Origin: Gammaproteobacteria bacterium
GTDB lineage: Bacteria; Pseudomonadota; Gammaproteobacteria; Pseudomonadales; Azotimanducaceae
Assembly (NCBI GenBank): GCA_028821125.1
Contig: JAPPHD010000019.1
Coordinates: 1-45,980 of the forward strand
Reading direction: 5' to 3'
Length of the DNA stretch: 45,980 nucleotides
In this document: piece after piece, positions 1 through 45,980 of the stretch
Layout: every line of letters begins with the position of its first letter
Position numbering within the stretch: the stretch's first letter is position 1
Made by a program: the position numbers and the translations under genes
The notes under the pieces: generated by a model
Told to the model about the DNA's origin: nothing
Database searches by the model: none
What the model saw: the letters and a program-made list of their open reading frames with translations, nothing else

Positions 1-1880
1 TTTCCGTCACCAGCGGCGACCATGCGGTGACGGTGGATCCGCTCGTCGCGGACCGGGTGGAGATATTCAAGGGGTCGGCGACCCTGCTGTACGGATCCGG
101 GGCCATCGGCGGTGTGGTGGACACGCACACGGGACGCATCCCGCGCCAGGTGCCGGATCGCATCACCGGCAGGCTCCACGCGCTGGGGGGAGACAACGGC
201 GACAACAAGAACGGATCATTCCGCGTGGATGGCGGTTTCGGCAACTTTGCCTGGCATCTCGACGGTTTTGCCCGGGAGCGGGATGACTACGACATTCCGG
301 GCTACGCGGAGTCGTCCCGCCTCATGGCCATGGAGGCGTTGCAGGGCCATGAGGACCAACACGACGAGGACGAACATCACGACGAGGACGAACACCACGA
401 CGAAGAGGGACACCACGACGACCACGGGGACGAAGAGGAAGAGCACGCGTACGGAACGGTGCCCGGCAGCGGTCTGGAGTCATACGGCGGCGCAGCGGGT
501 TTCTCGTTTGTCGGCGAGCGCGGTTTTTTCGGTGTGTCGGTAAGCCAACTGGAATCGGAGTACGGCATTCCGGGGCACAGCCACGCGCACGGCCACGATG
601 AGGACGAGCATCATGACGAAGATGAGCACCACGACGAGGATGAGCACCACGATGAGGATGAGCACCACGACGAAGATGAGCACCACGACGAGGACGGGCA
701 CGGTGACGAAGCCCTGCCGCTGCTGGAAATGAAACAGACCCGAATCGATGTGGAAGCCGCGCTGAACGAACCCCTGCCGGGTTTCACCAGCGCGAATCTG
801 CGGCTCGGCATCAACGACTACGAGCACACGGAGGGAGACGCAACACACGCCACCACCTTTTCCAACGAAGCCTGGGAAGCGCGCCTGGAGCTGTTCCATC
901 GGGACTGGGCGGGCTGGAACGGCGCCTTCGGTGCGCAGTACGGCGACCGTGCTTTTTCCGCAATCGGCGAAGAGGCCTTTACCCCCCCGGTGGATACCCG
1001 CTCCTTCGGCGTGTTCTGGGTCGGGGAGCGTTCGTTTTCCGGCTTTCAACTGGAAGCGGGCGCCCGCTACGACCGGGTGAAGCATAAGCCGAATGCCGGC
1101 GGCAGCGACAGCTTCGGTGGCTTGAGCGCATCGCTCGGCGCCATCGTGCCGATGGGGGACATCTTCCAGGCGCGGTTGCTCGCAGACTACTCGACGCGCG
1201 CCCCGGCCGGGGATGAGCTGTACGCCGACGGCCCGCACCCCGCCACGAGCAGCTTCGAAATCGGCGACCCCGACCTTGACGGGGAAAAGGCCATCAACCT
1301 GTCGGCGATTCTGGATGCCCGGGGCGGCCGGTGGTCGTTGCACGGATGCCTCTACCTCACCGAGTTCAGCGACTTCGTCTATCAGCAGGCCACCGGTGAG
1401 GAAGAGCGTGGGCTGGCCGTCCTGCTGTTCAGCCAGGCGGACGCCACCTTCATCGGGCTCGACCTGGAAGGCACCGCAACGGTCGCGTCCTGGACGGGCG
1501 GACATCTGAACGTCAGCGCCTTCTACGACACCGTTTCCGCAGAGCTGGATGTCTCCGGCAACGACAACCTGCCCCGGATTCCGCCGCAACGCGCCGGGTT
1601 GGGCCTGGAACTCCGCTGGCAGGGCCTTGACGCCAACATCGACTACGTGCGGGCCTTCAAGCAGAACGATGTGTCCGATTTCGAGCTGGCGACCGACGCC
1701 TACGACGATCTGCGCGCCTATCTCGGCTGGGCCGGCGAGTGGGGCAACACCTCCCTCACGGTATTCCTGCAGGGCCGGAACCTGACCGACGACGAACAGC
1801 GGCTGCATACGTCGATCGTCAAGGATCTGGTGCCCCAGCCGGGCCGCACGATCGAGGCGGGGTTTCGGGTGTCGTTCTGA
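1..1880 (+). CDS. znuD-like: ZnuD-like TonB-dependent metal receptor, 5'-truncated
   Basis: This is the 3' part of an outer-membrane TonB-dependent receptor; the frame is open to the window edge (first full codon at nt 3), so the signal peptide, TonB box and early plug lie outside. The plug motif SGDHAVTVDPLVADRVEIFK followed by LLYGSGAIGGVV (nt 12-120) matches the Neisseria ZnuD-type zinc receptors, and the protein ends in a beta-barrel strand with terminal Phe (GFRVSF). Two His/Asp/Glu-rich blocks interrupt the barrel (nt 347-448 and 575-710), the second built on a DEDEHH hexapeptide. In ZnuD-type receptors His/Asp-rich extracellular loops bind zinc, so divalent metal capture is likely, though zinc specifically is inferred. 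No complete start codon is present; the GTG at nt 27 is internal. Confidence 0.88.
   Translation, partial: SVTSGDHAVTVDPLVADRVEIFKGSATLLYGSGAIGGVVDTHTGRIPRQVPDRITGRLHALGGDNGDNKNGSFRVDGGFGNFAWHLDGFARERDDYDIPGYAESSRLMAMEALQGHEDQHDEDEHHDEDEHHDEEGHHDDHGDEEEEHAYGTVPGSGLESYGGAAGFSFVGERGFFGVSVSQLESEYGIPGHSHAHGHDEDEHHDEDEHHDEDEHHDEDEHHDEDEHHDEDGHGDEALPLLEMKQTRIDVEAALNEPLPGFTSANLRLGINDYEHTEGDATHATTFSNEAWEARLELFHRDWAGWNGAFGAQYGDRAFSAIGEEAFTPPVDTRSFGVFWVGERSFSGFQLEAGARYDRVKHKPNAGGSDSFGGLSASLGAIVPMGDIFQARLLADYSTRAPAGDELYADGPHPATSSFEIGDPDLDGEKAINLSAILDARGGRWSLHGCLYLTEFSDFVYQQATGEEERGLAVLLFSQADATFIGLDLEGTATVASWTGGHLNVSAFYDTVSAELDVSGNDNLPRIPPQRAGLGLELRWQGLDANIDYVRAFKQNDVSDFELATDAYDDLRAYLGWAGEWGNTSLTVFLQGRNLTDDEQRLHTSIVKDLVPQPGRTIEAGFRVSF
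347..448 (+). repeat. First His/Asp/Glu-rich block of the receptor
   Basis: A less regular acidic-His block with two DEDEHH units followed by EEGHHDDHGDEEEEH. It is separated from the second block by roughly 40 residues of ordinary barrel sequence, suggesting two neighbouring metal-binding loops. Confidence 0.8.
597..701 (+). repeat. 18-bp tandem repeat encoding DEDEHH
   Basis: Five head-to-tail 18-bp units (nt 597-686) encode Asp-Glu-Asp-Glu-His-His, followed by a partial unit ending in Gly-His. Units differ mainly at third codon positions (gac/gat, gag/gaa), so the protein repeat is conserved while the DNA has diverged. It lies in frame in the ZnuD-like receptor, probably in a surface loop. 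Confidence 0.9.
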
Positions 1881-1962
1881 GTTGCTTGCGTATGGGTGAC
1901 CGGCGCCACTCGGAAAACAGCTACTCTCTGCCCATTGGGCACCACGCGTTGGAGTATGTCTG

Positions 1963-1986
1963 CATGATTACAGATCTGATAACATG
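1963..1986. promoter_or_regulatory. Palindrome before vapB, candidate autoregulatory operator
   Basis: An imperfect 24-bp palindrome with outer CATG arms (1963-1966 and 1983-1986) and a perfect central CAGATCTG (1971-1978) ends 5 nt before the vapB start. VapB-type ribbon-helix-helix antitoxins normally repress their own operon through such palindromes, so this is the likely operator; binding is inferred. Confidence 0.45.
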
Positions 1987-1991
1987 ATGGC

Positions 1992-2240
1992 ATGAAGCGG
2001 ACGCAGATACAGTTGACCGAGCAACAGGCCAGGGCGCTCAAGGCACAGGCGCGGGTGGAAGAACGTTCGGTCGCCGAACTGGTGCGGGAGAGCGTAGCGG
2101 AATACCTCGGGAAGCGGCGCAGCGTCGATACCCCGGAACTCCTTCACCGGGCGCGGGGCCTCAAGGGACGATTCCGGTCGGGGCATGGCGATCTGGCCGA
2201 GGCGCACGACCGCCATCTCGACGAGGCCTTCGACCGGTGA
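1992..2240 (+). CDS. vapB: VapB-like ribbon-helix-helix antitoxin
   Basis: An 82-residue protein with an N-terminal ribbon-helix-helix pattern: a short strand (KRTQIQLT) followed by two helices covering residues 9-43, including SVAELVRESVAEYL. The charged C-terminal half is the part that in such antitoxins wraps the partner toxin. It starts at an ATG directly after a palindromic operator-like site and overlaps the next gene by 4 bp (GTGA), the normal toxin-antitoxin arrangement. Expected role: neutralise VapC and repress the operon. The antitoxin family (CopG/Arc-like rather than AbrB-like) is clear; no experimental partner data exist. Confidence 0.82.
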   Translation: MKRTQIQLTEQQARALKAQARVEERSVAELVRESVAEYLGKRRSVDTPELLHRARGLKGRFRSGHGDLAEAHDRHLDEAFDR

Positions 2241-2641
2241 GCGTCTTCGTCGACACGTCCGCCCTCATCGCGTTTCTCGATGCCGACCAGCCGCGGCATG
2301 AAGAGGTGATCGATGCCTGGGAGCGCACGGCCCTCGGGGAGCAGCCAATGTTCACTTCGAACTATGTCCTGGTAGAGTCCTTCGCGCTCGTGCAGCGCCG
2401 CCTGGGGCTGGAAGCCCTGCGCGCGTTGGCCGACATACTGCTGCCCATGCTGAGGCCGCTCTGGGTCGACGAGGAACTGCATGGCGCTGCCGTAGCGGCG
2501 CTCTTTACGGCGGGCCGCCGGAGACTGTCGCTTGTCGATTGCACAAGTTTCGAACTGATGCGCCGCTACGGGCTGACGCACGCGCTTGCGCTGGACGACG
2601 ACTTCTCGGAGCAGGGATTCCAACTGGTGCCGGGCTCCTGA
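2237..2641 (+). CDS. vapC: VapC-like PIN-domain ribonuclease toxin
   Basis: A 134-residue PIN-domain protein. The acidic metal-binding residues of the family are present: Asp6 in FVDTSALIAFLD, Glu47 in VLVESFA, Asp101 in SLVDCTSF and the Asp cluster at 120-122. These coordinate Mg/Mn for RNA cleavage, usually of tRNA or rRNA in VapC toxins; the target cannot be read from sequence. Its GTG start overlaps the antitoxin stop, so the two are translationally coupled. Length and active site are intact, so it should be functional. Confidence 0.88.
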   Translation: MSVFVDTSALIAFLDADQPRHEEVIDAWERTALGEQPMFTSNYVLVESFALVQRRLGLEALRALADILLPMLRPLWVDEELHGAAVAALFTAGRRRLSLVDCTSFELMRRYGLTHALALDDDFSEQGFQLVPGS

Positions 2642-2751
2642 CGGCACGCTTGCTCGAAAGAACTCAACTTTCTGGTTTTTGGGATTATTCGAAAGCATGG
2701 GAGTGCGGAACAGCTCCTTCGTTCCGGGGCTCCGCGTGCCGGGAAGGACCC

Positions 2752-3759
2752 TCATGACTCCCGAAACAGGTCCTCCAGCGCCGACTCGAGCGGCGCTTCG
2801 GCAATGCCGCGATCAGTGATTATTCCGGTCACGAGGCGAGCGGGCGTAACATCGAAAGCGGGGTTGTAGGCGGGGACGGCTGCCGATTCGCCGCGGCGTA
2901 CTTCGTCGTCGGAACGCTGCTCGATGGTCACGTCGTTGCCGGTGGCGGTGTCGGGGTCGTATGTAGACGCAGGGCACGCTACGTAGAAGGGTACGCCGAA
3001 GTGACGGGCGAGCACGGCCAGGTTGAGCGTGCCGACCTTGTTGACCACGTCGCCGTTCCTCGTGACCCGGTCCGTCCCGACGATGACCAGGTCGATCCTG
3101 CCGGCGGCCATGAGGCTGGCCGGGACACTGTCGCAGACAAGCGTCACATCGATGCCTGCCCGGTCCAGTTCCCAGGCCGTGAGGCGGGCTCCCTGCAGCA
3201 GCGGGCGGGTTTCGTCTACGTAGACGTGAAAGGGAATGCCGGCATCGTGGTTGAGATAGAGAGGGGCGGTGGCGGTGCCGAGCTCGGAGACGGCCAGGGC
3301 GCCGGCGTTGCAATGGGTGAGCACGTTGGCGTTTGGCGTGATGAGTCTCCTGCCGTGTTCTCCGATGGCCCTGCACTGGGCAGCGTCTTCCCGATGGATG
3401 GCCTCGGCTTCCGCCGCGAGCGCTGCCGGGTCGGGTTCCGCGGCGCCCCGTATGCGCAGGCGCTCGACGGCCCAGCGCAGGTTGACCGCGGTGGGGCGGG
3501 CGGCGATCAGGGCATCGCCGCCATCGCGCAGTACCCCGGCGATCCCGGCGCTGTCGCCGGCATCGCGGGCGGCGACGGCAAGTGCATAGGCAGCAGCGAT
3601 TCCGATAGCGGGCGCACCGCGTACCGCGAGGCTCCCGATCGCATCGACAGCCGAGGGGATATCGGGAATGTCGAGGTAGTCTACGACCGCGGGCAGGCGG
3701 CGCTGGTCGAGCAGCGTCAATCTGCCCTCGGACCAGCGGATGGCCGGAGGAACGTTCAC
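2752..3759 (-). CDS. mtnA: S-methyl-5-thioribose-1-phosphate isomerase
   Basis: A 335-residue member of the eIF2B-related aldose-ketose isomerases that converts methylthioribose-1-phosphate to methylthioribulose-1-phosphate in methylthioadenosine salvage. Diagnostic motifs: RGAPAIG (47-53), HCNAGALA with catalytic Cys150, IVGTDRVTRNGDVVNKVGT with Asp230, FYVACPASTYD, and NPAFDVTPARLVTGIITDRG near the end. The GTG start at 3757-3759 overlaps the stop of the upstream aldolase-like gene by 4 bp, so the pair is coupled. The reading frame stays open upstream, but that extension lies inside the aldolase gene and is not coding. No other mtn genes are visible in the window. Confidence 0.92.
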   Translation of the reverse strand: MNVPPAIRWSEGRLTLLDQRRLPAVVDYLDIPDIPSAVDAIGSLAVRGAPAIGIAAAYALAVAARDAGDSAGIAGVLRDGGDALIAARPTAVNLRWAVERLRIRGAAEPDPAALAAEAEAIHREDAAQCRAIGEHGRRLITPNANVLTHCNAGALAVSELGTATAPLYLNHDAGIPFHVYVDETRPLLQGARLTAWELDRAGIDVTLVCDSVPASLMAAGRIDLVIVGTDRVTRNGDVVNKVGTLNLAVLARHFGVPFYVACPASTYDPDTATGNDVTIEQRSDDEVRRGESAAVPAYNPAFDVTPARLVTGIITDRGIAEAPLESALEDLFRES

Positions 3760-4421
3760 GCGGCGATGCTCCGCGCCAGCAGGCCGATGAGCGATGTACC
3801 CGTCTCCCGGGCCGTGCCACCGCAGGCGAAAACGCCATCCTCGTGACCCAGGGTAGCGAACACCAGCGGCCGGTCGCCGTTGGTTGCAAGCACTTCTTCG
3901 ACGGCGCGGGCCATGGCGGGAGAACCGTAGGCGACATCCGCGCCGGTGGCCGGTATCTGCAGAGCCTCTGCGCTTTGCCAGATTTCGTGGCTGTGAACGT
4001 GAAACACCCACCTCACATCAGGGTCGGCGTCATAGATCATGGCGTGGCTGAGGCTTTCCGACGACGGGGCCTGCACGCCCGCCGCTGAGACCCGGAACCG
4101 GGCCAGGTCGTAATCGCGAATGCGGCACAGGCCATTTTCATCGAGATTGCGGATGCCGCCGGTCTGGCTGGCCGTTATGGCGAATTCGCGGGGCCGCTCG
4201 GGGTCGCGGACGCTCAGGTTGCCGTAACCCAGTCCGCCGTAGCGGCCGGGTGTCTGGCCAAGCAGCTCGAGCCGGTGCAGCACCATGCGCCACGCCAGAA
4301 GCGTTTGTAGAACGTGCGCCCCGACGGGCGAGCCCGTTGCTGGTTCCAGCTCGAATTCGAACTGGATGACGCCCTCGGTCTCGGGCATTGGCTCCCCATC
4401 CTCCTGCGCTGGGATGTCCAT
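3756..4421 (-). CDS. Class II aldolase/adducin-fold protein, MtnB- or Ald2-like
   Basis: A 221-residue class II aldolase-fold protein. Metal and catalytic residues fit the family: Glu122 (SSES), His141 and His143 (FHVHSHEIW) and His193 (LGHEDGVF); GNLS at 68-70 region is the phosphate/substrate loop. Coupling to mtnA (4-bp overlap) means the substrate is probably methylthioribulose-1-phosphate. Two activities are known in this position: dehydration by MtnB, or retro-aldol cleavage to DHAP and a methylthio-aldehyde by Ald2; sequence alone does not decide. The ATG at 4419-4421 is chosen because GGAGAG lies 7 nt upstream; a TTG 21 nt earlier is possible. Confidence 0.78.
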   Translation of the reverse strand: MDIPAQEDGEPMPETEGVIQFEFELEPATGSPVGAHVLQTLLAWRMVLHRLELLGQTPGRYGGLGYGNLSVRDPERPREFAITASQTGGIRNLDENGLCRIRDYDLARFRVSAAGVQAPSSESLSHAMIYDADPDVRWVFHVHSHEIWQSAEALQIPATGADVAYGSPAMARAVEEVLATNGDRPLVFATLGHEDGVFACGGTARETGTSLIGLLARSIAA

Positions 4422-4723
4422 GGATTCACTCTCCCGCGCCAATCGTCAGCCATCCACGGTACCGGTCCCGGAACCGGTCTTGGCGAAGATTCCGGCGGGC
4501 TCTTGACGGTAATGGCGGGAAACACGACATTCCCCATCGTTGCGTCAGGGTTCGCATGGGGATTCTTATACCATGGTCGAGGTTCGGAAAGCGGCTGGAG
4601 CGCACGGATCGTTCGCGACCCGGGCATCGTTTGCCAAGGGCACCTTTTCGATGCGGCGAGCAGGTTGCCTGCGAGCACGAACGCCGCCCTACTCGCACCG
4701 TTGATCCTGGGCGGAGACGGGCA
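4422..4723. other. Divergent intergenic region, mtn promoter zone
   Basis: About 300 bp without a credible gene between the divergent aldolase-like and GNAT genes. It must hold both promoters; I see no tRNA, repeat or strong sigma-70 box. The one clear motif is an 18-bp near-palindrome ACCGGTCCCGGAACCGGT at 4461-4478 (two mismatched positions), about 40 bp upstream of the aldolase-like start, which could be an operator. Confidence 0.5.
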
Positions 4724-5098
4724 GTGGGCCGCTTTGACCCTCGCAAGGTTCCCGTCTTCCGCGCCTACCGGGATGAGATACCCTGGGAGCTATTGCCGGC
4801 GGACGACATCGATCCGGAATGGGTGCGGGTCGCCAAGCTCGACGGCGAGGTAATCGGCGTGTACGCGGTGCATCCGCTCTCGCCCGTGGAGTTTCGCATC
4901 GACGCCGTTGCCGTGGCGCCGCCCCATCGCAGGCAGGGCCTGGGCAGTTGGCTGCTGCGCCATGCCATTGGCGTGTGCGAGACCAAGGGAGCCCGGGAGA
5001 TCGTTGCCGCGTCCGTTCCGGGAACATCGATACTTGCCAGGGCCGGCTTCAAGCCCGATGGCGGCCAACTGAGACTGTGCCTCACTCCGGAGTGGTGA
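4724..5098 (+). CDS. GNAT-family N-acetyltransferase
   Basis: A 124-residue GNAT protein. Acetyl-CoA-binding motif A is at about 60-80 (VAVAPPHRRQGLGSWLL), with the R/Q-x-x-G-x-G pyrophosphate loop RRQGLG at 69-74; ARAGF at 105-109 is the usual strand-6 motif. The substrate is unknown. The GTG at 4724 is selected because GGAG lies 7 nt upstream; the frame is open further upstream but has no comparable ribosome site and no homologous-looking sequence. The stop lies 12 nt before the symporter ATG, so the two are probably one transcript. Confidence 0.82.
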   Translation: MGRFDPRKVPVFRAYRDEIPWELLPADDIDPEWVRVAKLDGEVIGVYAVHPLSPVEFRIDAVAVAPPHRRQGLGSWLLRHAIGVCETKGAREIVAASVPGTSILARAGFKPDGGQLRLCLTPEW

Positions 5099-5109
5099 GG
5101 CCGCCGCTG

Positions 5110-6735
5110 ATGTTTCGATCTGAAATCGTGGCCGCATTCGGCACCCTCAACTGGACGATCCTTATCGTCTACATCCTCGGCAACCTGCTGCTCGGCTTCG
5201 TGCTGAGCAGGCGTGTGACGAGCGCCGAGGATTTCTACCTGGGACGGCGCGCAACGCCCTGGTGGGCGATCGGCATTTCGGTGGTGGCCACCTACGTGAG
5301 CGCGCTTTCGTTTCTTGGGGGCCCGGCCTGGTCGTACAGCGAAAACCTGGCGGTGATCGCCATTCACCTCAACTACCCGATCGTGATCTTCCTGGTCATC
5401 ACGATCTTTCTTCCGTTCTTCTTCAACAGCGGCGTCGCGTCGATCTACGAGTACCAGGAAAGGCGCTTCGGGCCGGCATCGCGGTCGGTCATGTCGGGGA
5501 TATTCCTGGTCTCCCAGGGGCTGACCTCGGCGGCGATCCTGTATGCGACGGCGCTGGTCATCGAGTTCATCACCGGTATCGACGTGGTGCAGGCGATCCT
5601 CGTGGTGACCGTCATCGCGCTGGTGTACACCATGCTGGGCGGTATCGCGGCGGTGATCTGGACCGACGTGATCCAGGCCGGCGTGCTGCTCATCGGTGCG
5701 GGAATCATCCTGGTGGCGCTGCTCGGGGAACTGCCGGCGCCGCTCGGGGAAGTGCTGGGCGAACTCAAGGCCCAGGGCAAGACCACCACGCTGGATTTCT
5801 CCTTCGACTTCACCCGGGAGGCCACCGTCTGGTCCGGCGTCATCGCCATGACGCTGTTTCACACGACGGTGTACGGCGCCAACCAGATGATGGTGCAGCG
5901 GACGCTGGCGGCCCGGAACATCGGCGATGCCAAGAAGGCCTACCTCATGATGGGCTTCGCGGCGTTCTTCATCTATTTCCTGTTCATGTTCCTGGGCATC
6001 CTGTTCTACGCGTACTACCAGGGGGCCGGGTTCGAGAACGGCAACACGATCATCCTGCAGTTTGCCGCGGAGTACGCCCTGCCGGGGCTGATGGGGGTCA
6101 TTGCCGCCGCCGTAATCGCGGCCGCGATGTCCAGCCTCGACTCGTCCCTCAACTCCATGGCCACGGTCTCCACGGTGGATTTCTACCAGCGGTATTTCCG
6201 GCGGCATGAAGACGGTGCGCACTACCTGGCGGTGTCCCGGGGTTTCACGGTGTTCTGGGCGGCGGCCATCGTTCTGCCGGCCATTCTCTATGCCCAGAGC
6301 GAAGGCTCGATCCTGCAGACGCTGAGCCGCATCGGCTCCTATTTCGTGGGGGCAAAGCTCAGCATGTACGGGCTCGGGTTCTTCTCGAAACACGCGACCG
6401 AAAAAGGCGTCCTGGCCGGGGTGGCGGTCGGCTTTGTCGTGATCTGGGCCGTCGCCACGCAGACCGACATCGCCTGGCCCTGGTACTGCCTGATCGGTGG
6501 CACGGTCAACGTGGCCGTCTCGGTGGCGGCAAGCCGGATTCTCGACGGAAAGCAGGCCGACTGGTCCCCGTACACGGTACGGGGGCAACTGCGCCGGTTC
6601 GCCGAGGAAGGACGGCCCCTGAAGGACGGCAACTGGTATGCGGTACCGGGCAAGGTGGACCCGGTCGCCTATGCCTTGCTGGGCTTCTTCGTACTGACGT
6701 TGCTGTTTCTGTATGGGTTCGACTCGCTGATCTGA
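5110..6735 (+). CDS. Sodium:solute symporter (SSS family)
   Basis: A 541-residue inner-membrane secondary transporter with about 13 hydrophobic segments and the SSS hallmarks DFYLGRRATPWWAIGISVVA near the N-terminus and MSSLDSSLNSMATVSTVDFY at about 340-359 (sodium-site helix). It imports a small organic solute with Na+; substrate specificity cannot be assigned. It is a close paralogue of the symporter at 21600-23207 over its whole length, including the cytoplasmic C-terminal tail ending GNWYAVPGKVDPVAYALL. ATG 5110 is used; two in-frame GTG codons overlapping the GNAT stop are alternatives. Position after GNAT and mtn genes hints at a sulfur or sugar-phosphate related substrate, weakly. Confidence 0.9.
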   Translation: MFRSEIVAAFGTLNWTILIVYILGNLLLGFVLSRRVTSAEDFYLGRRATPWWAIGISVVATYVSALSFLGGPAWSYSENLAVIAIHLNYPIVIFLVITIFLPFFFNSGVASIYEYQERRFGPASRSVMSGIFLVSQGLTSAAILYATALVIEFITGIDVVQAILVVTVIALVYTMLGGIAAVIWTDVIQAGVLLIGAGIILVALLGELPAPLGEVLGELKAQGKTTTLDFSFDFTREATVWSGVIAMTLFHTTVYGANQMMVQRTLAARNIGDAKKAYLMMGFAAFFIYFLFMFLGILFYAYYQGAGFENGNTIILQFAAEYALPGLMGVIAAAVIAAAMSSLDSSLNSMATVSTVDFYQRYFRRHEDGAHYLAVSRGFTVFWAAAIVLPAILYAQSEGSILQTLSRIGSYFVGAKLSMYGLGFFSKHATEKGVLAGVAVGFVVIWAVATQTDIAWPWYCLIGGTVNVAVSVAASRILDGKQADWSPYTVRGQLRRFAEEGRPLKDGNWYAVPGKVDPVAYALLGFFVLTLLFLYGFDSLI

Positions 6736-6793
6736 AGCGGTCGATGCGCGTTGCTGGCCCCGTCGAGCCGAAGGAGCGAGCGCGGGCGTGCGG

Positions 6794-8659
6794 TCAGGCG
6801 CCTGACCTCAGGGCCTCCTTGAGCGGCCCCAGGTGCCCCTCGAAACGCTTCCAGGCCGCCACCGCATCGTCGTAGATCGGTTCCCGGACCTGGCTTGCGC
6901 TCGGCGTCTTCACCAGCCGGCGGGTCTGGTGGAACGCCAGCACTTCGGGCTCGAATTCCAGGTCGAGAAAGTTGAGCATGCGCCGGCTCTGGCGCTCCAC
7001 ATCGGCCACCGTGTCTTCGTATCGAACATCGAGGATCCGGCCCGGAAAGAGCGATTTCCAACGCTCGAGAAGGTCTCGATGCCGCCGGTAGTACTGGCCG
7101 AGGGCCGTGAGGGAGTGGGCGTAGGTCTGCTTTTCGTCGAACGGTATCCGGTGGATGGCCCAGCAGTTGGCCATCGGGTCCCGGTGGCAGTAGATGAAGC
7201 GGGCTCGTGGCAGGGCAATGCCCAGGAGGCCGATGTACTGAAAGTTGAGCGGAGTCTTGTCGACCACGTAACGGGCAGCGAGGTTGTGGGGAGCGTGCCT
7301 TGACAGGTAGTACTCGCCCAGTTCCCTGAACTGCGCCGGGGACAGGAGATCCATGTTGTCGGGAAATTTTTGTCCGGTGATGTCACGCACACGATGCGCG
7401 GTGTCGTAGGCGAAGCTCAACTCGCCCGCACCGGCGATTGCGCTGTGGCTCGCCAGTATCTGTTCGGTGAGGCTGGTTCCGGAGCGCGGCATGCCCACCA
7501 CGAAAACTGGCCGCTCGTCCGGGCATCCGGATTCGCGGCCGATGCGCGTAACGGCGGCTGCGGCGCGGTCGTGGAGTGCGTTTACGTACTCGGCGGTTTC
7601 AACGTCGTCGTAGGGGCGGGTCTCGGCCTTCACGGCATTGCCGCGGGCAACATGGGCATAGGCCTCGTCGTATTCGCCCCGCTGCTCAAGCGCCCGGGCG
7701 AGGCCGAAGGCCAGATACATCCGGTTGTTGCGGGAGAGGTCCGGCATCTCCCAGGCCGCACGCATCGCGGCGAGTTCGGTGTCCGTGCCGGCACGGCCGT
7801 TGATCTGGGCGAGCTGGTAGTGGGCGATACCCATCTCCGGCGCCGTGTCGATCGCCGCCTGGAAATGGGTCGCAGCACTTGTGCGGTCTCCCATCTGTTC
7901 GTGCAGCACGCCCAGAACGTGGTGCGCCTCGGGATTGTTGGGCTCGATGTCCAGGACTTTCCCCAGTGTCGCCAGGGCCTCCTCCGGCGCTTCCATGTCC
8001 CGCTGGACCCGGGCCATGTTGATCATGGCGGCGGCGTATCTGGGGCTCAGCCCGGTGGCCTTCTTGTAGTGTTCCAGGGCTTCGCCGTACCTGGCCTGGG
8101 CCAGCAGGATATCGCCCTTGTTGTTCCAGGCCTGGGCGAGCCCGGGGTCGAGCTGCAAAGCCCTGTCCACGGCCCGGAACGCCTTTTCGTGCCGGTCGGA
8201 CTCGTTCATGGCCGCCGCCAGGTTGCTCCAGCACTCGGCAAACGTTGGCTGCAATTTGAGTGCGCGCTCGTAGCAACGGGCGGCCTCCCCGGGCTGGTCG
8301 AGAAGGCGCAGCACGTTGCCGAGATTGTTGTGCACGACCGGGTTCTCGGGATTCAGCCGGATCGATGCGCGAAAGTGCCGCACCGCCTCCCTGGGTTTGC
8401 CGGTGTCCTTGCAGGCCAGGGCCAGGTTGGCGTGGGCGTCCGGGTCGTTGTCGTCAATCTCCAGCGCACGCGAAATGTACCGGACAGCCTCCTTGGGACG
8501 ATGGGCGTTCACGCAGAGCATGCCGAGCAGGTTGAGTGCGTGAACGTTCCCGGGATCCCGTTTCAGGACGCCCCGATAGCGTTTTTCCGCCGTTGCCAGG
8601 TTGCCGGCCTGTTGTGCCCGGTATCCGGCTTCCAGGGCTCGGACGATTGACTCCCGCAT
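6794..8659 (-). CDS. TPR-repeat sulfotransferase
   Basis: A 621-residue two-part protein. Residues about 8-285 are eight or so tetratricopeptide repeats with the usual pattern (for example ALNLLGMLCVNAHRPKEAVR, AHANLALACKDTGKPREAVR). Residues about 383-615 are a PAPS-dependent sulfotransferase domain: 5'-phosphosulfate loop FVVGMPRSGTSLTEQIL (386-402), 3'-phosphate motif FIYCHRDPMANCWAIHR (488-504), and DKTPLNF (468-474). TPR-sulfotransferase fusions are common in marine proteobacteria; the acceptor may be a polysaccharide, peptide or small molecule. No signal peptide or membrane segment is seen, so it is cytoplasmic. A terminator at 8701-8731 separates it from the receptor gene upstream. Confidence 0.9.
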   Translation of the reverse strand: MRESIVRALEAGYRAQQAGNLATAEKRYRGVLKRDPGNVHALNLLGMLCVNAHRPKEAVRYISRALEIDDNDPDAHANLALACKDTGKPREAVRHFRASIRLNPENPVVHNNLGNVLRLLDQPGEAARCYERALKLQPTFAECWSNLAAAMNESDRHEKAFRAVDRALQLDPGLAQAWNNKGDILLAQARYGEALEHYKKATGLSPRYAAAMINMARVQRDMEAPEEALATLGKVLDIEPNNPEAHHVLGVLHEQMGDRTSAATHFQAAIDTAPEMGIAHYQLAQINGRAGTDTELAAMRAAWEMPDLSRNNRMYLAFGLARALEQRGEYDEAYAHVARGNAVKAETRPYDDVETAEYVNALHDRAAAAVTRIGRESGCPDERPVFVVGMPRSGTSLTEQILASHSAIAGAGELSFAYDTAHRVRDITGQKFPDNMDLLSPAQFRELGEYYLSRHAPHNLAARYVVDKTPLNFQYIGLLGIALPRARFIYCHRDPMANCWAIHRIPFDEKQTYAHSLTALGQYYRRHRDLLERWKSLFPGRILDVRYEDTVADVERQSRRMLNFLDLEFEPEVLAFHQTRRLVKTPSASQVREPIYDDAVAAWKRFEGHLGPLKEALRSGA

Positions 8660-8703
8660 GCCTGCCTATGTACCCGGAATCTCGCCGTTACGCCACCTTG
8701 AAG

Positions 8704-8731
8704 AAAAAACCCCGCGCGAGGCGGGGCTTTT
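8704..8731 (-). terminator. Rho-independent terminator after the TonB receptor
   Basis: On the minus strand GCCCCGC (8727-8721) pairs with GCGGGG (8715-8710) across a 5-nt loop (CTCGC) and is followed by six T then CTT. It starts 27 nt after the receptor stop. The mirrored AAAA/TTTT flanks mean it could also act weakly on the plus strand. Confidence 0.85.
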
Positions 8732-8757
8732 CACTACCGGGATTGAATCACCGGTGA

Positions 8758-11292
8758 TCAGAAATCCCAGGCTACCCGGACGCCGAAGGTGCGCGGATTG
8801 TTGAAATCCGCCACCGCGCGGCCCTGGCTGTACTGGTCGCCACCGACCTGCACCGTCTTGTCGGTGGCGTTCTTGAGGTACGCCTGGACGGTCAGCGGCG
8901 TTTCCCGCGACCGCCAGGTGGCGCGCAGGTCCATGGTTACGTAGGCGTCCTGTTTGGTGAAGAAGTACTCGATGTTGGTGGTCTTGTAGTTGTCGGAATG
9001 GTAGAGGTAAACGCCCGGCTCGAGATCGCCCATGCTGCCGAGGTCGAACAGGTAGCTGACGTCGAGCGCCACGGTGTAGCTGGGCGAGAACCGCGCCTTC
9101 TTGCCGTCCAGGACATAGACCTGGGAGCAGGTGTGGTCGCAGGGATCGGTGGTGACGATCTGCTGGTCGCCACCGCTGCGGAACACCCGGTTGAGCACCG
9201 AGCGGCCGAACTCGTCCAGCTCGGAATCGTTGATGGCGAGGCCGGCGGTCACGTTCAGGCGCTCGTTGGGCGTCCAGCGGAGTTCCGCTTCCAGCCCCAT
9301 GGAGGTCATGGTGCCGGCGACGGTGCCGACCGCCACGATCGTCTGGCCCTGGGCGACGAATGACGATGTCGTCAGGCCCTTGTAGTCGTTGTAGTAGGCC
9401 GCCATGTTCAGCCGCATGGTGCCGTCCAGGAGGGTGCTCTTCAGGCCCGCCTCGTAGGAGTCGACCTCGTTGGGGTCGGTGAGGTCGGTTGAGCCGCCGC
9501 CCTCGATGGACCCGGCGATGTAGCCGGTGGCCGCGGAGGCGTAGACCATGGTGCTGTCGCCGATGTCGTACTGCACGGCGGCCTTCCAGTCGGTGTGCGA
9601 GGCCTTGCCGGTGTTGCGGCCGTCGATGCTGGCCTGCGTCTCGACGAATACCGGCCAGTCGGCGAAGCGGCTGCCGGGGTCGCTGAGGTGCGCATCGGCG
9701 TAGCCCGCTGCCCAGCCGTGCACGCTCGGGCCCCAGTCGACGTACTTGTTGAAGAAATGACGCTTGTCGGTGGAACGGCGTACGCCCGCGGTGACGCGCA
9801 GCCGGTCGGTCAGCGAATACTCGGCCTGACCGTAGATGGCCGTCGACTTGGTGCCGCCGTTGCCCTGGTAGAGCCAGTGCCCCCAGGTCACGTTCTGCGG
9901 CGCCGACGCATCGGTGTAGCCCCAGACGAATTCGCTGGAGGTGTCGCCGTCGCCGGAATCGTTGTAGTAGAAATAGCCCAGGGTCCACTGCAGGGGCCCG
10001 TCGTGCACGGAAGTCAGGTTGATGTCGGTCTGCCAGGCCTTGGAGTTGACCCGCTGGCCGGCGGCCAGGCCGCAGGAGGGGCCGCCCCAGCACTGTGACC
10101 AGTAGCCGGGGCCGGTGGCCGTCGGCGGGGTCACGCCCTGGTTGCGCTCTCCCCAACCGGTGGGGTTTGGCGAGAAGTCCGAATCGGTCAGGCGGAATTC
10201 CTCGTAGTCGAAATAGCCCACGTTGGCGCGTACCGCCACCGGGCCGATGTCCCAGTTGACCAGGGCGCTGAACGAGGTTTCCTCGATGTCGCGCATGGGT
10301 GTGAAGTCGCTGCTGATGCGGTAGACGCCGGGCGTTACCGAAGCGGCCGGGTCGACGCCGAAGGTGCCTGCCTGGTTGCGCCCGCCGGTGGGTGGCCAAC
10401 TGTCGTTTTCCGTACCGGGGATGCGGCCCTGGCGGGGTTGCATGACGCCGTTGACGCCGTCGGTGAGGCCGGTTTCCGGATTGACGGGAATGCCGAGGAT
10501 CACGCCGGCATAGTCCGCGTTGCCGTTCGAATCGTCCTTCCAGTAAGTGGCGGAAAGGGTGATGTCGAACGTGTCCGTGGGCTCGAAGCTCAACTGCGCC
10601 CGGCCGTAGACGCTGTTGTCGTCGCGCATGCCGCCGTCGTCGTTGTAGACGTTCTTGATCATCGGGTCGCGAAAGGTGTCGCTGGCGGTGACGCGAAACG
10701 CCGCGATGTCGCTCAAGGGAACGTTCAGGAAACCCTCGATGCGGCGGTAGGAGTAGTTGCCCATGGTCACCGCCGCGCCGAAATCGAATTCCGTCGGGTC
10801 CGGCTTCCTGGCGATGATGTTGGCCAGGCCGCCGAAGGTGTTGCGGCCGAACAGCGTTCCCTGGGGGCCGCGCAGGAGTTCCACCCGCTCGACATCGAGC
10901 CAGCTCGCCAGCGCCTGCCCGTAGCGCGGCCGGTACAGGCCGTCCACATAGATCGGCACCGCCACGTCGTTGGTGCCCGCGGTGCCGGCGCCGCGCACGA
11001 TGATCGAGGGGTCGGCGCCCACGTAGCGCACCTTCAGCCCGGGAACCACCTTGTCGAGGTCGAGAACGTTCACCATCTGCAGGTCGTTGATCATGTCGCC
11101 GCTGATGGCGGTGACGGCCACGGCCAGGTCCTGCACGCTGCTCTCGCGCTTGGTGGCCGTGACGATCACTTCCTCGATCATGCCGACGCCTGCAGCTTGC
11201 TCTGCCCAGGCCGGCGTTGTCAGCGCCGTCGCCACGGCGGCGGCCAGTGCGGAAATCGGTACCGGTGGTTTCGCTGCGTTGGATGGTCTCAT
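8758..11292 (-). CDS. TonB-dependent receptor
   Basis: An 844-residue outer-membrane receptor. A Sec signal peptide (residues 1-30, cleavage after AWA) is followed by a TonB box/plug start IEEVIVTATKRESSVQDL, plug motifs IIVRGAGTAGTND and VERVELLRGPQGTLFGRNTF, and a C-terminal barrel ending VRVAWDF. The plug with LFGRNTFGG is typical of the large group of receptors of unknown substrate common in sphingomonads and marine gammaproteobacteria. The ATG at 11290-11292 is chosen for GGAGAG 9 nt upstream and because the signal peptide then begins normally; an upstream in-frame ATG would add 18 unlikely residues. The AT-rich upstream region carries a perfect palindrome at 11432-11448. Confidence 0.93.
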   Translation of the reverse strand: MRPSNAAKPPVPISALAAAVATALTTPAWAEQAAGVGMIEEVIVTATKRESSVQDLAVAVTAISGDMINDLQMVNVLDLDKVVPGLKVRYVGADPSIIVRGAGTAGTNDVAVPIYVDGLYRPRYGQALASWLDVERVELLRGPQGTLFGRNTFGGLANIIARKPDPTEFDFGAAVTMGNYSYRRIEGFLNVPLSDIAAFRVTASDTFRDPMIKNVYNDDGGMRDDNSVYGRAQLSFEPTDTFDITLSATYWKDDSNGNADYAGVILGIPVNPETGLTDGVNGVMQPRQGRIPGTENDSWPPTGGRNQAGTFGVDPAASVTPGVYRISSDFTPMRDIEETSFSALVNWDIGPVAVRANVGYFDYEEFRLTDSDFSPNPTGWGERNQGVTPPTATGPGYWSQCWGGPSCGLAAGQRVNSKAWQTDINLTSVHDGPLQWTLGYFYYNDSGDGDTSSEFVWGYTDASAPQNVTWGHWLYQGNGGTKSTAIYGQAEYSLTDRLRVTAGVRRSTDKRHFFNKYVDWGPSVHGWAAGYADAHLSDPGSRFADWPVFVETQASIDGRNTGKASHTDWKAAVQYDIGDSTMVYASAATGYIAGSIEGGGSTDLTDPNEVDSYEAGLKSTLLDGTMRLNMAAYYNDYKGLTTSSFVAQGQTIVAVGTVAGTMTSMGLEAELRWTPNERLNVTAGLAINDSELDEFGRSVLNRVFRSGGDQQIVTTDPCDHTCSQVYVLDGKKARFSPSYTVALDVSYLFDLGSMGDLEPGVYLYHSDNYKTTNIEYFFTKQDAYVTMDLRATWRSRETPLTVQAYLKNATDKTVQVGGDQYSQGRAVADFNNPRTFGVRVAWDF

Positions 11293-11431
11293 CGTTCGAA
11301 TCTCTCCATGATTCTGAAGTGTTGGGTGCCCCGCGGAAGCCGCCAATATACGCCGATTGTACTTCGAATGTAAGGTTTTGGGCCAAGTCTTTTGAACTGA
11401 TCTTTTGTGCCGACTTCGTGTTATTATTCTT

Positions 11432-11448
11432 ATAAATCAGTGATTTAT
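11432..11448. promoter_or_regulatory. Perfect 17-bp palindrome upstream of the TonB receptor
   Basis: ATAAATCA-G-TGATTTAT is an exact inverted repeat with a single central base, inside an AT-rich patch (11400-11455) in otherwise GC-rich DNA. A TATAAT on the minus strand (11452-11447) overlaps its edge. It lies about 140 bp before the receptor start, so it is a good candidate operator; the regulator is unknown. Confidence 0.5.
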
Positions 11449-11552
11449 TATACACTCGCAATGTGGGACCGGGCCGGGCAGGCAAGTGCTTCCATCCGTG
11501 GTGACGGGCACCGAAGCAACGGGCGCGATTCAGATATGACTTCGCAGTACGA

Positions 11553-12605
11553 TCAAGGCTTGATCAGGGAGCGAAAAAACGCGGCATCGCGTTCTGCCGC
11601 CTCTTCGAGGGAGGCGCCGCGGAACAGGTGATCCTTCCCGGGATAGCTGTAGAACTCGTAGCGGTATGAGCGCAGGTACAGTTCCTTGGCCAGCCGCGCC
11701 GACCACTCATACGGTGCGCCCCTGTCCCCCAGTGCGTGATGCAGCATGAGCGGTGTGGTGAGGTAATGCAGGTGCCGGAGCGGTTCGCTGCCGCGCCAGT
11801 CGAATGGCCCGTCGAGGGCGGCGATGTCCCGTTTGAGCCCATCGACAACCTGCTTGGGCACTCGGCCGCTGTCCGGAGCCAGGTCGTCCTCGTAGCGCGA
11901 GTAGTAGAACGCCTGGTCCCAGATATCGCCGCCGACGCTTGACCACAGGGAGGCGCCCCTGACGCGGTCGGTGGCCAGCAACGCACGCAGGGTGACCTCC
12001 CCGCCCATGGAGTGCCCCCACATGAAGAGGTTCTCCGGGTCGGCGTCCGGGAGCTCTTCAAACCCCGCCAGAAGTGCCAGCACATCCTCCGTGTAGTAGA
12101 GGGATTCCAGCATGCCGTCCGTGAATTCCACCCCTTCGGAGTCGCCGTGGCCCCGGTAGTCGGGCATGACGACCAGGAAACCGAGACTCGCATACAGTTC
12201 CGGTATGCGGCGGTAGTAGTCCCCCGGGCGCTCATCGAGCCCTTGCGCGGTGATGCCGTACCGCGGTGGGTCGGGATGATGGCCGTGGTTGGCGACCAGA
12301 ACCGGAAAGCCACTCTCCGGCCTGCCGGTGCGGGGCGTCGCGACAAGTGCATGGATCTTCAATCCGGAGGACAGATAGGAAACCAGTCGGGCATCGAAAC
12401 CCGGGCCACCGTTCAGCGGACGGACCGGTTCGAGCCGGGCCACGTGTTCCCGGGCACGCATCTCTTCGATGGACAGGGGCGGCGGCCTGGCGGCGGCGCT
12501 CGAGTGCAGTAGCAGCAAAGCGAGCCAGCCGGTTCGCCAAAGGGTTTGCGACGCGTTGAGCAGGGTGCGCAGGTCCTCGATACAATTGCGAGACCAGTGT
12601 GCCAC
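11553..12605 (-). CDS. Alpha/beta-hydrolase, probably exported
   Basis: A 350-residue alpha/beta-hydrolase resembling prolyl-oligopeptidase-type esterases or peptidases. The nucleophile elbow is GHSMGG, with upstream PVLVANHGHHPD (oxyanion region) and MPDYRGHGDSEG; the likely acid is the Asp in HHALGDRGAPYEWS and the catalytic His is in YPGKDHLFRG. An N-terminal hydrophobic stretch (LWRTGWLALLLLHSSAAARPP) looks like a signal peptide, so it acts outside the cytoplasm. The start is uncertain: GTG 12605 is the nearest in-frame start giving a full signal peptide but has no good ribosome site. The longer open frame to 13673 runs antisense through the bicupin gene and is not coding. Substrate unknown. 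Confidence 0.8.
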   Translation of the reverse strand: MAHWSRNCIEDLRTLLNASQTLWRTGWLALLLLHSSAAARPPPLSIEEMRAREHVARLEPVRPLNGGPGFDARLVSYLSSGLKIHALVATPRTGRPESGFPVLVANHGHHPDPPRYGITAQGLDERPGDYYRRIPELYASLGFLVVMPDYRGHGDSEGVEFTDGMLESLYYTEDVLALLAGFEELPDADPENLFMWGHSMGGEVTLRALLATDRVRGASLWSSVGGDIWDQAFYYSRYEDDLAPDSGRVPKQVVDGLKRDIAALDGPFDWRGSEPLRHLHYLTTPLMLHHALGDRGAPYEWSARLAKELYLRSYRYEFYSYPGKDHLFRGASLEEAAERDAAFFRSLIKP

Positions 12606-12815
12606 ATCTGCATCGAATCGCGGTCTCCCCGCTCTCTGCTCACACTGACTTCGGGCCGTGCGTCCAGAACGCCCGCGCGCTCGATTCGGCGGCGACTCGC
12701 ACAGGGTCCCGGATAGGCTCCGCAACGGGCTTGCGCCGCCGACCCGCCGACCCATCCAACTTGACCCCGTATTGCATTCGAAGTTAATTTGCGCGGCCGA
12801 CAAGGACAGGACTTC

Positions 12816-13847
12816 ATGGCTGAAACTTCCGCCGGTTCCTCGTGTTCGAGGGACGAACTCGCTCAGCGGCTGGTGCGTTACAGCGACCTCATTCCCTGCA
12901 CGACGGCCTTTGTCGACACCCGCACTCCCGGCAGCGACCGGAAGGAGAATTTCACGATCATCGGCCCGGGCGTATCGGAAAGCCCCGACCAGCACGTGCA
13001 CATAGACATTCCGCACGGCTTCAACATCGGCGGCGCACGCCAGCCTCCCCACTGCACCAACTCCCAGCACAGCCACGAAACCGCTGAAGTGTTCGTCGTG
13101 CATTCGGGACGCTGGGTATTCTATCTGGGAGAGAACGCGGACGGCGCCAGGGTGGTTCTTGCGCCGGGCGATACCATTTCCATACCGATAAACGTGTTTC
13201 GCGGATTCGAAAACATCGGCGACGAGGTCGGATTCCTGTTCGCCGTGCTTGGCGGCGACGACCCCGGCCAGGTGACCTGGGCGCCTTATGTTTTCGAGGC
13301 CGCGAAACGCAACGGGTTGATGCTGCTGGAGAACGGCAGGCTGGTGGATCTCGTGCGCGGTCAGACCGTACCGGACGGAGTCGCCGAAATGGCGCCAACG
13401 ACCGCGGAGGATGCGGCCCGATTTCGGCAACTGGACGATGTAACGTTGCGCGGGTGCGTGGTTGCCGCGGCCGAGTGCCCGCCGGCCGCGCAATCGCTGT
13501 TGACAGCGCAAGCCATCGCCGAGACGCCGATCATTGGCACCGGCCGGGAGGACGGCATGCCGTCGGGTAAGCTCGACTGGCCCCACGGTTTCCAGTTGCG
13601 CAAGCTCATCATGCAGCCGGGAACGCAGACAGTCCTGCACTCCCGCCCCCAGGAGGAGGTGCTGATGATGCACCGGGGTTCCCTGGCCCTAGTGGTGGAC
13701 GACAACGCATTTCACCTGGGCCCGGGGGATGTCATGTCCATTCCGGTGGACCAACCGCGCCGCTTCCGCAACGCGGGCGACCATCCCTGCGAGTCATACA
13801 TCGTCGATGGGGGCGAATCACCCCGGGGATTTCGGCTCGCACACTGA
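12816..13847 (+). CDS. Bicupin protein (two cupin domains)
   Basis: A 343-residue protein with two cupin beta-barrels. Domain 1 (about 75-150) has HSHETAEVFVVHSGRWVFYL (His85, His87, Glu91 as metal ligands) and PGDTISIPINVFRGFEN. Domain 2 (about 270-335) has HSRPQEEVLMMHRGSLALVV and PGDVMSIPVDQPRRFRN, with one His fewer. Such bicupins include dioxygenases and sugar or small-molecule-binding proteins; the reaction is not assignable. The ATG at 12816 follows an AGGACAGGA ribosome site. It is divergent from the exported hydrolase and separated from it by about 210 bp. Confidence 0.8.
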   Translation: MAETSAGSSCSRDELAQRLVRYSDLIPCTTAFVDTRTPGSDRKENFTIIGPGVSESPDQHVHIDIPHGFNIGGARQPPHCTNSQHSHETAEVFVVHSGRWVFYLGENADGARVVLAPGDTISIPINVFRGFENIGDEVGFLFAVLGGDDPGQVTWAPYVFEAAKRNGLMLLENGRLVDLVRGQTVPDGVAEMAPTTAEDAARFRQLDDVTLRGCVVAAAECPPAAQSLLTAQAIAETPIIGTGREDGMPSGKLDWPHGFQLRKLIMQPGTQTVLHSRPQEEVLMMHRGSLALVVDDNAFHLGPGDVMSIPVDQPRRFRNAGDHPCESYIVDGGESPRGFRLAH

Positions 13848-13915
13848 ACGTCGGTTTTGTTTGGGACAGCCGCTTCGAACCAGCGCGTGAGTCTGGTTGA
13901 GCATGGTGGTCACCC

Positions 13916-13979
13916 GGACCCCGTCGCGCGACTCCGGATTTCGTCGTCGACTTGCATGAGTCCGACGACGAAGGGGTCC
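13916..13979. repeat. Nested inverted repeat between the bicupin and ATPase genes
   Basis: Outer arms GGACCCC (13916-13922) and GGGGTCC (13973-13979) pair, and inside them TTCGTCGTCG (from 13940) pairs with CGACGACGAA (13963-13972), extended by GACT/AGTC with one bulge. There is no T-tract, so it is not a standard terminator. It could be a structured RNA, a protein-binding site or a mobile-element remnant. Confidence 0.55.
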
Positions 13980-14088
13980 CTCTATGCGACCGCAAGGGCT
14001 TGGCTGCCGGACGCCATGCTAATATGCCGGCCGTTGTTAATTGCCCGGTTTAACAGCATCCGAGCGGCGCTTTCAAAAGGAGACCGCA

Positions 14089-15522
14089 GTGCTCACGCGT
14101 ATCGAAGCAGACGGCTTCAAAAACCTGGTCAACTTCTCGCTCGATTTCGGACCGTATACATGCATAGCCGGTGCTAACGGTGTAGGCAAGTCCAACATCT
14201 TCGATGTCATTCGCTTTCTCTCGCTTCTCGCGGATCGCACCATTAATGAATCAGCATTGCAGATTCGGAGCTCCGGCGAGGACACTGGAGAAATCGCCGA
14301 TCTCTTTTTCTCAGCGAACGGCGAGCGCATGAGTCGAATGTCTCTTGCGGCGGAAATGATTGTGGACAAAGAAGTCGTGGACGACTTTGGCCGTCCGGGA
14401 GAATCCTCGTCCACCTTCCTGCGCTATGAAGTTGCGTTCCGGCACGAGCAGCCATCATCCACGGTGGGCCCTCTTGGAGGATTGGTGCTGGAACGGGAAA
14501 ATCTTACGTATTTCCCGTCCGGAAAAGCTGCACAACACTTGAAGTTTCCACATTCGAAACAGACGTTTCGGAGTAGCGTCGTTTTCAACAAGCGCCGCGG
14601 AATGGGGTATATCTCGACGCGCAGTGAAGGCGAAAACGAACTGGCCACCATCGTCATTCATCAGGACGGCGGTTCCTCCGGACGCGCTCGTCCGGCAGCC
14701 CCCGCAGCGAGCGCACCGCGCACGATCATAGGCACGGAAAACACGGCCGTGACGCCGACGATTCTGGCGGCTCGTCGAGAAATGCAACGATGGCGGATTC
14801 TGGCTTTGGAACCCTCGGCGATGCGCAGACCGGACAAGTTTACGGATGCTCCAGGTATAACTGCTGACGGCGGCCACATTCCTGCCACGCTTCACCATTT
14901 GGCCGCCCACGCAAGTGGAGGGGGCAATGACGTGTTAAGCAGGATCGTCAGTAGACTGTCCAGCCTGGTACCCGTAAAGTCAGTCCAGGCAGTCAGCGAT
15001 GACGTGCGTCAGCTATTCTCACTGGAGTTGGAGGAGCGTTTCGGAGTACGGCTCAAGGCCAATTCCATCTCCGACGGCACGCTTCGCTTCCTGGCGCTTG
15101 CCGCGATCGCAGACGCCACGGATACAGGGGGTGTGTATTGCATGGAGGAACCGGAGAACGGGATCCACCCAGGCAAACTAAACGCCATGAATCGATTGCT
15201 CCACGACATAGCGGTCGATCCCGATGAAGCGGTGGAAAACGACAATCCGCTTCGCCAGGTAATTGTGGTTACGCATTCGCCCTACTTCGTTCAAGTCCAG
15301 AAGGAAGACGAACTCATTCTCGCAAAGAACACGATGACGAGGTCATCTAACGGCAGCACGATTTCGCCATTGAAGTGTTACCCGATGCAGGGCTCCTGGC
15401 GGGATAGGGCAAGTAGACAGGGAAACGGAGGGCCCCGAGGAGTAGGCAAACTCGACCTCCAGTCCTATCTTGTCCCACCGGAGAACGGTCAATTGTTACT
15501 GCCCCTGGAGCCCCCGCGATAG
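14089..15522 (+). CDS. AAA15/AAA21-type ATPase of an ATPase-TOPRIM pair
   Basis: A 477-residue ABC/SMC-like ATPase of the OLD/RecF type. Visible motifs: IEADGFKNLVNFSLDFG then Walker A GANGVGKS (28-35), signature SDGTLRFLALAAI (about 328-340), Walker B VYCMEEPENGIHP with Glu353/Glu354, and the switch VVTHSPYFVQ (about 395). A central region (about 190-235) is Ala/Ser/Pro-rich. The protein lacks its own nuclease domain; the next gene, 19 nt downstream, encodes a DUF4276/TOPRIM-like protein. Such pairs resemble two-component OLD/PARIS-type antiphage systems. GTG 14089 is chosen for AAGGAGA 6 nt upstream. The gene is visibly less GC-rich than its neighbours, suggesting transfer. Confidence 0.85.
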   Translation: MLTRIEADGFKNLVNFSLDFGPYTCIAGANGVGKSNIFDVIRFLSLLADRTINESALQIRSSGEDTGEIADLFFSANGERMSRMSLAAEMIVDKEVVDDFGRPGESSSTFLRYEVAFRHEQPSSTVGPLGGLVLERENLTYFPSGKAAQHLKFPHSKQTFRSSVVFNKRRGMGYISTRSEGENELATIVIHQDGGSSGRARPAAPAASAPRTIIGTENTAVTPTILAARREMQRWRILALEPSAMRRPDKFTDAPGITADGGHIPATLHHLAAHASGGGNDVLSRIVSRLSSLVPVKSVQAVSDDVRQLFSLELEERFGVRLKANSISDGTLRFLALAAIADATDTGGVYCMEEPENGIHPGKLNAMNRLLHDIAVDPDEAVENDNPLRQVIVVTHSPYFVQVQKEDELILAKNTMTRSSNGSTISPLKCYPMQGSWRDRASRQGNGGPRGVGKLDLQSYLVPPENGQLLLPLEPPR

Positions 15523-15541
15523 AGAACCGCTTCAGAACGGC

Positions 15542-16171
15542 ATGGAAATACGGTTTCTACTGGTCTGCGAAGGGTCTTCGGACACGTCTCTGATCGGCCA
15601 CATCGAGAGATTGCTTGTCGATTGCGGTGCTTCCGAGGCCAGCGGTACGGCGTCCTATTTCGGACGCAAAGTCGGGGACAAAATCCGTAGTGGATTGCAA
15701 TACTACGGCGAAGCCGACCTGCTGGTTGTGCATCGCGATGCCAACAGCGCCGGTGCCGCCGCGCGGTACGACGAAATCGCCAACGAAGTCGGGAGTTCCG
15801 GTTACTGCGGACAATGGGTCGCCATTGTCCCCGTCCGGGCGATGGAGGCTTGGCTACTGGTCGATGAAGACGCAATCCGAAGGGTTGCCGGACGGCCAAA
15901 CGGTACGGAAAGCCTCGATCTTTCGAAACCGCAGCGCGTAGAAGCGATAGGCGATCCCAAGGAAGTGCTCAGGCAGGCGCTGTTCGATGCTGCTGCTCCC
16001 AGGGGCAAGCGAAGACGAAAAAAGGTTGCAGCCGAATTCAGCGAACTCCGTAGACAGCTTGCCGAACATTTGCCGATCGGGGGTGTATTGGAAAAAGTGC
16101 CTTCCTGGGAACGATTTCGTGCCGACGTAACGAAAGTCATGGAACTCAAGGCGGCGATTCAATCCGACTGA
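15542..16171 (+). CDS. DUF4276-family TOPRIM-like protein, ATPase partner
   Basis: A 209-residue protein with a DUF4276-like layout: FLLVCEGSSDTSLIGHI (Glu10), ADLLVVHRDANS (Asp66, Asn68) and IVPVRAMEAWLLVDEDAI (Glu102 and Asp108/Asp110), spaced like the acidic centres of a TOPRIM/OLD-type nuclease fold. The C-terminal part is basic (PRGKRRRKK at about 163-171), suggesting nucleic-acid contact. DUF4276 genes usually follow an AAA ATPase, as here. A start at 15470 would overlap the ATPase gene; ATG 15542 places the conserved strand at the N-terminus as expected. Role proposed: effector or nuclease of a defence pair, by analogy only. Confidence 0.75.
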   Translation: MEIRFLLVCEGSSDTSLIGHIERLLVDCGASEASGTASYFGRKVGDKIRSGLQYYGEADLLVVHRDANSAGAAARYDEIANEVGSSGYCGQWVAIVPVRAMEAWLLVDEDAIRRVAGRPNGTESLDLSKPQRVEAIGDPKEVLRQALFDAAAPRGKRRRKKVAAEFSELRRQLAEHLPIGGVLEKVPSWERFRADVTKVMELKAAIQSD

Positions 16172-16272
16172 GGTTTGGAATCAAGCGGTCGGCGACCGGC
16201 ATGCAGATTTGTCTGGCTGCGACTGCCGTCGCCCACAGGGTTGAACGGGACCTGGGTAGATGGCGAATGCAA

Positions 16273-17295
16273 TCAGAGGCTGAGTTGCGGGGAGCCGCGC
16301 AGGTGATCCAGCCGCGCGAATACGTCGGTACCGAGCTGCCGCAGCACGTCGATGACATCCAGGGGCACCCAGTTTTCCGCCAGGCGGCCGTTCTCCGCGC
16401 GGTAGAAATCCATTACCCGCATCCGTACCGGCCGCCCGGTGGCGGCGAGCCCAAGCCAGCCATGGCCCTTGTGGGTGCCGACCACGCTCGGCCAGCCGCC
16501 CGTTACCGCGTAGGGCCCGTCGCCGAAGCAGACATAGTGGCCGGCGCCGGTGCGGTCGGGGAATGCGATCAGGAACGGGATCTGGTGATGCGCCTGATAG
16601 CCGCGCATGCCACGGCAGGTGCCGATGCCGGACGGGCCGTACCACATGAAGCGCTCCGACCAGTACTTCGCCTGGTCCATGGAATCCAGGTTGACGCCAT
16701 CGAAGTCGAAGAGCGCCTGGTGCATTCCGAGCACCAGGTCCAGGGTCGCCGCTCCCGCATTGGCGTCCGCGTCGGACAGGCGCAGGCCGTCTGCGGTAGC
16801 CGGGCCCGGCCACATGCCTTCCGCACCGAGGCTGGGCGGCAACGGCCAGACGCCGGCCTGGCGCATGAGGTCCAGCAGGTCGATCAGTGCATGGGTGTGG
16901 GCGATCCTGCCGTCGACATAGTTGTGCACCTCGCCGTAGCGCAGGTACACCACCCCATGGGTGGCGGGCACGCCGAGCCAGTCTTGGACGAACGTGGCCT
17001 GGTAGTGTCCCAGCATGGCGACCATGTCCGCGCCCTTGTAGGAGCCACCAAGGATCATGGTGTCGCGACGTTCCATGTCGGGGAATGCCCGGCACAGGCC
17101 GCGCCAGACGTTCTCTATTGCGGCGATGCCCTCGAGTTCGTTAAGCGGGTGCGGGCCGAACCAGCGGGCGTCGTCGTGATAGATGCCCGCGAGCACCCGG
17201 CCAAGCCGCTCCTCCGGGGCAGCCGCCAGTTCCTGCAGGGAATCGCGGGCGCGCCGCTTGTTGGCCAGGTGAAAGCCCGCGTCACTCATGTCCAT
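16273..17295 (-). CDS. SnoaL/NTF2-like protein, type A copy 1
   Basis: A 340-residue protein built from two NTF2-like (SnoaL, cone-shaped alpha+beta) domains. The first (about 20-150) includes LAGIYHDDARWFGPHPLNEL; the second (about 185-330) includes YWSERFMWYGPSGIGTCRG and MDFYRAENGRLAENWVPLDV, the RxENGxxxENW ending typical of the family. SnoaL-fold proteins range from cyclases and isomerases to binding proteins, so function is unassigned. It is homologous along its length to the gene at 23232-24227 (same FGPAGIGSTC and KLAENWVFID motifs). It faces a type B gene at 17574, with a 278-bp shared promoter region. ATG 17295 or 17289 are both possible. Confidence 0.8.
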   Translation of the reverse strand: MDMSDAGFHLANKRRARDSLQELAAAPEERLGRVLAGIYHDDARWFGPHPLNELEGIAAIENVWRGLCRAFPDMERRDTMILGGSYKGADMVAMLGHYQATFVQDWLGVPATHGVVYLRYGEVHNYVDGRIAHTHALIDLLDLMRQAGVWPLPPSLGAEGMWPGPATADGLRLSDADANAGAATLDLVLGMHQALFDFDGVNLDSMDQAKYWSERFMWYGPSGIGTCRGMRGYQAHHQIPFLIAFPDRTGAGHYVCFGDGPYAVTGGWPSVVGTHKGHGWLGLAATGRPVRMRVMDFYRAENGRLAENWVPLDVIDVLRQLGTDVFARLDHLRGSPQLSL

Positions 17296-17573
17296 TCACT
17301 TCCCGGTTGCGGGCGGAAGAAGGGTTCGCCACCCGGCTCGCCAGCCGGGGATCGGCGCCCCTTGCCCAGTACTTCGGGATCATCCTTTTCCCGCCGCAGA
17401 TCCGGCTCGAAAAAGCGGCGACTATGGCTTTCTTTCGCGCTCACCGTCAACAGGGCAGGACGGTACGGCGCGCCACCAACCGCTGGCGGAGTCTGCCAAT
17501 GGCCGGCGCCGGGCTTTCTGGCCGACGGTAAACCGAATACAGTGAGCCGACCGCAGCGCCGGATTTCACACCG

Positions 17574-18647
17574 ATGAGCAGCGATGGAGCACCAGCGACG
17601 GGCAGCTACGGGCCCGACTCCGATATCGTCGACTTCATACTCGGGATTACGTTCGAAATCTGGGAACGGCGCGGCGTCGAACGGATACACCGCTACTATG
17701 CGCCCGATGTGGAGGTTTTCAGCCTGGAAGGCCTGATCAGCGGCGCGCAAGCCATGGTGGACGGTACGCGGGCAACCCTGGAAGCCTTTCCGGACCGGCT
17801 GCTGATCGGTGAAAACGTCGTCTGGTCCGGAGACAGGGCGAGCGGCTTCTACTCCTCGCACCGGATCACCAGCCCCATGACCAATCTCGGGCGGAGCCCC
17901 TTCGGGCCGGCGTCGGGCCGGCGTGTACACATCACCAACATCGCCGATTGCGTGGTCGAGAACGGTGTGATCACCCGGGAGTGGCTGTTGCGGGACAACC
18001 TCTCGCTGGTGCGCCAGTTGGGCATCGACGAGGTGGAAGCGGCCCGTGGGCTCTCCGCCCGTCTGGACTCCCGCAGTCGCGACTGGTTGCAGGCGGAAGC
18101 GCTGCGGTTACGTGGGGCGGAGGCCATCGCTGCGCCGAACGACAGCACGAACCCCGGACCGGCTGAGCCGCCGAATCCGTCTGACCCGCATCCAACGGCC
18201 GCGGAGACGAATCCTGCCGGGCGCGATGGGTCATTCGATCCCGGGAGATTTGCCGGGCATCTGCTCACCAGCCTCTGGGACAGTGGGGAAGCAGGCAGGG
18301 CCAGGGGCCTGTATGCGCCTTATGCGGTACTGCACCGGTCGCCGGTGGAGCGTTATTCCGGGCGCGACAGCGTGCTTGCCCACTACGGACATCTGCAGCG
18401 GGCATTCGGCAACCCGCGGATGTGCGTGGACCACGTGGCCTGCCAACCGTTCGGCAGCGGTGGCTGGGATATCGCCGTACGCTGGGCGCTTGCGGGCCAA
18501 CATGCCGATACCTTTGCCGGTTCGGTTGCCACCGGCAAGCCGGTATTCGTTCTCGGTGCGAGTCACTGGCGCATTGCGGCGGGACGTATCGTTGCCGAGT
18601 GGACGGTGTTCGACCAACTGGCCGTGCTCGGCCAGTTGCTGGACTAG
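17574..18647 (+). CDS. SnoaL/NTF2-like protein, type B copy 1
   Basis: A 357-residue protein with two NTF2-like domains (about 15-150 and 220-355) joined by a Pro/Asn/Ser-rich linker (about 185-215). Motifs in the first: FILGITFEIWERRGVERIH, VVWSGDRASGFYSSHRITSP and EWLLRDNLSLVRQLG. The second contains HWRIAAGRIVAEWTVFDQLA. It is a homologue of the gene at 24247-25380, which has FGPATGRK- and LLRQLGFD-type counterparts. It is transcribed divergently from the type A copy 1. Function unknown; pairing with type A suggests a shared step or hetero-complex. Confidence 0.78.
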   Translation: MSSDGAPATGSYGPDSDIVDFILGITFEIWERRGVERIHRYYAPDVEVFSLEGLISGAQAMVDGTRATLEAFPDRLLIGENVVWSGDRASGFYSSHRITSPMTNLGRSPFGPASGRRVHITNIADCVVENGVITREWLLRDNLSLVRQLGIDEVEAARGLSARLDSRSRDWLQAEALRLRGAEAIAAPNDSTNPGPAEPPNPSDPHPTAAETNPAGRDGSFDPGRFAGHLLTSLWDSGEAGRARGLYAPYAVLHRSPVERYSGRDSVLAHYGHLQRAFGNPRMCVDHVACQPFGSGGWDIAVRWALAGQHADTFAGSVATGKPVFVLGASHWRIAAGRIVAEWTVFDQLAVLGQLLD

Positions 18648-18723
18648 TCAGGACGTCCCTCAATTTCGCGGCGCGGATGCGAGGGCAGGCTGCGCGCATT
18701 GACCGGGGATTGCCACCCGCCGG

Positions 18724-19863
18724 TCAACCCCAAAGGCGGTCGCTGGCGCGCCCCGCTCCCTCGACGAGGCTCGCAAGCTTCGCATAGACGATGTCCGGGT
18801 CCACCGCACCGAATCCGGCAAAGGTGGAGAACCCGCAGTCGGTTCCCGCGATGACCCGCTCCCGGCCGACGATATCCGCAAACCGGCACAGCCGTTCCGC
18901 GATCAGTTCGGGGTGCTCGACGAAATTGGTGGTGGAGTCAATGACGCCGGGCACGAGGATCCGGTCGTCCGGAATCGGCATCGCCGCCAGGTCCTTCCAC
19001 TCGTGGGCGTGGCGGGGGTTGGCGGACTCGAACAACAATGCCTGGACGTTGGCGCCCAGGGCAATCGGCAGCACCATGGACAGCGGCGCATCGCAGTGAT
19101 GCGGCCCCTCGTAGTTGCCCCAGCACACATGCAGCCGCACCCGGTCCGGCGGGATGCCCGCCAGGGCGTGATTGAGCGCTTCCACGTGCAGTTCCGCAAG
19201 GGCCCGGTACTGTGCGTCGGTCCTGTCCTTGAACATCATGTGCCGGCCGAGCCCCAGGTCCGGCGAGTCGAGCTGCAGCACCAGGCCCGCCTCGACGATG
19301 GCCCGGTACTCTTCCGCCATGGCATTGGCGAGGGCTTCCAGGTAGGACTCGTGATCGGGGTAGTGCCTGTTGGGCTGGAAAAGGGCGATCACGCCAGGCG
19401 AGGCTGCGTTCATGAACCCTTCCGTCGGCCGGTGCCGCTCCAGCGCGGCCCGGAAGTTGGCGATGTCCAGCCTGGCCGGCCCAAGGTCCTTGACGGCGAT
19501 CTCGCCGACGCAACAGGGGCGCCGGTAGGTGGGCGTGCCGCCCGATGCCGCCTGCCGCTCAAGAAACCCGGGAAACTCCTGCAGGTCGCGCGGCGGTTCC
19601 CGGGGACTGTCGCCGTCGAAGCCGGTGATGCGATCCTTGATATAGGTGGCGTAGCTGATCTTGCTCATCTCGCCGTCGCTGACGATGTCGACACCGCTTT
19701 CGACCTGGCGCGCGACCACGGCATCCACGGCAGCGGCGATCACCTCATCCCCTTCGGCAGGCTCCTGACCGTCCTCCCGGGCAAAGACCACATCGGTCAC
19801 GGCTTTCGAACGGGGCAGACTGCCCACGTGTGTGGTCAGGATTCGGTCGATGCTCAGTTGCAC
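18724..19863 (-). CDS. MetE C-terminal-like (cobalamin-independent) methyltransferase
   Basis: A 379-residue single-domain protein of the UROD/MetE-like barrel family: HVGSLPR at 12-18 is the diagnostic N-terminal motif, and the zinc ligands of cobalamin-independent methionine synthase appear as His245 and Cys247 (HVCWGNYEG), a following Glu (LLFESANPRH) and Cys343 (GTDCGFSTF). It lacks the N-terminal half of full MetE, so it probably transfers methyl or sulfonium groups on another thiol or substrate rather than being housekeeping methionine synthase. The GTG at 19861-19863 is preceded by GAGGAGGAA 6 nt away. It lies downstream of a lacI-type gene, with an inverted-repeat element between them. 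Confidence 0.88.
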   Translation of the reverse strand: MQLSIDRILTTHVGSLPRSKAVTDVVFAREDGQEPAEGDEVIAAAVDAVVARQVESGVDIVSDGEMSKISYATYIKDRITGFDGDSPREPPRDLQEFPGFLERQAASGGTPTYRRPCCVGEIAVKDLGPARLDIANFRAALERHRPTEGFMNAASPGVIALFQPNRHYPDHESYLEALANAMAEEYRAIVEAGLVLQLDSPDLGLGRHMMFKDRTDAQYRALAELHVEALNHALAGIPPDRVRLHVCWGNYEGPHHCDAPLSMVLPIALGANVQALLFESANPRHAHEWKDLAAMPIPDDRILVPGVIDSTTNFVEHPELIAERLCRFADIVGRERVIAGTDCGFSTFAGFGAVDPDIVYAKLASLVEGAGRASDRLWG

Positions 19864-20024
19864 GGTGTGTTCCTCCTCGGCGGGGGTGGTTTTCCAGTCA
19901 ATGCCAATACCCGGCCTGTCCTCATGAATAGGCTGGCTAGTGTCCTGTCCCATAAGTTTCTTACATTTCAGCGTGCCACACGGGGCCTGTGGCAAGGCGC
20001 GGCCCGCCGGGAATGGCCCGCCCC

Positions 20025-20119
20025 ATTGCCAAGGGTCGCAACGCCGCCGCAGGCCCCGTGCGGCGCGCCCTTCGGGAGCTTGCTGTGCGCACCACTGCCG
20101 CGTTGCGGCCCTTGCCAAT
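20025..20119. repeat. Internal inverted repeat pair C/C' of the element
   Basis: ATTGCCAAGGGTCGCAACGC (20025-20044) is the reverse complement of 20100-20119 with one mismatch. It is one of several nested pairs inside the 262-bp element. Confidence 0.8.
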
Positions 20120-20172
20120 ATGCTCGATATTACCTGCGGACCGCGCCTTGCATTGGTGCGCACAGCAAGCTC
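20076..20172. repeat. Internal inverted repeat pair B/B' of the element
   Basis: GAGCTTGCTGTGCGCACCA (20076-20094) recurs as an exact reverse complement at 20154-20172, directly abutting the right terminal repeat. Its interlocked order with pair C/C' means the element cannot be one simple hairpin. Confidence 0.85.
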
Positions 20173-20202
20173 TGAAATGCAAGAAACTTATGGGACAGGA
20201 CA

Positions 20203-21261
20203 CTAGCGATCCACGGTCAGCCGGGCGGACCCTCCGCGTATGCGAATGCCCGAGAAGACACGCTTTTCAGGGGGCAGTTCCGAGTCCTCGATCCGTTCGA
20301 GCAGCATCGATACCGCAGCCTCGGTCATCCGGGCGACGGGCTGGGAGACCGTGGTCAGCAGATAGGCGGCGTAGGCGGCGGGGCCGACGCCGTCGAATCC
20401 GACCACTGAAACATCGCCGGGCACATTGAGCCCGTGAACCGCCCTCGCTTCATCGATGCAGCCGATGGCCATCATGTCATTGGCGGCGATCACGGCATCG
20501 GGCGGCTCGCCGAGTTGCCGGACGATGCTCGCGAATCCTTCCCGGCCGCTGTGATAGCCGTAGTCGCCGGTCGCCACGGCGACGTTTTCGATACCCAGTT
20601 CCCGGAGCTTGTCCATGGCGCCCAGGGCCCGCTCCGTACTGACCGGGGAATCCTCGGGGCCGGTAATGATGCTGAACCGCCGATGACCCGCTTGCACGAG
20701 CTCGCCCACCAGCCACCGTTCCCCCTCCGCGTGATCGCAGCGCACGGCGTTTACCGAGGGTTCGCCGGGGGCGCGGTTGTAGAAGACCACTGGAATGCCG
20801 GCATCGTCGAACATTTTCAGTTGCTCACCCGAAAGCATGGCGGCGGTCACTACCCCGTCCACCCGGTATTGCAGGACCTGGTCGAGCGCGGCGGCCGTGT
20901 CGCCTTCGGTTTCAAGGGCAAACAGGAGAACCCGGATGCCGCGGCTGGAAAACCGTTGCGTCAGCTCGACGAGCACCTCCGGGTAATTCAGGTTGACGAG
21001 CTTGGAGATGATGACACCCACCATGTTGGAGCGCTGGGTGATCAGGCCCCGGGCGATGGCGTTGGGGCGATATCCGACCTGCTCGGCCGCATCCATCACC
21101 CGCCGGCGCATGGCCGCGGAAGCGCTGGCGCCCGGCTTGAACACCCGGGACACCGCGGATTGCGACACCCCTGCGAGGCGCGCCACATCGTAGGAGGTGG
21201 CCCGCCGTTGGGCGCGCCCGCTGCCCGCGGACGGTCTTCCGCTGTTTTCCGGTTGCGCCAA
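20203..21261 (-). CDS. LacI-family transcriptional regulator
   Basis: A 352-residue LacI/GalR repressor. The DNA-binding domain is at 22-70 (SYDVARLAGVSQSAVSRVF, then the hinge-proximal GYRPNAIARGL); the ligand domain follows a periplasmic-binding fold with AANDMMAIG and VSVVGFDG. TTG 21261 is proposed because GGAGG lies upstream and the length then fits the family; the frame is open to 21441 with an unlikely basic extension. The TAG stop at 20203-20205 lies in the CTAG target site of the inserted element, so insertion occurred exactly at the stop without damaging the protein. Likely targets: the divergent symporter and the downstream MetE-like gene. Confidence 0.9.
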   Translation of the reverse strand: MAQPENSGRPSAGSGRAQRRATSYDVARLAGVSQSAVSRVFKPGASASAAMRRRVMDAAEQVGYRPNAIARGLITQRSNMVGVIISKLVNLNYPEVLVELTQRFSSRGIRVLLFALETEGDTAAALDQVLQYRVDGVVTAAMLSGEQLKMFDDAGIPVVFYNRAPGEPSVNAVRCDHAEGERWLVGELVQAGHRRFSIITGPEDSPVSTERALGAMDKLRELGIENVAVATGDYGYHSGREGFASIVRQLGEPPDAVIAANDMMAIGCIDEARAVHGLNVPGDVSVVGFDGVGPAAYAAYLLTTVSQPVARMTEAAVSMLLERIEDSELPPEKRVFSGIRIRGGSARLTVDR

Positions 21262-21599
21262 TGTCCTGCCAACCCTCCTCGGAACTTTTCCGGATGCTAT
21301 AGCAAGTTTGAATTCCCATGCAATCAATCGCCGAGGGGTTGGGCCCGGCATGCCCTGGCCTCGCCTCGACAAACGCGCAGGCGTACGTTGATTTCTTTCG
21401 GAGACAGCCGCTTTCAATCTGTTTAACGTTATGAATTTCATAAATTTTTTTTGAATTCGGCAGATTTGTTGCTGACCCCTGAGGCAACTTGCATTCGCAG
21501 TACCGTTATTGTTTCATCCGGCCGGCACGTTCATCGATATCGTTGCATGTGCTGTAACGGCTTGGCCGACACGAGCACGGGGATGGGAGGCAGACACAC
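21262..21599. other. Divergent control region of LacI regulator and symporter
   Basis: About 340 bp with no gene. It is AT-rich around 21420-21470 and holds two palindromes: TAACGTTA with the central CpG expected of LacI-family operators (21424-21431) and, directly adjacent, ATGAATTTCAT (21431-21441). A GGGAGG ribosome site precedes the symporter TTG. Confidence 0.55.
21424..21441. promoter_or_regulatory. Candidate LacI-family operator
   Basis: The palindrome TAACGTTA (21424-21431) with central CG adjoins ATGAA-T-TTCAT (21431-21441). LacI-family regulators bind inverted repeats with a central CG, and this is the best such site between the lacI-type gene and the symporter. Binding is inferred. 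Confidence 0.4.
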
Positions 21600-23207
21600 T
21601 TGAGCGAATTCGGCGCGCTGAACTGGTCCATCGTGGTCGCCTACGTCGCCGGCAACCTGGTTCTCGGCTACTTTCTCAGCAAGCGCATCGAAACGGCCGA
21701 ACACTACTACCTGGGCCGCAGGACGACGCCCTGGTGGGCGATCGGCATATCGGTGGTCGCCACCTACTTCGGAGCGCTCACCTTTCTCGGCGGGCCCGCC
21801 TGGTCGTACACGGAAGGGTTCTCCGTCATCTTCATCCACATCAATTACCCCATCGCGATCTTCGTGGTGGTGACGGTGTTCCTGCCGTTTTTCTACCGAA
21901 GCGGTGTCGCTTCCATCTTCGACTACCTCGAAAACCGTTTCGGCCTGACCTCCCGCACGGTGATGTCGGCCGTGTTCCTGTTCGGCAACATCGCCTATTC
22001 CGGAATCATGCTCTATACGACGGCGCTGGTACTGGAGTTCATCACCGGCATCGACGTGGTGGACGCCATCCTCATCGTCGCGGTGGTGGCGGTCACCTAC
22101 ACCATGCTTGGAGGCATCTCCGCGGTGATCTGGACCGATGTCATCCAGGCATCGATCCTGTTCTTCGGCGCCCTGCTCACCGCCGGGCTGCTGATCGGCG
22201 CCCTGCCGGAATCCCTGCCCGCCACCCTGGATGCGCTGAAGGCCGAAGGCATGACGGACCCCTTCGAGTACTCCCTGGATCCCGCCAAGGTCGGCACCAT
22301 CTGGACCGGCGTGATCGCCATGTCCATCTACCACGTCGTCGTCTACGGGGTGAACCAGATGATGGTGCAGCGCACCCTGGCGGCCAGGACCCTGGGCGAT
22401 GCGAAGAAGGCATACATCTCCATGGGCTATGTCGCATTCCTGGCCTATGTGCTGTTCTTCGGGCTCGGCGTGCTCTTCTACAGCTACTACGGCGGCCGGA
22501 TCTTCGAGAACGAGAACCTGATCGTGCTGAATTTCGTTGCCGGTGTGGGAATTCCCGGGCTCATGGGCATCCTTACCGCCGCGGTGGTCGCCGCCGCCAT
22601 GTCGAGCCTGGATTCGAGCCTGAATTCCATGGCTACGGTCACAACGCTGGATTTCTACGAGAAGTTCGCCAAGAAGGACGGCAGCCCCGAGCATTACCTG
22701 AAAGCGTCCCGGTGGTTCACGCTGTTCTGGGCGGTGCTGATGGTGGTGCCGGCCATCGCGTTCACCAAAGCGGGCGGATCCGTGCTCGAGGTGCTGAGCA
22801 AGGTCGGCTCCTTCTTCGTGGGCTCGAAGCTGGCGATGTTCGGGCTGGGTTTCTACTCCAAGCACGCCTCGGAACGGGGCCTGCTCATCGGCGTTGCCGC
22901 CGGGTTCCTGGCCCTGTGGTACGTGGAGATGTACATGGACATCGCCTGGCCCTGGTACTGCGCGCTCGGCGGCATCGTCAGCATCGTCGTGGCCTGGGTG
23001 TCGAGCGTGCTGTTCGACGGTTTTCAGGACGGCTACTCCGAATACACGGTGCAGGGGCAGAAGGAGAAGTTCCGCAGGGAGAAACTCGACGAACTGGAAG
23101 ACGGCTGGTACGTACTGCCCGGAAAGGTGGACCGGGCCAGCTACTGGCTGCTCGCCTATTTCGGGTTGTGCGTGGTTGGGCTGGCGATCATGCAGGCGGC
23201 GATCTGA
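21600..23207 (+). CDS. Sodium:solute symporter (SSS family), paralogue 2
   Basis: A 535-residue Na+-coupled symporter with about 13 membrane helices. HYYLGRRTTPWWAIGISVVA and MSSLDSSLNSMATVTTLDFY are the same motifs as in the symporter at 5110-6735, and the C-terminal tail (GWYVLPGKVDRASYWLL) also matches, so the two are recent paralogues or share a narrow subfamily. Starts at TTG 21600 with GGGAGG 9 nt upstream. It is divergent from the LacI regulator and convergent with the SnoaL pair, which suggests the pair acts on the imported compound. Substrate unknown. Confidence 0.9.
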   Translation: MSEFGALNWSIVVAYVAGNLVLGYFLSKRIETAEHYYLGRRTTPWWAIGISVVATYFGALTFLGGPAWSYTEGFSVIFIHINYPIAIFVVVTVFLPFFYRSGVASIFDYLENRFGLTSRTVMSAVFLFGNIAYSGIMLYTTALVLEFITGIDVVDAILIVAVVAVTYTMLGGISAVIWTDVIQASILFFGALLTAGLLIGALPESLPATLDALKAEGMTDPFEYSLDPAKVGTIWTGVIAMSIYHVVVYGVNQMMVQRTLAARTLGDAKKAYISMGYVAFLAYVLFFGLGVLFYSYYGGRIFENENLIVLNFVAGVGIPGLMGILTAAVVAAAMSSLDSSLNSMATVTTLDFYEKFAKKDGSPEHYLKASRWFTLFWAVLMVVPAIAFTKAGGSVLEVLSKVGSFFVGSKLAMFGLGFYSKHASERGLLIGVAAGFLALWYVEMYMDIAWPWYCALGGIVSIVVAWVSSVLFDGFQDGYSEYTVQGQKEKFRREKLDELEDGWYVLPGKVDRASYWLLAYFGLCVVGLAIMQAAI

Positions 23208-23231
23208 TTCGCATGATTTTTCGGGGCGCCT

Positions 23232-24227
23232 TCAGGGGCGCATGGATGCACTGCGCGCCAGCACATCCACGCCCAGGCGCATCATGTAGTGCAGCAGGTC
23301 GATGAACACCCAGTTCTCGGCCAGCTTGCCGCCTTCCCGCCGGTAGATGTCCACCACGCGCATTTCGGTCTTGCGCTCCGACGCGGGCAGCCCCATGAAT
23401 CCGGCGCCCTGATTCATGATCAGGTTCGGCCAGCCGAACCAGCCGCCATAGTGGCCTTCCGCGTGCTCCAGCACATGGCCGTTGAACTCGATGTTGTCGA
23501 GGCCGGCGCGGAAGGGCCCCTGGTGCTGGACCTGGTAGCGTTCGATGGTGCAGGTCGAGCCGATGCCGGCCGGCCCGAACCAGATCATGTCGTCGTGCCA
23601 GGTGTTGGCCAGCGATGAGTTCGACGACTGGAAACCGTCTTTCTCGACCAGGTCGTCGCACATTGCCATGATGAGGTCCAGGGTCTTCCGGGATTCGTGC
23701 TCGGCCTGCGCTTCGTACAGCAACCCGTCCTGGGTGCGCGGTCCCGGATTGACGATTTCCGCGCCGGTCTGCATCGGCAAGGGATTGAGCCCCGCCTGCT
23801 TCATGACACTGACGATGTCGCAGAAAAAGGCCGACTCGGCGATACGCTCCCCATCGACCCGGTGAAACTCGCAGTACGGCAGCAGGACGATCTTGCCGGT
23901 GGGCGGAATGCCGAGCCAGGGGCGATCGAACAGTCCCATGAACTTGCCCATGCTGGTTACCCACAGGCTTCCGTCCAGGCGGTTCGGGCCCGCCATGAAG
24001 ATGTTCTGGCGGCGCTGCAGGGGCGCGACCGCATGCCGCAACGGGCTCCACACCCGGGATGCCGTTTCCCGCACGCCGGCGATTTCATTGAATGGATGCA
24101 CGCCGCGGAACCGGTAGCCGGGGCCGGCGTGGCGGCCGAGAACGGTAGCGAGGTCGTCGGGTGAAGCGGCCTCGAATTCATCGAAAAATCGCCTTACCAC
24201 CGTTTTTGCCGTTTGAATCTCGCGCAT
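23232..24227 (-). CDS. SnoaL/NTF2-like protein, type A copy 2
   Basis: A 331-residue two-domain NTF2/SnoaL-like protein homologous to the gene at 16273-17295. Shared features: an N-terminal domain with YRFRGVHPFNEI, a linker with TGAEIVNPGPRTQDGLL, then WFGPAGIGSTCTIERYQVQH and VDIYRREGGKLAENWVFIDL. ATG 24225-24227 (GGGA upstream) is preferred over the TTG 12 nt earlier. It follows the type B copy 2 by 19 nt on the same strand, so these two are co-transcribed. Function unknown. Confidence 0.8.
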   Translation of the reverse strand: MREIQTAKTVVRRFFDEFEAASPDDLATVLGRHAGPGYRFRGVHPFNEIAGVRETASRVWSPLRHAVAPLQRRQNIFMAGPNRLDGSLWVTSMGKFMGLFDRPWLGIPPTGKIVLLPYCEFHRVDGERIAESAFFCDIVSVMKQAGLNPLPMQTGAEIVNPGPRTQDGLLYEAQAEHESRKTLDLIMAMCDDLVEKDGFQSSNSSLANTWHDDMIWFGPAGIGSTCTIERYQVQHQGPFRAGLDNIEFNGHVLEHAEGHYGGWFGWPNLIMNQGAGFMGLPASERKTEMRVVDIYRREGGKLAENWVFIDLLHYMMRLGVDVLARSASMRP

Positions 24228-24246
24228 GCCCGTTCCCAAACCTGAA

Positions 24247-25380
24247 CTACACGAGCTGCATCATCAGGTCGAGTTCGTTGAACAGCATCCACTCACGGAC
24301 CACGCGCCCGGAGGCAAGCTGCTGCTGGGTGATGCCCCAGACCTGCACCTCGCGGCCGGTCGGCTCGCCGAAGATGCCGGCGCCTGTGTGGGTGCCTTCC
24401 CCGCTCCAACGCTGGGCGGTCAGATAACCCTCCGTTTCGTTTCCCATCCAGTAGACCTCGTCTACCTGCATTTCCAGGTCGGGGAAGGCCGTGAAGATGG
24501 ATTCCAGCATCTCCCGGTAGGCTCGCGCCCCCTTGAACGCCCGGTCGGTGGGCCCCTGAAACGCGAATTCGGACTCATAGGCGGTGGCAAGGCCATCGAA
24601 CGAGCGGCCGTTCCAGAGGCCATCGAAGGTGCTGCGCACGAACCGGTCCACATCGAATCCGTCCACCGGCTCGCTGACGGAGAGCGGCGCAGCGGGCCGT
24701 GCGGCGTTTTTCAGGTCGGCCCAGACCGCAGCGCCCCGGGGCCAGCCGGCGGGCGGGTCGGCGGCGAGCGTCGGCGCCATTGCCTGCAGGTCGAAGCCGA
24801 GTTGGCGCAGCAGGCTCGAGTTGTTGTACAGCACGTGCTCGAGGAAGATCTCGTTCTCCAGCGCCACGCAATTGGCGAACACCAGCACATCGACCTTCCT
24901 GCCCGTCGCCGGGCCGTAGCGGCTCGGCCCGTCGTTGGTGCCGCGAATGATGGTGCGGTGCGAGGTATGGAAGCCGACTTCATCGTCGCCCGCCCAGACG
25001 ATCTCGTCGGCAACAAGCTCAATGTCCGAGAACGCCCCGGTGGTGTGATAGGTATCGGCCACGATCTTGGCGTCGCCGAGTTGCAGGCCGTAGTCGTCGT
25101 AGACGTGAGAGGTATCCGAATAGGTGTCGCGGATGTACTCCACCTCCCGGTCTTCCCAGATGCGGTAGGTAATGCGAACGATGTAGTCGATGATGTTGCG
25201 GTAGGTTTCCTCGAACCCGCGCAAGGATTGCCGGGGGCCATGGTCCCTGGGTATGCGCGCCTCCTCCGGCGTGCCCCGCGCGGTGTACTTCTCGAGGGAG
25301 ATCGAGAAATCGGCCGGCATGTGCCGCCTGGACAACGGTACCGCGATGCGTCTGTCCCTGCTGTCGATTCTGCCTGTCAT
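24247..25380 (-). CDS. SnoaL/NTF2-like protein, type B copy 2
   Basis: A 377-residue two-domain NTF2/SnoaL-like protein homologous to the gene at 17574-18647. Domain 1 has IDYIVRITYRIWEDREVEY, IVWAGDDEVGFHTSHRTII and NNSSLLRQLGFDLQ; domain 2 (about 240-375) has YREMLESIFTAFPDLEM and a C-terminal GRVVREWMLFNELDLMMQL. ATG 25378-25380 has GGAG 7 nt upstream; the open frame continues 34 codons further, into the intergenic gap and SIS gene, without homology. It sits between a SIS isomerase and the type A copy in a three-gene unit. Confidence 0.8.
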   Translation of the reverse strand: MTGRIDSRDRRIAVPLSRRHMPADFSISLEKYTARGTPEEARIPRDHGPRQSLRGFEETYRNIIDYIVRITYRIWEDREVEYIRDTYSDTSHVYDDYGLQLGDAKIVADTYHTTGAFSDIELVADEIVWAGDDEVGFHTSHRTIIRGTNDGPSRYGPATGRKVDVLVFANCVALENEIFLEHVLYNNSSLLRQLGFDLQAMAPTLAADPPAGWPRGAAVWADLKNAARPAAPLSVSEPVDGFDVDRFVRSTFDGLWNGRSFDGLATAYESEFAFQGPTDRAFKGARAYREMLESIFTAFPDLEMQVDEVYWMGNETEGYLTAQRWSGEGTHTGAGIFGEPTGREVQVWGITQQQLASGRVVREWMLFNELDLMMQLV

Positions 25381-25415
25381 TGCACTGCTCCGCGGGTCGC
25401 GATCAAGCCGTTGGA

Positions 25416-26015
25416 TCAACGCGGGACATTGTCGATGCGGGCCTGGCGGCCCAGGTAGCCCCCGTGATGACGCAATCCCCATTCCTCCCTCGTGACGCCC
25501 TTCGCTTCCATCAGCGCGAGCGCGATGGCGTCGCCGATTGCCAGCATGACCGCCATGCTGGCGCTGGGGGTCAGGCCGAGGGGGCAGGGCTCCTCGATCA
25601 TGCCCATGTCGAGAACCACCTCGGAGAGCCCGCGCAGTTCCGAGTCCGGGTGGGAAGTCACGCCGATCACGCTTGCGACGCCCAGGTGCCGGGCCATTTC
25701 CAGGAGTTCCAGCACCTCGCGGCTCTTGCCGCTGGTGGAAAAGGCCACCACCACATCGTCGCGGCCCACCAGGCCGAGATCGCCGTGGGCGGCTTCGGCC
25801 GGATGGATGAAATCAGCGGGGGTGGCCGTTGAGCACAGGGTCGCGGCGAATTTGCGCGCGATATGCCCGGCCTTGCCGATACCGGTGGTCAGCACCTTGC
25901 CGGAACAGCCCGCCAGGCAGTCCACCGCACGGACGAAATCATCGGTGACCGCAACCGCCCTGATGGCTTCGGCTTCCGCGTCGAGCACCGCGCGCATGCG
26001 CTCGCGTACGTTCAT
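25416..26015 (-). CDS. SIS-domain sugar-phosphate isomerase, KdsD/KpsF-like without CBS domains
   Basis: A 199-residue single SIS domain. GIGKAGHIARKFAATLCST (about 45-63), ADFIHPAEAAHGDLG and VVAFSTSGKSREVLELL (about 88-104) are the motifs of arabinose-5-phosphate isomerases of the KdsD/KpsF/GutQ group, which have two further CBS domains that are absent here. It interconverts an aldose- and ketose-phosphate; the substrate need not be arabinose-5-phosphate. It starts the minus-strand unit SIS, type B, type A. Context suggests a catabolic role for an imported sugar-like compound rather than Kdo synthesis. Confidence 0.85.
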   Translation of the reverse strand: MNVRERMRAVLDAEAEAIRAVAVTDDFVRAVDCLAGCSGKVLTTGIGKAGHIARKFAATLCSTATPADFIHPAEAAHGDLGLVGRDDVVVAFSTSGKSREVLELLEMARHLGVASVIGVTSHPDSELRGLSEVVLDMGMIEEPCPLGLTPSASMAVMLAIGDAIALALMEAKGVTREEWGLRHHGGYLGRQARIDNVPR

Positions 26016-26204
26016 GACCGCTTCTTCTACCGGGGATGTCGCATGGTGTCATGAGTCCCGGGGAATGCAAACCGCCCGGCTCCGCGGAGTCGCGAGGGTC
26101 CTGTGCCGCGCGCCGGGGGCAATTTGCCTGCGGACAAAGCGAATCGGTCAGTATTCGGGCGTGTCCGGGACGGCCTCACTCCGAGGCTCGCTGCCGGCAT
26201 GGAT

Positions 26205-27236
26205 TTACGCCGGCAACGCCCGCCCCTCCATGAAGTAGACCATGAGCCTCGCGAGCGTATATCCGGCGTCTTCCTGAACGAAGTGTCCGGCACCGCGGAT
26301 CGTGACGTTCTGGGCAACCGGCACCCGCGAGAGGAAGGCCTGTTCCCCGCCCCGCGTGATGGGATCGGAGTCTGTGAAGGCGACCAGAAAGGGTTTGTGC
26401 CAGGTCTCGAATACGGCCCAGGCAGCCTCGTTCTCCCGCAGTTGCGACGGCACGAGATAGGGCATGATCTGCGCACCGGCCTTGTAGCTCCGGTCCGGGA
26501 ACGGCGCCTCGTAGGCGGCCACGACCCCTTCGCTTCCCCCCAGGAAGGACATGAGCCGCCCGATGGGCAGATCCTCGACGTGGTAGCTGTAGGCCACCCA
26601 GCGGGGGAAGGTGAGGTCGGCCGCGAGTTCCTCCATGGTCATCGCCCCCTCCCACCAGACCGCCAGCTTGAACAGCGGATAGGCGATCCAGCCCTGCAAG
26701 CCGCCGGCAGACGGAAGCCCGGTGTTGGAGACCACGACCCGGGCGAAACGGCCTGGCTCCGCGGCGACCACGCGCAGGCCGATGAGCCCACCCCAGTCCT
26801 GTCCGAAGAAGGTGGCGCCGGTGAGATCGAGGGCGCGCACCAGTTGCAGCATGTACTCGACCTGCATGGGGTAGCTGTAGGCGTCTTCGTCGGCGAACTT
26901 GTCGGAGCGCCCGAAACCGACGAGGTCGGGCGCTATTACCCGGTATCCGGCGCCGGTGAAGACGGGGATCATCTTGCGGAACAGGTAGCTCCAGGTCGGC
27001 TCGCCGTGGATCAGCAGCAGGGTCTCGCCATCCCGCGGACCCTCGTCTATGTAGTGCAGCCGGATGTCGTCCACCTGCAGGTAGTTCGGTGCGTAGGGGA
27101 AGCCCTCAAGGTTCTCGAAGCGGGCATCGGGAGTGCGCAGAACGCCCGGCCGGACTTCCCCGGCCAGCGCGGGATACCCGAACGACAGGGCGGCCAGCCC
27201 CAGGACGGCGACGATCCTTCCGGTTATCTTGAACAT
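26205..27236 (-). CDS. Exported haloalkane-dehalogenase-like alpha/beta-hydrolase
   Basis: A 343-residue alpha/beta-hydrolase of the haloalkane dehalogenase group (HLD-I-like). HGEPTWSYLFRK (77-88), GFGRSDK (107-113), GQDWGG with nucleophile Asp147 and Trp148, an acid in FTDSDPITRG (Asp289/291) and catalytic His318 in GAGHFVQED. Asp in place of Ser fits a dehalogenase. An N-terminal signal peptide (residues 1-25, ALA) sends it to the periplasm, unlike the classical cytoplasmic enzymes. ATG 27236 has GGAGAAG 6 nt upstream. Actual activity could also be epoxide or ester hydrolysis. Confidence 0.87.
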   Translation of the reverse strand: MFKITGRIVAVLGLAALSFGYPALAGEVRPGVLRTPDARFENLEGFPYAPNYLQVDDIRLHYIDEGPRDGETLLLIHGEPTWSYLFRKMIPVFTGAGYRVIAPDLVGFGRSDKFADEDAYSYPMQVEYMLQLVRALDLTGATFFGQDWGGLIGLRVVAAEPGRFARVVVSNTGLPSAGGLQGWIAYPLFKLAVWWEGAMTMEELAADLTFPRWVAYSYHVEDLPIGRLMSFLGGSEGVVAAYEAPFPDRSYKAGAQIMPYLVPSQLRENEAAWAVFETWHKPFLVAFTDSDPITRGGEQAFLSRVPVAQNVTIRGAGHFVQEDAGYTLARLMVYFMEGRALPA

Positions 27237-27382
27237 GATCTACTTCTCCGGTAGCGGTGGGATGCCGAGAGCGATTACGGCGGTACTTTCCGCGGGGGTA
27301 GACAGACGCGGCGCATTATTGCCCTGCGCGTCCTCAAATCAAGCGTCACGCGTTCCCGGGGGCATCGTCAATCCTGTGGCTC

Positions 27383-27388
27383 TATAAT
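27383..27388 (+). promoter_or_regulatory. Candidate -10 box for the selenoprotein gene
   Basis: A perfect TATAAT in the 282-bp region divergent from the dehalogenase gene, 131 nt before the selenoprotein ATG. No good -35 is visible at the normal spacing, so confidence is low. Confidence 0.3.
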
Positions 27389-27518
27389 TCGGGTCATCAT
27401 TCGCTCTTGATCTCGACGGCTGCCAGAGTGGCGTCGGGAGGGATGCGAACTGCAATCAATGCACCGCGCAGGGGGCGGGACCGGCGACGAAACCGGCGTA
27501 GCGAGGAGGAAACGCGGC

Positions 27519-28457
27519 ATGACTCAACCACCCGTGGACTACATCGAGCGTACGCGGGAGCAGTATTCGGCACTCGGCTATCCCGTCTACCGCTGGGTCG
27601 AGGAGACCGAGCCTCCCGCATTCACGCGGGTGGACACGCCCATGAACGAGTGGCGCGTCGGTCTCGTGGCCTCCGGCGGCATCTACGTACAGGGCCAGAT
27701 CGCCTTCCATCATCGTGACGACATCAGCTATCGGGAGATCGGGGCGGAGACGCCCGTCGACCGGTTGCGGGTCACGCATTTCGCCTACGACCTGACGGAT
27801 GCGCGGGCAGACCCCAACGCGGTCTTTCCGCTCGAGGCATTGCGCCACCTGCGTGACCGCGGTGAGATCGGCGCCCTGGCGCCACGCGCCTATACGTTCA
27901 TGGGCGGCATCTACTCGGTGCGCAAGGTGCGCGACGTGCTGGCGCCGGCGCTCGCGGACCGGCTCTGTTCCGACGAGGTCGACGTCGCGATCCTGGTGCC
28001 GGTCTGACCCGTCTGCCATCAGTCCGTCGGGCTGATCGCACGGGAGATAGAACAGCGGGGCATTGCCACGGTGAGCCTGTCGAGCGCCTGGTCCATAACC
28101 CGGGCGGCTTTCGCCCCTCGCGCAATCTACCTGGACTTTCCGCTTGGCCGCACGGCGGGAAAACCGGGCGATGTTGCCATGCAGCGGGGCGTCGTGCGCG
28201 CGGCACTTGCGAGGCTCCGCGACGCCGAGGGGCCGGGTGAGATCGTGAAACTGCCTTACCGCTGGGCGGAAACCGAGGACTGGAAAGACCGTGCGATGCG
28301 TCCTGAAACCGGCGGCGATTCCAGCGCTCATCAGGACGACCGCAGCGCGCGTCTCGGAACACCACAGTACCAGACCGAAGAAGATGCCGCCCTGGCGGAC
28401 CCGGGCTGCCCGACCTGCATCTTTCCGGACGCAGCGGGCTCTGTAGTGCAAGCCTGA
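27519..28457 (+). CDS. GrdB/PrdB-family selenoprotein (in-frame UGA = Sec163)
   Basis: A 312-residue protein of the glycine/sarcosine/betaine/D-proline reductase component B family if the in-frame TGA at 28005-28007 is read as selenocysteine. Before it: VTHFAYDLTDARADPNAVFP, YTFMGGIYS, DEVDVAILVPV; after it, in the same frame, PVCHQSVGLIAREIEQRGI and a further ~145 residues ending at a second TGA (28455). This makes a UPVC (U-x-x-C) redox motif, and a hairpin resembling a bacterial SECIS follows at once. A CPTC pair lies at 297-300. ATG 27519 has GAGGAGGAA 8 nt upstream. In clostridia these proteins act in reductive amino-acid or betaine cleavage; the proteobacterial homologues are uncharacterised. 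selABCD are not in the window. Confidence 0.87.
28008..28044 (+). promoter_or_regulatory. SECIS-like RNA hairpin directly after the Sec UGA
   Basis: Lower stem CCCGT (28008-28012) pairs with ACGGG (28040-28044). An internal loop leads to an 8-bp upper stem ATCAGTCC/GGGCTGAT (28018-28025 with 28029-28036, one G-U pair) capped by GUC. The apical GU is 18 nt after the UGA, matching the spacing at which SelB recognises the loop in bacterial SECIS elements. Confidence 0.8.
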
Positions 28458-28562
28458 TTGATGCCTGGTCGGAGCCGGGAGAGGTACCCTCGGACCGCTG
28501 TCGCAGATCGATGTTCTCGGGGCGCACTCGATTTCTGACGCAATGATCGGTCCTTTCCCGAC

Positions 28563-29120
28563 ATGAACGATGACATCTGGCTGTTCGGCTACGGTTCGAT
28601 CATCTGGCGTACCGGATTTCCATACCGGGAGCGGCGCGCGGCGCGTCTGCCGGGATATGTGCGGCGTCTCTGGCAAGGATCCCATGACCACCGCGGCACC
28701 CCGGACGCGCCCGGTCGGGTGGTCACGCTGATCGAGGACAGGAGCGGCTTCTGCGACGGGGCTGCCTACCTGATTGACTCGACGGACGCCGAAGAGGTGC
28801 TGGTTGCGCTCGACTATCGGGAAAAGAACGGATACGAGCGCCACTCCGTGCAGATTCTGCTGAGTGACGGACGACATCTGCCGAAACACCCCGACACGCA
28901 GTGCACGGTGGCGTCAGGGCTTACCTATCTGGCCCCGCCCGGAAACCACGCCTTTCTCGGTGAGGCGCCGCTGGAGGAGATAGTGCTTCAGGTGCGCCGC
29001 TCCGTGGGGCCTTCCGGCGCCAATATCGACTACGTAAGACGGCTGGCCGAGGCCGTCAGGAAACTTGGCGGCGAGGACCGATACCTGGACGAAGTGTACG
29101 GAGCCGTTCAGTCGAACTGA
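28563..29120 (+). CDS. chaC: Gamma-glutamylcyclotransferase, ChaC-like
   Basis: A 185-residue ChaC-type protein. The substrate-binding motif WLFGYGSIIWR at 6-16 and catalytic Glu87 in DYREKNGYER are conserved, and the size fits. ChaC enzymes cleave glutathione to 5-oxoproline and Cys-Gly, releasing cysteine. It follows the selenoprotein by 105 nt and precedes MetY, so the cluster deals with thiols and sulfur amino acids. ATG 28563 lacks a strong ribosome site. Confidence 0.88.
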   Translation: MNDDIWLFGYGSIIWRTGFPYRERRAARLPGYVRRLWQGSHDHRGTPDAPGRVVTLIEDRSGFCDGAAYLIDSTDAEEVLVALDYREKNGYERHSVQILLSDGRHLPKHPDTQCTVASGLTYLAPPGNHAFLGEAPLEEIVLQVRRSVGPSGANIDYVRRLAEAVRKLGGEDRYLDEVYGAVQSN

Positions 29121-29315
29121 TCCGGGCTCTGGTGGTTCCCATCGATTGGCGAACCGACTGTACAGCATCGAACTCCACCCTTGCTGGTGAGCTGCCGGTT
29201 CGATTTCAGCAGCCGCGAACCGTTCGGACCGGTGTGCGCGTCGAGTCCTGATCGAGCCGCAGGGCAGGGTCCCGGGCCATTGACAGCAACCGGACCCGGG
29301 CACAGGCTGTGCGTC

Positions 29316-30626
29316 ATGTCCTACGACCATCAGCCGGAACGCGCTTTCGGCTTCCATACGCGCGCCGTCCACGCAGGTGCGCGCCCGGAACCGGGCACGG
29401 GAGCCCGGGCGTTCCCCATCTATCAGACTTCAAGCTACGTATTCGAAGATCCGGAGTCGGCCGCGGCCTATTTCAACCTGCAGGAATACGGGAACACCTA
29501 CTCGCGGATCATGAACCCGACGGTGGCATCGCTCGAGGAACGGCTCGCCAACCTGGAGGGCGGCATCGGGGCGGTGGCGTTCGCGAGCGGACTCGCCGCG
29601 CAGTCGTCGGCCCTGTTTACCATGCTGGTGCCGGGCGACCACATCGTCGCCTCGGCGGCGCTCTATGGGGGAACGGTCACCCAGCTCAAGCACCTGGCGC
29701 GCAAGCTGTCCGTCGGTCTGACCTTTGTCGACCCGGACGCCACGGCCAACTGGCGGGATGCGGTCCGGGAGGAAACCAGGCTGCTCTTCGCCGAAACCAT
29801 CGGCAACCCCGGCGGCAACATCCTCGACATCGAGGCGGTGGCCGCCGTCGCCCACGACGCGGGTGTGCCGCTCATGGTGGACAACACCTTCGCGACGCCT
29901 TACCTGTGCCGGCCCATGGAGTGGGGCGCGGATATCGTGGTGCACTCGCTGACCAAGTTCCTCGGCGGCCACGGCACGAGCATTGGCGGCGCCGTCGTGG
30001 ACTCCGGAGAATTCGACTGGTCGAACGGCAAGTTCTCCGTCGTCGCCGATCCCTCTCCCGCCTACCACGGGCTGGCTTTTCACGAGACGTTCGGCAACTA
30101 CGGCTACCTGATGAAGCTGCGCGCGGAAACCCTGCGGGATCTGGGCGGGGCTTTGGGGCCCCAGAATGCCTTCCTGTTCATGCAGGGCATTGAAACCCTG
30201 CCGCTGCGCATGGAGCGCCACGTGGGCAACGCCCTTGCCATCGGGCAATGGCTCAGTGCGCGGGAAGATGTGGAGGCCGTTCGCCATCCGGGACTGCCCG
30301 GCAGCCCGTACGCCGGTCTGGTCGCCCGGTATCTTCCCAAAGGGGCGGGCGCGGTGTTCTGTTTCGACCTCGACGGCGGCCGGGAGGCAGGTCAGGAGTT
30401 CATTCGCGGCGTGCAGTTGTTCTCGCACCTGGCCAATGTCGGCGACGCGAAGAGCCTCATCATCCATCCGGCGAGCACGACCCACCGGCAGCTCGGCGAC
30501 GACGAACTCGCCGCCGCCGGCATCGGCCCGGGCACCATACGCCTGTCCATTGGCATCGAGGATGTCGAAGATCTGATCTGGGACCTCGAAGGTGGCTTCG
30601 CACGCATCGGGAGGGAAGTAGCGTGA
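29316..30626 (+). CDS. metY: O-acetylhomoserine sulfhydrylase (MetY-like)
   Basis: A 436-residue PLP enzyme of the Cys/Met-metabolism family. FHTRAVHAGARPEPGTGARA and YGNTYSRIMNPTVASLEERL are hallmark N-terminal motifs; the PLP lysine is Lys214 in VVHSLTKFLGGHGTSIGG; LFSHLANVGDAKSLIIHPAS follows. It adds sulfide (or methanethiol) to O-acetylhomoserine to make homocysteine or methionine. ATG 29316 fits homologues; the open frame upstream is not conserved-looking. Its stop overlaps the next gene's GTG by 4 bp, so the two are coupled. The ~195-bp leader may be structured, but I recognise no known riboswitch in it. Confidence 0.92.
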   Translation: MSYDHQPERAFGFHTRAVHAGARPEPGTGARAFPIYQTSSYVFEDPESAAAYFNLQEYGNTYSRIMNPTVASLEERLANLEGGIGAVAFASGLAAQSSALFTMLVPGDHIVASAALYGGTVTQLKHLARKLSVGLTFVDPDATANWRDAVREETRLLFAETIGNPGGNILDIEAVAAVAHDAGVPLMVDNTFATPYLCRPMEWGADIVVHSLTKFLGGHGTSIGGAVVDSGEFDWSNGKFSVVADPSPAYHGLAFHETFGNYGYLMKLRAETLRDLGGALGPQNAFLFMQGIETLPLRMERHVGNALAIGQWLSAREDVEAVRHPGLPGSPYAGLVARYLPKGAGAVFCFDLDGGREAGQEFIRGVQLFSHLANVGDAKSLIIHPASTTHRQLGDDELAAAGIGPGTIRLSIGIEDVEDLIWDLEGGFARIGREVA

Positions 30627-31108
30627 CGGATGCGGCGCGCTACCAGGACCCGGAGGTCATCCAGCGCGTGCTGCACACCTCGCGCACGGTGGCCATTGTC
30701 GGGCTGTCGTCGAACGTGCTGCGCGCCAGCCACTTCGTCGGTTTCTACGCCGCGCGCCACGGTTACCGCGTGATTCCCGTGAACCCGCGTGAGAAGGAAA
30801 TACTCGGCACCCGATCCTACCCGAGCCTCGGTGATGTCGAAGAGCGGGTGGACATCGTCGACGTGTTCCGCGCCCCCGCGGCGGTGCCGGCCATCGCGCG
30901 CGAAGCGGTGGCCATCGGCGCCCGGGCGCTGTGGCTCCAGTTCGGCGTCATCAGCCCCGAAGGCGCGCTAACCGCCGCCGAAGCCGGCCTCGACGTGGTC
31001 ATGGACCGCTGCCTGAAGATCGAGCATGCGCGTTACATCGGCCGCATGCACGTCCTCGGCTTCGACACCGGTGTGATCTCCGCCCGGCGCGGGACGGGGC
31101 AGGCGTAA
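30623..31108 (+). CDS. CoA-binding domain protein (YccU/Rossmann type)
   Basis: A 161-residue single-domain protein of the CoA_binding_2 family: VAIVGLSSNVLRASHFVGFY (about 23-42) is the nucleotide-binding loop and GYRVIPVNPREKEILGTRSY, VDIVDVFRAP and LWLQFGVISPEGA follow in the usual order, ending with the VMDRCLKIEHAR motif. Function in general is poorly known; binding of CoA is structural knowledge for relatives. Frequently found coupled to metY-type genes, as here (GTGA overlap, GGGAGGG ribosome site). Confidence 0.87.
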   Translation: MTDAARYQDPEVIQRVLHTSRTVAIVGLSSNVLRASHFVGFYAARHGYRVIPVNPREKEILGTRSYPSLGDVEERVDIVDVFRAPAAVPAIAREAVAIGARALWLQFGVISPEGALTAAEAGLDVVMDRCLKIEHARYIGRMHVLGFDTGVISARRGTGQA

Positions 31109-31124
31109 CGCGCGCGGTTCGACG

Positions 31125-31586
31125 CTATCCTGCGGCGTGCTGGCCGGCCTCGATCATGCGCGCTCCGTCGTGCAGGCGCTGGATCTCTTCCCACCCGAAG
31201 TAACCGGTGAACTTCTCATCGTCGAAGAAGAGCACGGGGCCGTCGGAGAGCATCAGGTAGTCGACGTCCTCGAGCGCTTCGGTGGCGTAGTGCACCATGC
31301 AGTTCGGCTCGAACAGGAAATCGCCCGCTTCCATGACGTTGTCGCGCACCTGCAGCTTGCCGCTGATGATGTACACGTACACGGCCCCGAAATGCTTGTG
31401 GGACGGCGCGGCGTAGCCTTTCTTCCAGCGGTAGATGCCGGCGTACTTGCCCGTTTCGGGCTGCGACCACAGCAGCCTCACCCAGGCCTTGCCCGGCTCG
31501 GTCTCGAGCCAGTCGTCGTCCGAGGCTGCGACTACGGTGTCTTCCAGTGACTCGACAAACGGTGTGATGTCTTGGGGTAGTGGCAT
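31125..31586 (-). CDS. Cupin-domain protein
   Basis: A 153-residue single cupin. Metal-binding motif SHKHFGAVYVYIISGKLQVRD has His residues in the H-x-H position, and EAGDFLFEPNCMVHYA is motif 2 with a third His. It resembles acetylacetone-dioxygenase/ChrR-like cupins in size; substrate unknown. ATG 31584-31586 has AGGAGG 7 nt upstream, an excellent ribosome site. It is divergent from the GyrI-like gene over a 195-bp gap and ends 17 bp after the CoA-binding gene on the opposite strand. Confidence 0.83.
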   Translation of the reverse strand: MPLPQDITPFVESLEDTVVAASDDDWLETEPGKAWVRLLWSQPETGKYAGIYRWKKGYAAPSHKHFGAVYVYIISGKLQVRDNVMEAGDFLFEPNCMVHYATEALEDVDYLMLSDGPVLFFDDEKFTGYFGWEEIQRLHDGARMIEAGQHAAG

Positions 31587-31780
31587 TTGCCTTCCTCCTG
31601 TGTGGCATTGCCGCTCGATTGTAGCACCAGCCATCGCGCTCGTACCGCATGCCCGCTCTGCGCGTCGGGACTTCCTGAATCGGTAAGAAGCTGGTCCAGG
31701 CAAGTCATATGGACCTGCTCCCGGCGCAATCCGTACAGTAAACTGACCGTCGTAAACCAGACTTGTTGAAGAGGGTATCC

Positions 31781-32239
31781 ATGTCCGAGGTCGTCATTGA
31801 AACCGTGGAACTCGCGCCGCAACCGGCAATGGTCGTCCGCCGCAAGGTTGCGGTGGAGGAACTGGGCGGAGTTCTGGCCGACATTCTTCCACGGGTGTAC
31901 CAGCACATCGTACAGGCGGGGCAGCAACCCGCCGGCATGCCCTTCATGCGCTACTTCAGCATGGACGGCGTGTCCTGCGACATCGCCGCCGGCCTGCCGG
32001 TGGCGGAGCCGATTGACGGGGCGGGGGATATCGAAAACCACAGGCTTCCGGGCGGTGAGGCGCTCACAGCGCTGCATGTGGGGGCGTACGAAGACGTTGG
32101 TTCTGTGTGGGGCCAGGTCATGCGGCGCGCCGGTGAACTCGGTTCCGAACACAATTTCGGCGGCTGGGACGTTTACACCAACGACCCCGACGAAGTGGCG
32201 GAAGAAGAGCGGGAAACGCGCGTCTTCCTGCCTCTTTGA
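31781..32239 (+). CDS. GyrI-like / AraC effector-binding domain protein
   Basis: A 152-residue stand-alone GyrI-like (SOUL/AraC effector-binding fold) domain. VVIETVELAPQPAMVVRRKV is the typical first strand, and LPGGEALTALHVGAYEDVGSVW followed by GGWDVYTNDPDEV (usually WExYxxDP) and E-x-x-T-x-x-x-x-P at the end match the family. Stand-alone forms bind or hydrolyse small molecules or act on DNA gyrase. ATG 31781 has GAGGG 6 nt upstream. No DNA-binding domain is present. Confidence 0.83.
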   Translation: MSEVVIETVELAPQPAMVVRRKVAVEELGGVLADILPRVYQHIVQAGQQPAGMPFMRYFSMDGVSCDIAAGLPVAEPIDGAGDIENHRLPGGEALTALHVGAYEDVGSVWGQVMRRAGELGSEHNFGGWDVYTNDPDEVAEEERETRVFLPL

Positions 32240-32299
32240 GATCCGGCCAGGGGCAGGCTCTTGCCGCAATCCCGCACGCGGCTGGCACATCGGAGCGAC

Positions 32300-34360
32300 A
32301 TGCAGGCCACACCCCCGCTCATGCCTTGGCCACGGCGGCTTGAGCTTTCCGGAGAATGGCTGGCCCCGGCCCGGCTGCGGGAAGGCGCCGGTGCGGACAG
32401 GCGGCTCACGAAAGCAATGGAGCGGCTGAACGCAATGCTGAATGCCTCGGGCGAGGGCACCCTGGACGTCGGGTTTCAACTTGCCCGCCACCAACCCGGT
32501 GTGCCCGGTTTGGGCGACGATGAGGCATTCAGGCTCGAAATTGCCGCCGATGGCGTCACGGTTTCCGCGCACGGCACCTGGGGAGCGTTGCACGCACTGA
32601 CCACGCTTGCCCAACTGGCAGACGCCACCGGGCGGTTGCCCGTCGGAACCATCGAGGACGAACCGCGGTTTTCGTGGCGCGGGCTCATGCTCGACGTGGT
32701 TCGCCATTTCGCCAGCGCGCGCGCCCTGTACGACATCCTCGATGTCATGGCGTTCTACAAGCTGAACGTACTGCACCTGCACCTGAGCGACGACCAGGGC
32801 TTCCGTCTGCCGAGCGAAGCCTGGCCGAAACTTCCCAGCCCGGAGCACTACACCCACAAACAACTCGGCGAACTGGTGCAGCGGGCGGCCGACCGGGGAA
32901 TACGGGTCGTGCCGGAACTGGACATGCCCGGACATGTGACCAGTTGGCTGGCCGCGTACCCCCAATGGGCTCCGCCACGCCAGGGCGCCGAGGAAGGTGG
33001 GCAGAGGCCGGCGCACCGGGGCGCGGAAGGGAATTCCGTGGAGGCGCCGCGAGATGTTCGCACGAGCAGGCGGTTTGGCCCGCACGAGGCGGTACTCAAC
33101 GTCGCCGACGACGCGGTGTATTCGGCCATTGACGCGCTGCTCGGCGAGCTTGCCGAGTTGTTTCCGGATAGCTACGTGCACATGGGCGGCGACGAGGTAA
33201 ACCCCGCATGGTGGTCGCAAAGCCCGGAAGTCGGCGCCTACATGGCGCTCAATGAACTCGATGACGCCCGCGCGTTGCAGGCACACTTCAATGAACGGGT
33301 GGCCGCTATGGCCGCCGGCCACGGCAAGCGCCTGCTGGGCTGGGACGAGGTGCTCGACGGCGGTGCGCCGCCGGGGATGGTGGTGCAGACCTGGCGGGGC
33401 GCAACCGCGCGGGACAGGGCATTGGGCGCAGGCCACGGCTGTGTGGAGTCGTCCGGTTACTATCTGGACCTCTTTTATCCGGCCGACCTGCATCATGCCT
33501 GGGACCCTGGGGCGCCGCTCGAGACGCTGCTGTCGCAGGAGGACGCCATGCTCGAGGACATGCGATTTCAGCATGTCGCCGAAGGCATGAAATGGACCCG
33601 GCAATGGCGCGCGGGCGCGAAGGAGCCGGTGTCGGGTGAATCCGGCCCGCGGCAGCGGGCAGGCGGGAGCCAGCAGGGCGTACTCGGTGGCGAAGCCTGC
33701 CTGTGGACGGAACTGGTGGACGAAAGGGTGTTGCCGGTACGATTGTGGTCCCGCATGCCGGTCATCGCGGAACGGCTATGGTCGGCAGCGCCGCCGCGCG
33801 GCGACCCGGGGCGCCGGCTGGAAGCCTCGCTCCAACGGGCCGCCGCCGCTGGCCTGGTTGACGTTCGTGGAACGAGCCGCAGGCTCCTGTTGGAATCGGG
33901 TGTGCTCGAATCGCAACTCGATGCCGTGGAATTGCTGGAGCCCGTCAAGTGGTATGCGCGCCTCCTCGGTGGGCAGGCCCTCGAAGCCCGCATCGAAGGC
34001 AACGAAATGCCGGCATCGCGCCCCTATGACGCGGATACGCCCCTGAATCGCCCGGTGGATGCCCTGCTTCCGGAGAGCTTTGCCGCAAGGCGGTTCGCGC
34101 GGCTGCTCGAAGGCGGCGCAGATTGTTTGCGCGACGAGTGCGAACGGTTGTTGGAAACATGCGAGGCCGGCGGCCTCCTTCCCGAACTCGAGGCACCGAT
34201 CGGCAAGCTGGCGGGTTTGCTGAAAACCGTTCTCGATGCGCTCGACGGTGGCAGTGATCGTGCCGAGGCCGCTGCGACGGTGGCGGCTGCGGCGACGCCG
34301 TCGGGGGAGTACGTCGTCGCCGCGGCGCCGGCGGTGCGGGCCTGGCTCGAACGGCAATGA
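32300..34360 (+). CDS. GH20 beta-N-acetylhexosaminidase, cytoplasmic
   Basis: A 686-residue family 20 glycosidase. A small N-terminal domain (about 10-130, GH20b-like) precedes the barrel: FSWRGLMLDVVRHF, LHLHLSDDQGFRLPSEAW, RVVPELDMPGHV and the catalytic pair Asp298-Glu299 in YVHMGGDEVNP, then GGEACLWTELVDE. It removes terminal GlcNAc/GalNAc from oligosaccharides. No signal peptide is visible, so it works inside the cell, and the coupled kinase-like gene (4-bp overlap) fits intracellular salvage of the freed sugar. Residues about 210-260 (Gly/Arg/Glu-rich) are an unusual insertion in the barrel. ATG 32300 has GGAG close upstream; a TTG at 32261 is the alternative. Confidence 0.9.
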   Translation: MQATPPLMPWPRRLELSGEWLAPARLREGAGADRRLTKAMERLNAMLNASGEGTLDVGFQLARHQPGVPGLGDDEAFRLEIAADGVTVSAHGTWGALHALTTLAQLADATGRLPVGTIEDEPRFSWRGLMLDVVRHFASARALYDILDVMAFYKLNVLHLHLSDDQGFRLPSEAWPKLPSPEHYTHKQLGELVQRAADRGIRVVPELDMPGHVTSWLAAYPQWAPPRQGAEEGGQRPAHRGAEGNSVEAPRDVRTSRRFGPHEAVLNVADDAVYSAIDALLGELAELFPDSYVHMGGDEVNPAWWSQSPEVGAYMALNELDDARALQAHFNERVAAMAAGHGKRLLGWDEVLDGGAPPGMVVQTWRGATARDRALGAGHGCVESSGYYLDLFYPADLHHAWDPGAPLETLLSQEDAMLEDMRFQHVAEGMKWTRQWRAGAKEPVSGESGPRQRAGGSQQGVLGGEACLWTELVDERVLPVRLWSRMPVIAERLWSAAPPRGDPGRRLEASLQRAAAAGLVDVRGTSRRLLLESGVLESQLDAVELLEPVKWYARLLGGQALEARIEGNEMPASRPYDADTPLNRPVDALLPESFAARRFARLLEGGADCLRDECERLLETCEAGGLLPELEAPIGKLAGLLKTVLDALDGGSDRAEAAATVAAAATPSGEYVVAAAPAVRAWLERQ

Positions 34361-35328
34361 GTCCGCAGGAGGTCCTTCGGGCCGGCTGGTGTCTCGCCGC
34401 GGACATCCGGCCCGTCGGCGAGGGGCTGATCCACGACAGCTATCTTGTCCGGGGAGAGGGCGACCCCCTCGTATTGCAGAGGGTCAACGGCAGGGTGTTC
34501 CGCGATACGGACCTGCTCATGGAAAACGTCGCCCGGGTGTCCGCCCACCTTTTCGGCAAGCAGCGTGCCTGGGCGCCCTCGCTGGTCCCGTCCGCGGCGG
34601 GCGCAGACTTTGCCAGGGTCGACGGCGAAGTATGGCGCCTGTGGACCTATCTTCCGGGCGCCGGCGCCCTGACCTCCGTGGAAAACGATCGCCACGCCCA
34701 CGTCGCCGGCACCGGTTTCGGCCGGACCTACCGCTGGCTGCAGGATCTCGAAGGCCCGAGGCTGGAAGACAGCATCCCGGGCTTCCTGCAACTCGGCCAC
34801 TACCTGGACGAATTCGACGGCTGCCGGGGCGCGCCCGCGGACCTGGCCGCCGCCGTGGACGCACGGCGCCCGCTCGCCGAGCGGTTTCGCGAGCGCACCG
34901 GCTACATCCACGGAGACTGCAGAATCGAGCACCTGGTACTGGACGAGGCCGGCAACGCCGCCGGCGTCCTGGACCTGGACACCGTCATGTGGGGCAACTG
35001 GGCCTGGGAATTCGGCGACCTGATCCGCTCGATGTCGGGCGACCGCCCCCACCCCTCGCGGTTCGAGGCGGCGGCGCGGGGGTACGTCTACGAAGCAGGA
35101 ATCTCCGCCACCGCGGAAGACCTGGTGCTGGCCCCGCGTTACACCACGTACATGCTGGGAGTGCGGTTCCTCACGGACCACCTCCGGGGCGACATCTACT
35201 TCAAGACAGCCGGCCGGGGCGAGAATCTGGAGCGCGGCGCCGCGCAGTTCCGCCTGGTCGAAGCCATGGAGTCAATGGAACGGGAAATGACGGCACGCGC
35301 ACGGTCCCTGCTGGCAGAGATTCGGTAA
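34357..35328 (+). CDS. Aminoglycoside-phosphotransferase-fold kinase, NahK-like
   Basis: A 323-residue APH/choline-kinase-fold protein. The catalytic loop is YIHGDCRIEHLVLD (Asp187) and the Mg-binding DLDTVMWGNWAWEFGDLIRS follows, a sequence close to that of N-acetylhexosamine 1-kinase (GDTKxxN, IDLDTVMPG). ATG overlaps the GH20 stop by 4 bp. The pairing suggests phosphorylation of GlcNAc/GalNAc released by the hexosaminidase. The catalytic loop has GDCRIEH where NahK has an Asn, so specificity is open; a choline- or homoserine-kinase role is less likely given the neighbour. Confidence 0.75.
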   Translation: MSPQEVLRAGWCLAADIRPVGEGLIHDSYLVRGEGDPLVLQRVNGRVFRDTDLLMENVARVSAHLFGKQRAWAPSLVPSAAGADFARVDGEVWRLWTYLPGAGALTSVENDRHAHVAGTGFGRTYRWLQDLEGPRLEDSIPGFLQLGHYLDEFDGCRGAPADLAAAVDARRPLAERFRERTGYIHGDCRIEHLVLDEAGNAAGVLDLDTVMWGNWAWEFGDLIRSMSGDRPHPSRFEAAARGYVYEAGISATAEDLVLAPRYTTYMLGVRFLTDHLRGDIYFKTAGRGENLERGAAQFRLVEAMESMEREMTARARSLLAEIR

Positions 35329-35374
35329 GTCCCGCGATAGGGCCCGGTCGAGGTACCCGGTGCGGAGAGCGCTT

Positions 35375-35394
35375 CGCCTTGCCGCAGCAAGGCG
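35375..35394. terminator. Possible bidirectional hairpin between convergent genes
   Basis: CGCCTTG (35375-35381) and CAAGGCG (35388-35394) form a perfect 7-bp stem with a 6-nt loop in the gap between the kinase-like and lipoprotein genes. There is no T-tract on either side, so it is at best a weak terminator. Confidence 0.35.
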
Positions 35395-35452
35395 ATAAAC
35401 TTCTCGGGCGTCGCAGCCTCGGTCTGGCCGTGTTAAGCCACCAGGCCGATAC

Positions 35453-36421
35453 TCACTGCAAGTTGGAGGCCAGCGTAAAGTGATGTTCCAATGCGTCGGC
35501 TTCCATCAGGCTTGCCTGCTTGGCGATCCAGACACCGACGTTCGGGTGGGGCAACAGGCCCAGCTTGTCGGCCCGATAGTCCAGTTCGCCCAACACGCGC
35601 TCGTATGGGCCGAACCCCTGTACGCGAAAGGGAACCACGATCGGCGTCAACCCTTGTGAATTCGCCTGCGCGATGTAGTTCCGAATTTCCAGTTCCGCCG
35701 CAATCCTCCTTTCCGGCCAATCTTCACGCAAGGTGAAAACCCGGATTTCCCTCATGCCCAGTTGCTCATGAGCGCTTCTGGTTCGTTCTGTGATCTTTTC
35801 GATCCAGCGCCGGTTCTCGTCATCGTCGCCCGGGCCATGGGCGATTACGGCCACGACTTCGTTGTCCGGGTCGGAACTGAGGGCGCGAATACGGGCGGTG
35901 ACCACGTCGTCCATTTCAACGGCATCGGCCAATCCTTCGCTTCCGACATGGAAGACCAGTTCGGTATCCACCTTCCAGAACCCCATGGGCATGGGCATAT
36001 CCGCCATTGCCCCATGTGAATGCTGCTGCTCGGCCCGGGGCGGCGCGCCCTCCCGAATGCCGAGAATCTCGAGGGTCCGCTCATACCAGCTTTCCCCGGA
36101 TACGAACACACGCACCAGGCCGACATGCTGCACGCCTTGCGATTCGAGCCTTCGAACGGCCGCTTCCATGGAACCGGCATCCGCCATGCCCAGCGCCAGT
36201 TCAACCGGAAAACGCGCCTTCAGCGGTTCTATCGCTTCCGCGACATGCGCGTTCCATTCCTCGCTGCCCCCATGCGCCATGACCATCACGCCGTAACGGA
36301 AATCATCTTCGGTACCCCGGCTGTCCCGTGACGAAGTTGACGCGCACGAGGAAAGCGCTACCGCAATCGCGCACAATGGGATCAGACGGAAGTATCGAAT
36401 TGCCAATTCGTCAATTCTCAT
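35453..36421 (-). CDS. CbiX/chelatase-like lipoprotein
   Basis: A 322-residue lipoprotein: signal peptide with lipobox ALSSC (Cys26), then two chelatase-like halves. Each half carries the His-Gly motif of CbiX/SirB cobalt/iron chelatases: VMVMAHGG (His50) and VAVIAHGPGDDDEN (His195). Between them lies a His/Met-rich segment (about 134-146: HSH...MPMPMG) that could bind Cu, Co or Ni. It follows the TonB receptor by 7 nt on the same strand, so the two form an operon. A chelatase-like domain exposed at the cell envelope is unusual; it could load or remove a metal or bind a tetrapyrrole during uptake. No strong ribosome site; likely coupled to the upstream stop. Confidence 0.78.
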   Translation of the reverse strand: MRIDELAIRYFRLIPLCAIAVALSSCASTSSRDSRGTEDDFRYGVMVMAHGGSEEWNAHVAEAIEPLKARFPVELALGMADAGSMEAAVRRLESQGVQHVGLVRVFVSGESWYERTLEILGIREGAPPRAEQQHSHGAMADMPMPMGFWKVDTELVFHVGSEGLADAVEMDDVVTARIRALSSDPDNEVVAVIAHGPGDDDENRRWIEKITERTRSAHEQLGMREIRVFTLREDWPERRIAAELEIRNYIAQANSQGLTPIVVPFRVQGFGPYERVLGELDYRADKLGLLPHPNVGVWIAKQASLMEADALEHHFTLASNLQ

Positions 36422-36428
36422 GGTGCGA

Positions 36429-38675
36429 CTAGATATCGAGGTGCAAACTGACGCGAAAGCTGGTTCCGGGCTGGCAGGCGTTCTCGATCGCTGACGTGGA
36501 GTCGGCGTTCAGGCCGCTGATGTTGATCCACCGGGCGTAGCGTTCGTCGAACAGGTTGAACACGCCGAAACGCACGCGCGCGGACTCCGTCAGGTTGTAG
36601 TTTCCGATCACGTCTATCACGCTGTAGCTGTCGGCGGTGACGTGCTCGGGCGTTGAAACACGATTCTTCTTCCCGACTGCCGTAACCAGCAACTCGCCGC
36701 CCCAGCGTCCCGATGCCGCATCGAACCTGAGACCCGCCACCAGGGTGAGAGGGTCCACCGAATCAAGCGGTGTCGAGGCGCTCTCGTTGTCGCCGTGGGC
36801 GTAAGCAAGCGCGGTGCGCACCTGCCATTGTTCGTCGAAAAAGTACCGTGCGTTGAACTCCGCGCCGTGGATCTCCACCTTGCCGATGTTTCGATTCTGG
36901 AACAGGCTGATCGGTCCCCGGGTTCCGGCGAATGCGCTCTCGATGAAGTTCGTGTAGCGGTTCCGGTAAGCGGCGACACTGAGGAACGCGTTCTCGAAAC
37001 TTGCCCTCAGCCCGAATTCCAGCCCTTTGCTCTTCTCGGCGGACAGCTCCGGATTGGGTATCGTTGCGTATTGATATCCCAGATTTACGAATGACTGATT
37101 CGCTTCCGCGAAATTCGGCGGGCGGTAGCCTTCTGCGTACTGGCCGAACAGGGACCAGGTTTCATCGATGTCGTACAGGGCGCCCAGGCTCAGGGAAAGC
37201 GCGCCTTCGTCGATCGACTCGACCGGAAAGCCGTATCCGCTGACCTGCCCGGTACCGTCCAGCGACGGATCCGGCATGGCCTTCATGCGGTACCGGTCGT
37301 ATCGCGCCCCGGGGATCAGGGTAAGCCCGCGCTCCCCGAAGGCTATTTCATCCTGCAGGTATATCCCGAAGCGCGTGGTGGACGTATCGGGAATGGTCTT
37401 GTTCGGAAACACTTCCGGCGGCGCGAACGGGTACGCTGAAATACGGCAACTGATGCGGCCGCTGGCAAGATCCTCGTCGCAACGGTTGCGGGGCCGGCGC
37501 GTATCGGTTTCCTCCAGGTTGGCGCCGTACGCAAGGGAATGAGTCAACGAACCCATCGTTGTCGTCTTGCGCAGGTTCAGGTTCAGCGCCAGCGTCTCCT
37601 GGTTGAATTCAAAGGTGGATTTCCTGAGCGCGCCGGTGCCGCCATAGGTGCGGGGGTCCCGTGGATTGAGGAACGAATAGCTTGTGCGTATCTGCTCCGT
37701 GTATTGGGATGCATCGGTCTCCTGCCGGTTCAGATCGAGTTCAAGGTGGTCGAACGCGGCCAGGCCGGCCTGCCATCGATACCGCATGCCGAGGCGGAGC
37801 CGTTCGGTCCGGTCCTCGCCCAGCGAGTCCGACACCGACCGGCCAATGTCGGAATCCAGTTGCGTTGCAACGTCTTCCACGAAACCGTCGGCGCTGAATC
37901 GAAGCTCTTGGCCCGGTGCCAGGTCCCAGTACAACTGCAGCAACAGGCTGTCGGAGTTGCCGTCCTGTGGATTCAGCCTGCCGGGGCCGTTCACCTCCCG
38001 TTCCGAGAACTCCCTATGGGTGTACCGGGCCAGGAAACCCATGTCACCGAGTTGCAACGCGGCCGTGAATCCGCCGCGGTACTGTTCATCGGCGTCGGCG
38101 GCTGCCGCGCGCAGATTGAGAGCGACCCGGTCCGCCCCCAGGTAATCCCCGGGCTCCCTGCTGGTGAGGATGACCGCCCCGCCTATGGCGTCGGCGCCGT
38201 ACAGGGCTGATGCGGGACCGCGAATCAGTTCCACGGTCTTGATGTGGTCGACGTCCATGCTGTCCCTGCCATAGGAAGCCGGCCCGGCGTGATAGATATC
38301 GTTGCTGCGAATGCCGTCGAGAACCGTCAGCACGCGGTTGCCCCCGATTCCTCGAATGCTGAAGCCCTCGTTGCCGCCGCGGCGGGCGGTGCTCATCGAA
38401 ATACCGGGCTGGAAGCGGACCAGGTCGTCGAGGTCCTCGGCCAGTTCCCGTTCCATGTCCTCGGCGGTAATCAGCGAGACCGTCCCGGCAATCTCCTCGA
38501 TGGTGCGCGGCAGCCGGGTAGCGTTGACAACCAACTCCTCGTCAGGGTATTCCCTTGCCTGCCCCATTGCGGGTCCCACCAAGGCGATTCCGAGGCTTGC
38601 AGCCAGCAACAGTCTCGAAATTGCCGGTAACGTGCCGGACAGCGGCTGCCGCGCGTTCGATTTTCCGTCGTTCAT
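36429..38675 (-). CDS. TonB-dependent receptor, heme/hemoglobin type
   Basis: A 748-residue outer-membrane receptor. Signal peptide (about 1-38, AMGQA), TonB box ELVVNATRLPRTIEE, plug motifs FSIRGIGGNRVLTVLDGIRS and VELIRGPASALYGADAIGGA, and barrel to a C-terminal LHLDI. The segment YRPPNFAEANQSF ... IPNPELSAEKSKGLE aligns with the FRAP/NPNL heme-coordinating loop of HmuR/HemR-type receptors, although FRAP reads YRPP and NPNL reads NPEL. The plug and DGIR.. pattern also occur in hemoglobin/transferrin receptors. Substrate is therefore probably heme or a related iron or metal complex. An AT-rich divergent region with a Fur-like palindrome lies upstream. Confidence 0.87.
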   Translation of the reverse strand: MNDGKSNARQPLSGTLPAISRLLLAASLGIALVGPAMGQAREYPDEELVVNATRLPRTIEEIAGTVSLITAEDMERELAEDLDDLVRFQPGISMSTARRGGNEGFSIRGIGGNRVLTVLDGIRSNDIYHAGPASYGRDSMDVDHIKTVELIRGPASALYGADAIGGAVILTSREPGDYLGADRVALNLRAAAADADEQYRGGFTAALQLGDMGFLARYTHREFSEREVNGPGRLNPQDGNSDSLLLQLYWDLAPGQELRFSADGFVEDVATQLDSDIGRSVSDSLGEDRTERLRLGMRYRWQAGLAAFDHLELDLNRQETDASQYTEQIRTSYSFLNPRDPRTYGGTGALRKSTFEFNQETLALNLNLRKTTTMGSLTHSLAYGANLEETDTRRPRNRCDEDLASGRISCRISAYPFAPPEVFPNKTIPDTSTTRFGIYLQDEIAFGERGLTLIPGARYDRYRMKAMPDPSLDGTGQVSGYGFPVESIDEGALSLSLGALYDIDETWSLFGQYAEGYRPPNFAEANQSFVNLGYQYATIPNPELSAEKSKGLEFGLRASFENAFLSVAAYRNRYTNFIESAFAGTRGPISLFQNRNIGKVEIHGAEFNARYFFDEQWQVRTALAYAHGDNESASTPLDSVDPLTLVAGLRFDAASGRWGGELLVTAVGKKNRVSTPEHVTADSYSVIDVIGNYNLTESARVRFGVFNLFDERYARWINISGLNADSTSAIENACQPGTSFRVSLHLDI

Positions 38676-38990
38676 GATGTGCTCCCTCCACGCCGATTGC
38701 GGACGCCCCAGCCATCACGCGCACTGCCTGTTCCACATGGGGAACACGGCAATTGATTTCCCGCCGGGTAAGCTTTTCAGTCGAAGACGCGACCGTATCA
38801 GAATAATTTTCTTTTGCCAATATAAATACGAATAATTAGTATTTACAAAACGACGGCGCGTGCCGGGCTCGATGCAGCGTCCGCAGAACGTTCACCCAGA
38901 CTCGCCCCACGAGCTTCCACCTGTTCACGAATCTTTCACGACGGCTCCGCTACGGTCGGCCGAGGATGATTCGACAGCTACGGTGGTCCC
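38676..38990. other. Divergent control region between two TonB receptors
   Basis: 315 bp without a gene. The stretch 38795-38855 is strongly AT-rich (GAATAATTTTCTTTTGCC and neighbours) against a GC-rich background and contains the Fur-like palindrome at 38824-38844. Both receptor promoters must be here; no other RNA gene or repeat is visible. Confidence 0.6.
38824..38844. promoter_or_regulatory. Fur/Zur-like palindrome
   Basis: AAATAC-G-AAT-A-ATT-A-GTATTT is a near-perfect 21-bp palindrome; only the one base pair between the arms and the AAT/ATT blocks is mispaired. Aligned with the 19-bp Fur consensus GATAATGATAATCATTATC its central 19 bp match at 12 positions. It sits about 150 bp from each of the two divergent TonB-receptor starts, so one bound repressor could control both. 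Confidence 0.55.
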
Positions 38991-41423
38991 ATGATCGCAA
39001 CAGGGAATTTCGGCGCGGCAATCAGGCGGGGCTTGGGAATCGCGACGGTCAAGGCGTGTTTGGTGTGCCTACCGGCGCTGGTGACGGGGCCGGCGCCGCT
39101 GGCGGCGGAAGCGCCGGGGGAACTGCGCATCGCCGTGATCGACAGGGACACCCGTCGGCCCGTCGAGCAGGCGGCATTGGTTGTGACGCCACGCGGGGGG
39201 GACAGCGAACGGCGGCTAACCGACGAAGACGGCGCAGTCCTGCTGGCAGGCCTGGCGCCAGGCCTCTACGCGGTGCGCGTGGATCGCACGGGCTACATCA
39301 CGGCGGTGGAAGCCAGGGTGCGGGTGTCCCCGCGGCGGACCACGTCGGTTGAGCTCGAACTGATCCCGGGCGATGCGCAACTGGAGGAAGTCGTGGTCGT
39401 GGCCAGCGCCGCGCGGGCGGACGGATCCGGCTCGGTGAGCGCGACCTATTTCGACCGCGAAACGCTGCGTAGCGCGGTCGGCAGCGGCAGCGATGTGCTG
39501 AAGGCGCTCGACGGCGCGCCCGGCCTGGTCTCGCTCGGCGAGTTCTCGGACTTCACGGTGCGCGGGCACGGGCCCCGTGACAACCTGATTCTCGTCGACG
39601 GGCTGCCCTACGACAGGGTCGTGCACTTCGACCAGACGCTCGGCGAAAAGGAGGACATCGGCGGCGGCGGGCGATTTTCCATCTTCGCGCCGAACCTCAT
39701 CCGCGGCGCGGAGTTCTCGCCCGGCGGCTGGAGCGCCGCTTACGGCGGCCGGGCCGGATCGCTGCTCAAGCTCGACGTCGCCGAAGGCGGGGCGTCCCCC
39801 TCGGCCTATCTGCAGCTCGACATAGCCGGCTTCGACTTGGGGTACGAGGGGCCCAGCGGCCTGCGCGACGACACGTCGGTCCTGGTCTCGGCGCGCAGGC
39901 TCGATCACGGGGCCGTTTTCGAGTTGATCGGCGAGGAGGACATAGGCGAGCCGGTGATGACGGACATGGTGCTCAAGACCGTCACTCGGCTTGGTCCCAG
40001 GAACGTCGTCGAGTTTCTCGCACTCAGCACGCCGGAGAAGTTTGACCGGGATGTAGGACATGTACTGGAGTCTCCCGATTTCCAGGACGTTACGCTGTAC
40101 GGGAGCGAGCAGGACAGCACGCTCATCGGCGTAACCTGGCGCCGTCTGGTCGGCGACACGGGCGAGTGGAGCAACGCCTTCTTCTTCAGGTCGAGCGACA
40201 AGGAGAGCCGGGAAGGGGAAGCCTATCCGGACACGGTACCCATCGGCACGCCGGCTGCCGACATCCCCGCGCGGCACGCGATCCTGACGGTCGGCGAGAA
40301 CGAGACCGAGGCCGGCTGGCGGTCCGACTACACCACGATGAACCGCTGGGGGCTCGTCCGAGCGGGAGCGCGTGTGTCGTACACGGAGCTGGATTACTCG
40401 ACGCGGCTGGCGAACGACTGGGTGCGGTTCGAATACGACCAGGACGATTTCCGCGCCGATCCTGAACAGCGCTACGTGGTGCTGACGCCGGCCGGAACCG
40501 ACGCGAGCCTGGGCGAAGAAGAAGTCTCCTTTGCGGCGTACGCCGAGCAGGTGTTCGAATCGGGCGCCTGGGAGTTCCGCGCGGGCGCACGATACGACCA
40601 CGACGGGTTTTCGGGCGAGAGCCTGGTGTCGCCGCGAATCGCGGTCAACTGGCACTTGCCGCCGAGGCTTCGACTCTCGGCGACTGCGGGCACGTACTAC
40701 CAGGCGCCGCGCCGGCTCGACATGGCGGCGGACCCGGGCAACGCGGACCTTCGGAACGAACGGATCGACCACGTGGGCGCGGGCCTTGCGCTTGGGTTGA
40801 ACCCGCGGTGGGACTTTGTGGCGGAGGCCTACTATCAGCGGCTGGACAAGCTGGTGGTCTTCGGAGACGACACCGACTTCGTCGCGACCAACGACGGGAA
40901 AGGTACTTCCTACGGGGTCGATCTTGTTTTGACCAGGCGCTTCTCGAACGGCTTTTCCGGCAATGCGACGTACTCGTACAATGTCTCCCGCCGAGACGAC
41001 CGCGACGGGACCGGCAAGTACGATGCGGACTACCATCGCCCCCACGCATTCAGCGCAGGTGTCCAATGGCAGATCAGCGACCGGTGGAAGGTGGGCGCCC
41101 GGTGGAAGTACCTGTCCGGGCGGCCGGAGGACGCGTTCGTGATCCACGGGGACGTGTTGGGCAACGCGGGGCCGTTACGTTACTCGAAGGAGATAACAGC
41201 ACAGAACGCGCAGCGCCGCGGCGCACTGTCCCTGTTCAATGTGCGCGTCGACTACCGGCGCAGTTTCGGGCCGGTCGACGTCGTCGCGTTCGCCGATCTC
41301 GTCAACGTGACCGGGGCCAATGCCAGCGAGGAAGTCGAATTCAATATCAGCCGCGGCACGGTCATCGAGGAGAGCGGCGAGTTGCAGCCATTGTTCGGGT
41401 TACGGTTGGAACGCTCCTGGTGA
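38991..41423 (+). CDS. TonB-dependent receptor with N-terminal carboxypeptidase-like regulatory domain
   Basis: An 810-residue outer-membrane receptor. A signal peptide (about 1-40, LAAEA) is followed by a CarboxypepD_reg-like/PEGA-type beta-sandwich (about 45-125: LRIAVIDRDTRRPVEQAALV, GLYAVRVDRTGYITAVEARV), then plug motifs FTVRGHGPRDNLILVDGLPY and YGGRAGSLLKLDV, and a barrel ending FGLRLERSW. No clear FRAP/NPNL heme motif; substrate unknown. ATG 38991 follows no good ribosome site. It faces the heme-type receptor across a Fur-like site and is followed after 55 nt by a response regulator, so it may be a sensed as well as an imported ligand route. Confidence 0.88.
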   Translation: MIATGNFGAAIRRGLGIATVKACLVCLPALVTGPAPLAAEAPGELRIAVIDRDTRRPVEQAALVVTPRGGDSERRLTDEDGAVLLAGLAPGLYAVRVDRTGYITAVEARVRVSPRRTTSVELELIPGDAQLEEVVVVASAARADGSGSVSATYFDRETLRSAVGSGSDVLKALDGAPGLVSLGEFSDFTVRGHGPRDNLILVDGLPYDRVVHFDQTLGEKEDIGGGGRFSIFAPNLIRGAEFSPGGWSAAYGGRAGSLLKLDVAEGGASPSAYLQLDIAGFDLGYEGPSGLRDDTSVLVSARRLDHGAVFELIGEEDIGEPVMTDMVLKTVTRLGPRNVVEFLALSTPEKFDRDVGHVLESPDFQDVTLYGSEQDSTLIGVTWRRLVGDTGEWSNAFFFRSSDKESREGEAYPDTVPIGTPAADIPARHAILTVGENETEAGWRSDYTTMNRWGLVRAGARVSYTELDYSTRLANDWVRFEYDQDDFRADPEQRYVVLTPAGTDASLGEEEVSFAAYAEQVFESGAWEFRAGARYDHDGFSGESLVSPRIAVNWHLPPRLRLSATAGTYYQAPRRLDMAADPGNADLRNERIDHVGAGLALGLNPRWDFVAEAYYQRLDKLVVFGDDTDFVATNDGKGTSYGVDLVLTRRFSNGFSGNATYSYNVSRRDDRDGTGKYDADYHRPHAFSAGVQWQISDRWKVGARWKYLSGRPEDAFVIHGDVLGNAGPLRYSKEITAQNAQRRGALSLFNVRVDYRRSFGPVDVVAFADLVNVTGANASEEVEFNISRGTVIEESGELQPLFGLRLERSW

Positions 41424-41478
41424 CCCCGACCGCCCGGGCCCTGGATCGGCGATGACCAAGTTGCCAATGGAGGGCCGC

Positions 41479-42156
41479 ATGCGCGTATTGGTGGTCGATG
41501 ACAACCGCGACATTTGCCGGAATATCGGCGACTACCTCGGGTTGTTCGGCCATGTCCTTGATTTCGCGAACAACGGCCCCCACGCACTGCGTCTCGCTCT
41601 CGCCGGCGAATACGATGTCATCGTACTCGACTTGATGCTGCCGGGCATGGACGGGCTGGACGTTTGCCGGGAACTGCGTGCCGGGGCGAAGCCCGAAGTC
41701 CCGGTCCTGATGCTGACGGCTCGCGACACGCTGCCGGACAAGCTCGATGGCTTCAGGGCAGGCACTGACGACTACCTCGTCAAGCCGTTTGCGATGCAGG
41801 AATTGCTGGCGCGGCTGCGTGCCCTGCATGAACGCCGCAAGGGGCGCCGGGCGCAGCGGCTTGTGGTCGGCGATCTGACACTGGACAAGGGCACCCGGGA
41901 GGTCTCGAGGGGCGGGCGGCGCGTACCACTGAACCCGGTGGGATTCAGGATCCTGGAGAGAATGATGGAAGCGTCCCCGACAGTCGTGACCCGCGTTGAA
42001 CTGGAGACGCTGCTGTGGGGCGACGAGTGCCCGGCGAGCGACGCGTTGCGCTCGCACCTGTACCAGCTTCGCCGGGCCATCGAGGCGCCCACCGGTGAGC
42101 GGGTGCTGCACACCGTGCACGGCGTCGGATACCAATTGTCGGTTTGCGATGATTGA
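41479..42156 (+). CDS. OmpR/PhoB-family response regulator
   Basis: A 225-residue response regulator. Receiver domain: acidic pocket Asp7/Asp8 (VVDDN), phospho-acceptor Asp51 (VLDLMLPG), Thr80 (LMLTARD) and Lys102 (LVKPF). C-terminal winged helix (about 125-223) ends with LRRAIEAPTGERVLHTVHGVGYQL, the OmpR motif. ATG 41479 has GGAGG 5 nt upstream; earlier in-frame ATG codons at 41452 and 41467 are less likely. It overlaps the histidine kinase by 8 bp and lies 55 nt after the TonB receptor, suggesting the pair reports on metal or ligand stress. Confidence 0.9.
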   Translation: MRVLVVDDNRDICRNIGDYLGLFGHVLDFANNGPHALRLALAGEYDVIVLDLMLPGMDGLDVCRELRAGAKPEVPVLMLTARDTLPDKLDGFRAGTDDYLVKPFAMQELLARLRALHERRKGRRAQRLVVGDLTLDKGTREVSRGGRRVPLNPVGFRILERMMEASPTVVTRVELETLLWGDECPASDALRSHLYQLRRAIEAPTGERVLHTVHGVGYQLSVCDD

Positions 42157-43423
42157 CCTTCGCGGCAGCCTACGAACGCGCATCGTGTTCGCTTTCACGG
42201 TGTCGTCGCTGGTGTTGAGCACGGCCTGGAGCCTGGGGGCGATCAGTGCGCTTCGGCTCACGGAAGACCGGGTGCTCGAACGGCAGCTCGAGTTGATCGC
42301 CGAAGACTATCGCAGGCGGGTTGAAGCGGACGGTGCAGCGGCCCGGCCAGACTCCGCGTTCGTCACGAGCTACCGGGATCCCCTCGAACTGCCGCCAGAT
42401 CTCGTGCCGTGGGCGCTCGCATCGCCGGCAGCGGGGTTCCACGAATTCACCGAGGAGGAACTCCATGTGGCGGTGCTGGACTCGGACGTTGCCGGTGCGG
42501 CGCGGTTTCTGGTTTTCGACGTATCGGGCATTGAGGCGCCATCCTCGGAGGATGTGAAGTGGTTCGCCGGACTTGCCGCCCTGGCGTTGCTGATCGGGCT
42601 GGGCGCTTTGGCGATCGGGCTCCTGATCGGCCGGCTCAGCGTGGAGCCGATGGTGCGTCTGGCCGGGATCGTCGCGGAGGTCGATCCCGAGCGCGTCGGC
42701 GAATCGGATCGGGAGCGGATCGCGGCGCATCGCTTCGGCCGGAACGAAGCCGGGCTGCTGGCCAACGCGATTGAAAGGATGGTGGCACGGATCTGCGCGT
42801 TCATCGAACGGGAGCGGAGCTTTACGGCCGCCGCCAGCCATGAATTGAGAACCCCCGTCACGGTGATTCGCGGCGCCCTCGAGTTGCTGGAGCGGGAGGA
42901 ACAGACTGAACGGGTGCGGGGCGTGCTCGAGCGGATTCGCGGCGCCAATGCGGACATGCAATCGACCATCGAGATGTTCCTGGCTCTCGCCCGCGAATCG
43001 AATGGCCGGCTGGTGGACGATGAGGAAATCCGGGTCCTGGCGGTGATTGAGAAGGCGGTCGAGGACTGCGAATCCCTCTTGCGGGCGAAGCATGGCTTGG
43101 TAGAGGTGCAGGCTGACGCGAACCCGGTGTTCAAGGGTCACGCGTTGGCATTGGCGACGGTGGTCGGCAACCTCGTGCGCAACGCCGTCGATCACGGACC
43201 ACAGGACGGGCGTCCGAAGATTGTGATCCGCCTTGGCGCGGGCGAACTGGTGGTCTGCAATCGAAACGAAAGTGCGTCCGCGAGCAACCGGACGTCGTCG
43301 GCCAGTCCTGCGAGGGGCCTTGGTCTGGAGATTGTGCATCGGCTCTGCGAACTCAACGGGTGGTCGTTCGGTCTGAAGGACAACGCAGGGGAAACAACGG
43401 CGCGCTTTTCGTGGGTGCGTTGA
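42149..43423 (+). CDS. Sensor histidine kinase
   Basis: A 424-residue inner-membrane kinase. Two membrane segments (about 12-33 and 133-155) enclose a periplasmic sensor of about 100 residues; HAMP-like region about 156-210; HisKA with phospho-His231 in SHELRTPVTVI; ATP-binding region with GNLVRNAVDHGP (N box) and RGLGLEIVHRLCE (G2). A typical CG D-x-G box is not conserved: the corresponding stretch reads GAGELVVCNRNES, with Asn where DxGxG would be expected, and the short loop is filled with Ser/Asn. Overlap with the regulator indicates a cognate pair. Confidence 0.87.
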   Translation: MIDLRGSLRTRIVFAFTVSSLVLSTAWSLGAISALRLTEDRVLERQLELIAEDYRRRVEADGAAARPDSAFVTSYRDPLELPPDLVPWALASPAAGFHEFTEEELHVAVLDSDVAGAARFLVFDVSGIEAPSSEDVKWFAGLAALALLIGLGALAIGLLIGRLSVEPMVRLAGIVAEVDPERVGESDRERIAAHRFGRNEAGLLANAIERMVARICAFIERERSFTAAASHELRTPVTVIRGALELLEREEQTERVRGVLERIRGANADMQSTIEMFLALARESNGRLVDDEEIRVLAVIEKAVEDCESLLRAKHGLVEVQADANPVFKGHALALATVVGNLVRNAVDHGPQDGRPKIVIRLGAGELVVCNRNESASASNRTSSASPARGLGLEIVHRLCELNGWSFGLKDNAGETTARFSWVR

Positions 43424-43439
43424 CGCAGGCCCGGGTGTG

Positions 43440-43643
43440 CTAGCCGAATCCCCTTGTACCGAGAACCACCTCGACCCCTAGCCAGAGGGTCAATAGCAGG
43501 GTGATCGCGAAAGCGATCCAGGAGGCGACGAACTTCCAGCCTCCCGGCCGTTGTAGTGCCGGCGTGTCCGGCTGTTCCCCCGGGTCCGATTCGGCCGAAG
43601 GATTGCCGGCGAGCGCGCCCGGCCTTCCGTCGGGGGTTGCCAT
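43440..43643 (-). CDS. Small predicted membrane protein
   Basis: A 67-residue protein with one membrane helix (FVASWIAFAITLLLTLWLGV, about 41-60) after a hydrophilic Pro/Ser/Asp-rich stretch. It lies 20 nt downstream of the nitroreductase on the same strand and converges with the histidine kinase. It is plausible as a short gene because of its clear membrane segment and position; I do not recognise a family and there is no strong ribosome site. Confidence 0.5.
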   Translation of the reverse strand: MATPDGRPGALAGNPSAESDPGEQPDTPALQRPGGWKFVASWIAFAITLLLTLWLGVEVVLGTRGFG

Positions 43644-43662
43644 CGATACCGGCCCGTGACCG

Positions 43663-44292
43663 TTACCACTGGTCCCAGTGCGTGATGTTCGCCACCGGCG
43701 GGCGCTTGGCGGGCTTGAAGTCGGTGCCCTTCGTGTAGGCCACGGGCAGCAGGGCGATCTGCATGACGTCGTCCGGGATGCCGAGCAGTTCGGCGGCCGC
43801 CTGCTCTTCCATGAGGTGCAGGGTGGTGAGCGTCGAGCCCAGCCCCCGGGCGCGCAGTGCAAGTTGAAAGCTCCACACCGCCGGAAAGATGGAGCCGAAC
43901 AGGCCGCCCAGCATCGCGACGGGCGTGTTGGCCTCCGGGCGGCCTGCGATGCAGGGGATGACGTGCACCGGCACGTCCTGCAGCCGGTCCATCAGGTACA
44001 TGGCGGACTCGAATACCCGTTGTGTCTGCGCATCGCCCGCCAATTTGGCGGCGCCGGTCAGATAGGGTTCCGCCGCCTTGCGGTAAAGGTCGGCCAGGGC
44101 CTGGCGCTTGCCGGCATCTTCAACGACTACCCAGCGCCAGGTCTGGGAATTCGAGCCGGTGGGCGCCTGCACGGCGAGTTCCAGGCATTCGTCGATGATC
44201 GCCCGCGGCACGGGCCGTTCCAGGTCCAGGCGTTTGCGTACTGCACGGGTGGTGCTGAGCAGCGCGTCGGTCATGGCGATATCGAATTCCAT
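43663..44292 (-). CDS. Nitroreductase-family flavoprotein
   Basis: A 209-residue NADH/FMN nitroreductase-like protein. TTRAVRKRLDLERPVP (about 14-29) and QAPTGSNSQTWRWVVVED (about 42-59) form the FMN-binding N-terminal motif, SIFPAVWSFQLALRARGLGS lies mid-protein, and LLPVAYTKG with THWDQW comes at the end. It would reduce nitro-compounds, quinones or similar acceptors; the physiological substrate is unknown. ATG 44292 is preceded by GAGGAAG, 5 nt away. Divergent from the M20 hydrolase over 156 bp. Confidence 0.88.
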   Translation of the reverse strand: MEFDIAMTDALLSTTRAVRKRLDLERPVPRAIIDECLELAVQAPTGSNSQTWRWVVVEDAGKRQALADLYRKAAEPYLTGAAKLAGDAQTQRVFESAMYLMDRLQDVPVHVIPCIAGRPEANTPVAMLGGLFGSIFPAVWSFQLALRARGLGSTLTTLHLMEEQAAAELLGIPDDVMQIALLPVAYTKGTDFKPAKRPPVANITHWDQW

Positions 44293-44448
44293 CGGACTTC
44301 CTCGGGTTGACGTGCAGGGCCGGCATTATGGGCGCGCGGTGTACGCGGGGCAATGGAACGCCGTGCGCGCGGTCGCGGAGCAATGAACAGCCATGGGGCG
44401 CGAGGTTGCGTTACCATGCGGCGACCCATGGCTTACGTGAGGACGATA

Positions 44449-45810
44449 ATGAAAGATCGGACCTGCACCCGTGCGCCCATCTCTCGCCCGTTGACCGCAC
44501 GCGAAACGACAGCCGCGCTGATAGCGCTCGTTTGTGGCCTGGCTTTGGCGAACAAGGTATACGCCGGCGAGTTTCACGACGCAATCGACGAAGCCTCGGC
44601 TGCCGTGGAAGCGCAGGTCGTCGCCTGGCGCAGGGATGTGCACGAGCACCCCGAACTGTCGAACCGTGAATACCGCACGGCCAAACTGGTCGCCGCGCAC
44701 CTGAACGACCTTGGCCTGGAAGTCACCACCGGCATATCAAATACCGGCGTGCTCGGTGTTCTGCGCGGCGGCAAGCCCGGCCCGGTGGTAGCGCTCCGGG
44801 CCGACATGGACGCCCTGCCGGTGGTGGAACAGACTGGCCTGCCCTACGCCTCAAAGGTGACCGCCGACTATCTCGGCAAGGAGGTCGGCGTCATGCATGC
44901 CTGCGGGCACGACAACCACGTCGCCATCCTGATGGGCGTCGCGAGCGTACTCACCGGATTGCGGGACGAATTGCCCGGTACCGTGAAGTTCATCTTCCAG
45001 CCCGCCGAGGAGGGCGCGCCCCCGGGCGAGGCCAGCGGCGCAGAGGTGATGGTGCAGGAGGGCGTCCTGGAAAACCCGGATGTCGATGCCATCTTCGCCC
45101 TGCACGTCTTCCAGGCGGGAACGGTCGGCACTGCCAGTTACCGCTCCGGTGGCGCCATGGCCAGCGCCCAGAGCTACGAGATCGAAATCGTCGGGCGCCA
45201 GACCCACGGCGCCCGTCCCTGGGAGGGCGTGGACCCCATAGTCGCCGGGGCGCAGATCATCTCGGCCCTGCAGACCATCGTCAGCCGGCAGGTGGACATC
45301 ACCGTCTCGCCCGCCGTGGTGACGGTGGGCACTTTCGAGAGCGGTACGCGTTTCAACATCGTGCCCGACCGGGCGAAGCTCACCGGAACCATCAGGAGCT
45401 ACGATGTGGAAACCCGCGAACTGGTTCACCGCCAGGTGCGTGAGATCGCCACCAGCGTCGGCAGTGCGCTCGGCGCCGAAGTGACCGTCACCATCGACCG
45501 CGGCGTACCGGTTACCTACAACGATCCGGCCCTCACCGCAGCTATGGTGCCAACGCTGGAGCGCGTATACGGGAAAGAGAACGTGACCACCGCGCCGCGC
45601 CAGACCGGCGCCGAGGACTTCTCGTTCTTTCAGGAAAAGGTTCCCGGCTTCTATTTCTTCATCGGGGTGCGCCCGGTGGACGTTCCGGCCGAGGACACCA
45701 TCCCCAACCATTCGCCCTTCTTCTATGCGGACGAAACCGCCCTGGTGCCGGGGGTCAGGGCGATGGCGAACGTGGCTTTTGACTACCTGAAAGCGAATGC
45801 AGGACGATAG
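44449..45810 (+). CDS. Exported M20-family amidohydrolase
   Basis: A 453-residue M20D metallo-amidohydrolase (hippurate/IAA-amino-acid hydrolase type). Signal peptide (about 1-40; TTAALIALVCGLALANKVYA) then DVHEHPELSNREYRTAK, VALRADMDALPVVEQTG, metal residues Cys152, His154 and His157 (CGHDNH), Glu pair in QPAEEGAP, His in ALHVFQAG, and His in IPNHSPFF. It hydrolyses N-acyl or N-aromatic amino acids in the periplasm. ATG 44449 has GAGG 6 nt upstream; upstream in-frame ATGs have no comparable site and would bury the signal peptide. Confidence 0.9.
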   Translation: MKDRTCTRAPISRPLTARETTAALIALVCGLALANKVYAGEFHDAIDEASAAVEAQVVAWRRDVHEHPELSNREYRTAKLVAAHLNDLGLEVTTGISNTGVLGVLRGGKPGPVVALRADMDALPVVEQTGLPYASKVTADYLGKEVGVMHACGHDNHVAILMGVASVLTGLRDELPGTVKFIFQPAEEGAPPGEASGAEVMVQEGVLENPDVDAIFALHVFQAGTVGTASYRSGGAMASAQSYEIEIVGRQTHGARPWEGVDPIVAGAQIISALQTIVSRQVDITVSPAVVTVGTFESGTRFNIVPDRAKLTGTIRSYDVETRELVHRQVREIATSVGSALGAEVTVTIDRGVPVTYNDPALTAAMVPTLERVYGKENVTTAPRQTGAEDFSFFQEKVPGFYFFIGVRPVDVPAEDTIPNHSPFFYADETALVPGVRAMANVAFDYLKANAGR

Positions 45811-45980
45811 TACCGACGACCCGGAATCGGGACCCTGAAGCTCTCCCCGCACCACCGCGAACTGGAAACCGGGTCCACGCAAGTCGGCAACTCGGCGCAC
45901 CGGGACGAGGACGTGGAAGGAACAGCGCCGAATCTGGGGAAAGAGTTCGCATGCGGGGCTTCCCTTTCGGCGCGTTAAGC

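Follow-up and report, generated by a model that had tools for sequence, protein, structure and literature searches.

UxxC selenoproteins labelled PrdB have been known as a kind since 2005, when 42 such Sec sequences were reported from the Sargasso Sea (PMC1088965). According to the accessible text of the later surveys, 235 Sec and 110 Cys sequences labelled PrdB fell under PF07355 in the GOS data of 2008 (PMC2398784) and proline reductase made up 6.4% of selenoprotein genes in 2021 (PMC9402790), which places 'PrdB' or 'proline reductase' among the commoner selenoprotein labels in marine metagenome surveys. Both PrdB and GrdB, the selenoprotein B of glycine/sarcosine/betaine reductase, are given as UxxC in the accessible parts of reviews of 2022 (PMC9312934) and 2026 (PMC13188914), the running text of the latter also giving UxxCxxC in GrdB; the available part of a 2025 prediction paper (PMC12013277) has no bearing on this family. 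In the literature covered, which takes in few subscription papers, we found no experimental work on a stand-alone protein of the type described below. A preliminary description of the locus had presented it as an unusual case; it is less unusual than that, since publications of 2005 and 2008 already contain marine 'PrdB' selenoproteins with UxxC. What the locus adds is a stand-alone context, a tail with CxxC, genomes that hold several Sec paralogues and one paralogue group that lacks the partner Cys.

The gene lies on the forward strand of a 45,980-nucleotide stretch of DNA (the window). Positions 27519-28457, read jointly, form one gene of 312 codons with a single interruption, TGA 28005-28007. 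The open frames and the joined translation bear out the original observation that two frames of the same phase, 27459-28007 and 28071-28457, are separated by this TGA alone. The interrupting codon corresponds to residue 163 in the context U163-P-V-C166, and the true terminator is TGA 28455-28457. ATG 27519 is the preferred start: inspection of the sequence reveals AGGAGG nine bases 5' of it, and likeness to close homologues sets in at residues 1-5. The features are as follows.

27504..27509, + strand: ribosome-binding site AGGAGG, 9 bases before ATG 27519, read directly
27519..28457, + strand: PrdB-like selenoprotein CDS, 312 residues with UGA as Sec (frames, homologues, profile matches)
28005..28016, + strand: Sec-Pro-Val-Cys motif (UGA 28005-28007 as Sec163; Cys166 at 28014-28016)
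28018..28036, + strand: SECIS-like hairpin, apical stem of 8 pairs (loop 28026-28028, GU at 28026-28027)
28407..28418, + strand: C-terminal CxxC (Cys297-Pro-Thr-Cys300), kept within the subfamily

The TGA is a constant feature of close homologues. The search covered 38 genomes including the gene's own and found homologues in 24. In-frame TGA occurs at least once in 49 of the 51 matched places, its position at the Sec codon having been read for part of the rows; the remaining two comprise C-terminal sequence that falls short of residue 163. A genome scan yielded 475 related stretches, and the best 80 of these, counted after L170 and L016 (which shares a contig with L071) had been left out, all have TGA at the Sec codon (75 called by script, 5 by reading the rows), or 81 of 81 with the window gene. 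Their record titles, with taxa as titled and binning taken as given, are mostly those of Gammaproteobacteria/Pseudomonadales MAGs, next to Acidobacteriota (with Holophagales and Thermoanaerobaculia), Myxococcota/Deltaproteobacteria, Acidimicrobiia and one Alphaproteobacterium; we read the record names as pointing to a marine origin. Among 369 genomes sampled from the same class, eight (own included) match the PrdB profile, none above its cut-off. Six of the ten matched places in this sample have the TGA, and the remaining four all encode Cys at the Sec position (CPVCHQ in L151, L152 and L155; CPICHQ in L154). Sequence conservation continues past the TGA: over 11 chosen pairs, dN/dS is 0.06-0.19 upstream and 0.08-0.28 downstream, indicating similar purifying selection on both sides, and each half matches TIGR04483 on its own (8.8e-29 and 4.2e-15), as anticipated for two parts of one GrdB/PrdB-like protein.

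The genome, a draft of 193 contigs that is 97.3% complete, encodes the machinery for Sec insertion, which the preliminary description had proposed to look for. selA (518.7 bits), selB (385.5 bits) and tRNA-Sec (75.8 bits) lie in a row on contig C142 and selD (277 bits) is located on contig C33, all scoring above their own cut-offs. tRNA-Sec reaches at least 59 bits in 24/24 genomes with the gene vs 3/14 without it; 4/14 genomes without the gene exceed the 47-bit cut-off, which is expected because tRNA-Sec would serve other selenoproteins there. In L064, a phage-type integrase gene (9720-10592, + strand; Phage_int_M, 9.1e-29) starts ~170 bases after tRNA-Sec, as if a mobile element occupied that tRNA gene.

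Directly after the UGA the sequence can fold into a hairpin with G in a small apical loop, which corresponds to the loop criterion in the accessible text of PMC1088965. Counting the T of TGA as 1, the stem begins after a 10-base gap, pairs 14-32 to 21-25 and closes a loop at 22-24. Among the 74 distinct sequences that remained of 81 after removal of 7 duplicate 45-mers, 97.1% of cells are complementary, vs a mean of 64.4% (maximum 69.4%) in synonymous-codon redraws and 93.65% (maximum 94.8%) upon codon permutation within columns, which preserves column make-up but not kinship; none of 1000 permutations reached the observed value. Codons at paired positions change together: Gln CAA is accompanied by Leu TTG in 11/11 cases and CAG by CTG in 58/63, and a Ser TCC to Thr ACC exchange by Gly GGT in 4/4. 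A second set of 105 sequences (113 less 8 duplicates) includes 31 distinct paralogue sequences, some of them reading CTR instead of CHQ and one, L176, being a canonical GrdB. All five core pairs are kept in 98 of these 105 (null mean 8.5, maximum 19 in 2000 draws) and in 25 of the 31 paralogues alone; at least one core pair is broken in the other 7, and loop positions 22-23 read GT in 100/105. The counts come from related sequences and hence from non-independent events. The 42 bases after the TGA also fold better than synonymous redraws, with a mean z of -1.63 for the 74 sequences and -1.47 for 19 of them, vs z between -0.43 and 0.47 for other sampled stretches of the gene in the same 19. To judge from these alignments, the hairpin is maintained by synonymous, compensating changes. 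No Rfam family matched the window at gathering score, and Rfam SECIS_1 was silent both in the gene's own genome and in 14 control genomes.

A conserved UGA, a hairpin, the sel genes and Cys homologues, four sequence marks of a bacterial selenoprotein, are all present, and the gene almost certainly encodes a selenoprotein, as first proposed for Sec163 in a UxxC motif. The UGA at 28005-28007 would be read as Sec under the direction of the hairpin with GU in its loop by SelA, SelB, SelD and tRNA-Sec of the same genome. That the TGA is a real stop, left by pseudogenisation, sequencing error or regulatory truncation, is scarcely credible: translation table 11 terminates there and the Pfam GRDB profile ends there too (position 345 of 347 aligned at residue 160), an end that may itself stem from proteins cut at the UGA, but the TGA is identical in all of the best 80 of 475 loci, constraint after it resembles that before it, covariation within the hairpin is synonymous and distant relatives carry Cys at this position.

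The protein is a member of the PrdB/GrdB superfamily, and this part of the 'GrdB/PrdB-like' label given at first holds: PF07355 (GRDB) matches at 36.9 bits against a gathering cut-off of 22, up to residue 160 near the profile's own end, and 28/30 members of the set A1 match it at E up to 1. Assignment to PrdB or GrdB proper does not hold, given a TIGR04483 score below the cut-off, no partner subunit found and Ser or Thr in place of the last Cys of UxxCxxC. Among curated families, TIGR04483 (PrdB) matches best (1.3e-50, residues 27-250); the protein has the UxxC Sec motif in common with PrdB, and both of its parts align to the profile. Compared via this profile, however, it scores 172 bits where the equivalog cut-off is 300, and its last 62 residues, with the CxxC, lie beyond the match. 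With true GrdB it shares the part around Sec (hhalign probability 98.8, 28% identity over 194 columns, Sec aligned with Sec), but it is shorter and has Ser169 where UxxCxxC requires the third Cys, the motif being UPVCHQS in 76/81 and UPVCHQT in 5/81 members.

Searches of the draft genome found no match to PrdA (TIGR04480) or to a GrdE-type pyruvoyl subunit (PF09338), although a pyruvoyl gene hidden in a gap is possible. PF09338 also had no match in the 369 genomes of the class, a sample that holds no positive control; such a control is provided by G023, from the same taxonomic family, in which the same search gave 1.2e-140. G023 encodes on one contig a GrdE-type gene (PF09338, 1.6e-140), a GrdB with U-G-T-C-T-R-C (PF07355, 6.9e-134) and a GrdA-like frame (PF04723, 1.8e-38):

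G023:C195, L176 2716-5516 and 2396-2815, - and + strands: GrdE-type, GrdB (UGTCTRC) and GrdA-like genes, from profile matches

A window-type gene is present in G023 as well (contig C261), and therefore the two types can coexist and differ. The PrdC profile was rejected as an indicator; its matches all stay below the cut-off and occur in 34/38 genomes, with or without the gene, and in 8/14 controls.

Nor did the gene surroundings reveal a conserved operon. Across 81 neighbourhoods reaching up to 7 kb to either side, no cluster other than the gene itself and its antisense frame recurs in more than 15 loci. Searched by tblastn in 80 loci, 50 of which have >5 kb on both sides, the window neighbours were matched rarely: the Cys/Met PLP enzyme in 5, the CoA-binding protein in 4, the cupin in 3, the dehalogenase-like protein in 2, and ChaC, the sugar isomerase-like protein and the two SnoaL-like proteins in none. 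The protein thus appears to stand alone, neither a gene for a pyruvoyl subunit nor a conserved operon having been found. It is most improbable that the gene encodes PrdB proper and that a PrdA partner of this D-proline reductase selenoprotein subunit was missed. TIGR04483 is its best family and, in their accessible text, published surveys label marine UxxC proteins of PF07355 as PrdB, but this reading is opposed by the gap to the equivalog cut-off, by the lack of TIGR04480 and PF09338 matches in a nearly complete genome, by PrdC-profile matches that ignore the gene and by the want of a widely conserved neighbour. Taken as a whole, the locus is very probably best explained as a gene for a 312-residue, stand-alone Sec163 selenoprotein of the PrdB/GrdB superfamily, directed by the hairpin and with a putative reductase relay, a reading drawn from comparative sequence data.

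The marine-metagenome 'Proline reductase PrdB' entries of 2005 and 2008 have the same UxxC and family label as the window protein and, compared by motif and label alone from the accessible text, are likely of the same subfamily. The usual label, PrdB or proline reductase, probably misstates the function of the window protein. Should the marine 'PrdB' genes be of the window type and, as here, reside in genomes that lack the rest of the reductase, then their label is wrong and a common selenoprotein has no known reaction.

Sec paralogues accompany the gene. Its own genome encodes a second PrdB-like selenoprotein (L043, C85:25057-25869) with 39% identity to the window protein, which shares the in-frame TGA, UPVCHQ and the hairpin but belongs to another clade and has no CxxC tail. 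Single genomes (G024 and other relatives) contain as many as five PrdB-like places that have an in-frame TGA, from several clades. The four rows of one paralogue group (L039, L040, L041 and L042) read UPLDHQ, keeping Sec and replacing Cys166 by Asp. A C-terminal CxxC is found in 0/32 paralogue rows. In G004, a partial second copy of the gene's C-terminal half (C94, 4247-4665) lies downstream of a full copy.

A structure model, computed with Cys substituted for Sec from an alignment of 48 rows, predicts one domain that spans residue 163 (pLDDT 90.6, pTM 0.90; pLDDT <50 at residues 265-269 and the last three residues). Residue 163 is placed in the turn that links strand 156-160 to helix 164-179, and residues 163, 166, His167, Gln168, Arg175, Glu178 and Arg201 are invariant in the 48 rows. 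The CxxC near the C-terminus is present in 79/81 members (L110 is masked there and L134 lacks it), and PQYQ occurs in the same region in 62/81. By sequence, no convincing relative was found among solved structures (best E 0.13 and 0.24), and a PHROGs search gave nothing useful; the fold may resemble those of the Asp/Glu-racemase type.

These elements suggest, as a best guess that we hold tentatively, a Sec163-based reductase with Cys166 as resolver and an internal C-terminal CxxC relay. The Sec163 selenolate at the helix N-terminus would attack the substrate, Cys166 would resolve the selenenyl intermediate, and electrons of thioredoxin or glutaredoxin would reach the Se-S bond through the Cys297-x-x-Cys300 tail. 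Such a relay is not general, as paralogues lack the tail and the UPLDHQ group has Asp for Cys166. It is conceivable, if rather unlikely, that the protein is no reductase of the thiol-disulfide type and instead, like GrdB-type proteins but with no pyruvoyl partner, uses Sec to cleave a C-N, C-S or C-halogen bond reductively in a small molecule. The half around Sec is common with true GrdB. In A1, 29/30 rows keep His167 and Gln168, whereas 4 have Asp for Cys166, a pattern that speaks more for Sec as the nucleophile than for a UxxC pair. According to the accessible text of PMC10838667, it has been proposed that proteins related to GrdB bind fluoroacetate for C-F cleavage, and the neighbour at 26205-27236 scores above the cut-off of a haloalkane dehalogenase family; however, this neighbour was matched in only 2/80 loci. 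With similar, rather low likelihood, the window protein and its relatives could constitute a stand-alone selenoenzyme class that needs no pyruvoyl partner and applies Sec chemistry of the PrdB/GrdB kind to a free small molecule, its own CxxC relay replacing an external electron-transfer protein and paralogues working with Sec without the partner Cys; by their MAG titles its members would span several phyla and would likely be found among 'proline reductase' entries. Sec163, Cys166, Cys297/Cys300 and the UPLDHQ paralogues offer direct test points.

Other features of the window are recorded here as observations. At 19931-20212, 41-nt inverted arms with 93% complementarity lie 200 nt apart and enclose three more inverted pairs, an arrangement reminiscent of a small mobile element; a 20-base part of the arm, sought in the 181 fetched loci, occurs in none of them. 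Downstream of the selenoprotein gene, 28563-31108 encodes a ChaC-like protein followed by the Cys/Met-metabolism PLP enzyme and the CoA-binding protein; in the 5/80 loci where the PLP enzyme accompanies the selenoprotein gene, it lies upstream on the opposite strand. On the reverse strand of the window, 23235-25482 encodes two adjoining SnoaL-like proteins of 335 and 411 residues.
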